Shown here one piece after another: positions 1 to 55,003 of a DNA stretch of 55,003 nt. A model generated the notes under the pieces. The model worked only from the letters and a program-made list of their open reading frames with translations. It ran no database searches and was not told the DNA's origin. Origin of the DNA: a bacterium (GTDB lineage Bacteria; Pseudomonadota; Alphaproteobacteria; Rhizobiales; JAKIUO01). The stretch spans positions 1-55,003 of the forward strand of contig JAAETJ010000587.1 in the NCBI GenBank assembly GCA_024228495.1, in the 5' to 3' direction. The position numbers and the translations under genes are program-made. Position 1 is the first letter of the stretch, and every line of letters starts with the position of its first letter.

Positions 1-43
1 AATCCCACACACTATGGTTTAAATGATTTGTCATCTTCGACAT

Positions 44-143
44 GAAAGATCTCCTTGGTCGTACTTCGAGCGGTTGAAGCACTCTTGGAGATCTTTCTTA
101 AATGTAAAACATCAGGGGTCCTCCGGCAGAGCCGGAGGTTTTT
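44..143 (+). ncRNA. putative structured small RNA ending in an intrinsic terminator
   Basis: A perfect 11-bp inverted repeat (GAAAGATCTCC at 44-54, GGAGATCTTTC at 87-97) encloses a smaller CTTC/GAAG stem. About 20 nt later comes a perfect 8-bp GC-rich hairpin (CCTCCGGC-aga-GCCGGAGG, 120-138) followed by five T. A long closing stem, an A-rich linker and a Rho-independent terminator with no convincing ORF looks like a small RNA or a structured 3' UTR. The 5' end and promoter may lie left of the window, so the true start is unknown. I do not recognise the family. It could also be the 3' UTR of a gene outside the window. Confidence 0.4.
120..143 (+). terminator. intrinsic terminator
   Basis: Perfect 8-bp stem CCTCCGGC/GCCGGAGG with a 3-nt loop, directly followed by TTTTT on the plus strand. 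It ends a transcript entering from the left, either the structured RNA above or an upstream gene outside the window. Confidence 0.8.
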
Positions 144-153
144 CATTGGTGAG

Positions 154-449
154 AATTATTGATAAGCCTCCAATCTCTGCCTGGTCGTTAATTTTATTTT
201 CGGTTTTTTGTTTTCAGGTAATAGACAACCAGGCAGGCAGGAGATGATATGTATAAAAGCATTTTTTGATGAGCGATGTCTTGTGTGCTCCATTTCCATA
301 TGCGTTTGATAAAATCATCGAGACAACAAAACAGCGCCGTGATATCGATAACCATGGGGGTTTCCTCAATGTTTGTGTTAGGCTACAAAACCATTGATTC
401 ATACTTTTACTGATTTGGGAATCCCCTGCCGCTTATCCATAGTTGGGGT
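154..449 (-). mobile_element. internally deleted IS982-family element (MITE-like)
   Basis: The ends resemble the IS982-type ends near 46 kb: AATTATTGATAAGCCTC at 154-170 and GCTTATCCATAGTTGGGGT at 431-449 are imperfect inverted repeats. Between them, the minus strand first reads a transposase-like start (MVIDITALFCCLDDF, beginning near 355). It then reads, in another frame, the transposase C-terminus (EHTRHRSSKNAFIHIISC, about 280-225). The catalytic middle, about 250 codons, is missing. This looks like a deletion derivative, mobile only in trans if at all. The family name is inferred from similarity to the longer remnant at 45,994-46,850. Confidence 0.6.
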
Positions 450-545
450 AAAATAATTCAATTTGTTATTCGTCCATCTCTTTAAAAGTAAACCTATAAC
501 AACCAAATAGATAGCCATACATCATCTTAAAAGGGGTCACTGTAA

Positions 546-1505
546 ATGCCAGGATTTGATATTTTTGTTCTTGTTCTCGTCGCTCTGTTCTTCGTTCTAG
601 CAGCGTCTGTCATTAAAATCGTACCACAAGGCCATCACTATACGGTTGAGCGCCTTGGTCGCTATACACAAACTCTCAAACCCGGCCTTGGTATTATTCT
701 GCCATTTGTCGACACCGTTGGTCACAAAATCAATATGATGGAACAGGTGCTCGATATTCCGAGCCAAGAAGTCATCACCAAGGACAACGCCATGGTCACC
801 GTCGATGGTGTGGCATTTTTTCAGGTGCTTGATGCCGCCCAAGCCAGTTATGAGGTCCATAACCTGCGCCGCGCCATGCTCAATCTGACCATGACCAATA
901 TCCGTACGGTACTTGGTTCCATGGATCTTGATGAAGTGCTGTCCAAGCGCGATGACATCAATAGCCGTTTGCTGGTCGTCGTTGATGAAGCGACTAATCT
1001 TTGGGGTGTAAAGGTCACGCGCATCGAGATCAAGGACATCACGCCGCCTCGTGATCTCGTTGAGGCCATGGGCCGTCAGATGAAGGCCGAGCGTCATAAA
1101 CGCGCTGATATTCTCGAAGCCGAGGGCTCACGCCAATCTGAAATCCTGCGTGCCGAAGGTGAAAAACAAGGGGCTATTCTGGCCGCCGAGGGCCGCAAGG
1201 AATCCGCCTTTAGAGACGCGGAAGCCCGCGAACGTGCTGCTCAAGCCGAAGCGCAAGCCACAAGGGTTGTTTCTGAGGCCATCGGCGAGGGTAATGTGCA
1301 GGCCCTCAACTATTTCATTGCCAATAATTATGTCGATGCCCTCAAGGATCTAGCCACCTCGCCAAATCAAAAAGTACTGATGATGCCGGTGGAAGCTGGC
1401 AATCTGATCGGCGCCATTGGCGGCATTGCCGAACTTACCAAAGAAGCTTTTGGCAAGGATGACGACAAAAACGGCGGCGGCAGTGGCTCCGTGCCGCAAT
1501 CATAA
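546..1505 (+). CDS. qmcA: SPFH/band-7 family protein, QmcA-like
   Basis: 319 aa. One N-terminal membrane helix (residues about 3-23) is followed by an SPFH domain with the hallmark [12 protein letters not shown] and [10 protein letters not shown] segments, then a long Ala/Glu/Arg-rich coiled coil (about 180-245) and a Gly/Ser-rich tail. Proteins of this type oligomerise at the inner membrane and are linked to membrane microdomains and FtsH quality control in relatives; the exact role here is inferred. The start has AGGGG about 9 nt upstream. The NfeD gene begins 9 nt after the stop, the usual SPFH-NfeD operon pair. Confidence 0.9.
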
Positions 1506-1514
1506 GGGGGCAAT

Positions 1515-1970
1515 ATGGAAAATTCATTCTTCTTCTCACTTGGCATCTGGAACTGGTTTATTCTGGCTGGCATACTTGGCGTAATGGAAGTGATAGCGCC
1601 GGGCTATTTTCTCATATGGTACGGACTAGCGGCCCTTTCTGTCGGTGGCCTAGCCCTCGCCATTGATATCTCCTGGCAGATGCAGCTCATTATGTATGCC
1701 GTAATTGGCATGGGCCTGCTGATCGCTTCCTTGCGTTTTGCTGGGTCTAGAGCCGGGGAGAGTGACCGCCCCATGCTCAACAAACGCGCCAAATCCTATC
1801 TCGGCAAAACCTATGAACTGCTCGATGACACCAGCAATGGGCGCGGTAGCGTCAGGGTCGGCGACAGCATCTGGTCGGTGCAGATCGAAAATGGTGCCAA
1901 CCTTGCCAAAGGCAAGGGCGTCCTCATCACCGATGTCAACGGCAACAAGCTGGTCGGCAGAGCCAGCTAG
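1515..1970 (+). CDS. NfeD-like membrane protein
   Basis: 151 aa. Two or three hydrophobic segments occupy residues about 10-75 (WNWFILAGILGVMEVIAPGY is typical of short NfeD proteins). A C-terminal OB-fold-like domain follows, with GKTYELLDDTSNGRGSVRVG and a closing KLVGR. Short NfeD proteins are encoded beside SPFH proteins and are thought to act with them at the membrane. AGGGGG lies 7-8 nt before the ATG. The reaction, if any, is not known from sequence. Confidence 0.88.
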   Translation: MENSFFFSLGIWNWFILAGILGVMEVIAPGYFLIWYGLAALSVGGLALAIDISWQMQLIMYAVIGMGLLIASLRFAGSRAGESDRPMLNKRAKSYLGKTYELLDDTSNGRGSVRVGDSIWSVQIENGANLAKGKGVLITDVNGNKLVGRAS

Positions 1971-2135
1971 CTCAAAACTGCGAGAGTATCATGAAAGCAT
2001 CCCTCACCCTTATTTCTGGCATTGGTGCGCTTTGCCGGCATTATCTAAACCTATAGCAAATACCTTCTCTTTCTTGCTCATATGCGATAAGGACAATCCT
2101 TAACCTGAAGCACTTTCTCCTATCAAGGACCTAAA

Positions 2136-3803
2136 ATGAGTAAGATATCAGATGCTGGTAAAGCCCCGCGCAAGCGCCAAACTACCAAAAATTCCCCTCA
2201 AAAAAACGCATCAAAATCAAAACGCCAGAACACGAATGATCACAATAAACGCGAGGACAGCAAGCCCGACCGAAAGCCGGACAATCGCCGCCGGGCCCAT
2301 GCCGCCAGAACCGCCAGTAAAAACGGGGAAAAAGAAGGGGGACGCCAAGGTCGCAATGAGAGGAATAATGAGCTCAGCAAACGCCCTTACAAGGGCGACG
2401 ACCAAAGACGCAGTTCTTCAAGCGAGCAAAAGGGCAGCGCTAAAAACCGCGTTAGGCACCACCAATTCAAGCCCAAGGGTCCCGAAGGTATTATGGCTCG
2501 CGAAGCCGCCGTCGTTCTCTTGCAAAATGTGCTCACCAACCGGCGACCACTCGACGAAATACTGCTGCAATCCGACAAAGTACCAGAGCTTGCTCATCTC
2601 GCCAAAGCGGATCGTGGTTTCGCACGGGCCATCGCCGCCACAGCGTTGCGCCGTCATGGACAATTGCTCGACGTAATCGGTCAGTTCATGGAGAAAGGCA
2701 TCCCTGATCGTGCCGGACCGTTGCGCGAGATTTTGATCAGTGCCGCCGCGCAGCTCCTGTTCCTCGACAGCCCGCCACACGCCGTTTTAAATATCGCCGT
2801 GCAGCAGGTAAAGCGTGATCATAATAGTCGCCGCTATGACAAGCTGGCCAATGCGGTGTTGCGTCGTGTATCCGAAAAAGGACCCGACCTTATCAAGGCA
2901 CAAGATGCGGGCCGCCTCAACACGCCGAACTGGCTGTGGAATTCCTGGTGCAAAGCCTATGACAAGCAAACAGCCAAATATATCGCCGAAGCGCATCTGC
3001 ATCAGGCCCAGCTTGATCTAAGCGTTGTTGAAAATCCCGATGTCTGGGCAAAAAAACTGGGGGGCGCATTGTTGCCCACCGGCTCAATCCGCCTCAAACA
3101 CAAGGGCCGTATCGAAAATATTGAAGGCTTTGAGGATGGTGCCTGGTGGGTGCAGGACGCTGCCGCAGCGCTGCCCGTCAAACTGCTTGGCGATATAAAA
3201 GGCAAACGGGTCGCCGACCTTGCCGCTGCGCCTGGCGGCAAGTCCGCGCAAATGGCCGCACAGCGCGCAAAAGTGACCGCTCTTGACTGGTCCGTTGGTC
3301 GGCTGAAACGTTTGCAGGAAAATTTTGACCGCCTGGAGCTAGAGGCTGATATTGTCTGCGGTGATATTTTAGACTGGCAACCAGACGAGCTGTTTGATGC
3401 AGTTCTGCTGGATGCCCCATGCACCAGCACCGGTACCATCCGCCGCCATCCCGACCTACCCTATCTAAAACGGCAAAGCGATATTGAGGAACTGGGAAAA
3501 ATACAAGCGAGATTACTCGACAAAGCTCTAGTGTTCGTCAAACCCGGCGGCACGCTGATATATTGCACCTGCTCCTTGCAACCAGAAGAAGGCGAACAGC
3601 AAATCGCTGCCCTTTTAAAGCGCAACAAAAAGGTCAAACTGGATATTATACTGCCAGAGGAACTAGCAGGCCGCGACGACTGGATCACCCCGCAAGGCAC
3701 CCTACGCACCCTGCCATATCACCGTCCCTTCGACAAAGCCGAGTTCAAAAAAGTAGGTTCGGGTATGGACGGGTTCTTTGCCGCGAGGATACTTGTTTCA
3801 TAG
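2136..3803 (+). CDS. rsmB: RsmB-type rRNA (cytosine-5) methyltransferase with a basic N-terminal extension
   Basis: 555 aa. Residues 1 to about 120 form a low-complexity Lys/Arg/Asn/Ser-rich tail absent from the compact family core. Then come a NusB-like RNA-binding domain (about 122-265) and a SAM-dependent methyltransferase domain with DLAAAPGGKSAQ (motif I), VLLDAPCTSTGTIRRHPD (Cys nucleophile region, motif IV) and YCTCSLQPEEGE (motif VI). RsmB methylates C967 of 16S rRNA in E. coli; the same substrate is inferred here. A second RsmB/NOP-family gene is at 29,739-31,040, so the division of labour is uncertain. The N-terminal tail may be an RNA-binding extension. Confidence 0.88.
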   Translation: MSKISDAGKAPRKRQTTKNSPQKNASKSKRQNTNDHNKREDSKPDRKPDNRRRAHAARTASKNGEKEGGRQGRNERNNELSKRPYKGDDQRRSSSSEQKGSAKNRVRHHQFKPKGPEGIMAREAAVVLLQNVLTNRRPLDEILLQSDKVPELAHLAKADRGFARAIAATALRRHGQLLDVIGQFMEKGIPDRAGPLREILISAAAQLLFLDSPPHAVLNIAVQQVKRDHNSRRYDKLANAVLRRVSEKGPDLIKAQDAGRLNTPNWLWNSWCKAYDKQTAKYIAEAHLHQAQLDLSVVENPDVWAKKLGGALLPTGSIRLKHKGRIENIEGFEDGAWWVQDAAAALPVKLLGDIKGKRVADLAAAPGGKSAQMAAQRAKVTALDWSVGRLKRLQENFDRLELEADIVCGDILDWQPDELFDAVLLDAPCTSTGTIRRHPDLPYLKRQSDIEELGKIQARLLDKALVFVKPGGTLIYCTCSLQPEEGEQQIAALLKRNKKVKLDIILPEELAGRDDWITPQGTLRTLPYHRPFDKAEFKKVGSGMDGFFAARILVS

Positions 3804-4203
3804 GGCAGGTCAGCAAGTCACTGTGACCACAATGGTATCAAGATAGGGGCCGGCAGCCGAGGCTGTCTGCATAGGATCGCGCCCCTAAACGAAGTGAACT
3901 TACTCTACTCTCCAATAAATTGAGGTTAATTTTAAGCTGATCACTCGTTTTACAAAAGTCGGAAAAAATGGCCGAGCGACAAAATACTGATTTATAATCG
4001 CTGGACTAAAATTAATTCACGTTCTGTACAACCTGCTAATTGGCTCAAACCTGTTGTATTTACAGTTTGATTTCAAATATGGGACGTTACCTGGTGCTTC
4101 CTAAAATAATTTTCTCACACATCAATGCAATTTATAGTTGTGTAGCTTTAACAATACAACTAGACTGAAGTAGTCGTAAAAAACTGATTTCAGAGGTGGC
4201 GTT
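3804..4203. other. 400-bp intergenic region before the quorum-sensing locus
   Basis: The left part (3845-3886) can fold: AGGGGC at 3845-3850 pairs with GCCCCT at 3881-3886, and inside it GGCAGCC pairs with GGCTGTC with one wobble. It may close the rsmB transcript, but there is no T tract. The right part is AT-rich and holds a lux-box-like repeat at 4048-4068. The luxR Shine-Dalgarno (GAGGTG) lies just before the GTG at 4204. No ORF or tRNA was seen. Confidence 0.5.
4048..4068. promoter_or_regulatory. lux-box-like inverted repeat upstream of luxR
   Basis: AACCTGT-N7-ACAGTTT is a near-palindrome with the CTG/CAG core of lux boxes. Its spacer is one base shorter than the classical 20-bp form. 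It lies about 135 bp before the luxR GTG. It may bind the LuxR protein and autoregulate the locus; this is inference. Confidence 0.4.
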
Positions 4204-4947
4204 GTGCAGTACACAGAAAATAATTATGCAAGGCGAACATTGGGTTTTGTCGAGCGGATGAACCAACTTAATGACTACGACCTTATTTGTCGAGAAATTG
4301 AAAATGAGCTGTGCTGGTATGGCCTGACAAGCAATACCATCATGAAAATTCCCGGGCCCATGGACAATTTGGCGGACGGGATATTTTTAAACACCCGACC
4401 CACTGAATATTTAGATCACTATGTCGACCAGAATTATCTGGTGAAAGATCCCATCATCACCGAGTTATCACACACGGTAAAGCCATATTCATGGAATGAT
4501 ATCCGCCAGAAACGACGGCTCCCAAAAAAACAAAAATTCATCATAGATGAAGGACGTGAATTTGGTGCCACTGATGGCTTTGTCGTTCCCATCCATACGA
4601 TGTCGGGAGAACTATCTATTTTCAGCCCATGTGGAGAGAACCCTGATCTGTCAAGTCAAGCTCGCTCCTCGCTGGAAATCATCGGAATGTACAGCTATGA
4701 AATGCTCAAACGATCGCTTATTCAAAAACAAAAAGATAAAATCACCTATAAACCTTTGACACTCAGAGAACGTGAAGTCCTTTCGTGGGTTGCCGCTGGC
4801 AAGACCGATGACGAAATATCCACCATATTATCCATCTCGATGACAACCGTTGCCTGCCATGTCGATAATGCCAAGCACAAGCTTGGAGCGTACAAACGCA
4901 CCTACGCCATCGTCCAGGCCATTAAACTACGCGAAATTTCCCTTTAA
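4204..4947 (+). CDS. luxR: LuxR-family acyl-homoserine-lactone-responsive regulator
   Basis: 247 aa, GTG start with GAGGTG upstream. Residues about 15-165 form the autoinducer-binding domain and 184-240 the GerE/LuxR helix-turn-helix (LTLREREVLSWVAAGKTDDE, then ISTILSIS). Using TraR numbering, the ligand-pocket residues Y61, D70, P71, W85 and G113 are present as Y73, D82, P83, W97 and G125. The usual W57 is Tyr69. A luxI gene follows 101 bp downstream in the same direction, so this is a cognate regulator and not a solo. It probably controls luxI and the dioxygenase gene through the nearby inverted repeats. The ligand chain length cannot be read from sequence. Confidence 0.92.
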   Translation: MQYTENNYARRTLGFVERMNQLNDYDLICREIENELCWYGLTSNTIMKIPGPMDNLADGIFLNTRPTEYLDHYVDQNYLVKDPIITELSHTVKPYSWNDIRQKRRLPKKQKFIIDEGREFGATDGFVVPIHTMSGELSIFSPCGENPDLSSQARSSLEIIGMYSYEMLKRSLIQKQKDKITYKPLTLREREVLSWVAAGKTDDEISTILSISMTTVACHVDNAKHKLGAYKRTYAIVQAIKLREISL

Positions 4948-4967
4948 TAACAATGACAACATCTGTC

Positions 4968-4987
4968 TATCCTACGTTCACAGGATA
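4968..4987. promoter_or_regulatory. candidate lux box upstream of luxI
   Basis: TATCCT-N8-AGGATA is a perfect 6-bp inverted repeat with the 6-8-6, 20-bp geometry of classical lux boxes. It sits about 60 bp before the luxI ATG in the 101-bp luxR-luxI gap. The half-site differs from the canonical ACCTGT and from the repeat at 4048, so the assignment rests on geometry and position. Confidence 0.45.
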
Positions 4988-5048
4988 CCCATTGCAAACC
5001 AGGATCGGCATCTTGTGCCTCATTCACAATCATATTGAGGAGAAAAAA

Positions 5049-5717
5049 ATGGTAATGATTATTAGAGGCAAGGACCGTAAAGAGCATCAAGAATATTTCG
5101 ATCAGCTTTTCAAGCTACGGTACAAAATTTTTATTGAGGGTCGTGGCTGGTCTCTACCAACCAAGCAAGGACTGGAGATCGATCAATATGACGATGAAGA
5201 AGCGATCTATTTTCTTGATTTGAATGAAGAGAGAAAAATCGAGGGAACTGTGCGCATTACACCCACTGAAAAAAGCTCGTTAACCGCCGATTATTTTTCC
5301 CATCTCATCGAAAACGGTCAGTCCGCGCGCGCTCACACCGTCTATGAAGCAACCCGCTATATTGTTCGACCAAGCAAACGAAGTCGAGAAGAAAATCGTG
5401 CTGCTAAATCCCGACTATTAAGTGCCTTAACAGAGTGGTGCCTCAAAAACGGTGTAGAATCTATTCAAACAGTCATCGACAGCAACACCCTCCCTACCTT
5501 TATTGAACTCAACCCAAAGGTCCGTCCCATGGGCCTGTCATATCCTTATGGTGGAGGTCGCCAAAACCATGGCGGTGGTGACTGCATGGCTATTCGGTGG
5601 CCGATTTCTCAAGAAATTCTTGAATGCGTCCGCATCTATGGTGGTCTTGATCCAACAAAAGATCTGAACAATCCCGACTTTGTCACCTCAAACAATCCCA
5701 GCGAAATGATCCAATAA
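5049..5717 (+). CDS. luxI: acyl-homoserine-lactone synthase (LuxI family)
   Basis: 222 aa. The ATG at 5049 is chosen because GAGGAG lies 7-8 nt before it; an upstream in-frame ATG at 4953 lacks such a site. The ten invariant LuxI residues are all visible as R24, F28, W34, E43, D45, D48, R69, F83, E100 and R103 (LRYKIFIEGRGW, EIDQYD, YEATRYI). The enzyme makes an acyl-homoserine lactone from S-adenosylmethionine and an acyl-ACP or acyl-CoA. T141 sits where a Thr in other LuxI proteins correlates with 3-oxo substrates; that is only a hint. The gene lies between luxR and a PhyH-family gene, all in one direction. Confidence 0.95.
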   Translation: MVMIIRGKDRKEHQEYFDQLFKLRYKIFIEGRGWSLPTKQGLEIDQYDDEEAIYFLDLNEERKIEGTVRITPTEKSSLTADYFSHLIENGQSARAHTVYEATRYIVRPSKRSREENRAAKSRLLSALTEWCLKNGVESIQTVIDSNTLPTFIELNPKVRPMGLSYPYGGGRQNHGGGDCMAIRWPISQEILECVRIYGGLDPTKDLNNPDFVTSNNPSEMIQ

Positions 5718-5756
5718 TTATCGCTTCAATCACTTTACAATTAAAGGGTATTCATC

Positions 5757-6719
5757 ATGACAAAACTAACAAGAGCAATCACACCTGACGAAATTGCCTC
5801 CTACAATATGGCGGGGGTCGTTCTTCTCAAGGGCGTGCTGGATATAACAGCCGTCAATATGGTTCGAAAATCCATCGACACTGCCATCAATACACTCGAC
5901 AAAAGCCAAAGCGGCTATGATCTGAGCGCCATCACCACCGCCGCGGAACAAGGCGATGATAACAGTTTGATAGCCGACAGCCACGGGCAGCATGATATCA
6001 AAGCCATCATGGATCATATCGAACAGTCTGGAAATGAATTCTTATATGATCAATCACCGAATGCAGGTGAAGGTCGATTTCTGCTTGATACCGCTATCTC
6101 ATCCCGGCTACGTGAATTCAATCGGTTCGTCCGGCGCGGAGCCGGTCCAGAAATAGCAGCAGCGCTCTTGGACTCAAAAAAGATCAACTTCTTTGGCGAT
6201 CAGGTGTTTTTGAAAGAACCAGGCACGCGCGAGCGTACCGCCTTCCATCAAGATGCCTCCTATTTTGAAATTGAAGGCGATCAGTGCTGCGTCATGTGGA
6301 TACCCACCGACCCGGTAAAACTAGAACATGGCGCAATGATATATGTGCGCGGCTCTCATAAAGATGGTCATCTTTATCAACCCAATGTATTCATCTCACA
6401 AACTCCCCTACCTGATTCAAAAGGAGATGTATTGCCAGATATTGAAGGCCACCTTGACGATTATGATCTGGTTCATTTTGATACCGAGCCTGGAGATGTG
6501 CTCGTACATCATTACAAAACCGTGCATGGAACAGGTGGAAATACCAGCCGCTATCAAGTTCGACGAGCAGCATCCCTAAGATATTGTGGCGATGACATTC
6601 GTATCAAACGGCGCCCTGGCACGCCCAAACAGCTACATCATACGAACGACCTCAAAGACGGCATGCCGCTGGATGGAACCGACTTCCCGGTCGTATGGCG
6701 TCAAGCTGCAGCAGCGTAG
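5757..6719 (+). CDS. phytanoyl-CoA dioxygenase (PhyH) family protein
   Basis: 320 aa Fe(II)/2-oxoglutarate-dependent oxygenase of the PhyH type. The metal triad is visible as His164-x-Asp166 (TAFHQDASYF) and a distal His257 (VHGTGGN); Arg residues shortly after are candidates for 2-oxoglutarate binding. It starts 39 bp after luxI with AAAGGG upstream, so it is probably co-transcribed and controlled by quorum sensing. The substrate is unknown. Possibilities are hydroxylation of an acyl chain of the signal or its precursor, or a small-molecule target made under quorum control. No other biosynthetic gene follows in the locus. Confidence 0.85.
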   Translation: MTKLTRAITPDEIASYNMAGVVLLKGVLDITAVNMVRKSIDTAINTLDKSQSGYDLSAITTAAEQGDDNSLIADSHGQHDIKAIMDHIEQSGNEFLYDQSPNAGEGRFLLDTAISSRLREFNRFVRRGAGPEIAAALLDSKKINFFGDQVFLKEPGTRERTAFHQDASYFEIEGDQCCVMWIPTDPVKLEHGAMIYVRGSHKDGHLYQPNVFISQTPLPDSKGDVLPDIEGHLDDYDLVHFDTEPGDVLVHHYKTVHGTGGNTSRYQVRRAASLRYCGDDIRIKRRPGTPKQLHHTNDLKDGMPLDGTDFPVVWRQAAAA

Positions 6720-6766
6720 CTCATAGCACCCGAAAAAATGCCCCCAAATCGGCAACAAAAGCAAAG

Positions 6767-6795
6767 CATGTCGTCTGCAATTGCAGCTCGACATG
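6767..6795. other. 29-bp inverted repeat between convergent genes
   Basis: CATGTCGTCTGCAA (6767-6780) is followed directly by TTGCAGCTCGACATG (6781-6795), an almost perfect palindrome in the 160-bp gap between the convergent PhyH gene and gpmA. It may be a bidirectional transcription barrier, although no T tract follows, or a protein-binding site. Confidence 0.45.
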
Positions 6796-6879
6796 TCAGA
6801 GCTTTACAAGGACTACATGGTCGAGGGTATTTATTATTTTCTGATGCGCAGCAAATGGCAAGGTCAGCTTGAACAACCC

Positions 6880-7506
6880 CTAAATCCCATCTTCCTTGCT
6901 TGCCACGCTGCCATCTTCATTGAACCGATAGACAATCGGCTGACCCGTAGGCAAATTCAACTGGGTGACTTCTTCTTCGGTAAGTCCATCGAGTTTCATG
7001 ATCACCGCGCGAAGACTATTGCCATGAGCAGCAACGATGACGTTTTTGCCGTTCATGACTTGCGGCATGATTTCTTTTTCGAAATAGGGCAAGGCTCGCT
7101 CGGCGGTGTTTTTGAGGCTTTCGCCGCCAGGAGGCTTGGTTTTGTAGGAGCGGCGCCAGACATGCACCTGGTCATCACCCCATTTCTTGCGGGCATCATC
7201 CTTGTTAAGACCCGCCAGATCGCCATAGTCACGTTCATTGAGCGCCTTGTGGTTGATAGTAGGCAAACCTTCTTGCTTCAACTCATCCAAGATCAGGATC
7301 AAGGTTTTCCAGGCGCGTATCAGATGGCTGGTGAAGGCAATATCGAATTTGTATCCCAGCTTGTGCATCCGCTCACCCGCGTCAATCGCTTCGCTCATCC
7401 CCTGATCCGTCAATGGGACATCGGTCCAACCCGTGAAAAGGTTTTTCTTGTTCCATTCGCTCTCCCCATGCCGCACCAGCACCAGGATATTATCCATTTT
7501 TGTCAT
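6880..7506 (-). CDS. gpmA: 2,3-bisphosphoglycerate-dependent phosphoglycerate mutase
   Basis: 208 aa, the short alphaproteobacterial form. The phosphohistidine motif [10 protein letters not shown] begins at about residue 9. [13 protein letters not shown] carries the catalytic Glu, the R-R pair appears in [17 protein letters not shown], and the second His is in [10 protein letters not shown]. It interconverts 3- and 2-phosphoglycerate in glycolysis. AGGAAAG lies 6-7 nt before the ATG. It is the last gene of the minus run ppa-dapB-gpmA; the dapB stop is 51 bp upstream. Confidence 0.95.
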
Positions 7507-7557
7507 ATTTATCTTTCCTGCGTTGCCGCAAAACTTCCAATCTTCTAGCAGGGTACT

Positions 7558-8367
7558 CTAAGTGAGCCCCAAAACATTCTTCATCGAATAAAGGCCCGGC
7601 GGTTTGCCATTGGCCCACAGGGCAGCTTTGACCGCACCTCGTGCAAATATGGTCCGGTCATTGGCGATATGACTGATCTCTATGCGCTCGCCTTCGCCTG
7701 CAAACATCACGGTATGTTCGCCAACGACGCTGCCGCCGCGCAGGGTGGCAAAACCGATATTGCCTGTTTTGCGGGCACCCGTGATGCCGTCTCTGGCGCG
7801 CACCGCCTTATCTTCCAGAGACACCATGCGGCCCTTGGCGGCCGCTTCTCCCAGCATCAAAGCTGTGCCAGATGGCGCGTCGACCTTATGGCGGTGGTGC
7901 ATCTCAACGACTTCAATATCAAAGCTGTCATCTAGCGCCTTGGCGACCTGCTCAACAATTGCCGTCACCAGATTGACTCCAAGGCTCATATTGCCTGCTT
8001 TGACAATGGTGGCGTGGCGCGCAGCCGCATCAATCTGCTGTTCGTCTGTTTTTGAAAATCCGGTGGTGCCTATGACATGAACGATACGTGCCTGCGCAGC
8101 AAAGGCCGCAAAGGTTGTGCTGGCCGCTGGAATGGTAAAATCAAGAATGCCATCCACTTTGGCAATCAATGGCAGGGGATCATCAACAATATCGATACCA
8201 AGCGTGCCAAGACCAGCCATCTCACCAATATCGCGGCCCACGAACTCGCCACCGGGCTGCTCCGTGCCACCCGCCACAGCACATCCATCCATTTCATGAA
8301 TGGTGCTCACCAGCGCCTGACCCATACGGCCCCCGGCGCCCATCACAGCGAGCTTCATCTCGCCCAT
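7558..8367 (-). CDS. dapB: 4-hydroxy-tetrahydrodipicolinate reductase
   Basis: 269 aa. The N-terminal dinucleotide-binding loop is GAGGRMG. The catalytic and substrate segment [13 protein letters not shown] lies in the middle, and the C-terminus ends in [11 protein letters not shown], typical of DapB. It reduces the cyclic product of DapA in lysine and meso-diaminopimelate synthesis. Translation may start at the first Met or three codons later ([10 protein letters not shown]); the downstream start fits family length slightly better. It lies next to gpmA on the same strand, a common alphaproteobacterial arrangement. Confidence 0.95.
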
Positions 8368-8453
8368 ATCCTTCTATCCTCTTTATGACCATCAAGCCCG
8401 ATCGCGGCTAATTTTCATTATGGCCAAGACCATCATCAAATCAGCTGCAAAAA

Positions 8454-8987
8454 TCAACCCTCTGCTTTATAGCGCTCAATAGAGCGGACAATATTCTCAC
8501 GCGCCTCGACTTCATCGCCCCAACCATCGATTTTCACCCATTTGCCGTCTTCAAGATCCTTGTAACGCTGGAAAAAATGTTCGATCTGACGAAGCAGCAA
8601 TGGTGGTAAATCACGGTAATTATTGATTTTGTCATACATGGCCGAAACCCTTGATGTTGGCAAAGCAAGAATTTTCTCATCCTCGCCCGCTTCATCGATC
8701 ATATGCAGAACACCAATAGCACGGCAATTAATCACGGCACCGGGAATAATCGGGAGTTGATTGGCAATCAGAATATCGATGGGATCGCCATCATCGGACA
8801 AGGTATGAGGTACAAAGCCATAATTACCAGGATAGCGCATGCTGGTATAAAGGATGCGATCGACCACCAGCGTACCGGCGTCCTTGTCCATCTCGTATTT
8901 CACCGGTTCGCCGCCAATTGGCACTTCCACCACCACATTGATATCGTGGGGAGGGTTTTCTCCCACTTTGATCGCTTCCAGTCTCAT
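8454..8987 (-). CDS. ppa: inorganic pyrophosphatase
   Basis: 177 aa, the usual length for soluble family I pyrophosphatase. The signature [10 protein letters not shown] carries the metal-binding Asp residues. [18 protein letters not shown] and [12 protein letters not shown] are also family-typical. It hydrolyses pyrophosphate and so drives biosynthetic reactions. AGGAGCGAG lies just upstream of the ATG. It is the first gene of the minus-strand group, divergent from divL. Confidence 0.96.
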
Positions 8988-9264
8988 ACTCTCGCTCCTT
9001 CTCGTAGAAAAACTTGGCAGCCATTCATAAGTAATACCAAGCGTATATTTTAGCGTCTTTCTAAGCGCATGCGGGCATCACTGCAACAGTTTAAAGCGAT
9101 CATGTTATATGATCTTGGGTTGATCTTGGGGATTTTGCAGATCTATGCTAAATTTGATTCGGTTGGAAGGGGGCTATTTTGGTCCCGGCGCGCCCGTATT
9201 TCCCTGTTATTTGTTGTTTTTGCGTTCTAACGCGCACTCAATTTTTGTGTATGGAGCAAACGCA

Positions 9265-11793
9265 ATGCAGCTATTTCCTCGTAGGAATCAGCCCCTGAAC
9301 ATGTTGAAAAACATCAAGCAGCCTTTTAGAACAAGCCTGCTAGCCATTGGCACCTTGTCGGTTTGGTGTCTGGTGGTCGACATGGCTTTGGCCAACGCCA
9401 CTTTGACCAACACGGTTCAATCGCTAAGACCCAATGCCAATCCGCTGGTTGAAAACGCCCTTAATTATGGTCTGCTGGGAGGGCTGGGATTGATCGCAGC
9501 ACTTGCCGGTTACGGTCTCCTCTACGCTAATCGCGCCATGCGAGCCGCCCTGACGCAATCAGGCCGAGAAATTACCCATTACAAAGGCAAACTCACCATG
9601 ATGCAATCGGTGCTCGGTAGCCAACCGCAAATCGTCATCGAGCTGCGCCCCTCAAGCGCCCCCAAACTCTTGTTTCATTCCTTGCAAAACCATAGCGGAA
9701 TTCCCGCCGGTCCACGCGAATTGCTGGATTTTCCACGATGGATTGGGGACGGATTGCCCGATCTTAAAAGCAAACTGGTTACCCTGCAGGCAAAGGGCCA
9801 CGCCTTTTGCATCACCGTTCGCACAAATAAGGGCTTGTTGATGGAAGCCGAGGGCCAAACCAGCGGTAACGCCTTGTTGGTATTCCGGGATTTGTCGAGC
9901 AGTCATCGTAAAGAGGTTAAAATGCTTGATGAGCTAGAAACGCTCAAAAACAAGATCAAGATCATGCAATCCTTGTTCAACGCGCTGCCCATGCCCGTTT
10001 GGTTTCACGATCAGAAAAAAAATCTCTCCTGGGTCAATGCCAACTATACCAAGGCGGTGGATGCCAGCGAACCGAGCGAAGTCTATGAAAAGCAGATCGA
10101 ATTGCTGGAGCAACGCCAGATCAAGGCAGTCAATCAAGAGCTCTCGCAAAACAGCGTATTTCGCAAACGCATGCACACTATTATTGGCGGCGAACGCCAG
10201 GCCTTTGAAACCATTGCTGTCCCCATGGGGGAAGAGCGTGGATCCATCGCCATTGATGTGGCGGCACAGGAAACGGCACAAGGCACGCTGGATCGGTATA
10301 TTGCTGCCCATATCCGTACGCTTGACCGCGTCAGTGCAGCTGTGGCTTTCTTTGATGCCGATCAACGACTGACCTTTTTTAACAAAGCCTATAGCGATTT
10401 GTGGGAGCTTGATGAGAACTGGCTCAACAGCCACCCCAAAGATGGCGAAATTCTCGATCGATTGCGCGCCACCCGCCTGCTTCCCGAGCAAGTCGATTAT
10501 ACCAATTGGAAACAGGATTGGCTATCGACGTACAATTCGGATCAAATGCTTGAGGATAAATGGTATTTACCTGACGGACGTGCGGTGCATGTGGTCGCCG
10601 ATCAAAGCCCCGATGGCGGCGTCATCTATATGTTTGACAATCTCACCGAAAGCATTGATCTGCAAAGCTCATTCAATGAGTTGACCAATGTACAGCGCGA
10701 AACACTTGATGCGTTGCGCGAAGGGGTTGCCGTGTTCGCGACCAATGGTCGTCTAAAACTGTACAATACTGCTTTCATGCATATCTGGGAACTCGATGAT
10801 AAAGATCTCGCCGATACACCCCATATCGAACAGGTCATTCATTTGTGCCGGCCTCTTTATGACAGCGACGAAGACTGGGATGCGTTTCGCCGCTCCGTCA
10901 CTGATATTGATGATGAGCGTTCAACATTTGAGGGCCGCTTTGAGCGCCCCAATAAAACGGTTCTGGCTTTTGCCAGCTTCCCGCTACCAGACGGCGCGAC
11001 TTTGTTGACCTTTGTCGATATTACAGATGAAGAACGCGCCGAGCAGGCTCTGTTGGAAAAGAACAAGGCCCTGCAGGCGGCTGATCGCTTGAAGAATGAT
11101 TTCATTTCCAATGTATCATATGAATTGCGCACCCCCCTCACCACCATCATGGGCTTTGGCGAACTACTTGGCACGCAGCAGATGGGCAAGCTCAACAAGC
11201 AACAGCGAGAATATTTGAGCAATATCACGGCTTCGAGTTCCAAGCTGGAATCCATCATCAGCAATATTCTGGATCTCGTGACCATCGATGCCGGTAATTT
11301 TGAACTGACCTTGGTGCCGGTTAAAATCAGTGAAATTCTCAAAGCTGCCAGACTTGGTATCAGAGACAAGCTGAAAAAGGCTGAGCTCACCCTCGATATC
11401 GATATTAAAGGCGATTTGGATACCATCACCGCCGATGGGCAACGGGTCATTCAGGTGCTCTACAATCTGTTGCAAAATGCCATTGGCTTCACCGAGCCTG
11501 GCAAGCAAATCTCGCTACGCGTCAAAGAACAGGGGGCGATGATCGCTTTTACCGTCGAGGACGAGGGATGCGGCATCCCTGAAGATATCCGCAACACAGT
11601 ATTTAGTCGTTTTGAAAGCTGTTCGCTTGGATCAAAACATCGCGGCGTTGGGCTAGGGCTGTCCATCGTCACAAGTATCGTCGAATTGCATGGCGGCGAT
11701 GTGGAGTTGCTCTCTCGCGAAGGTGTAGGTACAAAGATCACGGTGCGCTTCCCCAAAGAGGGCAAACAGAACATGGAGGAAGCTGCGGAATAA
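9265..11793 (+). CDS. divL: DivL-type cell-cycle pseudokinase (multi-PAS, Tyr at the phospho-acceptor site)
   Basis: 842 aa from the ATG at 9265, which has GGAG 8 nt upstream; an in-frame ATG at 9145 is less likely. Two membrane helices (about 24-44 and 68-88) are followed by three PAS-like domains (about 235-340, 350-460, 480-590). Next come a DHp helix with FISNVSYELRTPLTT, and an ATPase domain with NLLQNAIGF, DEGCGIP and GVGLGLSI boxes. Tyr619 replaces the phospho-acceptor His, the defining feature of DivL, which in Caulobacter reads DivK and controls the CckA-CtrA pathway. The location before tsaE-amgK-murU-addBA supports orthology. The ATPase boxes look intact. Confidence 0.88.
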   Translation: MQLFPRRNQPLNMLKNIKQPFRTSLLAIGTLSVWCLVVDMALANATLTNTVQSLRPNANPLVENALNYGLLGGLGLIAALAGYGLLYANRAMRAALTQSGREITHYKGKLTMMQSVLGSQPQIVIELRPSSAPKLLFHSLQNHSGIPAGPRELLDFPRWIGDGLPDLKSKLVTLQAKGHAFCITVRTNKGLLMEAEGQTSGNALLVFRDLSSSHRKEVKMLDELETLKNKIKIMQSLFNALPMPVWFHDQKKNLSWVNANYTKAVDASEPSEVYEKQIELLEQRQIKAVNQELSQNSVFRKRMHTIIGGERQAFETIAVPMGEERGSIAIDVAAQETAQGTLDRYIAAHIRTLDRVSAAVAFFDADQRLTFFNKAYSDLWELDENWLNSHPKDGEILDRLRATRLLPEQVDYTNWKQDWLSTYNSDQMLEDKWYLPDGRAVHVVADQSPDGGVIYMFDNLTESIDLQSSFNELTNVQRETLDALREGVAVFATNGRLKLYNTAFMHIWELDDKDLADTPHIEQVIHLCRPLYDSDEDWDAFRRSVTDIDDERSTFEGRFERPNKTVLAFASFPLPDGATLLTFVDITDEERAEQALLEKNKALQAADRLKNDFISNVSYELRTPLTTIMGFGELLGTQQMGKLNKQQREYLSNITASSSKLESIISNILDLVTIDAGNFELTLVPVKISEILKAARLGIRDKLKKAELTLDIDIKGDLDTITADGQRVIQVLYNLLQNAIGFTEPGKQISLRVKEQGAMIAFTVEDEGCGIPEDIRNTVFSRFESCSLGSKHRGVGLGLSIVTSIVELHGGDVELLSREGVGTKITVRFPKEGKQNMEEAAE

Positions 11794-11856
11794 AACCTTG
11801 CTTGCCAAATATGAAAAATGGCCCCTTCCTTTGCGGGACCACACCTTGGAATATAT

Positions 11857-13422
11857 ATGACCTTGGACTCAAAGAACAAACCCCTGCAGCTGAACTTGCC
11901 CGATCTCGACCTGTCGGCCCTTGACCGGTTTGCAGCTGGTCTGTTGCCTTTGTTGCAAACGGGGGATTTTATCGCCCTTGCCGGTGAGCTTGGCAGTGGT
12001 AAAACCGCTTTTGCCCGCGCTCTCATATCACGCATGTTACCTCCCGATTCAAACGAAGAAATCCCCTCCCCGAGCTTTGCCATCCTACAAACCTATAAAA
12101 CCTTGCGTATGCCGGTTTATCATTTTGACTTTTATCGCCTGTCCGGGGTCGATGAAGCTGTTGAATTGGGGCTAGATGAGGCACTAAACAATGGTCTTGT
12201 GCTGGCCGAATGGCCCGACAGACTCAAAAATGAACTTCCAGCAGATCGCCTCGAAGTACATTTTCGCGAGGCCAATGATCTGGATCTGCGCCATTTGCGG
12301 ATCGTCGCGATGGGAACGTTCTCACCGCGCCTGCAACGCTATATCGACATTGATCGCTTTTTGTTTGATGCTGGCTGGAACAAGGCCTGGCGGCAATTTG
12401 CACGGGGTGATGCTTCAACAAGAACCTATACAAAATTATCCAAAACCAACACCAGTGCCTTATTGATGGATGCGCCGCGCCAACCTGATGGTCCGCCGAT
12501 CCGCGATAAACGATCTTATAGCAGTTTCGCGCATCTGGCCGAAGATGTGCGGCCCTTTGTGGCCATCGCCAACGCCCTCAAGGCCGAGGGCTACAGCACT
12601 CCAGAAATATTTGCCAGCGATCTTCACAAAGGCTTGCTGTTACTAGAAGATTTTGGTGATCAGCAATTTGGCGACCTTCTGAAAGACGCGCATGCCATGT
12701 CACCTTTATATGAAGCCGCGACCTGTCTGCTGGCTGATCTATCACTCAAAATACCGGCCTCGAGCTTGCCTTTGCCTGATGGCTCACAATATAAATTGCC
12801 AACCTATGATCTGGAAGCCTACTGCATTGAACTCGAATTATTGCTCGACTGGTTCTGGCCCGCCACCAAAAACGCAGAAGTTTCCGTTCAACTGCGCACG
12901 CAATATATGGAGCTTTGGCAAAAAGCGCTCATGCCAGTATTGGAGCAATCCAACAACTGGGTGCTGCGCGATGTTCATTCTCCCAATCTGATGTGGCTCG
13001 AAAAGCGCACCGGTAACAGCCAGGTTGGGCTGATTGATTTTCAAGATGCCCAGCGGGGACACGCCGCCTATGATCTTGTGTCCCTGTTACAAGATGCCCG
13101 TGTTGATGTACCTGTCGAGCTTGAACAAGTTTGCCTCGATCTTTACGTCTCCCTCGTCAAAGAGCAGAACTGCGACTTTGATGACGCCGCCTTTTTGACC
13201 AGCTACGCGGTACTTGGAGCCCAACGCAACACGAAAATCCTTGGCATTTTTATCCGCCTTGCCAAACGCGACCACAAACCAGCCTATCTCGTCCATGTAC
13301 CGCGCGTCGCAGCCTACCTGACACGCAATCTTGCCCACCCCGCTCTCACTGACCTAAAAAGCTGGTACGACCAGCATGTGCCTGTTGAGGAGCGCGCCGA
13401 TCCACTGAAGGGCACGAACTGA
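11857..13422 (+). CDS. TsaE - AmgK-like phosphotransferase fusion
   Basis: 521 aa from the ATG at 11857; an in-frame start 39 bp upstream is less favoured. Residues about 1-150 are TsaE, the ATPase for t6A tRNA modification: Walker A GELGSGKTAFAR and a conserved YHFDFYRL. Residues about 165-510 are an aminoglycoside-phosphotransferase-fold kinase with VLRDVHSPNLMWL (catalytic loop) and GLIDFQDAQRG (metal-binding Asp). In this fold and context the kinase matches AmgK, which phosphorylates MurNAc or GlcNAc at C1 in peptidoglycan recycling. murU begins 2 nt after the stop, supporting that reading. The fusion joins two unrelated activities in one chain. Confidence 0.88.
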   Translation: MTLDSKNKPLQLNLPDLDLSALDRFAAGLLPLLQTGDFIALAGELGSGKTAFARALISRMLPPDSNEEIPSPSFAILQTYKTLRMPVYHFDFYRLSGVDEAVELGLDEALNNGLVLAEWPDRLKNELPADRLEVHFREANDLDLRHLRIVAMGTFSPRLQRYIDIDRFLFDAGWNKAWRQFARGDASTRTYTKLSKTNTSALLMDAPRQPDGPPIRDKRSYSSFAHLAEDVRPFVAIANALKAEGYSTPEIFASDLHKGLLLLEDFGDQQFGDLLKDAHAMSPLYEAATCLLADLSLKIPASSLPLPDGSQYKLPTYDLEAYCIELELLLDWFWPATKNAEVSVQLRTQYMELWQKALMPVLEQSNNWVLRDVHSPNLMWLEKRTGNSQVGLIDFQDAQRGHAAYDLVSLLQDARVDVPVELEQVCLDLYVSLVKEQNCDFDDAAFLTSYAVLGAQRNTKILGIFIRLAKRDHKPAYLVHVPRVAAYLTRNLAHPALTDLKSWYDQHVPVEERADPLKGTN

Positions 13423-13424
13423 AC

Positions 13425-14153
13425 ATGACGACAACACAAATCACCACAGCCATGACCCTGGCCGCCGGGTTCGGCAAGCGGATGCGTCCACTCACGGATG
13501 ATCGCCCCAAACCGATGGTGTCGCTTGCTGGCCAGCCGATGATTGATCATGTGCTAGAACGCCTCGCCAAAGCCGGGATCGAGCACACCATTGTCAATCT
13601 ACATTATCAGGCTGATATGCTAGAGAGCTATCTTGCAACGCGCAAACAAAAGCCCGCCATCTCGTTTTCAAATGAGCGCCGTCAAATCCTTGATACTGGC
13701 GGTGGCATCAAACACGCCTTGCCGCTGATAGGTCATCAGCCCTTTATCCTGCATAATTCAGATAGTGTGTGGATCGAACATGAAACCGATAATCTGGCCG
13801 CTCTGTTAGCTCACTATGATGCGGACACAATGGATGCCCTGTTATTGATGGCACCGATTAACACCAGCCTTGGCTATGATGGCCCGGGTGATTTTTTCAT
13901 CAAAGAACAAGGCCGCTTGCGCCGCCGCACACAAGATGAAACTAGCCCCAATGTCTTTACCGGTGTCTCTGTTCTGCATCCGCGCCTGTTTCAGGACAGC
14001 CCCGACGGGCCGTTTTCTGTCAATCTATTGTGGGATCGCGCCATGCGCGAAGGGCGCGTTTACGGCATTCCATTTGAAGGTCAATGGATGCATGTGGGAA
14101 CGCCGGACGCACTAATCAAAGCGCAAAAGGTGATCCAAGATGCCCGCAAATGA
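13425..14153 (+). CDS. murU: nucleotidyltransferase, MurU-like (MurNAc-1-phosphate uridylyltransferase)
   Basis: 242 aa. The N-terminus carries the sugar-1-phosphate nucleotidyltransferase signature LAAGFGKRMRPLTDDRPKPM; GGGIKHALPL, the metal site HNSDSVW and the closing WMHVGTPDAL follow. With the AmgK-like kinase just upstream it would turn MurNAc-1-phosphate into UDP-MurNAc and so bypass de novo synthesis. The specificity is inferred from neighbours; mannose-1-P guanylyltransferases share the fold. Its 3' end overlaps addB by 14 bp, indicating one transcript. Confidence 0.85.
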   Translation: MTTTQITTAMTLAAGFGKRMRPLTDDRPKPMVSLAGQPMIDHVLERLAKAGIEHTIVNLHYQADMLESYLATRKQKPAISFSNERRQILDTGGGIKHALPLIGHQPFILHNSDSVWIEHETDNLAALLAHYDADTMDALLLMAPINTSLGYDGPGDFFIKEQGRLRRRTQDETSPNVFTGVSVLHPRLFQDSPDGPFSVNLLWDRAMREGRVYGIPFEGQWMHVGTPDALIKAQKVIQDARK

Positions 14154-17100
14154 ATCTGACGGCACCCTGTTCACGATTCCCCAGACCAAGCCGTTTCTAG
14201 AACATCTTGCCAAAGCCGTTCTGGCTGGCGAACTGCCACGAGCGGGCGGTCCCAAACCAGATCCTCTGGCGCTCACCAAATATGAAATCCTGCTACCATC
14301 GCGGCGTGCCTGTCGTGCTCTTACCGAGTGCTTTATAGAGCTATCTGGTGCGACCAGCGTACTGCTGCCAAAGATCCGACCGCTCGGCGACGTTGATGAA
14401 GTTCTGGCATTAGTATCCCCCGCCTCCCCCTTGTCTCAAACCCCGCAAGATCTACGCACCGTCGTGCCAGAGCTGGAGCGGCGCTTGTTGCTCACTGAAT
14501 TTGTGCGCGCCTGGTCGCAATCCATGCGAGCAGCTGCCACACAAGAGAAAGACGCCGTGTTCCCTGTCTCCAATCTGGCGCAGGCAACCGCACTGGCACG
14601 CGAGCTGATGGAGCTGATGGATGAAGCCGAGCTCGAAGGGGCTGATCTGACTAAAGTACATGACCTTGGTGGCGATTTTTCAGAGCACTGGAATTTAACA
14701 GTGCGCTTTCTAAAAATCATCACCGAGCAATGGCCAAATGTCATGCGCCAGAAGAATCAAATGACTTCTGTCGCGCGGCGCGACCTGCTGATCCGTTGCG
14801 AAGCCGCGCGCCTCAAAGTGGCGCCTCCAGATGATCCAATCATTCTTGCCGGTGAAATTGCAGGCGTTGCGGCGACTGCCGACTTGATGGAAGCCATTGC
14901 CCGCGCACCAGAAGGAGCTGTGGTGCTACCCGGTCTTGATCGATTGCTCGATGCGTCAAGCTGGAATGATATTGTCCCCCATCATCCAGAGCATCCGCAA
15001 TATGGCTTAAAGCAGTTTATGGACCGGTTTGACCTCTCAACGGATCAAGTGCCAGAAGTTGGCGGTTGTGCGCCAGATGAAAATGAAATGGCCCGCCTCA
15101 AACTGATCAGCGAAACCATGCGCCCCGCCCGCACCACTCATCAATGGCGCAACCTGTTCGACGAGCCAGGCAGCAAGTCCGAGCAGCTGGCGACAGCGCT
15201 AGATCATTTCACCTTGATCGAAACAGCGACAGAACAAGAAGAAGCCGAAGTCATCGCGCTCATCTTGCGCGAAGCCCTGGAGACACCAGACCAGACTGCA
15301 GCGCTTGTCACACCAGACCGACGTTTGGCGCGGCGCGTATTTGCACGTATGGAAAAATGGGACTTGCTGATTGATGATTCTGGCGGAGAACCCTTGCCGC
15401 GCACCAGAGCTGGTGCCTTTTCCGGTCTGGTCATTGAGACCATCAACAATGATTTTTCGCCCGTTAACCTACTGGCATTACTAAAACATCCCTTGACCCG
15501 CATGAACCGACCGGTTGCCGAAATGCGCAAAGCGGCACGAGCGCTGGAGCTGTTTGCCCTACGCCAGCACCAGCTCGAAAGCGGCTTGTTTTCGATTAAG
15601 CGTAATTTGCAACGCGCACGCTATCGCATGGAAAATAATGGCGAGCGTCATCCGGTAATCAGGCGCTTGCGCGAAGAAGATCTGCTATCGGCCGAAAAGC
15701 TGCTGGAAGATCTCGAAAAGGTTTTTGAAGAGCTGATCAACGCCTTTCGTCGCCACGATAAACTCGGCCTCAAACAGTTCGCGCAAATGCATAAAGACCT
15801 GATCGTTAGAATCGCCGCTCGCCCCAGCGAGGATACGGGCGACAGTGCACAAACTCCGCAAGCAGATTTGTTTGATGCGCCGCCAACCGAGCCAGCCGCA
15901 TTGGACGGCTCGCAAAGCAAGCTGTGGAACAAGGAAGCGGGCGAAGCGCTGCATGATTTTTTTGACGGTCTGCTCGAACAGGTGCACCCGGCGCAAACAA
16001 CTGCCCGCGAATATGCCGGGTTGTATCACAGTCTGATGGCTGATCAGGTCGTGCGCAACCGCTTGCCGGTACATCCGCGTCTCTCCATGTGGGGACCAAT
16101 GGAAGCGCGCTTGCTATCCGCCGATATTGTCATCCTTGGCGCCCTCAATGAGGGTAGCTGGCCGCAACCAGCTGACGCCGACGCCTGGCTGTCTCGTCCC
16201 ATGCGCGCCGAGGTCGGACTGCCCTCACCCGAGCGCCGCATCGGGCGCTCTGCCCATGATATGTCGCAAGCGCTGGGGGCCAACAAAACCTATCTCACCA
16301 GAGCCACAAAGATTGACAGCGTGCCATCTGTGCCCTCGCGCTGGCTGTTGCGCATGCAGGCCCTGTGCGAGGGCGCGACACTTGGTGAAAAATTACTGCC
16401 CGGTGCAAGTGAACAATGGCTAAAACTGTCCCGTGAGCGAGATCACGCCAACACCTCAGGTAAAATTCAGCGTCCCAATCCAACGCCGCCGCTGGCCAGT
16501 CGACCGCGCCGCCTCGCCGTCACGCGCATCGAACAATGGATCGCCAATCCCTATGCGATCTATGCGCGCCACATCTTGAAACTCGACCCTTTGCCAGATC
16601 TTGGATGCGAGCCAGATGCCGCCATGCGCGGTCAGATCATCCATAGCGCCCTGCATGAATTTTCCAAGCTGCATGAACTGGAGTTGCCCCACGACAGTGC
16701 GCAAGTGCTTGTGCAAATCGGCCATAAAGCCATGGACCGGCTGGGCGATCACCCCCGCATCATGGCGTTTTGGAAACCCCAATTTGCCCGGTTCTCGCAA
16801 TGGTTTGGTGAAACCGAACCAGCGCGTCGTGCCAATATTATGCGCCATCTGCCAGAGTGCGAGGGGCGCATGAGTTTTTACAGCGAAGGCGGCGGGGACC
16901 TGTTTACGCTAACGGCGCGCGCCGACCGCATTGATCTGCAAAGCGATGGTGCTCTGATCATTTACGACTATAAGTCGAGTGAAAAGAAACCCGCTGAAGT
17001 ATGGTCGATGAAATCTCCACAACTGCCCCTTGAGGCCGCTATCGCGTCAGCTGGTGGTTTTGGCGACCTTGGCGAACTGGCCACCAAAGACCTCATTTTC

Positions 17101-17334
17101 ATCGCTGCAACAGGGCGCGAGGACCGAGGAATACAAACCTCGTGTGCCAATGACAAACATCCAGCCGTTGAGCTAACCGACGAAGCCCTTACCGGCCTCA
17201 AAATGCTGGTCGCGCAATATGATGTCGCGGAAGTCGGGTACCCGGCCATGCGTCGCGCCGGTTTCTCTTACACCTATGATGATTTCGAACATTTGGCACG
17301 GGTCAAGGAATGGGCGGTAGAAGATGATGGATAG
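14140..17334 (+). CDS. addB: AddB, nuclease subunit of the AddAB double-strand-break repair complex
   Basis: 1064 aa. It shows the alphaproteobacterial AddB layout: inactive helicase-like N-terminal two-thirds (LLPSRRACRALTE near residue 48, VILGALNEGSWPQPADADAW near 665) and a C-terminal RecB-type nuclease with RGQIIHSALHEF, TARADRIDL and IIYDYKSSEKKP carrying the catalytic Asp/Lys. AddAB resects breaks for RecA-dependent recombination. Start ATG at 14140 overlaps murU. addA starts 59 bp after the stop. Confidence 0.93.
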   Translation: MPANESDGTLFTIPQTKPFLEHLAKAVLAGELPRAGGPKPDPLALTKYEILLPSRRACRALTECFIELSGATSVLLPKIRPLGDVDEVLALVSPASPLSQTPQDLRTVVPELERRLLLTEFVRAWSQSMRAAATQEKDAVFPVSNLAQATALARELMELMDEAELEGADLTKVHDLGGDFSEHWNLTVRFLKIITEQWPNVMRQKNQMTSVARRDLLIRCEAARLKVAPPDDPIILAGEIAGVAATADLMEAIARAPEGAVVLPGLDRLLDASSWNDIVPHHPEHPQYGLKQFMDRFDLSTDQVPEVGGCAPDENEMARLKLISETMRPARTTHQWRNLFDEPGSKSEQLATALDHFTLIETATEQEEAEVIALILREALETPDQTAALVTPDRRLARRVFARMEKWDLLIDDSGGEPLPRTRAGAFSGLVIETINNDFSPVNLLALLKHPLTRMNRPVAEMRKAARALELFALRQHQLESGLFSIKRNLQRARYRMENNGERHPVIRRLREEDLLSAEKLLEDLEKVFEELINAFRRHDKLGLKQFAQMHKDLIVRIAARPSEDTGDSAQTPQADLFDAPPTEPAALDGSQSKLWNKEAGEALHDFFDGLLEQVHPAQTTAREYAGLYHSLMADQVVRNRLPVHPRLSMWGPMEARLLSADIVILGALNEGSWPQPADADAWLSRPMRAEVGLPSPERRIGRSAHDMSQALGANKTYLTRATKIDSVPSVPSRWLLRMQALCEGATLGEKLLPGASEQWLKLSRERDHANTSGKIQRPNPTPPLASRPRRLAVTRIEQWIANPYAIYARHILKLDPLPDLGCEPDAAMRGQIIHSALHEFSKLHELELPHDSAQVLVQIGHKAMDRLGDHPRIMAFWKPQFARFSQWFGETEPARRANIMRHLPECEGRMSFYSEGGGDLFTLTARADRIDLQSDGALIIYDYKSSEKKPAEVWSMKSPQLPLEAAIASAGGFGDLGELATKDLIFIAATGREDRGIQTSCANDKHPAVELTDEALTGLKMLVAQYDVAEVGYPAMRRAGFSYTYDDFEHLARVKEWAVEDDG

Positions 17335-17393
17335 TCTGAAGCGATCCCAGAGATTTATCCCCATCAAACAAAAAAACATGGTGAGATAGTTTT

Positions 17394-20300
17394 ATGAGCA
17401 CCACTAATCAAACCGCACAAGAAGCTGTTGTCGAGACGACGCGCCGTCAGGCGCAGGCGGCGGAGCCTTTTGGTTCGCGCTGGGTGAGCGCCAATGCGGG
17501 TACTGGCAAAACCCATGTGCTTGTGCAGCGCGTTTTGCGTCTGTTGCTGGCCGGGGCCAAGCCCGACACCATTTTATGCCTCACCTACACCAATGCTGCT
17601 GCCGCCGAGATGGAGAACCGTTTGTACGAGCGCCTCTCCACATGGGCCGTCATGAGCCATGAAGAATTGCAGCAAACGCTTGCCATGCTACTCGCCAAAA
17701 CTCCAGATGACACAGAGTTGAAACTGGCCCGCACCTTGTTTGCCACCACGCTGGAAACTGCGGGCGGGCTCAAAGTGCAGACCATTCATTCTTTTTGCGA
17801 TCGCTTGTTGCGGCGCTTTCCCCTTGAAGCCGAGATCGCCCCCAATTCAAGCCTGCTGGATGAAGCTGCCGCCCGCGAATTAAAAACGTCGAGTATTGAG
17901 CGTATATTGCTTAAAGCTGCCAAAAAACCCGATAGCCCATTGGGACAGGCGCTCACCACCGTCATTGCCTTTACCAGTGAGGATGGATTTAACGGGGTGA
18001 TCAATGAAGCCCTTGGCAAACGCAATCTCATCAAAACGCTTGTGCAGCACGATAAGGGCGGCCGCGATCCTTTTGAAAAAGCCATTGCAAGGCTTTACGA
18101 CGAATTTGGCCTTGCCAAAAGCGATGGCGAAGCCGGGTTGCGCCAAGAGCTAGCGCAAACCATCACTGATCAGCAGATCGATGCGGTCTATGAGGCCTTG
18201 AACACCGGAGGCGGCATCGCCGCCAAAACGGCCGAAAGCCTGATGCTTGCCAAACACGCTGCAAACCCAAGGCAAAGAACTGACCATTTACATAGTGCTT
18301 TCCTCACCAAGGCCCATACGCCAAAGAAAAGCCTGTGCGCCAAAGCCGTGCGCGAAGCAGCCCCTGCCTTGATCGAACAACTGGTGGAAGCGCAACAGCG
18401 TTTCGTCGAACTTTGGCAACGCCAGCGCGCCTTGCGCGTCGTGCTGGCCTCTGAAGCACTACTGCGATTATCGTCGCAAATCCTGCAAGCCTATACCAGC
18501 GCCAAGATGCAACGAGCCCAGCTTGATTTTGATGACCTCATCGAGAAAACCAATTGGCTGCTGGAAAAATCGGGCGGTGCGTCCTGGGTTTTGTTCAAGC
18601 TCGATAGCGGCCTCGATCATATTCTGGTGGACGAAGCGCAAGACACCTCGCCTGCTCAATGGGCGCTGATATCCAAACTGACCGAAGAATTTTTCGCCGG
18701 TAAAGGTACCCATGAAAACCAGCAAATTGATCGCACCATTTTTGCTGTGGGGGACGAGAAACAATCCATCTACAGTTTTCAGGGTGCTCAGCCAAAGCTG
18801 TTTGCGCTGATGCGTCAAACCATGGAGCGACAGGCTAAAAATATCAATCACGACTTGCCGCTGATCCCTCTGACCTTGTCGTTTCGCTCCACACCGGCCG
18901 TATTGCAAGCCGTTGACGCGGTGTTTACCGATCGCGACAAGACCCCTGGCATTACCTTTAGTAATCAGCAAATTCATCATGGTGCCATGCGCGAGGGTGA
19001 ACCGGGGCTGGTAGAAATCTGGGATTTGGAGCAAGCCGAAAAGGGCGAAAAATCCCCGGTCTGGAATCCGCTTGAAGACCTTGGACGTAATGAAGATCCT
19101 AAAGAAAAACTCGCCGATAATATAGCCCTCACCATCAAAGGCTGGCTGGATACGAAAGAACTTCTAAAAGCAAAGAATCGCCCCATTAAACCCGGCGATA
19201 TTCTCATTCTGGTGCGCAAGCGTCATCCCTTCACGCAACCCATGATCCGCGCCTTAAAGCGCCATGATATTCCTGTGGCCGGGGCCGACCGCATGAAGAT
19301 CGCCGAGCATATCGCTGTAGAGGACCTTATGGCACTTGGAGATTTTTTGCTATTGCCCGAAGATGATCTGGCTCTTGCGACCGTTCTTAAAAGCCCGATG
19401 TTCAGCCTTGATGATGATGATCTGTTCACGATCCGCCGCGATCCTAGCGACCCCGATCTCGTCATTACCGGCAAGGATGGTATCGAGCGGGTAAAAAACA
19501 TACCGCTTTGGTGGGCGCTTAAAAAAGCTCATGACCAAGGCAAGTCGGAGCTCATGAGCGCGGCTTACGAACAATTGGCGCGCTGGATGAAACGTGCCGA
19601 CAAGGTGCCGCCCTATGAGCTGTTCGCGGGTATTCTTGATATTAACGGCATGCGCGAAAAACTCACCAGCCGCCTTGGCTCGGAAGCAGGCGACGCCATC
19701 AACGAGTTTTTATCAATGGCTCTCACCTTTGATGATGGTGCGCCGCCCTCCTTGCAGGAATTTTTAAGCTCGGTGCGTGACATTAACTTCGAGATCAAGC
19801 GTGACATGGAAAAAGGTGTTAACGAAGTGCGGATCATGACCGTGCACGGGGCCAAGGGACTGGAGGCAGAAATCGTCTTCATGCCCGACACCACGACTGC
19901 CAGCTCCAGCAACAAATCTGGCGCCGTGCACAGGCTGCAAGCAAGCGGCCATCCTTCCGATATTCCTGATCACCTCATTTGGTGCGTCCCGGGCTCCAAA
20001 GATGTGGAGCAGATAAAGGCGATCCACGATCAGCGCCTTGAAGCCGAAAAAGAAGAATATAACCGTTTGCTCTATGTCGCCATGACCAGAGCAAGAGACC
20101 AGCTCTATATCACCGGCTATCTGGTGCGCAATAAATTGCCGGAAAATAGCTGGTATGCGCTGGTTAAAGCTGGCCTGGAAGAGCTGGTGATCGAGACCAA
20201 TGATGCGCGGGGCAATAAAATCTGGCGGTTTGAAACGGGTTTGAGCTCAAAACCTGCAAGCGACACCACAACTACGGCGTCCACCGTGGATGAAACGCTA

Positions 20301-21005
20301 CAGCTGCCCGCCTGGATGGAGCAGACGGCAGAAAAACCGCCCGCAAAAATTGCTACCGTCAGCCCGTCAAATCTCATCCCTACTGAACTTTCCGACAGCC
20401 TTGCCGAAAACCTGCACGATGATGCCCTCGATCTGGAGCGCGACCGGCTGGCACGCAATATGGGCAAATATCGCGGTATTCTCGTGCATGCCCTGCTGGA
20501 ACATTTACCGGCATTATCTCCGGATCTATGGCATGCCGCAGCGGCGCGCGTCCTTGATCGCAATGGCCGAGATCTAACCGATGAACAGCGAGTTGAAATT
20601 ATTACCGAGGCGATCCGCGTCCTCGAACACAAGGAATTTGCTAATCTGTTTGCGGCAAATTCCTCGGCCGAAAGCTCTTTTATCGCCTCTATTGATACGC
20701 CAAAAGCCACCGATCCCGGTCTGCGCATCTCGGGACAGATTGATCGACTGGTGGTGACTGACAAAGAAGTGTTGATCATCGATTATAAAACCAATCGTCA
20801 TGTGCCATTGAGTGCTCAAGAAATCCCAACCGCCTATATAGCCCAACTTGCCGCCTACCGCTTATCGGTGCGTCCTTTATTTGGCGATAAAGCCATCAGG
20901 TGCGCATTATTGTGGACCAGACAACCTTTCTTGATGTGGCTACCAGATGCCCTGATGGACGAATATGAGAGCCAATTACCTGATATGGCCAAAATGAGTG
21001 CATAA
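17394..21005 (+). CDS. addA: AddA, UvrD/RecB-type helicase-nuclease subunit
   Basis: 1203 aa. Helicase motifs in order: Walker A VSANAGTGKTHVL (about residue 30), motif Ia CLTYTNAAAAEM, motif II LVDEAQDTSPAQW, motif III VGDEKQSIYSFQGA, motif V MTVHGAKGLEAEIVF and motif VI LYVAMTRARDQLYI. The C-terminal nuclease domain has RGILVHALLEHLP and GQIDRLVV plus IIDYKTNR. The motor and nuclease residues appear intact. It pairs with AddB encoded immediately upstream. Confidence 0.95.
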   Translation: MSTTNQTAQEAVVETTRRQAQAAEPFGSRWVSANAGTGKTHVLVQRVLRLLLAGAKPDTILCLTYTNAAAAEMENRLYERLSTWAVMSHEELQQTLAMLLAKTPDDTELKLARTLFATTLETAGGLKVQTIHSFCDRLLRRFPLEAEIAPNSSLLDEAAARELKTSSIERILLKAAKKPDSPLGQALTTVIAFTSEDGFNGVINEALGKRNLIKTLVQHDKGGRDPFEKAIARLYDEFGLAKSDGEAGLRQELAQTITDQQIDAVYEALNTGGGIAAKTAESLMLAKHAANPRQRTDHLHSAFLTKAHTPKKSLCAKAVREAAPALIEQLVEAQQRFVELWQRQRALRVVLASEALLRLSSQILQAYTSAKMQRAQLDFDDLIEKTNWLLEKSGGASWVLFKLDSGLDHILVDEAQDTSPAQWALISKLTEEFFAGKGTHENQQIDRTIFAVGDEKQSIYSFQGAQPKLFALMRQTMERQAKNINHDLPLIPLTLSFRSTPAVLQAVDAVFTDRDKTPGITFSNQQIHHGAMREGEPGLVEIWDLEQAEKGEKSPVWNPLEDLGRNEDPKEKLADNIALTIKGWLDTKELLKAKNRPIKPGDILILVRKRHPFTQPMIRALKRHDIPVAGADRMKIAEHIAVEDLMALGDFLLLPEDDLALATVLKSPMFSLDDDDLFTIRRDPSDPDLVITGKDGIERVKNIPLWWALKKAHDQGKSELMSAAYEQLARWMKRADKVPPYELFAGILDINGMREKLTSRLGSEAGDAINEFLSMALTFDDGAPPSLQEFLSSVRDINFEIKRDMEKGVNEVRIMTVHGAKGLEAEIVFMPDTTTASSSNKSGAVHRLQASGHPSDIPDHLIWCVPGSKDVEQIKAIHDQRLEAEKEEYNRLLYVAMTRARDQLYITGYLVRNKLPENSWYALVKAGLEELVIETNDARGNKIWRFETGLSSKPASDTTTTASTVDETLQLPAWMEQTAEKPPAKIATVSPSNLIPTELSDSLAENLHDDALDLERDRLARNMGKYRGILVHALLEHLPALSPDLWHAAAARVLDRNGRDLTDEQRVEIITEAIRVLEHKEFANLFAANSSAESSFIASIDTPKATDPGLRISGQIDRLVVTDKEVLIIDYKTNRHVPLSAQEIPTAYIAQLAAYRLSVRPLFGDKAIRCALLWTRQPFLMWLPDALMDEYESQLPDMAKMSA

Positions 21006-21123
21006 GCAACTATTGCATCTCGCCACTTGACGCGGGGCGACCGACTACATAGTTTCTCACCTATATGAGATAGCAAACGTTCTGGCGTACTTGCCAGATC
21101 ATTCAACGACAAGGAGATTTTTA

Positions 21124-21447
21124 GTGGCTACCAATATTACGGACGCAGAATTCCAAGAGGAAGTACTCAACTCTTCCGTACCAGTTCTCGTTGACTTCTG
21201 GGCGGAATGGTGCGGCCCGTGCAAACAGATCGCTCCAGCACTTGAAGAGCTTGCCGCAGAGATGGGAGGCAAACTGAAAATCGTCAAAATCAATGTCGAC
21301 GAAAATCAGAAAGTACCGACTGAATATCGCATTCAGGCTATTCCAACCTTGATGCTGTTTAATAATGGTGAATTGGTTGACCGCAAAATGGGCGCACTGG
21401 CCAAATCAAAGATCGAAAACTGGGTCAACGATAGCATCAGCGCCTAG
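21124..21447 (+). CDS. trxA: thioredoxin
   Basis: 107 aa from a GTG start at 21124 preceded by AAGGAG. Active site WAEWCGPCK (Cys residues about 31 and 34) and the cis-Pro segment AIPTLMLFNNGE are present; the size is standard. It reduces cytoplasmic disulfides, including ribonucleotide reductase. trxA behind addA is a common alphaproteobacterial order. An intrinsic terminator follows. The usual next gene, folC, lies about 1.1 kb away on the other strand behind the micro-peptide cluster. Confidence 0.96.
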   Translation: MATNITDAEFQEEVLNSSVPVLVDFWAEWCGPCKQIAPALEELAAEMGGKLKIVKINVDENQKVPTEYRIQAIPTLMLFNNGELVDRKMGALAKSKIENWVNDSISA

Positions 21448-21468
21448 ATCAGATATTTTTTTTGAGAC

Positions 21469-21509
21469 ACAAAAAACCGGAGTCAGAAAATTTCTGCCCC
21501 GGTTTTTTC
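21469..21509. terminator. bidirectional intrinsic terminator after trxA
   Basis: AAAAAACCGG and CCGGTTTTTT flank an additional CAGAAA/TTTCTG stem, giving a long hairpin with T runs on both strands. It lies between trxA (plus) and the last micro-peptide gene (minus), so it can end both transcripts. Confidence 0.85.
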
Positions 21510-21548
21510 TTATCTGCGAGCCTCGTGGAACCCGCTATGTGTGGCGCT

Positions 21549-21683
21549 TTATTGGCCACGACCTCCATTAATGGCATCTTGAGCCCAGTCTGTATATCCA
21601 GAGCCTATATCGAGGGCAGAAGCACCGCCAACACTGGCAAATGTTCCAAGTACGATGGCGGAGACGAGAAGTAGTTTCTTCAT
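21549..21683 (-). CDS. secreted micro-peptide 1 (44 aa), novel family
   Basis: 44 codons, too short for routine gene callers. The start has AGGG about 9 nt upstream. MKKLLLVSAIVLGTFASVGG begins a classic signal peptide (two Lys, hydrophobic core, ASA at 21-23 before the likely cleavage). The mature part is 21 residues, starting LDIGSGYTDWAQDA and ending GGRGQ; it is acidic, has no Cys and one Trp. It is the last of four equally long genes in the same direction, 42 bp after copy 2. A 121-bp block covering most of the gene and its leader is about 96% identical to copy 2. I do not know a function. It is exported, and the Tyr-x-x-Trp-Ala core is shared in part by its paralogues. Confidence 0.8.
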   Translation of the reverse strand: MKKLLLVSAIVLGTFASVGGASALDIGSGYTDWAQDAINGGRGQ

Positions 21684-21871
21684 GATATTGTTCCCTTATT
21701 TGTAAATCTTGTGTGTTGCGGAAGATTAGTTGCTTTGTCCAGAAATGAATGCATCTTGAGCCCAGTCTGGATATCCAGAGCCGATATCGAGGGCAAAAGC
21801 ACCGCCAACACTGGCAAATGTTCCAAGTACGATAGCGGAGACGAGAAGTAGTTTCTTCATGATATTATTCC
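21574..21871. repeat. direct duplication inside the micro-peptide cluster (2 x 121 bp)
   Basis: Positions 21574-21694 and 21751-21871 align without gaps with about five mismatches in 121 bp. The block covers codons 1 to about 37 of copies 1 and 2 plus their ribosome-binding region. The short 3' parts outside the block are unrelated. Confidence 0.9.
21726..21860 (-). CDS. secreted micro-peptide 2 (44 aa), novel family
   Basis: 44 codons with AAAGGA 8-9 nt before the ATG. The signal peptide is the same as copy 1 except AFA in place of ASA before the predicted cut. The 21-residue mature part begins LDIGSGYPDWAQDAF and ends SGQSN. Relative to copy 1 it has Pro for Thr before the DW pair and a diverged C-terminal tail. 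High nucleotide identity to copy 1, including the ribosome-binding region, implies recent tandem duplication. The constant export signal and variable tail resemble families of secreted signals or interference peptides, but that is speculation. Confidence 0.82.
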   Translation of the reverse strand: MKKLLLVSAIVLGTFASVGGAFALDIGSGYPDWAQDAFISGQSN

Positions 21872-21909
21872 TTTAAATTCATTTATAATGCTTGTGTGAA
21901 ACGAGAGCT

Positions 21910-22044
21910 TCAGTCGGAGCCGACGTTAAAGGCGCTAATGGCCCAGCTCGAATAACCATCTGTATAAATGCTATCTGCCGAAGCAATGCCAGCACTTGCA
22001 AATGAACCAAATACAATTGTCGAGATGATGAGAAGTTTTTTCAT
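21910..22044 (-). CDS. secreted micro-peptide 3 (44 aa), novel family
   Basis: 44 codons, AAAGGA about 9 nt before the ATG. Signal peptide MKKLLIISTIVFGSFASAG ends with ASA at 21-23, predicted cut before Asp24. The 21-residue mature part begins DSIYTDGYSSWAISAF and ends VGSD. The Tyr-x-x-Trp-Ala spacing matches copies 1 and 2 (YTDWA, YPDWA, YSSWA). The protein sequence is otherwise clearly diverged, so the family is older than the copy 1/2 duplication. It lies 49 bp before copy 2 and 52 bp after copy 4. Confidence 0.8.
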   Translation of the reverse strand: MKKLLIISTIVFGSFASAGIASADSIYTDGYSSWAISAFNVGSD

Positions 22045-22096
22045 AGTCGTTTTCCTTTAGGTTAGTAGGTTAGTTTGTGTTTTTCGAGGGGATATA

Positions 22097-22231
22097 CTAC
22101 CTAGATCCTGACTTATAGCTATCAAGTAGCCAGTTAGACGTTTCGGTATCCAGGTTATCGATCGCTGATGCAGTGCTGACACTGGTAAAAGTTCCTGCAA
22201 TGATCATGGTGGCAACCATTATGTTCTTCAT
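22097..22231 (-). CDS. secreted micro-peptide 4 (44 aa), novel family, most diverged
   Basis: 44 codons, AAGG 7-8 nt before the ATG. Signal peptide MKNIMVATMIIAGTFTSV runs to TASA at 20-23. The 21-residue mature part begins IDNLDTETSNWLLDSYKS and ends GSR. The length, cleavage position and the Trp match the other three copies, but only a few residues are identical. It is first in the row, behind an AT-rich 350-bp region that probably carries the promoter. Coding status rests on the signal peptide, the ribosome site and the equal length of all four genes. Confidence 0.75.
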   Translation of the reverse strand: MKNIMVATMIIAGTFTSVSTASAIDNLDTETSNWLLDSYKSGSR

Positions 22232-22578
22232 CTTTTACCTTTCCTTTTGGCTGTTAATCTGCGTTTGTCGTTTCGATAACTAAAAGCTAATCCTTGTTGT
22301 TTAATAATAATAGCCCCTCTCACGCCCATGTGATTTCTGTTTATATTAAAAGATATTTCGTGATAATTTTGGTTACTTGCGTGATTTGAATGTAACGTCA
22401 ATATAACAATTAAGTTATACTTTTGCTTATTGTGTCAATATATCAGCACTCGCGATCAAAAGCGTGTGAGGTCGGAGTGAATTGGTATGCAAATGCATCC
22501 ACAAGCCCAAAGGGATTTGCGCTAAAAAAACTCTGTGAGCTTGAAATTTTCTTAAAAAGTCAAAAAATAATTAAAAAT
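22232..22578. promoter_or_regulatory. AT-rich region upstream of the micro-peptide genes
   Basis: 347 bp between micro-peptide 4 and the folC stop. No ORF or RNA was recognised. The stretch 22290-22440 is markedly more AT-rich than its surroundings. It contains short A/T tracts such as TATTATTATTAAA on the minus strand that could provide promoter elements for the peptide genes. The part nearest folC (about 22530-22578) is A-rich without a clear terminator hairpin. Confidence 0.4.
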
Positions 22579-23901
22579 TTAGCCCGATATCTCTAGAACA
22601 TGGCCTACCAGATAGAGCGAACCACATATCAAGATGCGCACCGGCTCTTCGCCAAGGTTATGAGCCCGTTCGCCGCTAGCGGCCAGCGCATCAAGCACAT
22701 TGTCACAATGCATGGCCCGCAAGCCCTGCCCTTTTGCAATTTCCTTCAGCTCATCGGCTGGCCAGCCATTTGTTGTATTGGGCACTGGTACTGTGAAGAC
22801 CATTTCACACAAGCCTTCAAAGACCTGCAAAAATTCGGCTGCATTTTTACGCTGCATCATGCCAATGACCAGATGCAAAGGGCGTGAAAACTGCTCTTCG
22901 AGATCAGCCATACTGGCGGCCAGTACTTCCGCCGCCGCTCGGTTATGACCTCCGTCCAGCCAGATTTCGCTATCTGTATTGAATTTGCTATTAGTGGCCA
23001 GCTTCTCGGTCTCAAGCAATTGCAGCCGCGCGGGCCAGGAGACTTGCCGCATGGCCTTTTCCAACTGCTCTTGTATCGGCTTGAAATCTGGCAGGCTGAG
23101 GGCTGCGGCAACCGATACCCCGGCATTATTGATTTGATGCGAGCCAACAAGACGCGGCAATGGCAGCGCCAGCAACCTGGTTTCATCCTCGTAAATCAAT
23201 CGCCCAAGCTGCTCATAGGCTTTGAAGTCCACCCCTTCTACGCGCAGGGGCACATCAAGTTCCATTGCCCGCTTGCGCAAGACATCAAGCACTTCGTTTG
23301 ATTGTTTTCCGACCACGCAAGGAACGCCGCGCTTCAAGATACCGGCTTTTTCAAAGGCGATTTCAGCCAGGCTTGAACCAAGAAAATCCATATGGTCCAT
23401 ACTAATAGGCGTAATGATGGTCAACACGGGGTGATCGATGACATTGGTCGCATCAAAACGACCGCCAAGCCCCGTTTCCAGAATAAGATAGTCCGCTGGG
23501 GTTTCAGCAAAGGCCAGAAACGCCGCCACCATCGTGATCTCGAAAAAGGTGATGGACTCACCCGCATTGCCAGCTTGCGCGCGCATCAACACATCCACCA
23601 GCTGCTTTTCGGAAATATCGGCGCTGCCATTTTCTCCAGCCAGTCGAATACGCTCATGAAACGAAACAAGATGGGGAGATATAAAGCTGTGCGCCGTCTT
23701 GCCGGTGGCCGCAATCAGTGCATTTAGATAGGCCAGCGTTGAGCCTTTGCCGTTGGTGCCAGCAATATGAATAACCGGAGGCAACCTATCTTGTGGCCGC
23801 TCAAGAGCCTCTAGGGCGCGTAAGGTACGCCCCAGGGATAAATCTATGAGGCTTGGGTGCAATTGCCGCAAACTGGCCAGCACATCATCACTTGATATCA
23901 T
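22579..23901 (-). CDS. folC: bifunctional dihydrofolate/folylpolyglutamate synthase
   Basis: 440 aa Mur-ligase-fold enzyme. P-loop HIAGTNGKGSTLAY is near residue 44; SFISPHLVSFHERIR, LETGLGGRFDATN and a C-terminal WLDGGHNRAAAEV are FolC signatures. It joins dihydropteroate with glutamate and extends the polyglutamate tail of folates. In many relatives it follows trxA on the same strand; here it is on the opposite strand with the micro-peptide cluster between. The next gene upstream is 12 bp away and probably co-transcribed. Confidence 0.95.
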   Translation of the reverse strand: MISSDDVLASLRQLHPSLIDLSLGRTLRALEALERPQDRLPPVIHIAGTNGKGSTLAYLNALIAATGKTAHSFISPHLVSFHERIRLAGENGSADISEKQLVDVLMRAQAGNAGESITFFEITMVAAFLAFAETPADYLILETGLGGRFDATNVIDHPVLTIITPISMDHMDFLGSSLAEIAFEKAGILKRGVPCVVGKQSNEVLDVLRKRAMELDVPLRVEGVDFKAYEQLGRLIYEDETRLLALPLPRLVGSHQINNAGVSVAAALSLPDFKPIQEQLEKAMRQVSWPARLQLLETEKLATNSKFNTDSEIWLDGGHNRAAAEVLAASMADLEEQFSRPLHLVIGMMQRKNAAEFLQVFEGLCEMVFTVPVPNTTNGWPADELKEIAKGQGLRAMHCDNVLDALAASGERAHNLGEEPVRILICGSLYLVGHVLEISG

Positions 23902-23912
23902 GCACGCATGTC

Positions 23913-24143
23913 CTATTTGTCTTCTTTATATTCATAATCGCGTCCCCATTGATAGCTGCTAAACAGGATATAAAGGGAAAACAGGACAATACCAATGCCA
24001 AATATGATCATGGGAGAAAGCCGCCAGCCATGCATATAAATATCGATGAACAACAAGATCAAACCAATCAGTCCGTAGATCAACTGTACTAATTCAGACT
24101 TCACCTGACTTCGGTGCAAAACCGTTACGATTTTATCGTACAT
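23913..24143 (-). CDS. small two-helix membrane protein, unknown
   Basis: 76 aa. Two hydrophobic segments (about 18-36 and 44-62) are joined by a short loop with HGWRLSPM. A charged N-terminus (MYDKIVTVLHRSQVKSE) and a charged C-terminus ending EYKEDK would both face the cytoplasm. It lies 12 bp upstream of folC on the same strand. No family recognised; coding status is supported by the membrane pattern and tight spacing. Confidence 0.55.
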   Translation of the reverse strand: MYDKIVTVLHRSQVKSELVQLIYGLIGLILLFIDIYMHGWRLSPMIIFGIGIVLFSLYILFSSYQWGRDYEYKEDK

Positions 24144-24394
24144 TCCGCTCGCCCCGGAAATAACGGATATTCATATGTACATTTTCGATGCAGCCCCTGC
24201 TTCTGTTATGTGCCAACTTCCGAAAACAGCCGATGAGGGAATGATACAATTGCCCTTCATCAGCTTTGTGATAAACTAGCAGAAAATCGGTGGTTTGCGG
24301 TGATGCAAAAGGATAACTTGATACCGGCAATAGCATTTTACAAAAATTCCAAAAGGAATATTCATTTTTTATCCTATTGCAAAGGGTGACTGCC

Positions 24395-25108
<714 letters not shown>

Positions 25109-25117
25109 TCTCCTGCC

Positions 25118-26290
25118 TCACACCTTCAGCAATGTTTGTGCGAGTAGCACCCAATAGGCGGCGCCAAGCGGTAATTGCTTGTCATTAAAATCATAGTGAG
25201 GATTGTGAAGCTTTGGGCAATCGGGATCGGTGCCGGTGCCAAGCCAAACATAGCTGCCAGGTTTTTCATGCAGCATGAAAGAGAAATCTTCGGCACCCAT
25301 GCTGGGAACGGGGTCACGATCCACATGTTCTTCGCCAATCAGCTTCGCCATCACATCGGCGCAGATCGCTGCCGTATCTGGTGTATTGATGGTAGCTGGA
25401 TAGCTATGCACAAATGACAGCTGCGCCTCGCAGCCAAATGAAGTCGCCAAGCCGGAACACAACTGATCAATCAAGGCCTTAAGAGCCTCTCCCACATCGC
25501 GGTTAAACCAGCGGATGGTACCGCGCAAATCGGCATGATCAGGAATGACGTTCCAGGTATCGCCGCCATGTATTTGCGTCACCGTGATAACGCCCGCTTC
25601 TTGCGGGTCGGTACGCCGCGCGACAATGGTTTGCAATGCCGTGATGATATGGGCGGCAGCAACAATGGGATCGGTGCCCATATGAGGCATGGCAGCGTGA
25701 GCGCCCTTGCCACTGATCTTTAATTCAAAGGTTTCATTCGCTGCCATCATAGGACCGGGGCCAACCGCCATGCGGCCCTCTTCAAGCGAGGGCCAATTGT
25801 GCAAGCCATAGACCTGCTCAACCGGAAAGCGCTCAAACAATCCATCCTTGATCATCTTGTCAGCGCCGCCTTCATTTTCTTCTGCAGGCTGGAAAATGAA
25901 AATGATGGTGCCTGCAAAATTTTTGGTCTGCGACAGCATTTTGGCCGCGCCAAGCAGCATCACCGTGTGCCCATCATGACCGCAAGCATGCATTTTGCCC
26001 TCGTTTTTTGAGCAATAAGACAGATTGGTCAGCTCATGAATATGCAGCGCATCCATATCGGCGCGCAAGCCAATCACCGGACCATCACCATTTTCTAGCA
26101 CCCCGACGATACCGGTGGTCGCCAAGCCAATATGCACTTCAATACCAAAGCTTTCCAATTGCTCCGCTACAAAGGCAGACGTATCAAATTCGGTAAAGGC
26201 CGTTTCGGGATTGGCATGAATTCTATGGCGCCAGCGCGCCATTTCATCGCCAAGCTCGTTCGACATTTCAAGTGGTGTTAGCTCGTTCAT
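25118..26290 (-). CDS. M20-family amidohydrolase (hippurate hydrolase / N-acyl-amino-acid hydrolase type)
   Basis: 390 aa. Metal-binding motifs of the M20D group are intact: MHACGHDGHTVM, QPAEENEGGADKM, YGLHNWPS and SMGAEDFSF. ISGKGAHAAMPHMGTDPI marks the dimerisation domain. It hydrolyses an N-acyl or related amide bond. Because an AHL system lies in the same window, acyl-amide substrates are possible, but family members act on many amides and nothing ties it to AHLs. The C69 fragment lies 10 bp beyond its stop. Confidence 0.9.
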   Translation of the reverse strand: MNELTPLEMSNELGDEMARWRHRIHANPETAFTEFDTSAFVAEQLESFGIEVHIGLATTGIVGVLENGDGPVIGLRADMDALHIHELTNLSYCSKNEGKMHACGHDGHTVMLLGAAKMLSQTKNFAGTIIFIFQPAEENEGGADKMIKDGLFERFPVEQVYGLHNWPSLEEGRMAVGPGPMMAANETFELKISGKGAHAAMPHMGTDPIVAAAHIITALQTIVARRTDPQEAGVITVTQIHGGDTWNVIPDHADLRGTIRWFNRDVGEALKALIDQLCSGLATSFGCEAQLSFVHSYPATINTPDTAAICADVMAKLIGEEHVDRDPVPSMGAEDFSFMLHEKPGSYVWLGTGTDPDCPKLHNPHYDFNDKQLPLGAAYWVLLAQTLLKV

Positions 26291-26332
26291 TTTATATAAA
26301 TAGCACGATTACAACCTGTAGCGCGAACGGGA

Positions 26333-27172
26333 TCAAAGCCCTGTTGCCACTGGTAAATCTTCGCGCCCCCCCCATTCGCTCCAGGAACCATCATAAATTC
26401 GCGCACCGCTCACGCCGATGCACTCCAGTGCCAGACAAATAACTGCCGCGGTGACGCCAGAGCCGCAAGTGGTAATCACCGGTTTTGCCGGGTCAAAGCC
26501 TCTTGCCGCAAAAACCGCTTGCAATTCATCAACCGGTTTGAGGCATCCATCCTTCTGCAGATCCAAAAATGGTAAGCTCTTGCTGCCCGGGATATGACCA
26601 GAACGCAGACCAGGCCGCGATTCTTTTTCTTGCGCACTAAATCGCATCCATGATCTGGCATCATAGATCTGATCGGCTCCACTGGCGAGGCTCTCTTGAA
26701 CCTGCTCGGCGCTAACAATGGCATCATCAAAACTATTAACGCTGAAAAGAGCGGGTTCAGGGGCAACAGGACCGCTTTCTACACGGCGCCCCTCTGATAT
26801 CCATTTTCGCAAGCCCCCATCCAGCACAAAAACCGATAGCGCGCCAAATTGCTTGAACATCCACCAAACCCTTGCGGCAGAAAACAGGCCGCTTGTATCA
26901 TAGACGACTATTGTATCGGTCTGCGCAATACCCAGCGCCCCGGCAAATGAAGAAAAGGCGGCAGCCCCAGGCATCATATGCGGTAAATCGGACGGGGCCG
27001 CATAGAGATCAATATCGAAAAACACAGCCGCGCCAATATGACAGTCGAAATATTCTTGTTGCGCGTCCCGGTTGTCCGCTGGCATATGCCAGCTGGCATC
27101 GATCAGGCGAAAATGCGGATCACTCAAATGGTGCGATAGCCAATCGCTCGAAACAAGAGGACATTGGGTCAT
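26333..27172 (-). CDS. sseA: 3-mercaptopyruvate / thiosulfate sulfurtransferase
   Basis: 279 aa from the ATG at 27172 (GGAGAG 9 nt upstream). Two rhodanese domains: the first inactive (about 5-135, VVYDTSGLFSAARVWWMFK), the second catalytic with TTCGSGVTAAV, the loop type of mercaptopyruvate sulfurtransferases, and YDGSWSEWGGRED at the end. It transfers sulfur from 3-mercaptopyruvate or thiosulfate. It starts 20 bp after the stop of the HTH-ferredoxin-reductase gene, so the two are probably co-transcribed. Confidence 0.9.
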   Translation of the reverse strand: MTQCPLVSSDWLSHHLSDPHFRLIDASWHMPADNRDAQQEYFDCHIGAAVFFDIDLYAAPSDLPHMMPGAAAFSSFAGALGIAQTDTIVVYDTSGLFSAARVWWMFKQFGALSVFVLDGGLRKWISEGRRVESGPVAPEPALFSVNSFDDAIVSAEQVQESLASGADQIYDARSWMRFSAQEKESRPGLRSGHIPGSKSLPFLDLQKDGCLKPVDELQAVFAARGFDPAKPVITTCGSGVTAAVICLALECIGVSGARIYDGSWSEWGGREDLPVATGL

Positions 27173-27191
27173 GGGTTCGTTCTCTCCAAAC

Positions 27192-28733
27192 TCAGACCAT
27201 GTCATCTGACATAATCTCAAGGCGAAGGCGCGCGGCTGGAAAGCCGTGAGCCAGAAGCGCATCTTTTAACGTGTCGGCAAATGGTTGCACGCCCGCAATA
27301 TAAACATCAAATTTTGCGGGATCCGGGTGATCCCCCATTATCTGAACGGCGATGTCTTGCGCGGACACGTCGGATTGCAGATTAATATAATTGAAATTCT
27401 CAAACGCGTCCTGCCACGACCTGCACAGATTATGATAGTAAGACGGGCCGTTCTTTGAGCCCTGACGATACAGGTTAAACCCCTTGATCCGATCAATGGA
27501 AATGGCATGTTCGACAAGCGATTTCACCGGGGCAAAACCGGCATCGTCGGCAATGAACAAGGAGGGGTTGGTAGACATGTTCTGTAAGCAGAACTCGCCC
27601 TTGGGACCAACCAATTGCATTTTCGCGCCAAGCTGCAATCCATCATAAAACTGGGTAAGCAGTGGGTTCTCACTTCCCCGTTGAACGATGAAATAGAGAT
27701 TTTCCCCATCACACGGGCAACTGATGATGGAACGGGTCAAGCTCACCCCATCAGCTAATGTCAGCGTCGCCTTTTGCCCGGCTAGAAAACGAAAATTCTC
27801 GGATTTTGGGGCGCGCAGATGCAACAGAACCCTATCATCATTCAATTGCTGCAAACCCGATATATGCGTTTCGAGTTCCTGTTCCGGTAGATCATGTGCG
27901 CCCGCGGCTTCTCCCGCCTCCAGGGTCAGATCGGTAATGGCTGTATTGCAACACATGAGTACATAGCCCATTTTTTTCTCATGGGCGCTCAACTTGTATC
28001 CCGGCGTTCTGGTTTCCACCACCTGCCCCGAAATAAGCCGCGCCTTACATCCCCCACATTTGCCGTCATTACAACCATAATTGACATTAACGCCTGATCT
28101 GGTAGCCGCTTCCAGCACGGTATCGCCACCCTCGATCAAAAACTCATGGCCACTGGGGATAATTTGAACACTGGGTGCGATGATGTGCATCAGCAAATTC
28201 TTGGTGAACAAAACCGCCTTATTATGGGAGTGTCGTTGCTTTTTGGCGTCGGCTGGATTTTGCGCCTCCAGCATCTGATCCTGCTGCGCATTCAGCTCAC
28301 TTTGTTGGTGCGATAATTCTTCAAACAGGGAGGAGATTTTACCTTGTGCGATCTCGCCAAGATTCCCATTGCGCGAAAGCTCATCAAGCTGGCTCACTGT
28401 CGATTTCAACAGCTCGCTATTTTGATCAAGCGCGCGCTGGGTCTGCAAAAACAAAGTGCTCAAGGACTGCAAGCGCCGCAGTAATATCTCGGCGCTGGGC
28501 GGGTCTCGCTGCTGCCAGTCAAACATCGGTTTTGACTTGGATTTTATCTGAACGATCTGTTCAAGGGTTGGGTTAGCATCCAGATCAATACGCGGAAACA
28601 CCCGCAACAGATCTTCGATACGCACCTTGCCCTCAAAGGTCGGAAGTTCACCAGAACCGATTTTTTCCTGGAGTTTGCGGCGGGATATCCCAGCCAGCCG
28701 TACAGCTTTGGAAACACTCAATAACTGGGTCAT
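27192..28733 (-). CDS. HTH - coiled-coil - [2Fe-2S] ferredoxin - flavin reductase fusion
   Basis: 513 aa. Residues 1-48 look like a MerR/excisionase-type helix-turn-helix (VSKAVRLAGISRRKLQEKIG). Residues 80-155 are a helical, probably coiled-coil stretch. Residues about 186-275 are a plant-type [2Fe-2S] domain with Cys221, Cys226, Cys229 and Cys261 (CNDGKCGGC...CC). The rest is a ferredoxin-NADP-reductase-like FAD/NAD module (LTRSIISCP, FIADDAGFAPVKSL, VYIAGVQPFADTL). The NAD-loop sequence is unusual for this family. A DNA-binding-like head on an electron-transfer body suggests a redox-sensing regulator, or a reductase whose head mediates protein contacts. Co-transcription with a sulfurtransferase hints at sulfur or redox metabolism. 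Confidence 0.72.
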   Translation of the reverse strand: MTQLLSVSKAVRLAGISRRKLQEKIGSGELPTFEGKVRIEDLLRVFPRIDLDANPTLEQIVQIKSKSKPMFDWQQRDPPSAEILLRRLQSLSTLFLQTQRALDQNSELLKSTVSQLDELSRNGNLGEIAQGKISSLFEELSHQQSELNAQQDQMLEAQNPADAKKQRHSHNKAVLFTKNLLMHIIAPSVQIIPSGHEFLIEGGDTVLEAATRSGVNVNYGCNDGKCGGCKARLISGQVVETRTPGYKLSAHEKKMGYVLMCCNTAITDLTLEAGEAAGAHDLPEQELETHISGLQQLNDDRVLLHLRAPKSENFRFLAGQKATLTLADGVSLTRSIISCPCDGENLYFIVQRGSENPLLTQFYDGLQLGAKMQLVGPKGEFCLQNMSTNPSLFIADDAGFAPVKSLVEHAISIDRIKGFNLYRQGSKNGPSYYHNLCRSWQDAFENFNYINLQSDVSAQDIAVQIMGDHPDPAKFDVYIAGVQPFADTLKDALLAHGFPAARLRLEIMSDDMV

Positions 28734-28850
28734 GGCGCATGCTTATTGATAAATATTGCAATCTTCGAGCGATAAAAAACTCTGATTGAGCCAAGCTTAT
28801 CTCAAAGCGATGTTTTAGTCCCGTATAATCGATTGCGCCTCTTGTTATTA

Positions 28851-29642
28851 TTACTTGTGCTTGAGTAGATAGGTAACTAGCTGCTCGCCGGGATGGACGA
28901 GATAGTCCTGGATCTGGTTTTTCAGCACAATTTTAACATCAGGTACTGAAAACGGCGGATGCTCCAGATATATACCCGAATGATCCCAGATCCTTGTATC
29001 CATACCATGTGGCTTATCGATATTGGGAGACAGCAAATATTCCTGACTCGGCTGATATTCGGTTATGAGCGCATAGGGAACATTCTTGATGTTGGCAAGG
29101 ATGGCATTGATCTGTTTATTGGAGAGATGCTGCAAGACTTCACGAATCAAAATCAGATCGACACGGGGTAACGTATCGCTCGTTACATCAAGACATTCGA
29201 AACTGATATGTTGATTAGCAAATTTTTGCTGATTGCGCTTGATCAACGGCTCCACCACGTCGATACCAACATAGTCAAAACTTGGATCAACAATATTGTA
29301 ACTGACCTGAAAATCTCCACAGCCAATATCGAGTACGCGCTTAATCTGGTTTTGGGCGATAAAATCCCTCACATATTGGCAATAAATCGCATTACTCTCG
29401 AGCGATGAACCTTCGCCAGAGCAAAATTCTCCCGTTTTGCCGCCCCAAAGATTATTTTTATAGATGTCAGAAAATACTTCCGCAGGTCGCAGGTTACTAT
29501 CTCGCTTGGCGCGCATATAACGCTTAAGACGTCGCTGCCAGGCAACGACAAATTCAGGCATCACAAACCTGATTGCATCCCTGATTGCATCCCTGATTGC
29601 ATCCCTGATTGCATCTTCGTGTTTTTGCTCTACCGTTAACAA
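28851..29642 (-). CDS. class I SAM-dependent methyltransferase with a tetrapeptide-repeat N-terminus
   Basis: 263 aa. SAM-binding motif I VLDIGCGDFQVSYNI begins near residue 104, and DYVGIDVVEPLIKRN and LILIREVLQHLSNKQI follow. The N-terminus carries four AIRD-type units encoded by a perfect 12-bp tandem repeat. The family resembles methyltransferases found in polysaccharide or glycan loci, but the substrate is unknown. It stands alone between the reductase fusion and the second RsmB-type gene. Confidence 0.8.
   Translation of the reverse strand: MLTVEQKHEDAIRDAIRDAIRDAIRFVMPEFVVAWQRRLKRYMRAKRDSNLRPAEVFSDIYKNNLWGGKTGEFCSGEGSSLESNAIYCQYVRDFIAQNQIKRVLDIGCGDFQVSYNIVDPSFDYVGIDVVEPLIKRNQQKFANQHISFECLDVTSDTLPRVDLILIREVLQHLSNKQINAILANIKNVPYALITEYQPSQEYLLSPNIDKPHGMDTRIWDHSGIYLEHPPFSVPDVKIVLKNQIQDYLVHPGEQLVTYLLKHK
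29568..29615. repeat. perfect 4 x 12-bp tandem repeat in a methyltransferase gene
   Basis: CCTGATTGCATC occurs four times without change (29568-29615). On the coding strand it adds Ala-Ile-Arg-Asp units. As a multiple of three, copy-number changes would keep the frame. Confidence 0.95.
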
Positions 29643-29738
29643 ACACCATCTCCTATCCCTGTTCCGTGGAATTTTATTTGCAATGATCGTGCCAAATAGC
29701 AGGCTCCTATGGGCAGGGAAGCAGACGCATCACGAGGG

Positions 29739-31040
29739 TCAGGATTTTTGCAAAATGGCTACAAAGAAGCCATCTGTGCCATTGTGGGCGGGTGTCAATT
29801 GCAGCATGTTTTCAGCACAAATCGCCGAAACAGGGAGGGGAGCGCTCTGCACCTCGCTCCAAATCGCTTCAGGAGATATAAGGGAAAACCCTGGATGGCT
29901 CTCAAGGAATGAACCTACCTGATCAGCATTTTCTTGTGGCAAAACCGAACAGGTCACATAGACCATGCGCCCACCCGGCCTGACGGCTTTTGCGCCCTGC
30001 TCCAGAACGGCACGCTGCTCCAGCAGGCGCTCATCGAGTTGCGCTTGTGTCAATCGCCATTTGCTGTCTGGTTTACGCCGCCAGGTGCCAGACCCCGTAC
30101 AAGGGGCATCCACCAGTACCACGTCCATCTTGTCGTTGAGCTTGTCGAGCACCCCTTGATTGTTGGAGGGTAGCACTTTGACATTGTGGGCACCTGCCCG
30201 GTGCAGACGCTCGCTCATTGGCGACAATCGCTTTTCTTCATTGTCATAGGCGTGGATTTGGCCGCGATTTTCCATCAAGGCCGCCATCGCCAGCGTCTTG
30301 CCGCCGCTGCCTGCGCAAAGATCAAGTACCTGCATGCCCGCCTTGACGCCGGTCAAAACAGAAACAATTTGCGATCCCTTGTCCTGAATTTCAAACCAGC
30401 CCTTGTAAAAGGCGTCTAGCATATCGAGACGGGGACTTTTTTGCGCGCCGATGGAAGCCGGAATCCGCACGATATCGGCCAGATCATCCGGCACCTCAGC
30501 CTCAAATTCTTCAAGTTTTTTCAAAAGGGTCGATCGCTTGATTTTCAGCCGATTTACCCGCAGGTCGATGGGCGCGCGCAATGCAAGTGCCTGCCCCTCA
30601 ATGAGGGAGCGATCACCAAAAACCTGTTCAAAGGAGGGGTAAATCCAGACTGGCACATCAGCGAGTGCAGCTGGCGGGCTATCCAGGACTTGACCCTCAC
30701 GTAATCGCGAAAGCCCAGCGCGTTCATCATCGCTCAGGGGCTGGGGCGCATATTGTCCGCCATCGCACATTTCGTCAAGTTCTTCCAGCGTAAAGCCCCA
30801 ACCATCAAAAAATGCGGCCAGCGCCAGCGCACGAGGCTCCTTGTTGCCCATATAGGCGGCATAAGACGTGGAACGCCGCAACACATCAAACACCAGATTG
30901 GCAATCGCCGCACGGTCTTTGCTACCCGCAAACCGGTTGTTCCTTGCCCAGGTGGACAGGACCAGCCGGGCCGGATATTGCGCTTGTACATGGCTTTCAA
31001 GGACAGTGATAGCAGCTTCAAGCCGACCAGCCGGACGCAT
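29739..31040 (-). CDS. RsmB/NOP-family RNA (cytosine-5) methyltransferase, second paralogue
   Basis: 433 aa from an internal ATG at 31040, which better fits the family than the ATG 54 bp upstream. An N-terminal RNA-binding region has RNNRFAGSKDRAAIANLVFD. The methyltransferase domain has LDLCAGSGGKTLAMAAL (motif I), VLVDAPCTGSGTWRRKPDSK (motif IV, Cys nucleophile) and YVTCSVLPQENADQV (motif VI). It methylates a cytosine in rRNA or tRNA; which one cannot be decided. It lacks the basic tail of the paralogue at 2136. Confidence 0.88.
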   Translation of the reverse strand: MRPAGRLEAAITVLESHVQAQYPARLVLSTWARNNRFAGSKDRAAIANLVFDVLRRSTSYAAYMGNKEPRALALAAFFDGWGFTLEELDEMCDGGQYAPQPLSDDERAGLSRLREGQVLDSPPAALADVPVWIYPSFEQVFGDRSLIEGQALALRAPIDLRVNRLKIKRSTLLKKLEEFEAEVPDDLADIVRIPASIGAQKSPRLDMLDAFYKGWFEIQDKGSQIVSVLTGVKAGMQVLDLCAGSGGKTLAMAALMENRGQIHAYDNEEKRLSPMSERLHRAGAHNVKVLPSNNQGVLDKLNDKMDVVLVDAPCTGSGTWRRKPDSKWRLTQAQLDERLLEQRAVLEQGAKAVRPGGRMVYVTCSVLPQENADQVGSFLESHPGFSLISPEAIWSEVQSAPLPVSAICAENMLQLTPAHNGTDGFFVAILQKS

Positions 31041-31115
31041 GGCGATCTCCACAGTTAGATCATGACACCAGAGCCATAACGTACCGCGTATCAAATGGAG
31101 GATAAAAAACGCAGC

Positions 31116-31412
31116 CTAGCTTGCAGCAACAGCAGCAGTTTTCTTTTTGATTTCACGTTTGATGCGTCGGGCATTTTGCGACAATTCGAGATCACTTGCT
31201 TTCAGCAAATAAGGATCAAGACCACCGCGATGCTCAACCGAGCGCAAGGCATGTGCACTTATACGCAAGCGGAACGAGCGTCCCAGCACGTCGCTGGCCA
31301 ATGAAACCTGGCACAGATTAGGCAAAAAACGACGCCGCGTTCTGTTTTTGGCATGAGACACATTATTGCCGCTCATAACCCCTTTGCCAGAAAGTTCGCA
31401 CACTCTTGACAT
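31116..31412 (-). CDS. rpmB: 50S ribosomal protein L28
   Basis: 98 aa, basic. [20 protein letters not shown] at the start and [13 protein letters not shown] next are the L28 signature; the C-terminus ends in a Lys/Ala-rich helix ([13 protein letters not shown]). It is a component of the large ribosomal subunit. Divergently placed against the DUF3108 gene, an order common in alphaproteobacteria. Confidence 0.97.
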
Positions 31413-31805
31413 GATAATTCGCTCCGTTACTTTAATGTCTGGTCATTGATCGCTTGATAATCTGATCATGGATCACTGGCCATATTTTTAGACAGGTCAT
31501 GCACCGCAATTTTGTATTCAGGTTAATTTTGTCATGAAACAAAAAAACCCGCGAATAACCTCACGGGATAAGCTCTGATATATAGTTGGCTGGGTGGATG
31601 CCGTCAAGCCTTAAGAAAACGCTTGAAATAGATGACCATTCCGGGCTCAGGGCCCCAGTCATAACGGCCCGGCTGGCAAAATATCCCCATAAACTAACAG
31701 ACACAAAATTGACCAAATAAACTTTTAGGGCCTTAATTAACCACGTTTGAGATATACTCATGCAGGAATTACCGTCCTGACCACAATATTTGGAGTTTGG
31801 CCCCT
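31413..31805. other. rpmB-DUF3108 intergenic region with a possible minus-strand small transcript
   Basis: 393 bp. The part nearest rpmB should hold its promoter. A minus-strand intrinsic terminator lies at 31541-31567, yet no convincing gene lies upstream of it on that strand. The segment 31640-31680 contains GC-rich self-complementary runs (CCGGGC and GCCCGG). A 66-codon frame (31561-31761, minus) and a 28-codon frame (31604-31690, minus) lack ribosome sites. A short non-coding RNA is possible. Confidence 0.35.
31541..31567 (-). terminator. intrinsic terminator on the minus strand
   Basis: On the minus strand CCCGTGA and TCGCGGG pair over 7 bp (one G-U) with a 6-nt loop, followed by seven T. 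It ends a transcript starting somewhere between about 31600 and 31800. Confidence 0.7.
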
Positions 31806-32690
31806 ATGGCTGTTTCTTTTGTCAATCGCGTTTTAATTGCCATGAAAAGTGGATTAGCCCTTGTTCTGGGTCTGATACTGTCGGTGACGAGCAACCATCA
31901 AGCCCGCGCCCAACTCGTTGATTCCAAAGTGCAAGCCACCTATCACATTAAATATAATGGCATCAAGCTGGGTAAGTTGAAATTCAAATCAACAGTGAAA
32001 GGGCACTCCTATATCATGGAATCCAACACCAAGCTGTCCGTGCCTTTGCTGGGGTCCATTTTCAAATCTTTAAGTTGGCGCGGTGTCACGCGCACGATCG
32101 GTTTTGTGTACAATCGCAAGCCAAGCCCCAATAATTATTATTTCGCCTTCAGCAATGGCAAAAAGGCTGGCAAAGTCGATATGACTTTTTCTGGCAATCG
32201 CGTCAGCCGCGTGATTAGTGTCCCCAACAAAAAACTGTCGCGTGAATATGTACAGGTTAAAAGCGCTCACTTGAGGCGGGTCATGGATCCCATGACCGCC
32301 ATCATGCTGATCTCGCGCAAAAGCAGATCACATCGCACGGCCTGCGCGAATACTATTCCTATCTATGATGGCAAGCAGCGTTTTAATCTGAAGCTCTCTT
32401 ACAAGCGCTCGATCCGGGTGAACCGCAAACAATCTGGCGGTTATGCAGGTCCCGTGATTATTTGCCGGGTTCGCTATCAACCGATAGCTGGCTACAAACC
32501 GCACAAAAAAGACGTCAAATTCATGGCCAAAACCAAAGGCATTGAGCTTTGGCTGATGCCCCTGCCAAAAAGCCGAAATTATGCGCCCTATCGTTTTGTC
32601 CTGCCCCTGCCCGTTGGCAAGGCTGAGGCAACTCTTGCGCGCTTTGATATTCGCAATGCAAGCGGTCGCAAGATCGCGCTTGTGCGATAG
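31806..32690 (+). CDS. DUF3108 domain-containing exported protein
   Basis: 294 aa. The ATG at 31806 has GGAG 10 nt upstream. A signal peptide covers about residues 1-37 (hydrophobic LALVLGLILSV, cut after ARA). The mature part is rich in Lys and beta-strand-like: YHIKYNGIKLGKLKFKS, VMDPMTAIM and the typical closing TLARFDI. DUF3108 proteins are conserved near rpmB in alphaproteobacteria and are predicted periplasmic; no molecular function is known. Confidence 0.85.
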   Translation: MAVSFVNRVLIAMKSGLALVLGLILSVTSNHQARAQLVDSKVQATYHIKYNGIKLGKLKFKSTVKGHSYIMESNTKLSVPLLGSIFKSLSWRGVTRTIGFVYNRKPSPNNYYFAFSNGKKAGKVDMTFSGNRVSRVISVPNKKLSREYVQVKSAHLRRVMDPMTAIMLISRKSRSHRTACANTIPIYDGKQRFNLKLSYKRSIRVNRKQSGGYAGPVIICRVRYQPIAGYKPHKKDVKFMAKTKGIELWLMPLPKSRNYAPYRFVLPLPVGKAEATLARFDIRNASGRKIALVR

Positions 32691-32732
32691 AAGTACACGA
32701 AAGTCATTGGCGATCATTGAGCGATTAGATAT

Positions 32733-33200
32733 ATGGCTGGTATGAAAACAAAAAAACAATATGCAGCGCTTCCCTATATTGTTTTTCGCAACCATATCGA
32801 AGTGCTGCTGATCACGCGCCGCCGCTCAAAGCGCTGGATCATACCTAAAGGCTGGCCCGAGGATCAGTTATCTCCTTCCAAGCTTGCAGCACTCGAAGCA
32901 TTCGAAGAGGCTGGTCTCAAGGGTCAGGTCGCCAAACGGGCCATCGGCAACTTCAATTATGTCAAACGGCTGGATGACAAGAATAGCGTCATTTGCAGTG
33001 TCGATATATTTCCCATGAAAGTCAGCGCCCAATATCTCGACTTTCCAGAAAAAGGACAACGCGAACTACGCTGGTTGAAACTGAAAAAAGCCGCAGCACT
33101 GATTGAAGAAAAAGAGCTTGCCGCGCTGATCATCCGTTTTGAGCCAGGCAAGAAAAAATCAAGGGCAAAACTCAAAGCCAAAATCAGCGCATCGCTTTAA
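32733..33200 (+). CDS. Nudix hydrolase
   Basis: 155 aa. The Nudix box reads GWPEDQ, then ALEAFEEAGLKG. The catalytic Glu residues (EAFEEAG) are present, but the Arg of the canonical REUxEExGU is Leu here, as in several relatives acting on diphosphoinositol-type or unknown substrates. The N-terminus has the strand YIVFRNHIEVLLITRRRSKR and the C-terminus is Lys-rich. It hydrolyses a nucleoside-diphosphate-linked or polyphosphate compound. Translation may start at Met1 or Met4. Confidence 0.85.
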   Translation: MAGMKTKKQYAALPYIVFRNHIEVLLITRRRSKRWIIPKGWPEDQLSPSKLAALEAFEEAGLKGQVAKRAIGNFNYVKRLDDKNSVICSVDIFPMKVSAQYLDFPEKGQRELRWLKLKKAAALIEEKELAALIIRFEPGKKKSRAKLKAKISASL

Positions 33201-33278
33201 GGCAATCGCGTTACACCGGGCAATGGCAGGCCATTGCTGTTCAATCAATCCTGATAGAGCCAACCCTAGGGAGTGTTC

Positions 33279-36188
33279 TTGACCAAGAACCACAACCATA
33301 TGTCCCCATTCATAGCCTCTGTCCAGCATGCAGCACCAGCACGCAACGTCACCGCCGTTCTGGGGCCAACCAATACGGGCAAAACCCACCTGGCGATTGA
33401 GCGCCTGCTGGGTCATGAAAGCGGCATGATCGGCCTGCCTCTGCGTTTACTGGCACGCGAGGTATATGATAAAGTTTGCACCCGCACAATGCCTGAAAAT
33501 GTTGCATTAATCACCGGCGAAGAAAAAATAAAACCCGAAAATCCGCGCTACTATGTCTGTACAGTCGAAGCCATGCCGCGAGATCTCAAAGTCGATCTGG
33601 TGGCCATTGACGAAGCGCAACTGGCTGCCGACATTGAGCGTGGACATATCTTTACGGACCGCATCATTCATATGCGCGGTACCCATGAGACCTTGCTGCT
33701 TGGCGCCGATACTATGAAAGGGATCATTCAAGACCTTGTTCCCAACTGTAATATCATCTCGCGGCCACGGCTTTCAAAGCTCAAATATACCGGACAAAAG
33801 AAAATATCCCGGCTGCCAAGACGCACAGCTATAGTAGCGTTTTCAGCTTCTGATGTTTATGCCATTGCCGAATTGATCCGCCGCCAAAGAGGCGGCGCTG
33901 CTGTGGTGATGGGAGCCTTGTCGCCGCGCACAAGAAATGCCCAGGTCGAATTGTATCAATCGGGGGACGTCGATTTTATCGTCGCCACCGATGCCATCGG
34001 CATGGGGCTCAATCTGGATGTGGATCATGTGGCATTTGCTGGTGCACGTAAATTTGACGGCATGCAGTTTCGCACGCTGTTGCCTGCCGAACTGGCGCAG
34101 ATCGCCGGACGGGCGGGCCGTCACTTGAACGATGGCACATTTGGCGTCACGGGCAATGTAGAACCGTTTGAACAAGGTCTCGTAGATCAGCTTGAAGATC
34201 ATCGCTTTGTGCCTCTTAAAGCGTTACAATGGCGCAACAGCAAATTGGATTTTTCTTCTCTTGGCGCTCTGCGTGATTGCCTGACACTTGCTCCCAGTGA
34301 ACCCCATCTGGTAAAAAGTCGAATCAGCGACGATATGCTTGCTCTTGAGGCCCTGTCGAAAGATCTTGATGTGCAAATGCTGGCCGGCGACCCACAAGCG
34401 CTGCAACGCTTGTGGGATGTCTGCCAATTACCTGACTACCGCAATGTATCCCCACAACAACATGCGGACATTATTGCGGCCATATACAAGTATATCATGA
34501 GTGATGCCGGGGTCATCCCCGAAACCTGGTTTGAATATCAGGTGGCGCATGCAGACAATATCATCGGCGACATAGATACGCTGGCCAATCGCATCGCCCA
34601 TGTTCGCACCTGGACAGCGGTTTCAAGCCGCGCAGATTGGCTGGATGATCCAAAAAGTTGGCAACAGCGCACACATGCGATAGAAGACCGATTATCGGAT
34701 GCCTTGCATTCGAAACTGACACAACGCTTTGTTGATCGACGAACCTCTACCCTGATGCGCCGTTTGCGTGACAAGGAAGAGCTATTCGCCGAGATCGACA
34801 AGAAGGGTGATATATACGTGGAAAAACATTTCGTGGGCCGTTTAAATGGTTTTTGTTACGCGCCAGATGGCAGTGCCGAAGGGCTGCAAGGCAAGGCTGT
34901 ACGTCATGCTGCAGCAAAAATCCTGGCCGGAGAGCTGGCCAAAAAAGCCGAACAGCTAATCGGCTCCGGAGACAGTGCCTTTTCGCTGTCGCGCACCGGC
35001 AATATTTTGTTCGACGGTGAACTGATCGGGCGACTGGATCGCTGTGAAAATGTTCTGGCTCCCAATCCACATCTGTTTTCCGACGAGCATCTGGCCCCGA
35101 CAGATAAGGAACGCATTCTTAAACGCCTCGAAACATGGCTTGGCACCCTCGTTGGCGAGGTACTCAAACCGCTTGTAGAGTTACAAACAGCCAGCGATAT
35201 TACCGGCCTGTCTCGTGGCATCGCCTTCCAGCTGATCGAGAATTTTGGGAGCCTGAAACGAACTGATGTTGCCCAGGACTTGCGTCAGCTCGACCAACCC
35301 GCCCGCAAGCAATTGCGCAAATATGGTGTGCGTTTCGGGGCCTTTAATGTGTTCGTGCCAAGCCTTTTGAAACCAGCCGCTTCTGAACTCTTATTGCTGT
35401 TTTGGGCGCTATATGATCGCTCGAACAATATTGAACCCTATGATCTGCCAGAAGCGCCGCGCGCTGGCCTGACCTCTGACGTTAATGACAAGAAGCTGCC
35501 CGAACAATTTTATCGCACCGCCGGGTTCCAGCCCTGTGGCCCGCGTGTCGTACGCATGGACATGCTGGAACGCCTTGATCAGCAAATCCGGCCGCTGATC
35601 ATCTGGCGCTCCCAAAAGACCAGCGATCAGCAACCGATTGGCGCAACTGGCAATGGTGGCTTTTTGGTACAGGCTGACATGTTGTCGATCCTTGGTTGCA
35701 GCTGGGACGAGATGAAAAATATCTTGCCAGCCCTTGGCTTTGCTGTTGAACGCAAAAAAATTATCGTCAAAACGGATAGCGCTGAAGCCAAACAAGCCTC
35801 CAGAGCAGCGCTCAGCGCCCTCAAGGATTTTGTCACCATCCCGGATGAGCAATCAGAACCGGTTGAGCCCGCCCCAGACCAGTTCGAAGAAATCTGGCGG
35901 CCCAAACGTCAACAGTTTTCGCGCCCGCAACAACAGCGCCACCAGGACAACCGCTCGTCCCACAACGACAAATCAGGCCACAAGAATAAGTCGGGGGGCA
36001 AAGGGTCCACAAGACGATCCGGTAAACCAGACTTTAAAGGCAAACCCCGCAAAGGACAAAGACCAGATTCAAACGCCCCAAACCATCCGCGCCCGAAACC
36101 GCGCCCGAAACCTCGCCCAGCCGATCCAGACAGCCCGTTTGCTGCCCTTGGTGATTTGAAAAAGCAGTTGGAACGAAAGAAAAAATAA
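33279..36188 (+). CDS. SUV3-like DExH RNA/DNA helicase
   Basis: 969 aa. The TTG at 33279 is chosen because GGGAG lies 5 nt before it; a GTG at 33273 overlaps that site and an ATG lies at 33300. Motor motifs: Walker A VLGPTNTGKTHLAIERLL, motif II AIDEAQLAADIERG, then ATDAIGMGLNLDVDHV and QIAGRAGRH (motif VI), as in SUV3/MgpS-type helicases. Residues about 480-860 are the family's long C-terminal region. The last 110 residues are a Lys/Arg/Pro/Gly-rich tail (PRPKPRPKPRP). It probably acts on RNA. It is coupled to the S4-domain gene 4 bp downstream. Confidence 0.88.
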   Translation: MTKNHNHMSPFIASVQHAAPARNVTAVLGPTNTGKTHLAIERLLGHESGMIGLPLRLLAREVYDKVCTRTMPENVALITGEEKIKPENPRYYVCTVEAMPRDLKVDLVAIDEAQLAADIERGHIFTDRIIHMRGTHETLLLGADTMKGIIQDLVPNCNIISRPRLSKLKYTGQKKISRLPRRTAIVAFSASDVYAIAELIRRQRGGAAVVMGALSPRTRNAQVELYQSGDVDFIVATDAIGMGLNLDVDHVAFAGARKFDGMQFRTLLPAELAQIAGRAGRHLNDGTFGVTGNVEPFEQGLVDQLEDHRFVPLKALQWRNSKLDFSSLGALRDCLTLAPSEPHLVKSRISDDMLALEALSKDLDVQMLAGDPQALQRLWDVCQLPDYRNVSPQQHADIIAAIYKYIMSDAGVIPETWFEYQVAHADNIIGDIDTLANRIAHVRTWTAVSSRADWLDDPKSWQQRTHAIEDRLSDALHSKLTQRFVDRRTSTLMRRLRDKEELFAEIDKKGDIYVEKHFVGRLNGFCYAPDGSAEGLQGKAVRHAAAKILAGELAKKAEQLIGSGDSAFSLSRTGNILFDGELIGRLDRCENVLAPNPHLFSDEHLAPTDKERILKRLETWLGTLVGEVLKPLVELQTASDITGLSRGIAFQLIENFGSLKRTDVAQDLRQLDQPARKQLRKYGVRFGAFNVFVPSLLKPAASELLLLFWALYDRSNNIEPYDLPEAPRAGLTSDVNDKKLPEQFYRTAGFQPCGPRVVRMDMLERLDQQIRPLIIWRSQKTSDQQPIGATGNGGFLVQADMLSILGCSWDEMKNILPALGFAVERKKIIVKTDSAEAKQASRAALSALKDFVTIPDEQSEPVEPAPDQFEEIWRPKRQQFSRPQQQRHQDNRSSHNDKSGHKNKSGGKGSTRRSGKPDFKGKPRKGQRPDSNAPNHPRPKPRPKPRPADPDSPFAALGDLKKQLERKKK

Positions 36189-36192
36189 CCCC

Positions 36193-36600
36193 GTGACCCC
36201 TAATTCCAATCCCTCCGTACGCCTTGACAAATGGCTATGGTACACGAGAAAGGTGAAAACCAGATCGAAGGCTACCAAGCTCGTCAAGGATGGCAAGATC
36301 AGGGTCAATACGGTGAAAGTTTCCAAAGCCTCACAGGTGATCCGCGTCGATGACGTCATCACCGCCACGATCTCGACCAATGTGTTTATCTTGAAAGTCA
36401 TTGAACTGGGCAGCCGGCGCGGCCCCGCGACAGAAGCGATCACCCTTTATGAAGACCTGACCCCTGCCCCTGTCAAGCAATCAGCAGCCCGACCACGACG
36501 CCCAGAGCGGGACAAGGGGGCCGGACGCCCCACCAAACGCGAGCGCCGCCAAACTGATCGCTTGCGCTGGAACACGCTCTATGATGCCGGAGACGAATGA
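36193..36600 (+). CDS. S4-domain RNA-binding protein, Hsp15-like
   Basis: 135 aa from a GTG at 36193. The S4 domain occupies residues about 8-70 (VRLDKWLWYTRKVKTRSKAT, KLVKDGKIRVN). The C-terminus is Arg/Pro/Lys-rich and ends RWNTLYDAGDE. Hsp15 binds stalled 50S-peptidyl-tRNA complexes in E. coli; a similar ribosome-rescue role is inferred. It is translationally linked to the helicase gene. Confidence 0.88.
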   Translation: MTPNSNPSVRLDKWLWYTRKVKTRSKATKLVKDGKIRVNTVKVSKASQVIRVDDVITATISTNVFILKVIELGSRRGPATEAITLYEDLTPAPVKQSAARPRRPERDKGAGRPTKRERRQTDRLRWNTLYDAGDE

Positions 36601-36751
36601 TCGCCCAAATTCACACTGAAAAAGGCTGGCCTCAACCTGTATTTTGTTTTATTTTTCTTGTATCTATTAAAGAATGCACGCAAAGCGGTTGACAATGAGG
36701 CCACTCATGGCCACTTAAGACAAAGAAAAAATCTGGGAGAGCGATCAAAAA

Positions 36752-37090
36752 ATGACCTATATCGTCATCGATGCCTGCGTTAAATGCAAACACACGGATT
36801 GTGTTGAAGTCTGTCCGGTGGACTGTTTTTATGAAGGTGAGAATTTTCTCGTCATTCATCCTGATGAGTGTATTGACTGTGGCGTCTGCGAGCCGGAATG
36901 CCCCGTCGACGCGATCAAGCCAGATACCGAACCTGGTATGGACCGCTGGGTCGTGATCAACACTAAATATGCCGAACTTTGGCCTAATATCACCATCAAA
37001 AAAGATGCCCCGGCCGACGCCGAGACATTTGCCGAAGAAACCGGAAAATTTGAGAAATATTTCTCCGAAGAACCAGGTACGGGTGACTAA
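36752..37090 (+). CDS. fdxA: 7Fe-8S ferredoxin FdxA
   Basis: 112 aa. Cys9, Cys17 and the CP at 21-22 form the first cluster, and [12 protein letters not shown] (40-51) the second: a [3Fe-4S][4Fe-4S] ferredoxin with the C-terminal extension usual in proteobacteria. It is a small electron carrier. Upstream, TTGACA at 36689-36694 followed by the inverted repeat GGCCA-ctca-TGGCC (36699-36712) could be promoter and operator. carD, its usual alphaproteobacterial neighbour, is not downstream here. Confidence 0.95.
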
Positions 37091-37114
37091 TAATTCGCTC
37101 ACGGCTATTCCTCG

Positions 37115-37151
37115 CTTCGCTTGGGCCTCCGCAGGGGCGCGCAAAGCGAAG
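37115..37151. other. hairpin after fdxA
   Basis: CTTCGCTT (37115-37122) and AAGCGAAG (37144-37151) form a perfect 8-bp inverted repeat between the convergent fdxA and sbcC genes. No T tract follows, so it is a weak terminator candidate. Confidence 0.4.
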
Positions 37152-37286
37152 TGTACATTACAGCGCTTTTGCTCTGCGGCCTTCAGTGTTTTTTATGGCT
37201 ATACTCCAAAAGGCAAGTGAACCACAAAAGGAGATAGAGTAGAATCCCAAAATCGACACTACCGAAAGTTCGTGTTTGAGTGCTTT

Positions 37287-40200
37287 TTAAACCACCAGAC
37301 CGCGCTCGATCACCCGTACGCGGCTACGCCCACTGCCTTGTTTTTCGACGCGCACCTGCACGGAGATACGTTCTGTCAGAGCCTCGACATGGCTGATCAC
37401 CCCGACCTTGCGCCCCTGGCTTTGCAGGCTTTCAAGCGCTTCAATGACAATATCCAGCGAGCGCGCATCGAGCGCTCCAAAACCTTCATCAATCATCAGC
37501 GTATCGACAAAGGACGAACGACCATCCAATTGCGAGAGACCAAGCGCCAAGGCCAGCGACACCAAAAAGCGCTCTCCCCCGGACAACGAGCGCACAGAGC
37601 GAATTTCCCCGCCCATCTCAATATCCACCACCTGTAGACCCAGACCGCCAATGGTATTACGCTCGATCTTGTAACGCGGATTGATATTGAACAATTGCTG
37701 ATTGGCCAGCGCGATGAGATGATCAAAGGTCACCCCTTGTGCGAAGCGGCGAAACTTGTCGCCCGTTTTAGAGCCTATCGCGCCACTCATCACCGCCCAC
37801 AGGGCATGATTTTTTTCTACTCCTTCAATCTTGCGCGATAATTTTTGCCGGTTTTTACGCGCCGTATCATCTAGTTCAACGGCGCTTTTGCTCTTGCCAA
37901 GATCGATCATCAACATGGCTTGGTCAGCTTCTATTTCTTGCAAATCATCTTGAAGCTGCGCTCGCTCGTGCAACGGCTTTGCAACGCTTTCAATCTTTTT
38001 GAGATGTCGTTTGCGATCTGATAAGAGCGCTGCGTTTTTGGTCTGATGTTCCACCAACTGCCCCATACGCTCGTTCATTTTGCTGATTTCCTCTTCAGAG
38101 ATGGCCAGCAAAGACAGGACTTGCGCCAATTGCAGATCTTTTTTGGCCAACGCCGCGTCACGCGCCTTGATTGCCTTTTGCTGGGAGCGGCTGGTAGTCT
38201 TTATCTGCTCTTCCATACGAGCCAGGTTTTTCACCACTTCTTCAAGCCTTGTGGCACTTTCGCGCTTCGCGACAATGATCTCTTGCAGCGCCTTGGCATC
38301 CTGCTTTACGGCCTCTTCCATCTGGGACCGGATTTGGGTGACGGATTGTCCCTCAAACAATTCCCCACGCTCGCTTTCCAGTCCGGCAGAGTTCTTTTTC
38401 AGCACGATCAACTCATGTTCAAGCTCAACACAGCGCGTGCTGATCGTTTCAATCCGCTCCGCAAGCACGGCCTCATCTTTTTGCTCCTTTTGGAGGGCGG
38501 TCTGGATCTGTTCCGCTTCTTCTTTTTGCCGATCATATTGATTTATGCTCTTTTGCAATCGCTGCTCAACTTTTGCTGGTTCGCCCTCAAGATCGGATTT
38601 TGAGACATCCGCACCCTCCAGTAAGGAAAGCAGCTGCTCAAGAACAATCTTGCGATGAGCGTCCAACCGATCCACACACCTCACCGTATCGCTGACCTCG
38701 TCACGCACTTTCTGACGAGATTTTTCCAGTGCATCATTTGCATCGAGTTGCGCCTGCAACTCCTTTTCAAGTGAGCGAACCTGCTCGGTATGAGAGCGGT
38801 TTTGCTCTTCCAGTTGCTGGATAGTGATTAGCTGTTTACGCACATCAGTCATCTGATGCTCATTGGTTTCACGCAGCTGTTCAATATGGGTAAGCAGTTC
38901 ACGAGGAGAATACTCTGCAATCAGTTGCAGATGAAGACGCTTGGCCGCTGCTTGCGCCTCACTGACCAGGCCCCCGGTTTGCAATTGCAGCTCTACAAGT
39001 TTTTTATTCGCGATCACCAGGCGATCATCCGCACTTTCGATTCGGGCTCTGGCATGTTCCATCGCCCGTAGTGCACGATTACGACTTTGCTCGTTATATA
39101 ATATTTTTTCTACCAGTTCGCACGTGCGGGAACGCATCAACTCGAGCAATTCATTATTATCCTTGTCATCATACCCGGGATGATCTGTTGAGCCACAAAC
39201 GATGCAAGGATCATCTGGTTGCAAGGTTGCCCGTAACGACAAAACCTGTTTTGACAGTGCACTTTTTGAGCGGGTCAGCGCTTCTTGTGCCTCTGATGCC
39301 CGGCTTTTCAAATCGCTCAATGCAGTCTCCAGATCTTGTAGTTGTTGATCCGTTCGCGAGCGTTTTTCTTGCGCCTCCAACCGTGTTTCATTCGTTTTTT
39401 CAATAATGCTAGTTTGCTCCACCAGCCGTTCCACATGATGATGCAATCTGTTGAGCAGCGTTTGACAATCAGATTGATGATCACGCTTGCAGCGTATTTC
39501 ATCTGCTCTGCTACTTTTGAGTTTTTTTGCGCTGTCGTCGCCTTTCGTCCGCAGCATGACAAGACGCTCTTTCAGATTTTTAGCAAAGGTAACCTTTTGA
39601 TCCAGTTTGTTTTTAAATGCTTCATCCCTTTGTTGCTTTACCCCTCGCTGCGCCCGTAAATGGCTGAGCTTGGTGCGCAGATCACCAAGGGTACGAAACG
39701 ACGAGTTTATATCTTTTGCACGCCTCGACACGACCTCTAATGCAGCATCTTGCAATAAAGCGCCCTGCAAAACCTCAAGGCGCTCATTCATCAGCTTGGT
39801 ATTTTTTTGTCGATCCACCTGCTGCGCCAGCAATTTCGTCTTGGCTTTTTGTCCCTCGGCGAGAGCTGATTCCTCTTCGCTATGACGCACCTTTGAGGTG
39901 CTGATCCGAGTATCGAGTTGTGAGGCGCGCTCGAACAAAGGCGTAGATATTTTTAAAATCTGCTCGGATTTCTCTAATTGTTCGAATTGTTGCTTCTCCA
40001 ATTTGTCTGATTGCGCGAGCGATTGCTGCAATGCTTTTTTTTCTTGCTGCTGAGCAGATTGTTGTTGTTGCAATTCACCAAGTGATCGCTGTTCACGCAC
40101 CGCTTTATCGATCATCCCTTGCAAAGAATGTGCTATTTCAACATTTGCCAGCAGGTTTTTATCATCCCCCGCTTCCGCCAATTGCTGGACTGACTTCTTT

Positions 40201-41042
40201 GCCTCGCCGTTCGCTTCTGCCAACCGCTTCAAAGCCTCTTCATGACGGCTATACCAATCGAGCTCGACGCGCGCTTTTTTACTCTTCTCGCTCAGCTCGT
40301 CATGACTACTCTGCGTGCTGTTGATCAGCTCTTGCAACTCTCTGCGATCCCGATCTGGCAGCACCGCGATAAAACCCGTTTCCTTTTGCAGATCTTCCAG
40401 GTCACGCGAAGCTTGACGCTCGGTCTCATATGCTTTCGCTGAAATTTTCGAATAGAGTTCGGTACCTGTGATTTTTTCGAGCAGATCAGCACGATCACCA
40501 TCCGAGGCGCGCAAAAAGGCATCAAAATCATTTTGCGCCAACAGCACCGTGCGCCCGAATTGATCATAGGTGAGTTTAAGGCGCGAAGCGATTTCTGCAT
40601 CGACACGTTTCTTGCCGGACGCCAAAACGCTATTATCTTTCAAATCTATGAGGGCGCGTTCAAAATCCAGCAGATTGCCGCTGGTTTTACCAAAGGCTCG
40701 GCGCACCCGCCAGCTGACCTGCAGATGCTTGTCATCAATCATCAAATCCACTTGTGCGAATGCCTCCGTACAGCCCGTACGAAGAATAGAGCGCGGGTCG
40801 CTGGTTGCCATCGCTTCCCCTCTTGTGTTTTCGATCTTGTTTTTGCTGCCTTGTGCTGAAATACGCGGATAGGTGCCATAGAGCGCCAGACACAAGGCAT
40901 CAAGAATGGTCGATTTGCCCGCACCTGTTTCGCCAGTAATCGTGAACAGCCCGCAGCCAAACAAAGGTTCTGAGTTAAAATCAAGTTCGAAATTTCCTTG
41001 CAGGGACGCTAGATTGCGACCCCGTATGGCAAGAATTTTCAT
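37287..41042 (-). CDS. sbcC: SbcC, SMC-like ATPase of the SbcCD nuclease
   Basis: 1251 aa. N-terminal Walker A FTITGETGAGKSTILDALCL (about residue 33), then long coiled coils flanking a zinc hook at DDPCIVCGSTDHPGYDD (about residue 612). The C-terminal half has the signature SLSGGERFLVSLALALGLSQ and Walker B TLMIDEGFGALD. SbcCD cleaves hairpins and DNA ends during repair and replication. The start ATG overlaps the sbcD stop as ATGA, so the subunits are translationally coupled. It is among the longer members of the family, mainly through the coils. Confidence 0.94.
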   Translation of the reverse strand: MKILAIRGRNLASLQGNFELDFNSEPLFGCGLFTITGETGAGKSTILDALCLALYGTYPRISAQGSKNKIENTRGEAMATSDPRSILRTGCTEAFAQVDLMIDDKHLQVSWRVRRAFGKTSGNLLDFERALIDLKDNSVLASGKKRVDAEIASRLKLTYDQFGRTVLLAQNDFDAFLRASDGDRADLLEKITGTELYSKISAKAYETERQASRDLEDLQKETGFIAVLPDRDRRELQELINSTQSSHDELSEKSKKARVELDWYSRHEEALKRLAEANGEAKKSVQQLAEAGDDKNLLANVEIAHSLQGMIDKAVREQRSLGELQQQQSAQQQEKKALQQSLAQSDKLEKQQFEQLEKSEQILKISTPLFERASQLDTRISTSKVRHSEEESALAEGQKAKTKLLAQQVDRQKNTKLMNERLEVLQGALLQDAALEVVSRRAKDINSSFRTLGDLRTKLSHLRAQRGVKQQRDEAFKNKLDQKVTFAKNLKERLVMLRTKGDDSAKKLKSSRADEIRCKRDHQSDCQTLLNRLHHHVERLVEQTSIIEKTNETRLEAQEKRSRTDQQLQDLETALSDLKSRASEAQEALTRSKSALSKQVLSLRATLQPDDPCIVCGSTDHPGYDDKDNNELLELMRSRTCELVEKILYNEQSRNRALRAMEHARARIESADDRLVIANKKLVELQLQTGGLVSEAQAAAKRLHLQLIAEYSPRELLTHIEQLRETNEHQMTDVRKQLITIQQLEEQNRSHTEQVRSLEKELQAQLDANDALEKSRQKVRDEVSDTVRCVDRLDAHRKIVLEQLLSLLEGADVSKSDLEGEPAKVEQRLQKSINQYDRQKEEAEQIQTALQKEQKDEAVLAERIETISTRCVELEHELIVLKKNSAGLESERGELFEGQSVTQIRSQMEEAVKQDAKALQEIIVAKRESATRLEEVVKNLARMEEQIKTTSRSQQKAIKARDAALAKKDLQLAQVLSLLAISEEEISKMNERMGQLVEHQTKNAALLSDRKRHLKKIESVAKPLHERAQLQDDLQEIEADQAMLMIDLGKSKSAVELDDTARKNRQKLSRKIEGVEKNHALWAVMSGAIGSKTGDKFRRFAQGVTFDHLIALANQQLFNINPRYKIERNTIGGLGLQVVDIEMGGEIRSVRSLSGGERFLVSLALALGLSQLDGRSSFVDTLMIDEGFGALDARSLDIVIEALESLQSQGRKVGVISHVEALTERISVQVRVEKQGSGRSRVRVIERGLVV

Positions 41043-42370
41043 GTGCCCACCTCATTCAAGAGCTGGTGAAAACAAGCGATATGTTCGTCTTCTGGTTCGC
41101 TGCCATAGTACTCGATAAAGGCCTCTTTAAACAAATCATCTGGATGAAGTTCACCAAGCCGCTTTACCGCTTCAAGGTTTTTAGGCTCACGCTTTTGCCC
41201 CGGCCACGCAATGTCTGGGGCGACATCGCGAATAGCAAAGCCCAGACAAATCTCATCTAACTTGGCACGAATACCGGGTTGAGGCCCCGCGATCTGCAAG
41301 GCTATCTGCACAAACGGTCTTTGCTCCAGCGACACTTTTGGATTGAATCTCATCTCTTCAAGAGCGCCGCTGATCTCCTCGATCTTCAAACGCCCTTTTT
41401 TGGGCACCCGCAAAAATGGTACGGGGCGTGACAGCTTGAGATGTTTGCAAGAGGACTTGCTCTTGGTCAGCTTGACGAGGCTGACGCCATGCTCATAGCT
41501 ACGCTCAACCACCGACAATGGCATGGGAGACCCGGCATAGCGAACAAGACCATGTGCTGGCTTTTTGGTCTTTGCCGCTTTGGTCCCTTTGCTCTTTTTA
41601 GGGGCGGACTTGGTCGAAGATGGTTCGCCAAGGCTTTGCGCCCGATGCAAATGACCAAGCGCCACATAGTCCGCGTCACGGCCAAAAATATCTGCTGGCA
41701 CGGCATGCTCGCCGCCAATGACGATGCGCCGCTCTGACAATGATTCAGATAGGCTGGCACCTTTAACATGCAAATGCCCTGTCACCACGAGGGGCAGATC
41801 ACCGATCTGCTTGCGGCATGCTTTGATAGTCTGCCGGTAAAGTCGCTTGATACCTTGCACCATTGGGGAGGGGGCATTATCTTTTTGCGGCACTGCAAAG
41901 CTTGGCAGGTCCGCTGGTCGCAGATAGGGAATGGCCAGAATATAGCCGCTGATCTCGTCGCCTCTATGCACGGGGATCAGATGGCGATGGAGATCGGGCG
42001 CGCCATCCAGCAGATGCAGGGAACCGATTGCCACCACATTGGCACGTTTCAGCAATGGTCCAGGGGCTTCCAGCCGCCCCGCGCTATCGTGATTACCCGC
42101 AATCATCACGGTAAGCAGATCAGGGACCATGATCGCCAGTTCATCAAAAAACTCATACAACATTTTGTACATGGCACTGGACGGGTTTTGATGATCGAAA
42201 ACATCACCGGCAATCACAAGTGCATCAACCTTGTTGGCGATGACCAGTGAAGCGATCTCGTCAAGAACCCGCGCCTGTTCAAGCTCGCGCGCCCAACCCG
42301 CCAGTTCATGCCCGATATGCCAGTCCGCTGTATGCAGGATTTTTATAAAACCGCCTCCTATGACACCCAT
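41039..42370 (-). CDS. sbcD: SbcD, Mre11-type nuclease subunit
   Basis: 443 aa as drawn. Metallophosphoesterase motifs: ILHTADWHIGHELAG, VIAGDVFDHQNPSSAMY, MIAGNHDSAGRL, VVTGHLHVKGASL and VALGHLHRAQSL. The ATG at 42370 has GGAGG only 3 nt upstream. An AGGAGG ideally placed (7 nt) before an in-frame ATA at 42346-42344 matches the family start M-[KR]-I-L-H-T, so the true start may be that ATA. A Lys-rich insert (KSAPKKSKGTKAAKTKKPAH) lies in the middle. Confidence 0.93.
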   Translation of the reverse strand: MGVIGGGFIKILHTADWHIGHELAGWARELEQARVLDEIASLVIANKVDALVIAGDVFDHQNPSSAMYKMLYEFFDELAIMVPDLLTVMIAGNHDSAGRLEAPGPLLKRANVVAIGSLHLLDGAPDLHRHLIPVHRGDEISGYILAIPYLRPADLPSFAVPQKDNAPSPMVQGIKRLYRQTIKACRKQIGDLPLVVTGHLHVKGASLSESLSERRIVIGGEHAVPADIFGRDADYVALGHLHRAQSLGEPSSTKSAPKKSKGTKAAKTKKPAHGLVRYAGSPMPLSVVERSYEHGVSLVKLTKSKSSCKHLKLSRPVPFLRVPKKGRLKIEEISGALEEMRFNPKVSLEQRPFVQIALQIAGPQPGIRAKLDEICLGFAIRDVAPDIAWPGQKREPKNLEAVKRLGELHPDDLFKEAFIEYYGSEPEDEHIACFHQLLNEVGT

Positions 42371-42422
42371 ACACCTCCAAAGTATTTAGGTCATACGATA
42401 TTGGCATTGTGTGCAACAATAA

Positions 42423-42450
42423 AAAAGGAGGCGCACACCTCCTTTTTTTA
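42423..42450. terminator. bidirectional intrinsic terminator
   Basis: GGAGG-cgcaca-CCTCC is flanked by AAAAAA on the left and TTTTTTT on the right, so it works on both strands. It overlaps the stop of the small Lys-rich gene and lies upstream of sbcD, isolating the two. Confidence 0.75.
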
Positions 42451-42624
42451 TCTTCTTTTGTAAGGTCCAACAGCCCAAAACAACGATTTTTTATTTTTGT
42501 CTTTTTTAGCCTTCTTCTTGGTGTCAGCTTTTCCGGCGTCTGATTTTTTATCTCTCGCCTTGCTGGTTTTCTTGTCGCTGACAGCAGCGCTGCCGGTTTT
42601 TTCTTGCCACCTTTTTTGCGGCAA
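42448..42624 (-). CDS. small Lys-rich basic protein (possibly 5'-truncated)
   Basis: About 58 aa from a TTG at 42624. From residue 10 or so it reads KTGSAAVSDKKTSKARDKKS, then DAGKADTKKKAKK, ending SLFWAVGPYKRR. The composition resembles histone-H1-like low-complexity proteins of alphaproteobacteria. Just upstream a +1 frame gives KKGGKKK, suggesting a frameshift, and the 5' side runs into the palindromic element at 42641-42755. No good ribosome site. It may be the 3' remainder of a gene cut by that element. A terminator follows directly. Confidence 0.4.
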   Translation of the reverse strand: MPQKRWQEKTGSAAVSDKKTSKARDKKSDAGKADTKKKAKKDKNKKSLFWAVGPYKRR

Positions 42625-42640
42625 TATGAACTTACTTTTT

Positions 42641-42755
42641 CCTGATTACCCCTGCATGTGGATAGCCAATAATTACGGCTTGGATGCGGATACGTCGGGG
42701 TAATCAGGTTCTTTAAAAACAAAACTCTGGAGGCTTATCCAATCAATTGGGGTTA
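42641..42755. mobile_element. small palindromic element with an IS982-type end
   Basis: CCTGATTACCCC (42641-42652) and GGGGTAATCAGG (42697-42708) are perfect 12-bp inverted repeats. Directly after them, 42709-42755 matches the reverse complement of 45992-46037, the right IS982-type end, with two substitutions and one indel. The whole looks like a MITE or the residue of an excised or deleted IS. Confidence 0.6.
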
Positions 42756-42987
42756 TCAAAGACTGACGAACCCTCCAATCCCACCGCGAGGCACAAAGCA
42801 AGGGCCGCGAAAATATCTTTAAAAATTACCGCATCCGTATCGCCAACGTTATGCGTGACTATGATCAAATTGAACGCGATGAGGCGCCGGGTGATAGTCG
42901 GAAAATGCACAACTAACGTGTTCGCCGCAAGGCAGCTATGCAGCTGGCACTAAGGGCGAGCCCTTGGAACCCATTCGATCAGAGATG
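42756..42987. other. gene-poor spacer with an unidentified reading-frame scrap
   Basis: On the plus strand 42765-42916 is open without a good start and reads GRENIFKNYRIRIANVMRDY, then DQIERDEAPGDSRKMHN. It looks protein-like, but I recognise no family. Further codons after the stop are also plausible, as if a C-terminus were decaying. It starts 12 bp from the palindromic element, so it may be a gene cut by it. Confidence 0.3.
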
Positions 42988-43404
42988 TTATCTGCCGGGT
43001 TCATAGGCTTCAAACTGGGGAATGTCATCACCAATGTCTTCCCAGTTGGCTTTTGATGATACAAAAATATGTGCGCTTGGTCGCTCAACGATATCCGAGC
43101 TGATCGTGCCAATACGTACACGTACCGTATCAGGTTTCGATTCGACCTTACTGAGAATTGGCGACCCACAATGCTTGCAGAAATATCTCTTTTTGCCTGG
43201 ACTTGTTTCATAGCCCGTTAATTCATCCTGCCCGCAAACAAGGGCAAAGCGCTTCGCATCGACAATCCCGTTTGTCGCAAAGGCGCTGCCTTGCGCTTTG
43301 CGGCACTGCGAGCAATGGCACATTATAATGCTTTTTATTTCTCCGCTGATTTCAAAGCGCACCTTGCCACAAAGGCAGCTCCCCTTATATTTATTGTCTG
43401 ACAT
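42988..43404 (-). CDS. GFA-family (CENP-V/GFA fold) zinc protein
   Basis: 138 aa. Zinc ligands typical of the GFA fold: GSCLCGKVRFE near the N-terminus, MCHCSQCRKAQGSAF in the middle and YFCKHCGSPIL later. The prototype, Gfa, was linked to glutathione-formaldehyde chemistry, but most members have no known substrate. It lies in a minus-strand trio with the DUF1330 gene and the ATPase gene, between oppositely oriented IS ends. Confidence 0.88.
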   Translation of the reverse strand: MSDNKYKGSCLCGKVRFEISGEIKSIIMCHCSQCRKAQGSAFATNGIVDAKRFALVCGQDELTGYETSPGKKRYFCKHCGSPILSKVESKPDTVRVRIGTISSDIVERPSAHIFVSSKANWEDIGDDIPQFEAYEPGR

Positions 43405-43444
43405 TTGATGTCCCCTTCAAAAGCCTAACCACCAAATCGTGTCC

Positions 43445-43744
43445 CTAATCACCACCGCCTTCAACACCGATCATTGTCATATCGCTGATCGGCAAACGTA
43501 CGGCTTTTGCTCTTTGATAGTCGTCGCTACTGTACCAGTTTTTAAAATGTTCTTCACTTGGAAACTGTAACAAAACCAAGCGACGTGGCTGGAAATAATT
43601 CCCTTCAACGACCTTAAAATCTCCGCCTCTTACAAGAAATTTCCCACCGTTTTTCTCAACTGCTTGTTTAGCGATTGTTTGATACTCGCGATAGAGATCC
43701 GGATCATCTACGCGAACATCAACAACAACGAAATAGTCGGTCAT
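43445..43744 (-). CDS. DUF1330-family protein
   Basis: 99 aa ferredoxin-like alpha/beta-barrel dimer type. VVDVRVDDPDLYREYQTIAK, FLVRGGDFKVVEGNY and LVLLQFPSEEHFKNWYSSDD are classic DUF1330 segments. The function is unknown for most members. Thirty bp separate it from the ATPase gene upstream and 40 bp from the GFA gene downstream. Confidence 0.9.
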   Translation of the reverse strand: MTDYFVVVDVRVDDPDLYREYQTIAKQAVEKNGGKFLVRGGDFKVVEGNYFQPRRLVLLQFPSEEHFKNWYSSDDYQRAKAVRLPISDMTMIGVEGGGD

Positions 43745-43774
43745 TCTTTCATTCCTACTTGGTCTACGATCACC

Positions 43775-45880
43775 CTAATGCACAAAGCCGATATTGGAAA
43801 AGCTGCCGGGTTTGGTTTTGGAGATTTCGCTCAACAGGTCGATGACCTCCAGCGGTTTATCCATGATGCCGAGCACTCGCGCCTGGCGTCTTGCTTGCGC
43901 GAAGTCGCCGGGGGTCAGGTTTTTGAAGGTCATGCCTTCGCCGGGCACGGCTTTGAAGCCAAAAAACACTTCATAGGCATGAGGCAGCTCGACCTTGCCT
44001 AGAAACGAATACTTCACATGGAAGGTAAAACGGCGCATGCTCGCGCGATCAAAGCGGTCCATCAGATTGGTGGTACAGATAATCGGATAGGGATGATCTT
44101 CCATCCAGGTAAGCATCTCGTTAACCTGCGAAATTTCCCATGAACGCACAGCGTCGCGGCGATCAAACAAAAAGGTTTCCGCTTCATCAAATATCAGCAT
44201 GGCCTTTTGGTCGCGCGACTGCTCGAACGCATCCGCAATATGTTTTTCGCTTTCCCCGACAAAGGCTCCCAGAATATCAGAGGCCCGTTTATGAATAACT
44301 TCGAGCCCAAGATGATTGGCCAGATAGCGTCCATAGGCCGATTTGCCGGTACCAGGAGGACCAGACAAAAGCAAAGAAAAGTCCAGCGTACCTATTTCAC
44401 TCAAGCGGGCGGTGAGGCCAGCCAAATCTGGTTTGGCACGTGTGAGCTTTGGATCAAACTCAGGCAAGGCAGTGGTTTTCCTGGCACGATTACCAGAGAT
44501 AGCGCGCACAATGCCGCCAGCCGCCCGCTCCACAGCCTCGCGGCCACCACCAGAAAATTTCGCAGCTTTAAGCGCATTTTCGAGCACTGCTGGCGTCGCA
44601 TCAATCTGACGCGACAACTGCTCGATATCCTCGTCCGACAAACCGACTTCAATACGTTCGTCGAGACGGCGTAAAATATGGGCGCGCTGACTGGCCGGTG
44701 GCTGTTTAAGTTCAATGGCCAGCGTCATGCGGCGCAGGACGGCCGGGTCCACCTCACCAATATGATTGGAAGTCCACAAAACTGGCACGGGGTTATTTTC
44801 AAGGATGCGGTTGAGATAGAGTTTTGAGCCGCCGCGTTTGATCAGCTGCCAGGCAACATCTTCCATCTCGTCAAACAACACTGCGGTGCCGTGCGCGCCA
44901 GCCAGCAAGCGCAGCGCGAACACCAGATCCGACAAACGTTCCGAACGATCGGATTCACCATCAATGGACGCGCTGACCTCACCGGCCGCATAGAGCGATA
45001 GCCTGGCTGCTTGCGCGGCCATTTTGGTCAGTTCGGTTTTGCCAGATCCGGCAGGGCCGTAAATCAATATATTGACGCCCTTGGCACGGCTTTTGGCAGC
45101 GCCCTTCAATACCCCGGCAATGAGATCGCGGTCGGTGGCAATATGATTATAGTCGGACAACTCGAGGCTAGAGGACAGGGTCGACCCCAGCAGCATCTGC
45201 CGCATTTCCTTGAAACCGCGATAATTCTGGTCAAGGCACAGATCAATGCGCCACGGCACCGCATAGCGCCCGGTTGTGCCTGCCAGTTGTTCGCCATGGT
45301 CTTTTATCTGCAACAACCCCGTTGAAACGATCTCGCCAGGCGGTGACATCAACTGCTCGATGGTGCGGCTGTCTTCACCAGTTAAAAGCGCTGCCGTACG
45401 GGACAGAGGCCCCGCGACCTCGGTTGCTGCATCGCACAGATATTCCACCTGCTCAAAACGTGTATAACAGGCAATAAGGGTAGCGATCTTGGCGGCAGAT
45501 GGTGGCAGGTTGAGTGCTTTTACCAGCATTTTGACATTTTTGGTCAAAGGCTGGGGTTCGGGCGTCTCTGAGGCGGCTTTTTTCAACATGGCCAGAATAG
45601 CGGCGCGATGATTGCTATATTCGCGCTCTAGCTCGGCGACACGAAATTTGGGCGAATACATGTTGCCAATCGCCTTGTTGAGGGGCTTTGGCATTTGGAA
45701 ATTAAGGCTATCACCGCGCTCTTTTAACCAGCCGAGCATATGCCGGGAGGCCCGCAAAGGCAGGTCTCCACGGCTCAAAATACGTAAAATATAGCGGGCA
45801 ACAAGGCCGCGTTCGATATCACTGACAGACATAAAATTCTTTACTGATTGGCGTTGGTGCAACGGATCTTCCTCCAGCAT
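43775..45880 (-). CDS. tandem AAA+ ATPase
   Basis: 701 aa from the ATG at 45880. A TTG at 45862 with GGAGG 8 nt upstream is an equally good start; the open frame also runs further into the IS end but is unlikely to be used there. Domain 1: Walker A IYGPAGSGKTELTK, Walker B TAVLFDEMEDVAW, sensor VLWTSNHIGEVDPAVLRRM. Domain 2: SGPPGTGKSAYGRYLA, MLIFDEAETFLFDRRDAVRS, ICTTNLMDRFDRASMRRF. A helical N-terminal region (1-250) has no motif I know. Both ATPase sites look intact, in the CDC48/ClpA-like two-ring style. The target is unknown. Confidence 0.82.
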   Translation of the reverse strand: MLEEDPLHQRQSVKNFMSVSDIERGLVARYILRILSRGDLPLRASRHMLGWLKERGDSLNFQMPKPLNKAIGNMYSPKFRVAELEREYSNHRAAILAMLKKAASETPEPQPLTKNVKMLVKALNLPPSAAKIATLIACYTRFEQVEYLCDAATEVAGPLSRTAALLTGEDSRTIEQLMSPPGEIVSTGLLQIKDHGEQLAGTTGRYAVPWRIDLCLDQNYRGFKEMRQMLLGSTLSSSLELSDYNHIATDRDLIAGVLKGAAKSRAKGVNILIYGPAGSGKTELTKMAAQAARLSLYAAGEVSASIDGESDRSERLSDLVFALRLLAGAHGTAVLFDEMEDVAWQLIKRGGSKLYLNRILENNPVPVLWTSNHIGEVDPAVLRRMTLAIELKQPPASQRAHILRRLDERIEVGLSDEDIEQLSRQIDATPAVLENALKAAKFSGGGREAVERAAGGIVRAISGNRARKTTALPEFDPKLTRAKPDLAGLTARLSEIGTLDFSLLLSGPPGTGKSAYGRYLANHLGLEVIHKRASDILGAFVGESEKHIADAFEQSRDQKAMLIFDEAETFLFDRRDAVRSWEISQVNEMLTWMEDHPYPIICTTNLMDRFDRASMRRFTFHVKYSFLGKVELPHAYEVFFGFKAVPGEGMTFKNLTPGDFAQARRQARVLGIMDKPLEVIDLLSEISKTKPGSFSNIGFVH

Positions 45881-45993
45881 ATCAATAAACCAGCCAATTG
45901 GGGAAGCATTAGGTGAGCGAACTTGAAAATGGTTATTCGGTTTGGTAACTATGGGCAAAAAGTGGGGCAAAAGGACGACAAAAAACCTTACTA

Positions 45994-46850
45994 ACCCCAA
46001 TTATTGGATAAGCCTCTAGAGTTTTGCTTTTAAAGAAAGTCATTTTAGGCTTGTTGTTTTTTAGACAATAGGCGACGAGGCAGGAGATGATATGGACGAG
46101 TGCATTTGCCGATGAGCGATGCCTCGAATGCTCCAGCCCCATATCGCTCTAGAGTACACCAAAGACAGTTTCTACGATAAACCTCTTTCATATCAGTAGC
46201 TTGTTATAAAGCGACAGTAGGTAATTCTTCATATTTTTGTGAATACCTACAAGAATATGCAGTCCTTTTTTCCAGAGCTTTTGAATTTTTCCTTTGAAAT
46301 ATAGCCCTTGTCGGCCAGCAATATTCCCATCAATCCGTCAGCCATTTTCAACAAAGGGGCACGGTCATCCACGTTCCCCGGTGTGATATGGAGGGCTAAA
46401 AGCTCCCCCTTATTGTTGATTATGATGTGCAATTTGAAGCCAAAGAACCAACCCACTGTCGATTTTCCGCGCGCTGCCAGCCCCTTAAAAACCCTGTTTC
46501 TGAAAATTCTCTTGTTGCGACAGACCTTCAGGGGGCAGCTATCGACCACATAAAGTCCGGTCTTTTCACCTTGTCCCAAAAGCATGTGCAGCAAAACCGA
46601 CAAAGGTAAAAATAGACGACCTTGCAGCACTACAAATCATTCATAGGAGGGAATATCAGAGAAATAGTCTCGGTACATTTGACCGATGCCATAAATATAG
46701 AAGCATTTGAAATTCTTGAATGAACTGGTATGGAACAGCACCATGATCAACATCATTTCCGACAAGGAAAGCTTTCCTTCGCGACAACGCGTGCGACCAT
46801 TGCTGATGAGCTTGTGGCATTAGCCCGCCGGGCAACGCCATGGTTCTCAC
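45994..46850 (-). mobile_element. degenerate IS982-family insertion sequence
   Basis: The left end ACCCCAATTATTGGATAAGC starts at 45994. On the minus strand, parts of one DDE transposase follow: GKLSLSEMMLIMVLFHTSS (about 46777-46720), GIGQMYRDYFSDIPSYE then TGA, VVDSCPLKVCRNKRIFRN, FFGFKLHIIINNKGELLALH, ITPGNVDDRAPLLKMADGLM, LLADKGYIS, a frameshift in an A run near 46263, then two more stops, and LEHSRHRSSANALVHIISC at the C-terminus. The motif set matches IS982 transposases. At least three stops and one frameshift make it dead. The 5' end is eroded beyond about 46850. Confidence 0.8.
46247..46828 (-). pseudogene. IS982 transposase, interrupted
   Basis: The best preserved part of the transposase: the N-terminal zone (CHKLISNGRTRCREGKLSLS, up to about 46828) is in frame with the catalytic middle except for a TGA at YE*FVVLQ (about 46643). 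A 1-nt loss in an A run then ends the frame at 46247. It contains the first two acidic catalytic regions (VVDSCP and the PGNVDD segment). It cannot make a full transposase. Confidence 0.75.
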
Positions 46851-46992
46851 TCGGCCTTCGCGTGATCTGCTCCAGCTCTTCACACTGTTCCTGCTCTGGA
46901 TAGTTCTCGCGAACCATGTAGCCAGAAGAATCAATCCAGCAGCCTGCGTCAATCGATTTCTCGGGGGCTCTTGGAAGCGGAGCATAAACAAA
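46851..46992. other. spacer between the IS remnant and gshB
   Basis: On the minus strand the frame DAGCWIDSSGYMVRENYPEQ then EQCEELEQITRR is open across 46980-46830 and looks protein-like. It has no start and merges into IS sequence. No family recognised. No terminator seen after gshB, which is transcribed into this region. Confidence 0.3.
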
Positions 46993-47937
46993 CTATCCAG
47001 TGAGCTTGTCTTCAATGGCATCCCAGATCAACGCCGCGATATCGGCACCGCCAAAACGAGCTATCTCGCGAATACCGGTAGGTGAAGTGACATTGATCTC
47101 GGTCATTTTATCGCCGATCACATCAATACCGGTGAATAGCAGACCACGGCGCTTCAGCTCTGGCCCAATGGCCTCGCAAATCTCGCGGTCCCGCGCGGTG
47201 AGCTCGATCAATTCAGGGCGCCCACCCACATGCATGTTGGAGCGTGTTTCGTCTTTGGCCGGTATCCGGTTCAACCCCCCCACAGGTTCGCCGTCGACCA
47301 GAATGATGCGCTTGTCTCCGGCCCGCACATCGGGGAGATATTGCTGTACGATATAGGGTTCACGAAACATTTCGTCAAACATCTCTGCAAGCGCTCCCAG
47401 GTTAGTATCCCCATCGCGCAAAAGAAACACGCCAGCGCCGCCATTGCCATAAAGGGGCTTAATGATGATATTCTTGTGCTCGTCCCGAAAAGCCTTCACA
47501 TCGGCCAGTTGACGGGTGATCAAGGTTGCTGGCATCAAATCGGCATATTCCATTACAAAAAGTTTTTCAGGCGCATTACGCACATGAAACGGATCGTTGA
47601 CCACCAGTGTTTTGGGATGGATGCGCTCTAACAGATGGGTCGTGGTGATATAATGCATGTCAAAGGGTGGGTCCTGACGCAACAGCACCACGTCAAGCGT
47701 AGCCAGATCAATCTTCGTGAGATTACCCGCCTTGTAATGTGCCCCTACCTTGTCAAATACCTCTATGTCGCGGCCCCTTGCGGCAAGCTGATCACCTATC
47801 ATCGATAGCTGGTCAGGCTGATAATAGAACAGCTTATGGCCGCGCTCTTGCGCTTCAAGCATCAGCGCAAAGGTGCTGTCGCCCTCAATGTCGATGTTGT
47901 CGACCGGGTCCATCTGGACGCCGATATGGTAAGCCAT
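46993..47937 (-). CDS. gshB: glutathione synthetase
   Basis: 314 aa ATP-grasp enzyme. [20 protein letters not shown] at the N-terminus, [33 protein letters not shown], the ATP-binding glycine loop [14 protein letters not shown] and the closing [20 protein letters not shown] are diagnostic. It adds glycine to gamma-glutamylcysteine. The YraN-family gene lies 80 bp upstream on the same strand, the standard alphaproteobacterial order. The stop falls close to the IS remnant, which has not damaged the gene. Confidence 0.96.
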
Positions 47938-48017
47938 CTATTTCCCTTTGGTCTTTTCGATAAAGTGAACAAGATCTGTCTCTGGATCAGATATTTGCCA
48001 GTGACTGCAAAGCGGCG

Positions 48018-48386
48018 TCAAGAGAGTATATGGGAAAAAGCATCTTTTTGATGCCGGGGCAGTTTCCAGGGGAGTATGGCGATGACGTCAAAGCCAATTT
48101 CACCGACGGGCTGCACTCTTTGTTTCCCGAGCCAGTGGCTGGCGGCGCGCCTGATCCTTTGTTGCTGGCGCATGGACACGGCACCAAGCGCTTCATCAAG
48201 TTCTGCTCGCCCTTTGACTTCGACAAAGGCCAGCCTTCGTGCATTGGCGGCAATCAGATCAACCTCGCCGACCGGCGTTTTGTAACGGCGCTCCAATATC
48301 CGGTAGCCCGACGCCATCAAAAAGATCGCAGCAACAGTTTCCGCTTGCATTCCTCTGCGATAAGCCTTTTGGCGTTGCTGGTTCAT
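48018..48386 (-). CDS. YraN/UPF0102-family nuclease-fold protein
   Basis: 122 aa from the ATG at 48386; a longer frame upstream lacks family similarity. The family core is visible: AYRRGMQAETVAAIFLMASG, YRILERRYKTPVGEVDLIAA and LAFVEVKGRAELDEAL, which form a restriction-endonuclease-like fold with the D...E-x-K pattern. The function is unresolved. It usually sits between rsmI and gshB; rsmI is absent here, and TadE-like genes lie upstream instead. Confidence 0.85.
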   Translation of the reverse strand: MNQQRQKAYRRGMQAETVAAIFLMASGYRILERRYKTPVGEVDLIAANARRLAFVEVKGRAELDEALGAVSMRQQQRIRRAASHWLGKQRVQPVGEIGFDVIAILPWKLPRHQKDAFSHILS

Positions 48387-48598
48387 TTCGACGAATAACC
48401 GCCAAAAAAAACGACGCCATTTTGAAATAATAATTGAGTAACCATTCGCATCAACCCTAATCGTTTGAAAACACCGCAAAACAACGCTGTTTTAGCTAAT
48501 TAATCATTTTTTGCAACCATTTATCAATAGACTGGTGCCTATCGTGCATAGGTGAACAAACTTATTCCATATTCTATCCATTAAGGGATCAAACGCGT

Positions 48599-49171
48599 AT
48601 GTCAATTGAGAGCGACAAAACCATACGGCAACCAAAATCCATGCTTGCGCGTCTCGTTGGCAGACTGCGCCGCGATGAGGAGGGCGTCACAGCGATTGAA
48701 TTTGGCATTATTGCTGCGCCATTTTTGATCCTCATTGTGGCCCTTTTGGAAACCGCGCTTGTCCATTTGACAACACTCGATCTTGAAAATGCCGTCCGCG
48801 ATGCCTCTCGCCAGATCCGTACCGGACAGGCCCAGGTCGCCAATCTGTCGGCAAACCAGTTCAAAGATCTTGTCTGCGACAATACGGTGCTGATTTCAGA
48901 TTGCAAAACCACTGAGCAACTGGTGATCGATGTACGCTCATATGATGACTTTGATATAATTTCAACCGATCCCGCCGAAATGCATGATGATGATGGCGTG
49001 TTCACGGGGGATAACGAATATAGTCTTGGCTCCGGTCTCAAGGTAGTGGTGGTTCGCGCCTATTACAAAATGAAACTTCTGGCCCAGCTTCCCATCGTTG
49101 GCCTCGCCAATGCGGGACCTCACCATCGCATGATCAATGCCATCTCGGTGTTTCGCAACGAACCGTTCTAA
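48599..49171 (+). CDS. TadE-like pilus assembly protein (pseudopilin)
   Basis: 190 aa, ATG at 48599 with AAGGGA upstream. A basic N-terminus (MLARLVGRLRRDEE) leads to the prepilin-like segment GVTAIEFGIIAAPFLILIVA, with the Glu at position +5-like of TadE proteins, then a periplasmic domain with two Cys residues (about 99 and 106, VCDNTVLISDC). TadE/F pseudopilins take part in Flp pilus assembly or surface attachment. Six bp of sequence and a second TadE-like gene follow; no secretion ATPase or flp gene is nearby. Confidence 0.82.
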   Translation: MSIESDKTIRQPKSMLARLVGRLRRDEEGVTAIEFGIIAAPFLILIVALLETALVHLTTLDLENAVRDASRQIRTGQAQVANLSANQFKDLVCDNTVLISDCKTTEQLVIDVRSYDDFDIISTDPAEMHDDDGVFTGDNEYSLGSGLKVVVVRAYYKMKLLAQLPIVGLANAGPHHRMINAISVFRNEPF

Positions 49172-49269
49172 TAGGGGTGCGATTGCCCCCCTTCAACGGA
49201 CCAGCGCAAAGCGAACCTGAAAATGAATTTGAAAAAGTTAATCGAGCCCCACGCTCAAGGAGTATAGAC

Positions 49270-49917
49270 GTGTTTTTCAAGAAATCACCCAAAACAGCGA
49301 TCAACGCATATACGCAGTTCATTGCTCGCTTGAAGCGCGACAACAAAGGCGTAGCGGCTCTGGAATTTGCCTTGATCGCCCCTATCATGGTCACCTTGTA
49401 TATGGGCAGTGTTGAGCTGCATCACGCTTTGTCAGCCGACCGCCGGGTCACGGACCTCGCAGGCGCAACCGCCGACCTCGTAGCTCAATCAGCCGACATA
49501 TCGGGGCAGATGGACAATATTTTCGATGCTGCCAGCACCTATCTGAAGCCTTACGGCGTCGATAATCTACGCATTACCGTGTCAAGCATCTGTCATGCCG
49601 GTGATGATACGGGACGCGTGGACTGGAGCGCCAACTATGTCAATGGTGGCGTCAAAAGCTATGCCCACATGGACGTCGTACCACTGCCACTTGATAATGA
49701 TAACAAACCGCTCTTGACGATCAAGGGAACAAGCCTGGTTTTTGCAGAAGTATCCTACCAATACACGTCCCCGCTTGGAGAATATGTAAACTCCATGACC
49801 TTGTCAGATCACTATTATCTGCGCCCCCGCCTCACAGAAACACCCTCTGTCCTCAACACAGGGGCGGGCGGTTCCGTTGATGGATGTGCCAATTCCGACT
49901 TCACGGATTTGAGTTAA
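49270..49917 (+). CDS. TadE/TadG-like pseudopilin
   Basis: 215 aa from the GTG at 49270, chosen because AAGGAG lies 7 nt upstream; a GTG at 49177 has no such site. MFFKKSPKTAINAYTQFIAR leads to GVAALEFALIAPIMVTLYMG, the pseudopilin helix, then a periplasmic domain ending with GGSVDGCANSDF. It is tandem with the TadE-like gene and ends in a strong terminator, so the two form a short operon. Confidence 0.8.
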   Translation: MFFKKSPKTAINAYTQFIARLKRDNKGVAALEFALIAPIMVTLYMGSVELHHALSADRRVTDLAGATADLVAQSADISGQMDNIFDAASTYLKPYGVDNLRITVSSICHAGDDTGRVDWSANYVNGGVKSYAHMDVVPLPLDNDNKPLLTIKGTSLVFAEVSYQYTSPLGEYVNSMTLSDHYYLRPRLTETPSVLNTGAGGSVDGCANSDFTDLS

Positions 49918-49942
49918 TCGTCTCAACAAGCATTTTTTCAAG

Positions 49943-49978
49943 AACCGGCGAGATAGCTTTCATCTCGCCGGTTTTTAT
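49943..49978. terminator. strong intrinsic terminator after the TadE pair
   Basis: AACCGGCGAGA (49943-49953) and TCTCGCCGGTT (49963-49973) form a perfect 11-bp stem with a T tract on the plus strand. It lies between the convergent TadE-like gene and trpS and just overlaps the trpS stop. Confidence 0.9.
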
Positions 49979-51009
49979 TTGCCGATAAAGCCGACGATTT
50001 CTTTAACCTTGGCCATGACGGGATCAGCGATTTCGCGGGCCCTATTGGCGCCATCGATTAGAAACGCGTCGATCTCTCCGGCCTCTCCCATCAGTTTTTG
50101 CATCTCGATACTAATCGGCGAGAGCTTCTCAACTGCGAGATCGATAAGGGCTGGTTTAAAGACACCAAACCCTTGTCCCCTATACTGTGCCAAGACGTCC
50201 TCCACGTCCATTTCAGCAAGCGCAGCGTAAATACCAACAAGATTGGCGGCCTCTGGCCGATCAGCAAGCCCAGCTTCTTCTGACGGCAAGGATTCTGGGT
50301 CGGTTTTGGCCTTTTTGATCTTTTTGGCGATCAGGTCCCGGTCATCAGTCAAATTGATACGTGTCATATCAGAGGGTGCAGATTTGCTCATTTTCTCCAT
50401 GCCATTGCGCAGCGACATGACCCTCGTCGCCGGTCCTGCGATCAAAGGCTTGGGCAAGGGAAAAAAGCCTTCTTCATGCCCGCATTTTTCAATGCTGGAG
50501 GCAAAATCAGTATTGAACTTTTGAGCAATATCACGGGCCAGTTCCAAATGCTGCTTCTGGTCAGCGCCCACCGGCACATGCGTGGCACGATACAATAAGA
50601 TATCTGCAGCCATGAGATTTGGATAGGAAAACAGTCCCACCGAGGCGTTTTCCTTGTGCTTGCCAGCTTTTTCTTTGAATTGGGTCATGCGGTTCAGCCA
50701 CCCCATGCGCGCCACACAATTAAAAATCCATGCAAGTTCCGCGTGACCAGATACCTGACTTTGATTGAAAATGATCTGCCTGGTGGGATCAATCCCCGAG
50801 GCGATGAAAGCGGCGGCCACTTCGCGGATATTATGAGCCAGAATATCAGGATCCTGCCAGACCGTGATGGCATGTAGATCGACCACGCAATAGAGACACT
50901 CATGCTCTTCTTGCAAGGCCACAAAACGCTTGATAGCCCCCAGGTAATTCCCCAAATGCAGATTTCCGGTTGGCTGCACACCGGAAAAAACCCGCTCATT
51001 CTGTTTCAT
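49975..51009 (-). CDS. trpS: tryptophanyl-tRNA synthetase
   Basis: 344 aa from the ATG at 51009 (AGGAG 6 nt upstream). Class I signature [13 protein letters not shown] (HIGH type) and [10 protein letters not shown] (KMSKS) are present, with [20 protein letters not shown] in between. It charges tRNA-Trp. In many alphaproteobacteria trpS directly follows murJ on the same strand; here a plus-strand gene with a LEA-like repeat lies between them. Confidence 0.96.
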
Positions 51010-51159
51010 ATAACTGCTCCTTTGAGCAGTGTTATGGCGCGCTCGCCCCCTTGTTGCAAGACCTGCATTGAAGTGATGCCTCCCCTCTTGCTTGATGATC
51101 TTGAAAATAGCGCGTAAACTAGCTTGGTAAAAAACAATTGAAATACCGGGGAGGATATC

Positions 51160-52284
51160 ATGCAAACATGGCTTCGCAGAATTTTGGCAATCGTGGCGAT
51201 GGTTGGATCTGTCTATGGACTATTAGCAGTCTATACTAAATTCGGCGACCTTAACGCCGGGGGAAGTAGCTATTTAGAGCTGTTCCTGACCAGCCTTGGA
51301 GGACTGTTTTTTCTGTATGGCATCATGTGCAGTTTTTGGCTGCTAGAACGGCGCACCGGATCAACCACGGCTAATGTCATATTCTGGCTGGCTCAAATTC
51401 CCGTGCTGACCACTGGATTTCTTTCCTATCATATCTACGCCCTTGGCAATCTCGCTATGACCACCAATCCGGATTTTGCAACATTTGGTGTTACCATGAA
51501 CATACCTGACAGCAATTTCCTATTGATGATGGGAGATAGCGGCCAAGGCGAGCTTATTGGCTTTAACATGTTCGCTCTGTTGATGATCGTACTGCTAATC
51601 AGCGTTGGTATCAGCACGTGCCGGGAAAAACGTCTCATATCCAATCTTAAATCCGCAGCCACTATCGCGGGGGGCGCAGCCGCTCTCACCGGAGCTGCTG
51701 TCGTTGCGGGAACCAAAGGCGCCGCATCGGTTGCCAGCACGGCAGGTGATGTTGCGGGCGGTGCAGTGGACGCTGCAAAAGTAACGGCCTCTGTTGCTGG
51801 AGACATCGGCGAAAAAGCCGTTGATGTGGCAGGAAGTGCTGCCTCAAGCGCCGCAGACGCCGCTGTTGATCTAGCAGGGGGCGCGATGGACACCGCAAAA
51901 GCAACGGCCTCTGTTGCTGGAGACATCGGCGAAAAAGCCGTTGATGTGGCAGGAAGTGCTGCCTCAGACGCCGCAGACGCCGCTGTTGATCTAGCCGGCG
52001 GTGCGATGGACGCCGCAAAAGCAACGGCCTCTGTTGCCGGAGATATGGCCAAAAAAGCCGTTGATGTGGCGGGAAGTGCTGCCTCAAGCGCCGCAGACAC
52101 CGCTGTTGATGTAGCCGGGGGCACGATGGACACCGCCAAGACAACCGCATCAGTTGCCGGCGACGCGGTCACCGGTGTGGCCGAGACGGCAGGGAACCTG
52201 ACGCAAAGCACCATGGATGCCGCGAAAGAGGCCGCCGCCCTTATAGGTAGCGCCGACAACGGAGATGACAAAGAAGAGGGCTAG
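51160..52284 (+). CDS. four-helix membrane protein with LEA-like Ala-rich repeats
   Basis: 374 aa, GGGGAGG 5 nt before the ATG. Residues 1-160 hold four hydrophobic helices (about 9-29, 39-62, 73-95, 137-156). From about residue 175 the chain is Ala/Gly/Val/Asp/Lys-rich. It contains three 40-residue repeats (208-327: [20 protein letters not shown], then [20 protein letters not shown]), plus partial units, before a short acidic tail. The repeats resemble group 3 LEA proteins: amphipathic 11-mer-like helices that protect membranes or proteins under desiccation or freezing. A membrane-anchored LEA role is inference; no homologous family is recognised. Confidence 0.75.
51781..52140. repeat. 3 x 120-bp in-frame tandem repeat
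   Basis: Units 51781-51900, 51901-52020 and 52021-52140 align without gaps; the first two are nearly identical, the third is more diverged. A fourth, degenerate unit starts at 52141. Each unit encodes 40 residues. Confidence 0.95.
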
Positions 52285-52287
52285 CTA

Positions 52288-53862
52288 TTAGACTACCCCA
52301 TTCTTTCGCCGCAAAAGCTTACGCTTTAGAGCGCCAATGTTAAAGGCGCCGATCAGGGCTGCGACCGTAAAATAAATGATCATGCCGGCAAACACCAGGC
52401 ACGCCAGAGCACCCGCCTGCGTCAGGAAGGATTGGCTACGTGCCAGATAAGAAGCCAGATAAGGCAGCATTACGAGAAGAGACACTCCCATTATCAAACT
52501 GGCGACAAAAATACGCGGGATGGCCCGTTTGGCTGGTGCATCTAGGGCATAATGACCTCGTTTTTTCAAGGTCATCCAGAGCAAACCGGCATTAACCCAG
52601 CCAGCAATAGTGGTGGCGATGGCGATACCAATATGACCCATGGCCCCGAACAGCGCGAAACTAACCACCACATTCACAAACATGGAAATACCAGCATAAA
52701 TCATCGGAGTCTTGGTATCTTCACGGGCAAAAAAGCCAGGCTGGAAAACCTTTATCAGCACGAAAGCTGGCAGTCCAAAAGCAAACGCCATCAACGCCAT
52801 GCCCACCATTTGCGTATCATTGGAACTGAAGTGGCCGCGCTCGAACAAGACCTGGATAAGCGGCAGTGGCATGACCGCCAGCGCAATCGAGGCGGGCAGC
52901 GTCAGCAATAATGAATATTCGAGAGAACGGTTCTGGCTGTCATGCGCCTCGCGCTCCTTCCCGGCGCGCAACAGCCGCGAAATATCGGGCAGCAACACTA
53001 CGCCAATGGCGATTCCCACCACACCCAGGGGTAATTGATAGAGCCGGTCAGCATAATAAAGCCATGCCACCGCCTGATCCTGCATGGAGGCAATCAGCGT
53101 GCCAATGACGATATTGATCTGCACGATGCCGCCAGAAATAACACCCGGAATACCAAGCCTGAACAAGCGCCGGACGCCCGGTGTTAGGCGCGGCGTTCGC
53201 AGCTTTAAAGCCATGCCAATGCGTTTGGCAGCCACCATCACGGCAAGCAACTGTAGCAGGCCGGCAATCGAGACCGACCAGGAAAGTACCACCCCGGCTT
53301 CGCGGGTATTGCCAAGGCTCATATATGATATTCCGGCCAGCACCGCGATGAACACGACATTTAGAATAACCGGTGCAGCGGCAGCGGCAGCAAATTTATG
53401 AAAGGCGTTTAGTATGCCCGAAAATAGCGCCAGCAGGGACACAAACAACAAATAGGGCATAGTGATGCGCGTCAGCAAAACGGCGAGATCAAACTTTTCC
53501 TTGTCAGATACGAAGCCACCAGCCAATCCAACCATCAACCAGGGCATGAATATTTCGGCAATCGCAGTGACCACCAGCAATCCAAAGATCAGTACCGCCA
53601 TCGCTTCTTGCGCAAATTGTTTCGCCTCGGCCTTGCCCTCTCCTTCCAGACACCTGGCGAACAAGGGAATAAACGCAGAGTTAAACGCCCCTTCAGCAAA
53701 CAGGCGGCGAAACAGGTTTGGAAAACGAAATGCCACCACAAAGGCTTCTGCGACCGGACCGGTGCCAAGCACCATGGCGATCATAATATCGCGGACAAAA
53801 CCAAGAACACGGCTGGCCAGCGTAAAGCCGCCGACCGTTGCAAAGGATTTAAAAAGTTTCAT
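52288..53862 (-). CDS. murJ: MurJ/MviN lipid II flippase
   Basis: 524 aa with about 14 membrane helices. The family signature region begins TVGGFTLASRVLGFVRDIMI; FAEGAFNSAFIPLFARCLEG and YADRLYQLPLGVVGIAIGVV are characteristic. It flips the peptidoglycan precursor lipid II to the periplasm. It is paired with trpS on the same strand. Its usual upstream neighbour glnD is not seen; the region before it ends in gene scraps. Confidence 0.95.
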   Translation of the reverse strand: MKLFKSFATVGGFTLASRVLGFVRDIMIAMVLGTGPVAEAFVVAFRFPNLFRRLFAEGAFNSAFIPLFARCLEGEGKAEAKQFAQEAMAVLIFGLLVVTAIAEIFMPWLMVGLAGGFVSDKEKFDLAVLLTRITMPYLLFVSLLALFSGILNAFHKFAAAAAAPVILNVVFIAVLAGISYMSLGNTREAGVVLSWSVSIAGLLQLLAVMVAAKRIGMALKLRTPRLTPGVRRLFRLGIPGVISGGIVQINIVIGTLIASMQDQAVAWLYYADRLYQLPLGVVGIAIGVVLLPDISRLLRAGKEREAHDSQNRSLEYSLLLTLPASIALAVMPLPLIQVLFERGHFSSNDTQMVGMALMAFAFGLPAFVLIKVFQPGFFAREDTKTPMIYAGISMFVNVVVSFALFGAMGHIGIAIATTIAGWVNAGLLWMTLKKRGHYALDAPAKRAIPRIFVASLIMGVSLLVMLPYLASYLARSQSFLTQAGALACLVFAGMIIYFTVAALIGAFNIGALKRKLLRRKNGVV

Positions 53863-54084
53863 AACGTCAGGATGTAAGCGGATGAAGGAAGGCTGGCAAG
53901 GTATATTGTCTATTGGGGGGAGTTTAGGTGTCTAGTTCCGCCCCATCGGCTCCGACAGCTTTCTGACAAACCTCGAAAAACGCCTCAAAAGCCTCCTGAA
54001 GCCAAGAAAAAGAGGCACGGTAAAACACTGATTTCTATCATATTTGGTTACTGCCATGTGAACCGTAATTCCGCTTACCATGCG
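53863..54084. other. intergenic region upstream of murJ
   Basis: 222 bp with no ORF or RNA recognised; presumably it holds the murJ promoter. It ends at the autotransporter scrap. Confidence 0.3.
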
Positions 54085-54570
54085 TCAGTTTCTTTCAGGT
54101 CGCTGCGTGAGAAGCCGTGCTAACGGGGATATTGTTGTCGTGCCGCCGGTAACATCACCATCAACGGCCAGCACATCGGATGTGTAGGTGGCAAGATTGA
54201 CATCAACCCGCAACTCACCCGTGCCGGCATAATCGCCGCTAACTCCAACCTCATCACCGGCTATGCCGTCCTGCATGGTGACAGTACCGTCATTGGCCAG
54301 GTTGCCGGTCAAGGCCAGCCCGCCACCGGTGGCATCAAGAACACCGCCATTGGTAACAGTCGTCGTTGGTGCAGCTAGTATGTCGTCGCTGAACGATATT
54401 GTCGAACCCGATCCAATGACAACCTCTTCGAAGTTGTCAACATTGGCACCGGTTACAGCACCGCTTGAACCTGCAAAGGTCAAGACATCGATAAAAGTAT
54501 CAGCGGTGGCGCTGACATTTGCGCCCGAGTTCAAGGTGATTGTGGTCAACGATCCGTCATAGGTACGCAT
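54085..54570 (-). pseudogene. fragment of an autotransporter-type passenger domain
   Basis: 161 codons of Gly/Thr/Asp-rich beta-helix-like sequence: TLTTITLNSGANVS-type repeats, VEDVVIGSG-like units, DATGGGLALTGNLANDGTVT and DVLAVDGDVTGGTTT. The last is typical of the region just before the beta-barrel of autotransporters. There is no signal peptide and no beta-barrel. The frame then runs into unrelated residues (LARLLTQRPERN) and stops. It is probably an internal remnant of a once much longer adhesin gene. Confidence 0.6.
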
Positions 54571-54609
54571 TTGGATGCCGATACGAGTCCAGACTTTCCC
54601 CCTGAAAAA

Positions 54610-55003
54610 CTACCCGGCGCGTACCTGAGCAATGAATTTATCAACTTCACCCTTTAGGAGTTCCGCCTGCTGAGATAGTTCGCCCGCTGCCGACATCACC
54701 TGACCAGAAGCGGCTCCAGCTTCTTGTGAAGCCTCGCTCACCGATGCGATATTGTCATTGACCTGCTGGGTGCCGACTGCCGCCTGATTGACGCTGGAAG
54801 CGATTTCCTGCGTGGCGGCACTTTGCTCTTCCATAGCCGCTGCAATGGCCGTGGAGATTTCTTCAACCTTGCTGATGGCCTCTGTAACATTATCCATAGA
54901 GCCGGATGCCAACTTGGTGGCGTTCTGAATATCAGTTATTTGCTGGGAAATCTCACCAGTTGCCTTGGCAGTCTGGTTGGCCAACTGCTTAACCTCGCCA
55001 GCA
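54610..55003 (-). CDS. methyl-accepting chemotaxis protein, C-terminal part (runs out of the window)
   Basis: About 131 codons at the 3' end of a gene that continues past the right edge. The segment reads KQLANQTAKATGEISQQITD, EEISTAIAAAMEEQSAATQE, IASSVNQAAVGTQQVNDNIA and ends KFIAQVRAG: the descending half of the cytoplasmic signalling hairpin, including the methylation helix. The N-terminal sensor and hairpin tip lie outside the window. The autotransporter scrap starts only about 40 bp after its stop. Confidence 0.88.
   Translation of the reverse strand, partial: AGEVKQLANQTAKATGEISQQITDIQNATKLASGSMDNVTEAISKVEEISTAIAAAMEEQSAATQEIASSVNQAAVGTQQVNDNIASVSEASQEAGAASGQVMSAAGELSQQAELLKGEVDKFIAQVRAG

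Follow-up and report, generated by a model that had tools for sequence, protein, structure and literature searches.

The window analysed here is the whole stretch of alphaproteobacterial DNA of 55,003 nucleotides. Re-reading of its open reading frames recovered, on the minus strand at 21549-22231, the four tandem 44-codon genes that had been claimed in a preliminary description of this DNA. These genes and their neighbors are arranged as follows (the coordinates of the four micro-peptide genes include the stop codon; G001 to G004 are the other genomes of the genus):

21091-21447, plus strand: trxA (thioredoxin; Pfam PF00085), convergent with the array
21471-21508, both sides: terminator-like hairpin between the array and trxA, with an A-rich 5' side and a T-rich 3' side, read by eye
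21549-21683, minus strand: micro-peptide gene D, last of the array; 44 aa; Y-T-D-W-A; ends in N-G-G-R-G-Q, as does the last gene of G001
21726-21860, minus strand: micro-peptide gene C; 44 aa; Y-P-D-W-A-Q-D-A-F; the amplified type
21910-22044, minus strand: micro-peptide gene B; 44 aa; Y-S-S-W-A; orthologues in G001 and G002, similar copy in G003
22097-22231, minus strand: micro-peptide gene A, first of the array; 44 aa; mature part with T-S-N-W-L; orthologues in G001, G002 and G004
22579-23901, minus strand: folC-like gene with Mur ligase domains (Pfam PF08245 and PF02875), on the strand of the array; the name folC fits

The intergenic gaps within the array are 52, 49, and 42 bp long and, as described before, every gene has its own ribosome site (AAGGA, AAAGG, or AAGGG) ending 6-11 bases 5' of the start codon. 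Genes C and D are near-duplicates in which a 125-nt stretch is repeated with 95% identity at a spacing of 177 bp. The array had been said to interrupt the gene order trxA-folC; it does lie between the two genes, but trxA is on the opposite strand and convergent with it while the folC-like gene, located 347 bp upstream, is on the same strand, and the array thus occupies the convergent gap behind folC. The hairpin at 21471-21508 has a similar counterpart at the equivalent place in G001, G003, and G004; it was not listed by the consensus terminator scan, appears usable from both sides, and probably ends the transcripts of both the array and trxA. Elsewhere in the window, genes for a LuxR-type regulator with an autoinducer-binding domain, an autoinducer synthase, and a PhyH-type dioxygenase (assigned by Pfam) stand in a row at 4204-6719 on the plus strand, and 51160-52284 on the same strand codes for a 374-aa protein with a membrane-like start and no Pfam match, whose second half contains three or more near-identical Ala-rich repeats around VDVAGSAAS.

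Each product begins with a Lys-bearing start followed by a hydrophobic stretch and, in agreement with the preliminary description, is predicted to consist of a signal peptide (residues 1-23, ending in Ala) and a 21-residue mature part with one Trp. The Trp had been placed at the same position in all copies; it is residue 33 in two of them and residue 34 in the other two. The motif Y-x-x-W-A does occur in three copies, with E-T-S-N-W-L at its place in gene A, and the four products have, as claimed, no Cys and a low charge (predicted net charge -2.2 to -3.2). Three features do not vary across 27 aligned family members (Met1, Ala in the -1 cleavage column, and the Trp), Lys2 is present in at least 90%, and the common core reads Y-P-x-W-A-x-x-A-F; exact Y-P-x-W-A is found in 15 members and W-A in 24, and under a looser pattern a Tyr precedes the Trp by 3 or 4 residues in 22. 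The mature parts of all 27 lack Cys and range from neutral to acidic (net charge -5.2 to -0.2). Sec-type features (positive start, hydrophobic stretch, small -1 residue) characterize this alignment, from which we infer that the micro-peptides are exported by Sec to the periplasm, the location being deduced from the signal peptide. For the product of gene C, AlphaFold2 (19 alignment rows) predicted helices at residues 3-21 and 32-42 with moderate confidence (mean pLDDT 69.7, pTM 0.29). The second helix coincides with the conserved core and belongs to the mature part, where the pLDDT is 77 over residues 31-40 and 70 over residues 41-44.

Homologous clusters, which the preliminary description had named as support for a real family, were found when 61 genomes were searched with copy C as query: all five genus genomes recovered, including the own genome, contain arrays of 3 to 7 copies (four in the own genome, seven in G001, four at a contig end in G002, three in G003, and in G004 five full copies plus one cut copy spread over two contigs). 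The array is flanked by folC in four of the five genomes and by trxA in four of the five, the two missing flanks being contig ends; only the own genome and G001 have both genes flanking it on a single contig. The order of genes A, B, and C is the same in these two genomes and in G002; gene A is missing from G003, and gene B from the assembled part of G004. The lack of homologues and the frameshifts in sister genomes that had been named as refuting results were looked for, and neither occurred.

When 397 genomes of the order were searched with a profile, 18 candidates being scored per genome, reading of loci added two members in G006, five in G012, three in G028 (one of them cut), and one in G035, each of these genomes representing a different other family of the order; for the families of G012, G028, and G006 the collection holds one genome each. 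Among the matches listed, 164 of the 397 genomes had one at E up to 0.1 and nine had members below 1e-5. A wide distribution in the order was rejected, as the best E-value in each of the remaining 155 genomes was 7e-5 or weaker and many of these matches covered the signal part only or lay in long frames. Only the own genome gave a convincing result among 385 genomes of the class, where the matches in 21 other genomes had E-values of 5e-5 to 1e-3 and fell within open frames 99-685 aa long. Near a G006 member, a 50-aa signal-peptide-like open reading frame with W-A-Y-P (locus L037, 1844-1996, minus strand) perhaps encodes an unrelated small exported protein.

A search of a named genome collection with the motif pattern returned 24 stretches, 17 without a micro-gene and seven with one, the latter being six contigs from five alphaproteobacterial metagenome-assembled genomes (MAGs). 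These relatives carry the names of metagenome-assembled Alphaproteobacteria "Dive100" and of one uncultured Hyphomicrobiaceae bacterium; Dive100 is described as a diffuse-vent sample from the Southwest Indian Ridge (PMC9769843) and is tied to the MAG records by the sample name only. A TolQ tree was built with 31 rows: G001, G002, and G004 together with the 28 genomes, out of 30, that had a TolQ match (none was found in G019 and G049). In this tree the nine peptide-bearing genomes fall outside a group of 16 genomes without peptides. Peptide presence required four changes on this tree, a number as low in 1 of 500 shuffles, with the qualification that five of the nine genomes are close kin, so that any label would appear clustered. 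Well supported inner branches numbered 3 of 27, and peptide-less genomes mix with the nine. The distribution leans toward an old vertical presence with losses over horizontal spread.

The low dN/dS expected in the preliminary description for a selected family was also obtained. Values pooled by orthologue group were 0.26 for gene A (four sequences), 0.15 for gene B (three sequences), and 0.22 for gene C (three sequences), and single pairs gave 0.11-0.34. Pooling of 12 non-independent pairs gave a dN/dS of 0.16 in the mature and 0.28 in the signal part; by gene, the signal part compared with the mature part gave 0.49 vs. 0.12 for A and 0.23 vs. 0.18 for C, with the order reversed for B (0.09 vs. 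0.23). Purifying selection thus acts on signal and mature parts alike, which argues against a diversifying, specificity-switching peptide. The mature parts differ among paralogues and are conserved among orthologues, and the earlier picture of a constant leader with a variable mature end, if taken to mean diversification, finds no support in the pooled values, in which the mature part evolves under the lower ratio (gene B excepted). Chance open reading frames are ruled out by the arrays in five of five genus genomes and by the low dN/dS, and the micro-peptides are well supported as a real family under selection.

That no described family fits, as had been stated, was borne out by the library searches, in which nothing exceeded the usual cut-offs: no significant match was found in Pfam (best E 0.038), NCBIfam (24 members scanned; best E 0.0064, to the SE2200 family), PHROGs (best 0.019), or the PDB sequences (best 0.094), and PADLOC returned no match. 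The literature searched for described peptides or CenR-linked small proteins likewise provided no fit, which is not proof of absence. The family therefore is apparently undescribed, and would comprise exported small proteins with a core of their own and a habit of forming tandem arrays. Three other candidates were discarded: a structured RNA, as an implausible microRNA model in folC (E 0.47) was the sole Rfam match in 20500-24000 at a limit of E 1; a plasmid origin, as there was no match among plasmids; and a phage origin, as only five weak partial phage matches (E 2-5) and no viral contig with the motif pattern were found.

The region ahead of the array was scored with a matrix built from the 31 CenR sites of Rhodobacter sphaeroides, a distant alphaproteobacterium, given in Table 1 of PMC9275681. 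Two CenR-like boxes were identified:

22319-22333, minus strand: proximal CenR-like box, a 15-mer at -102 relative to the first start codon; 13.4 bits
22455-22469, minus strand: distal CenR-like box at -238, 136 bp upstream of the proximal box; 13.4 bits

The known 31 sites score a median of 10.5 bits on this matrix (range 0.9-14.8), and the corresponding boxes of the other four genus genomes score 12.4-14.1 bits. The proximal box lies in a wider element (22319-22344); its 15-mer is identical in five of five genus genomes and has one match in each even if three mismatches are allowed, and ATAAACAG-N3-TCACATGGGCGTGAG is kept within the 350 bp ahead of the array in all five, once per genome. An extra TCAC half-site (22480) starts 11 bp upstream of the distal box. 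In the 55-kb window only two sites of at least 12 bits were found besides both boxes and the proximal box read backwards. A 13.2-bit CenR-like site at 31396-31410 (plus strand), some 400 bp upstream of the gene at 31797-32690, may mark another target or be due to chance. A single sigma-70-like pair was found at the proximal box, with which it overlaps; pairs of this kind occurred at chance level (five found, 3.0 expected, sd 1.8).

Among the more distant members, boxes were found for G035 (12.8 bits at -104), G012c (12.5 at -187), G028a (11.4 at -151), and G028c (11.4 at -152), while five promoters stayed below 11.2 bits: G028b (9.3) and G012e (8.3) fall short, and G006a (6.4), G006b (5.4), and G012d (3.6) are clearly without a box. 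At a cut-off of 11.2 bits, which was picked post hoc, 5 of 10 peptide promoters compared with 6 of 263 control regions carried a box (Fisher p 8.7e-6); the counts were 5 of 10 vs. 20 of 263 at 10 bits (p 0.0008) and 3 of 10 vs. 4 of 263 at 12 bits (p 0.0012). In these comparisons the genus was counted once, and the three G028 promoters resemble each other and hence are not independent. The controls were regions ahead of long open reading frames, some of them spurious, in loci of the same genomes, from which loci L033 and L036 and any region containing the 15-mer had been dropped. With these regions kept, 6 of 272 controls reached 11.4 bits; two of the six were in L033 and L036 and had the score that the proximal box gives when read backwards. 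Of 300 matrices with permuted columns, none separated peptide promoters from controls equally well. One high-scoring control is the region ahead of the candidate cenR gene of G028.

More TCAC half-sites than in first-order shuffles were present upstream of all five genus arrays, of the three G028 genes, and of G006b; no such excess was seen for G006a, for G035, or for the three promoters of G012 that were tested. The G028 half-sites run in an 11-bp phase, and seven of the eight exact matches of TCAC-N7-TCAC-N7-TCAC in this genome, some of them overlapping, lie upstream of its three peptide genes (one match when the triple repeat was read backwards as a control). The six matches outside G028, distributed over 4 of 13 genomes (one each in the own genome, G012, and G035, and three in G017), include none ahead of a recognised peptide gene, and the genus arrays lack the triple repeat. 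In locus L039 (G028 contig C12, around 3540-3560) a run of N interrupts the tandem ATCACGC repeats of a peptide-gene promoter, and the repeat number there may therefore differ.

The loci of some distant members were also inspected by eye. ECF-like sigma factor genes are near three of them (L073, L042, and L043/L075) at no common position, and a link to ECF sigma factors was rejected. At L043/L075 (G012 contig C162) a peptide gene directly follows a gene for a fasciclin-like secreted protein, which is divergent from an apparent ECF sigma/anti-sigma pair of the SigK/RskA kind, and three more tandem peptide genes adjoin a lepA-like gene. At L073 (404-2532, G028 contig C44) an ECF-like sigma/anti-sigma pair and a divergent TPR-like gene, the latter with a 14.8-bit CenR-like site upstream, are located ahead of the third G028 peptide gene.

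In R. sphaeroides the published CenR motif is TGA-N8-TGA, and the 31 sites of Table 1 are mixed, with T[C/G]AC toward the start and [G/T]TGA toward the end (PMC9275681). The match of the array boxes to this operator, as read by the matrix, is a newly recognised link, and we infer that transcription of the array is controlled by a CenR-type regulator. The CenKR system is described as governing division and envelope genes and as essential in R. sphaeroides, with 29 of the 31 predicted direct CenR targets said to be envelope- or periplasm-targeted (PMC9275681).

The boxes might instead serve another OmpR-type regulator, and the peptides might then act in a different stress pathway, which we regard as unlikely. 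Direct TCAC repeats spaced by 11 bp would fit OmpR-type regulators generally, and the four genomes searched have 6, 13, 12, and 8 OmpR-type DNA-binding domains. In addition, tolQ, a CenR target in Rhodobacter, had a site of at least 11 bits in only one of nine genomes (up to 900 bp upstream, less at contig ends; best sites 11.3 bits in G003, 10.6 in G035, 10.3 in G012, and 6.4 in the own genome), and with the box absent or weak in the other eight it cannot serve as a positive control for the matrix here. Against this stands the 15-mer, which outscores the median known CenR site. ChvI, the one alternative regulator compared, was rejected, as its motifs (TTGC-N3-GCAA in Caulobacter, N-GCC-N8-GCC in Sinorhizobium; PMC9731502) differ from the array boxes. 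TCAC-N6-GTGA might also be read as a CRP-like site.

Loci were readable for 30 of the 39 matches to OmpR-type regulators when a candidate cenR was picked. The candidate, a gene of 228 aa, was chosen for its sequence resemblance, an Asp at position 56, and an upstream box, which scores 9.1 bits at -108 in G000 and G001 and 12.4 bits at -131 in G028. The CenR activity alleles D56E and D56A concern the same Asp position (PMC9275681).

Our leading reading, to which we give a little less than an even chance, is that the peptides are periplasmic effectors of envelope homeostasis under CenR-type control which act through a protein-binding helix. With a CenR-type promoter the simplest role would be in envelope homeostasis, as an effector or as a feedback ligand, and a short amphipathic, N-capped helix would suit a peptide that docks on a protein. 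One promoter ahead of the first gene would be switched by an OmpR-type response regulator, most likely CenR, at the boxes at -102 and -238. The products would be cleaved by signal peptidase, and the core would fold into a short amphipathic helix capped by Y-P and dock on a protein partner in the envelope, the likeliest being a sensor kinase in that pathway or the CenR-controlled machinery of division and peptidoglycan. Several copies would provide dose and a small spread of specificity. Signalling, contact inhibition, and surface coating had been proposed as roles; nothing found points to these, and the promoter evidence would rather indicate envelope regulation.

Secretion of the peptides as a pheromone or public good into the medium would agree with their small size, their export, the differing mature parts of paralogues, and the LuxI/LuxR pair in the window, by which the organism appears to signal. 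It seems improbable to us, as Sec alone delivers to the periplasm, no exporter, protease, or receptor gene was seen by eye to adjoin the array, and mature peptides of 2.2-2.4 kDa are large for ordinary porins. The conservation of mature parts across species is moreover contrary to typical specificity-switching pheromones.

A similarly small chance is given to the peptides being feedback ligands of an envelope kinase, made under CenR and binding CenK by its periplasmic domain, or a partner kinase resembling EssS of Brucella, to damp or tune it as MgrB does PhoQ. The CenR-like boxes ahead of the arrays would agree with this, as would the published accounts in which the ligand of CenK is called unknown and an envelope ligand or periplasmic accessory protein is proposed to modulate CenK (PMC10470753), in which CenR cooperates with EssS-EssR in Brucella (PMC10746171), and in which the 47-aa MgrB of the PhoQ/PhoP regulon inhibits PhoQ (PMC8404706). 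By eye, however, no kinase adjoins the array or the distant loci, MgrB is a membrane protein whereas the array peptides look cleaved, and 3 to 7 copies exceed the need of a simple feedback ligand. The more specific proposal that the peptides are the missing CenK/CenR ligands, a dosage-tuned set of 21-residue peptides whose core helix docks on the sensor or an accessory protein in a CenR-driven feedback, has in our view only a slim chance; if it were true, lineages without the peptides would rely on another accessory factor. Exported peptides with CenR-type boxes would be concrete, synthesizable candidates for what CenK senses.

An antimicrobial or toxic action against competitors or phage, suggested by short, exported products amplified in tandem, is very improbable given that the 27 members are not cationic and lack Cys, that no immunity or transport gene was seen by eye next to the array or the distant loci, and that PADLOC matches are absent and selection is purifying.

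The array peptides can be compared with several known systems. Array position, codon selection, and common promoters together can reveal tandem micro-gene families that annotation easily misses. The array boxes have the format of the CenR sites of the R. sphaeroides CenKR regulon, for which no product named in Table 1 is a micro-peptide (PMC9275681). Weak matches to the SE2200 family (NCBIfam NF040843) in 13 of 24 members, with a best E-value of 0.0064 that is weak for a 24-member scan, are perhaps due to the hydrophobic signal part. MgrB likewise has fewer than 50 residues and is made under a response regulator (PMC8404706); compared by description, it differs as a membrane protein from the array peptides, which look soluble, always have Ala in the cleavage column, and are encoded in tandem. 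DUF1127 proteins are often shorter than 50 residues, and three in Agrobacterium are reported to bind the sensor kinase PhoR (PMC12501420); this family is absent from the Pfam matches of the array peptides, which unlike DUF1127 proteins have a predicted signal peptide. The array peptides may work somewhat like MgrB or DUF1127 proteins, yet they are filed with neither.
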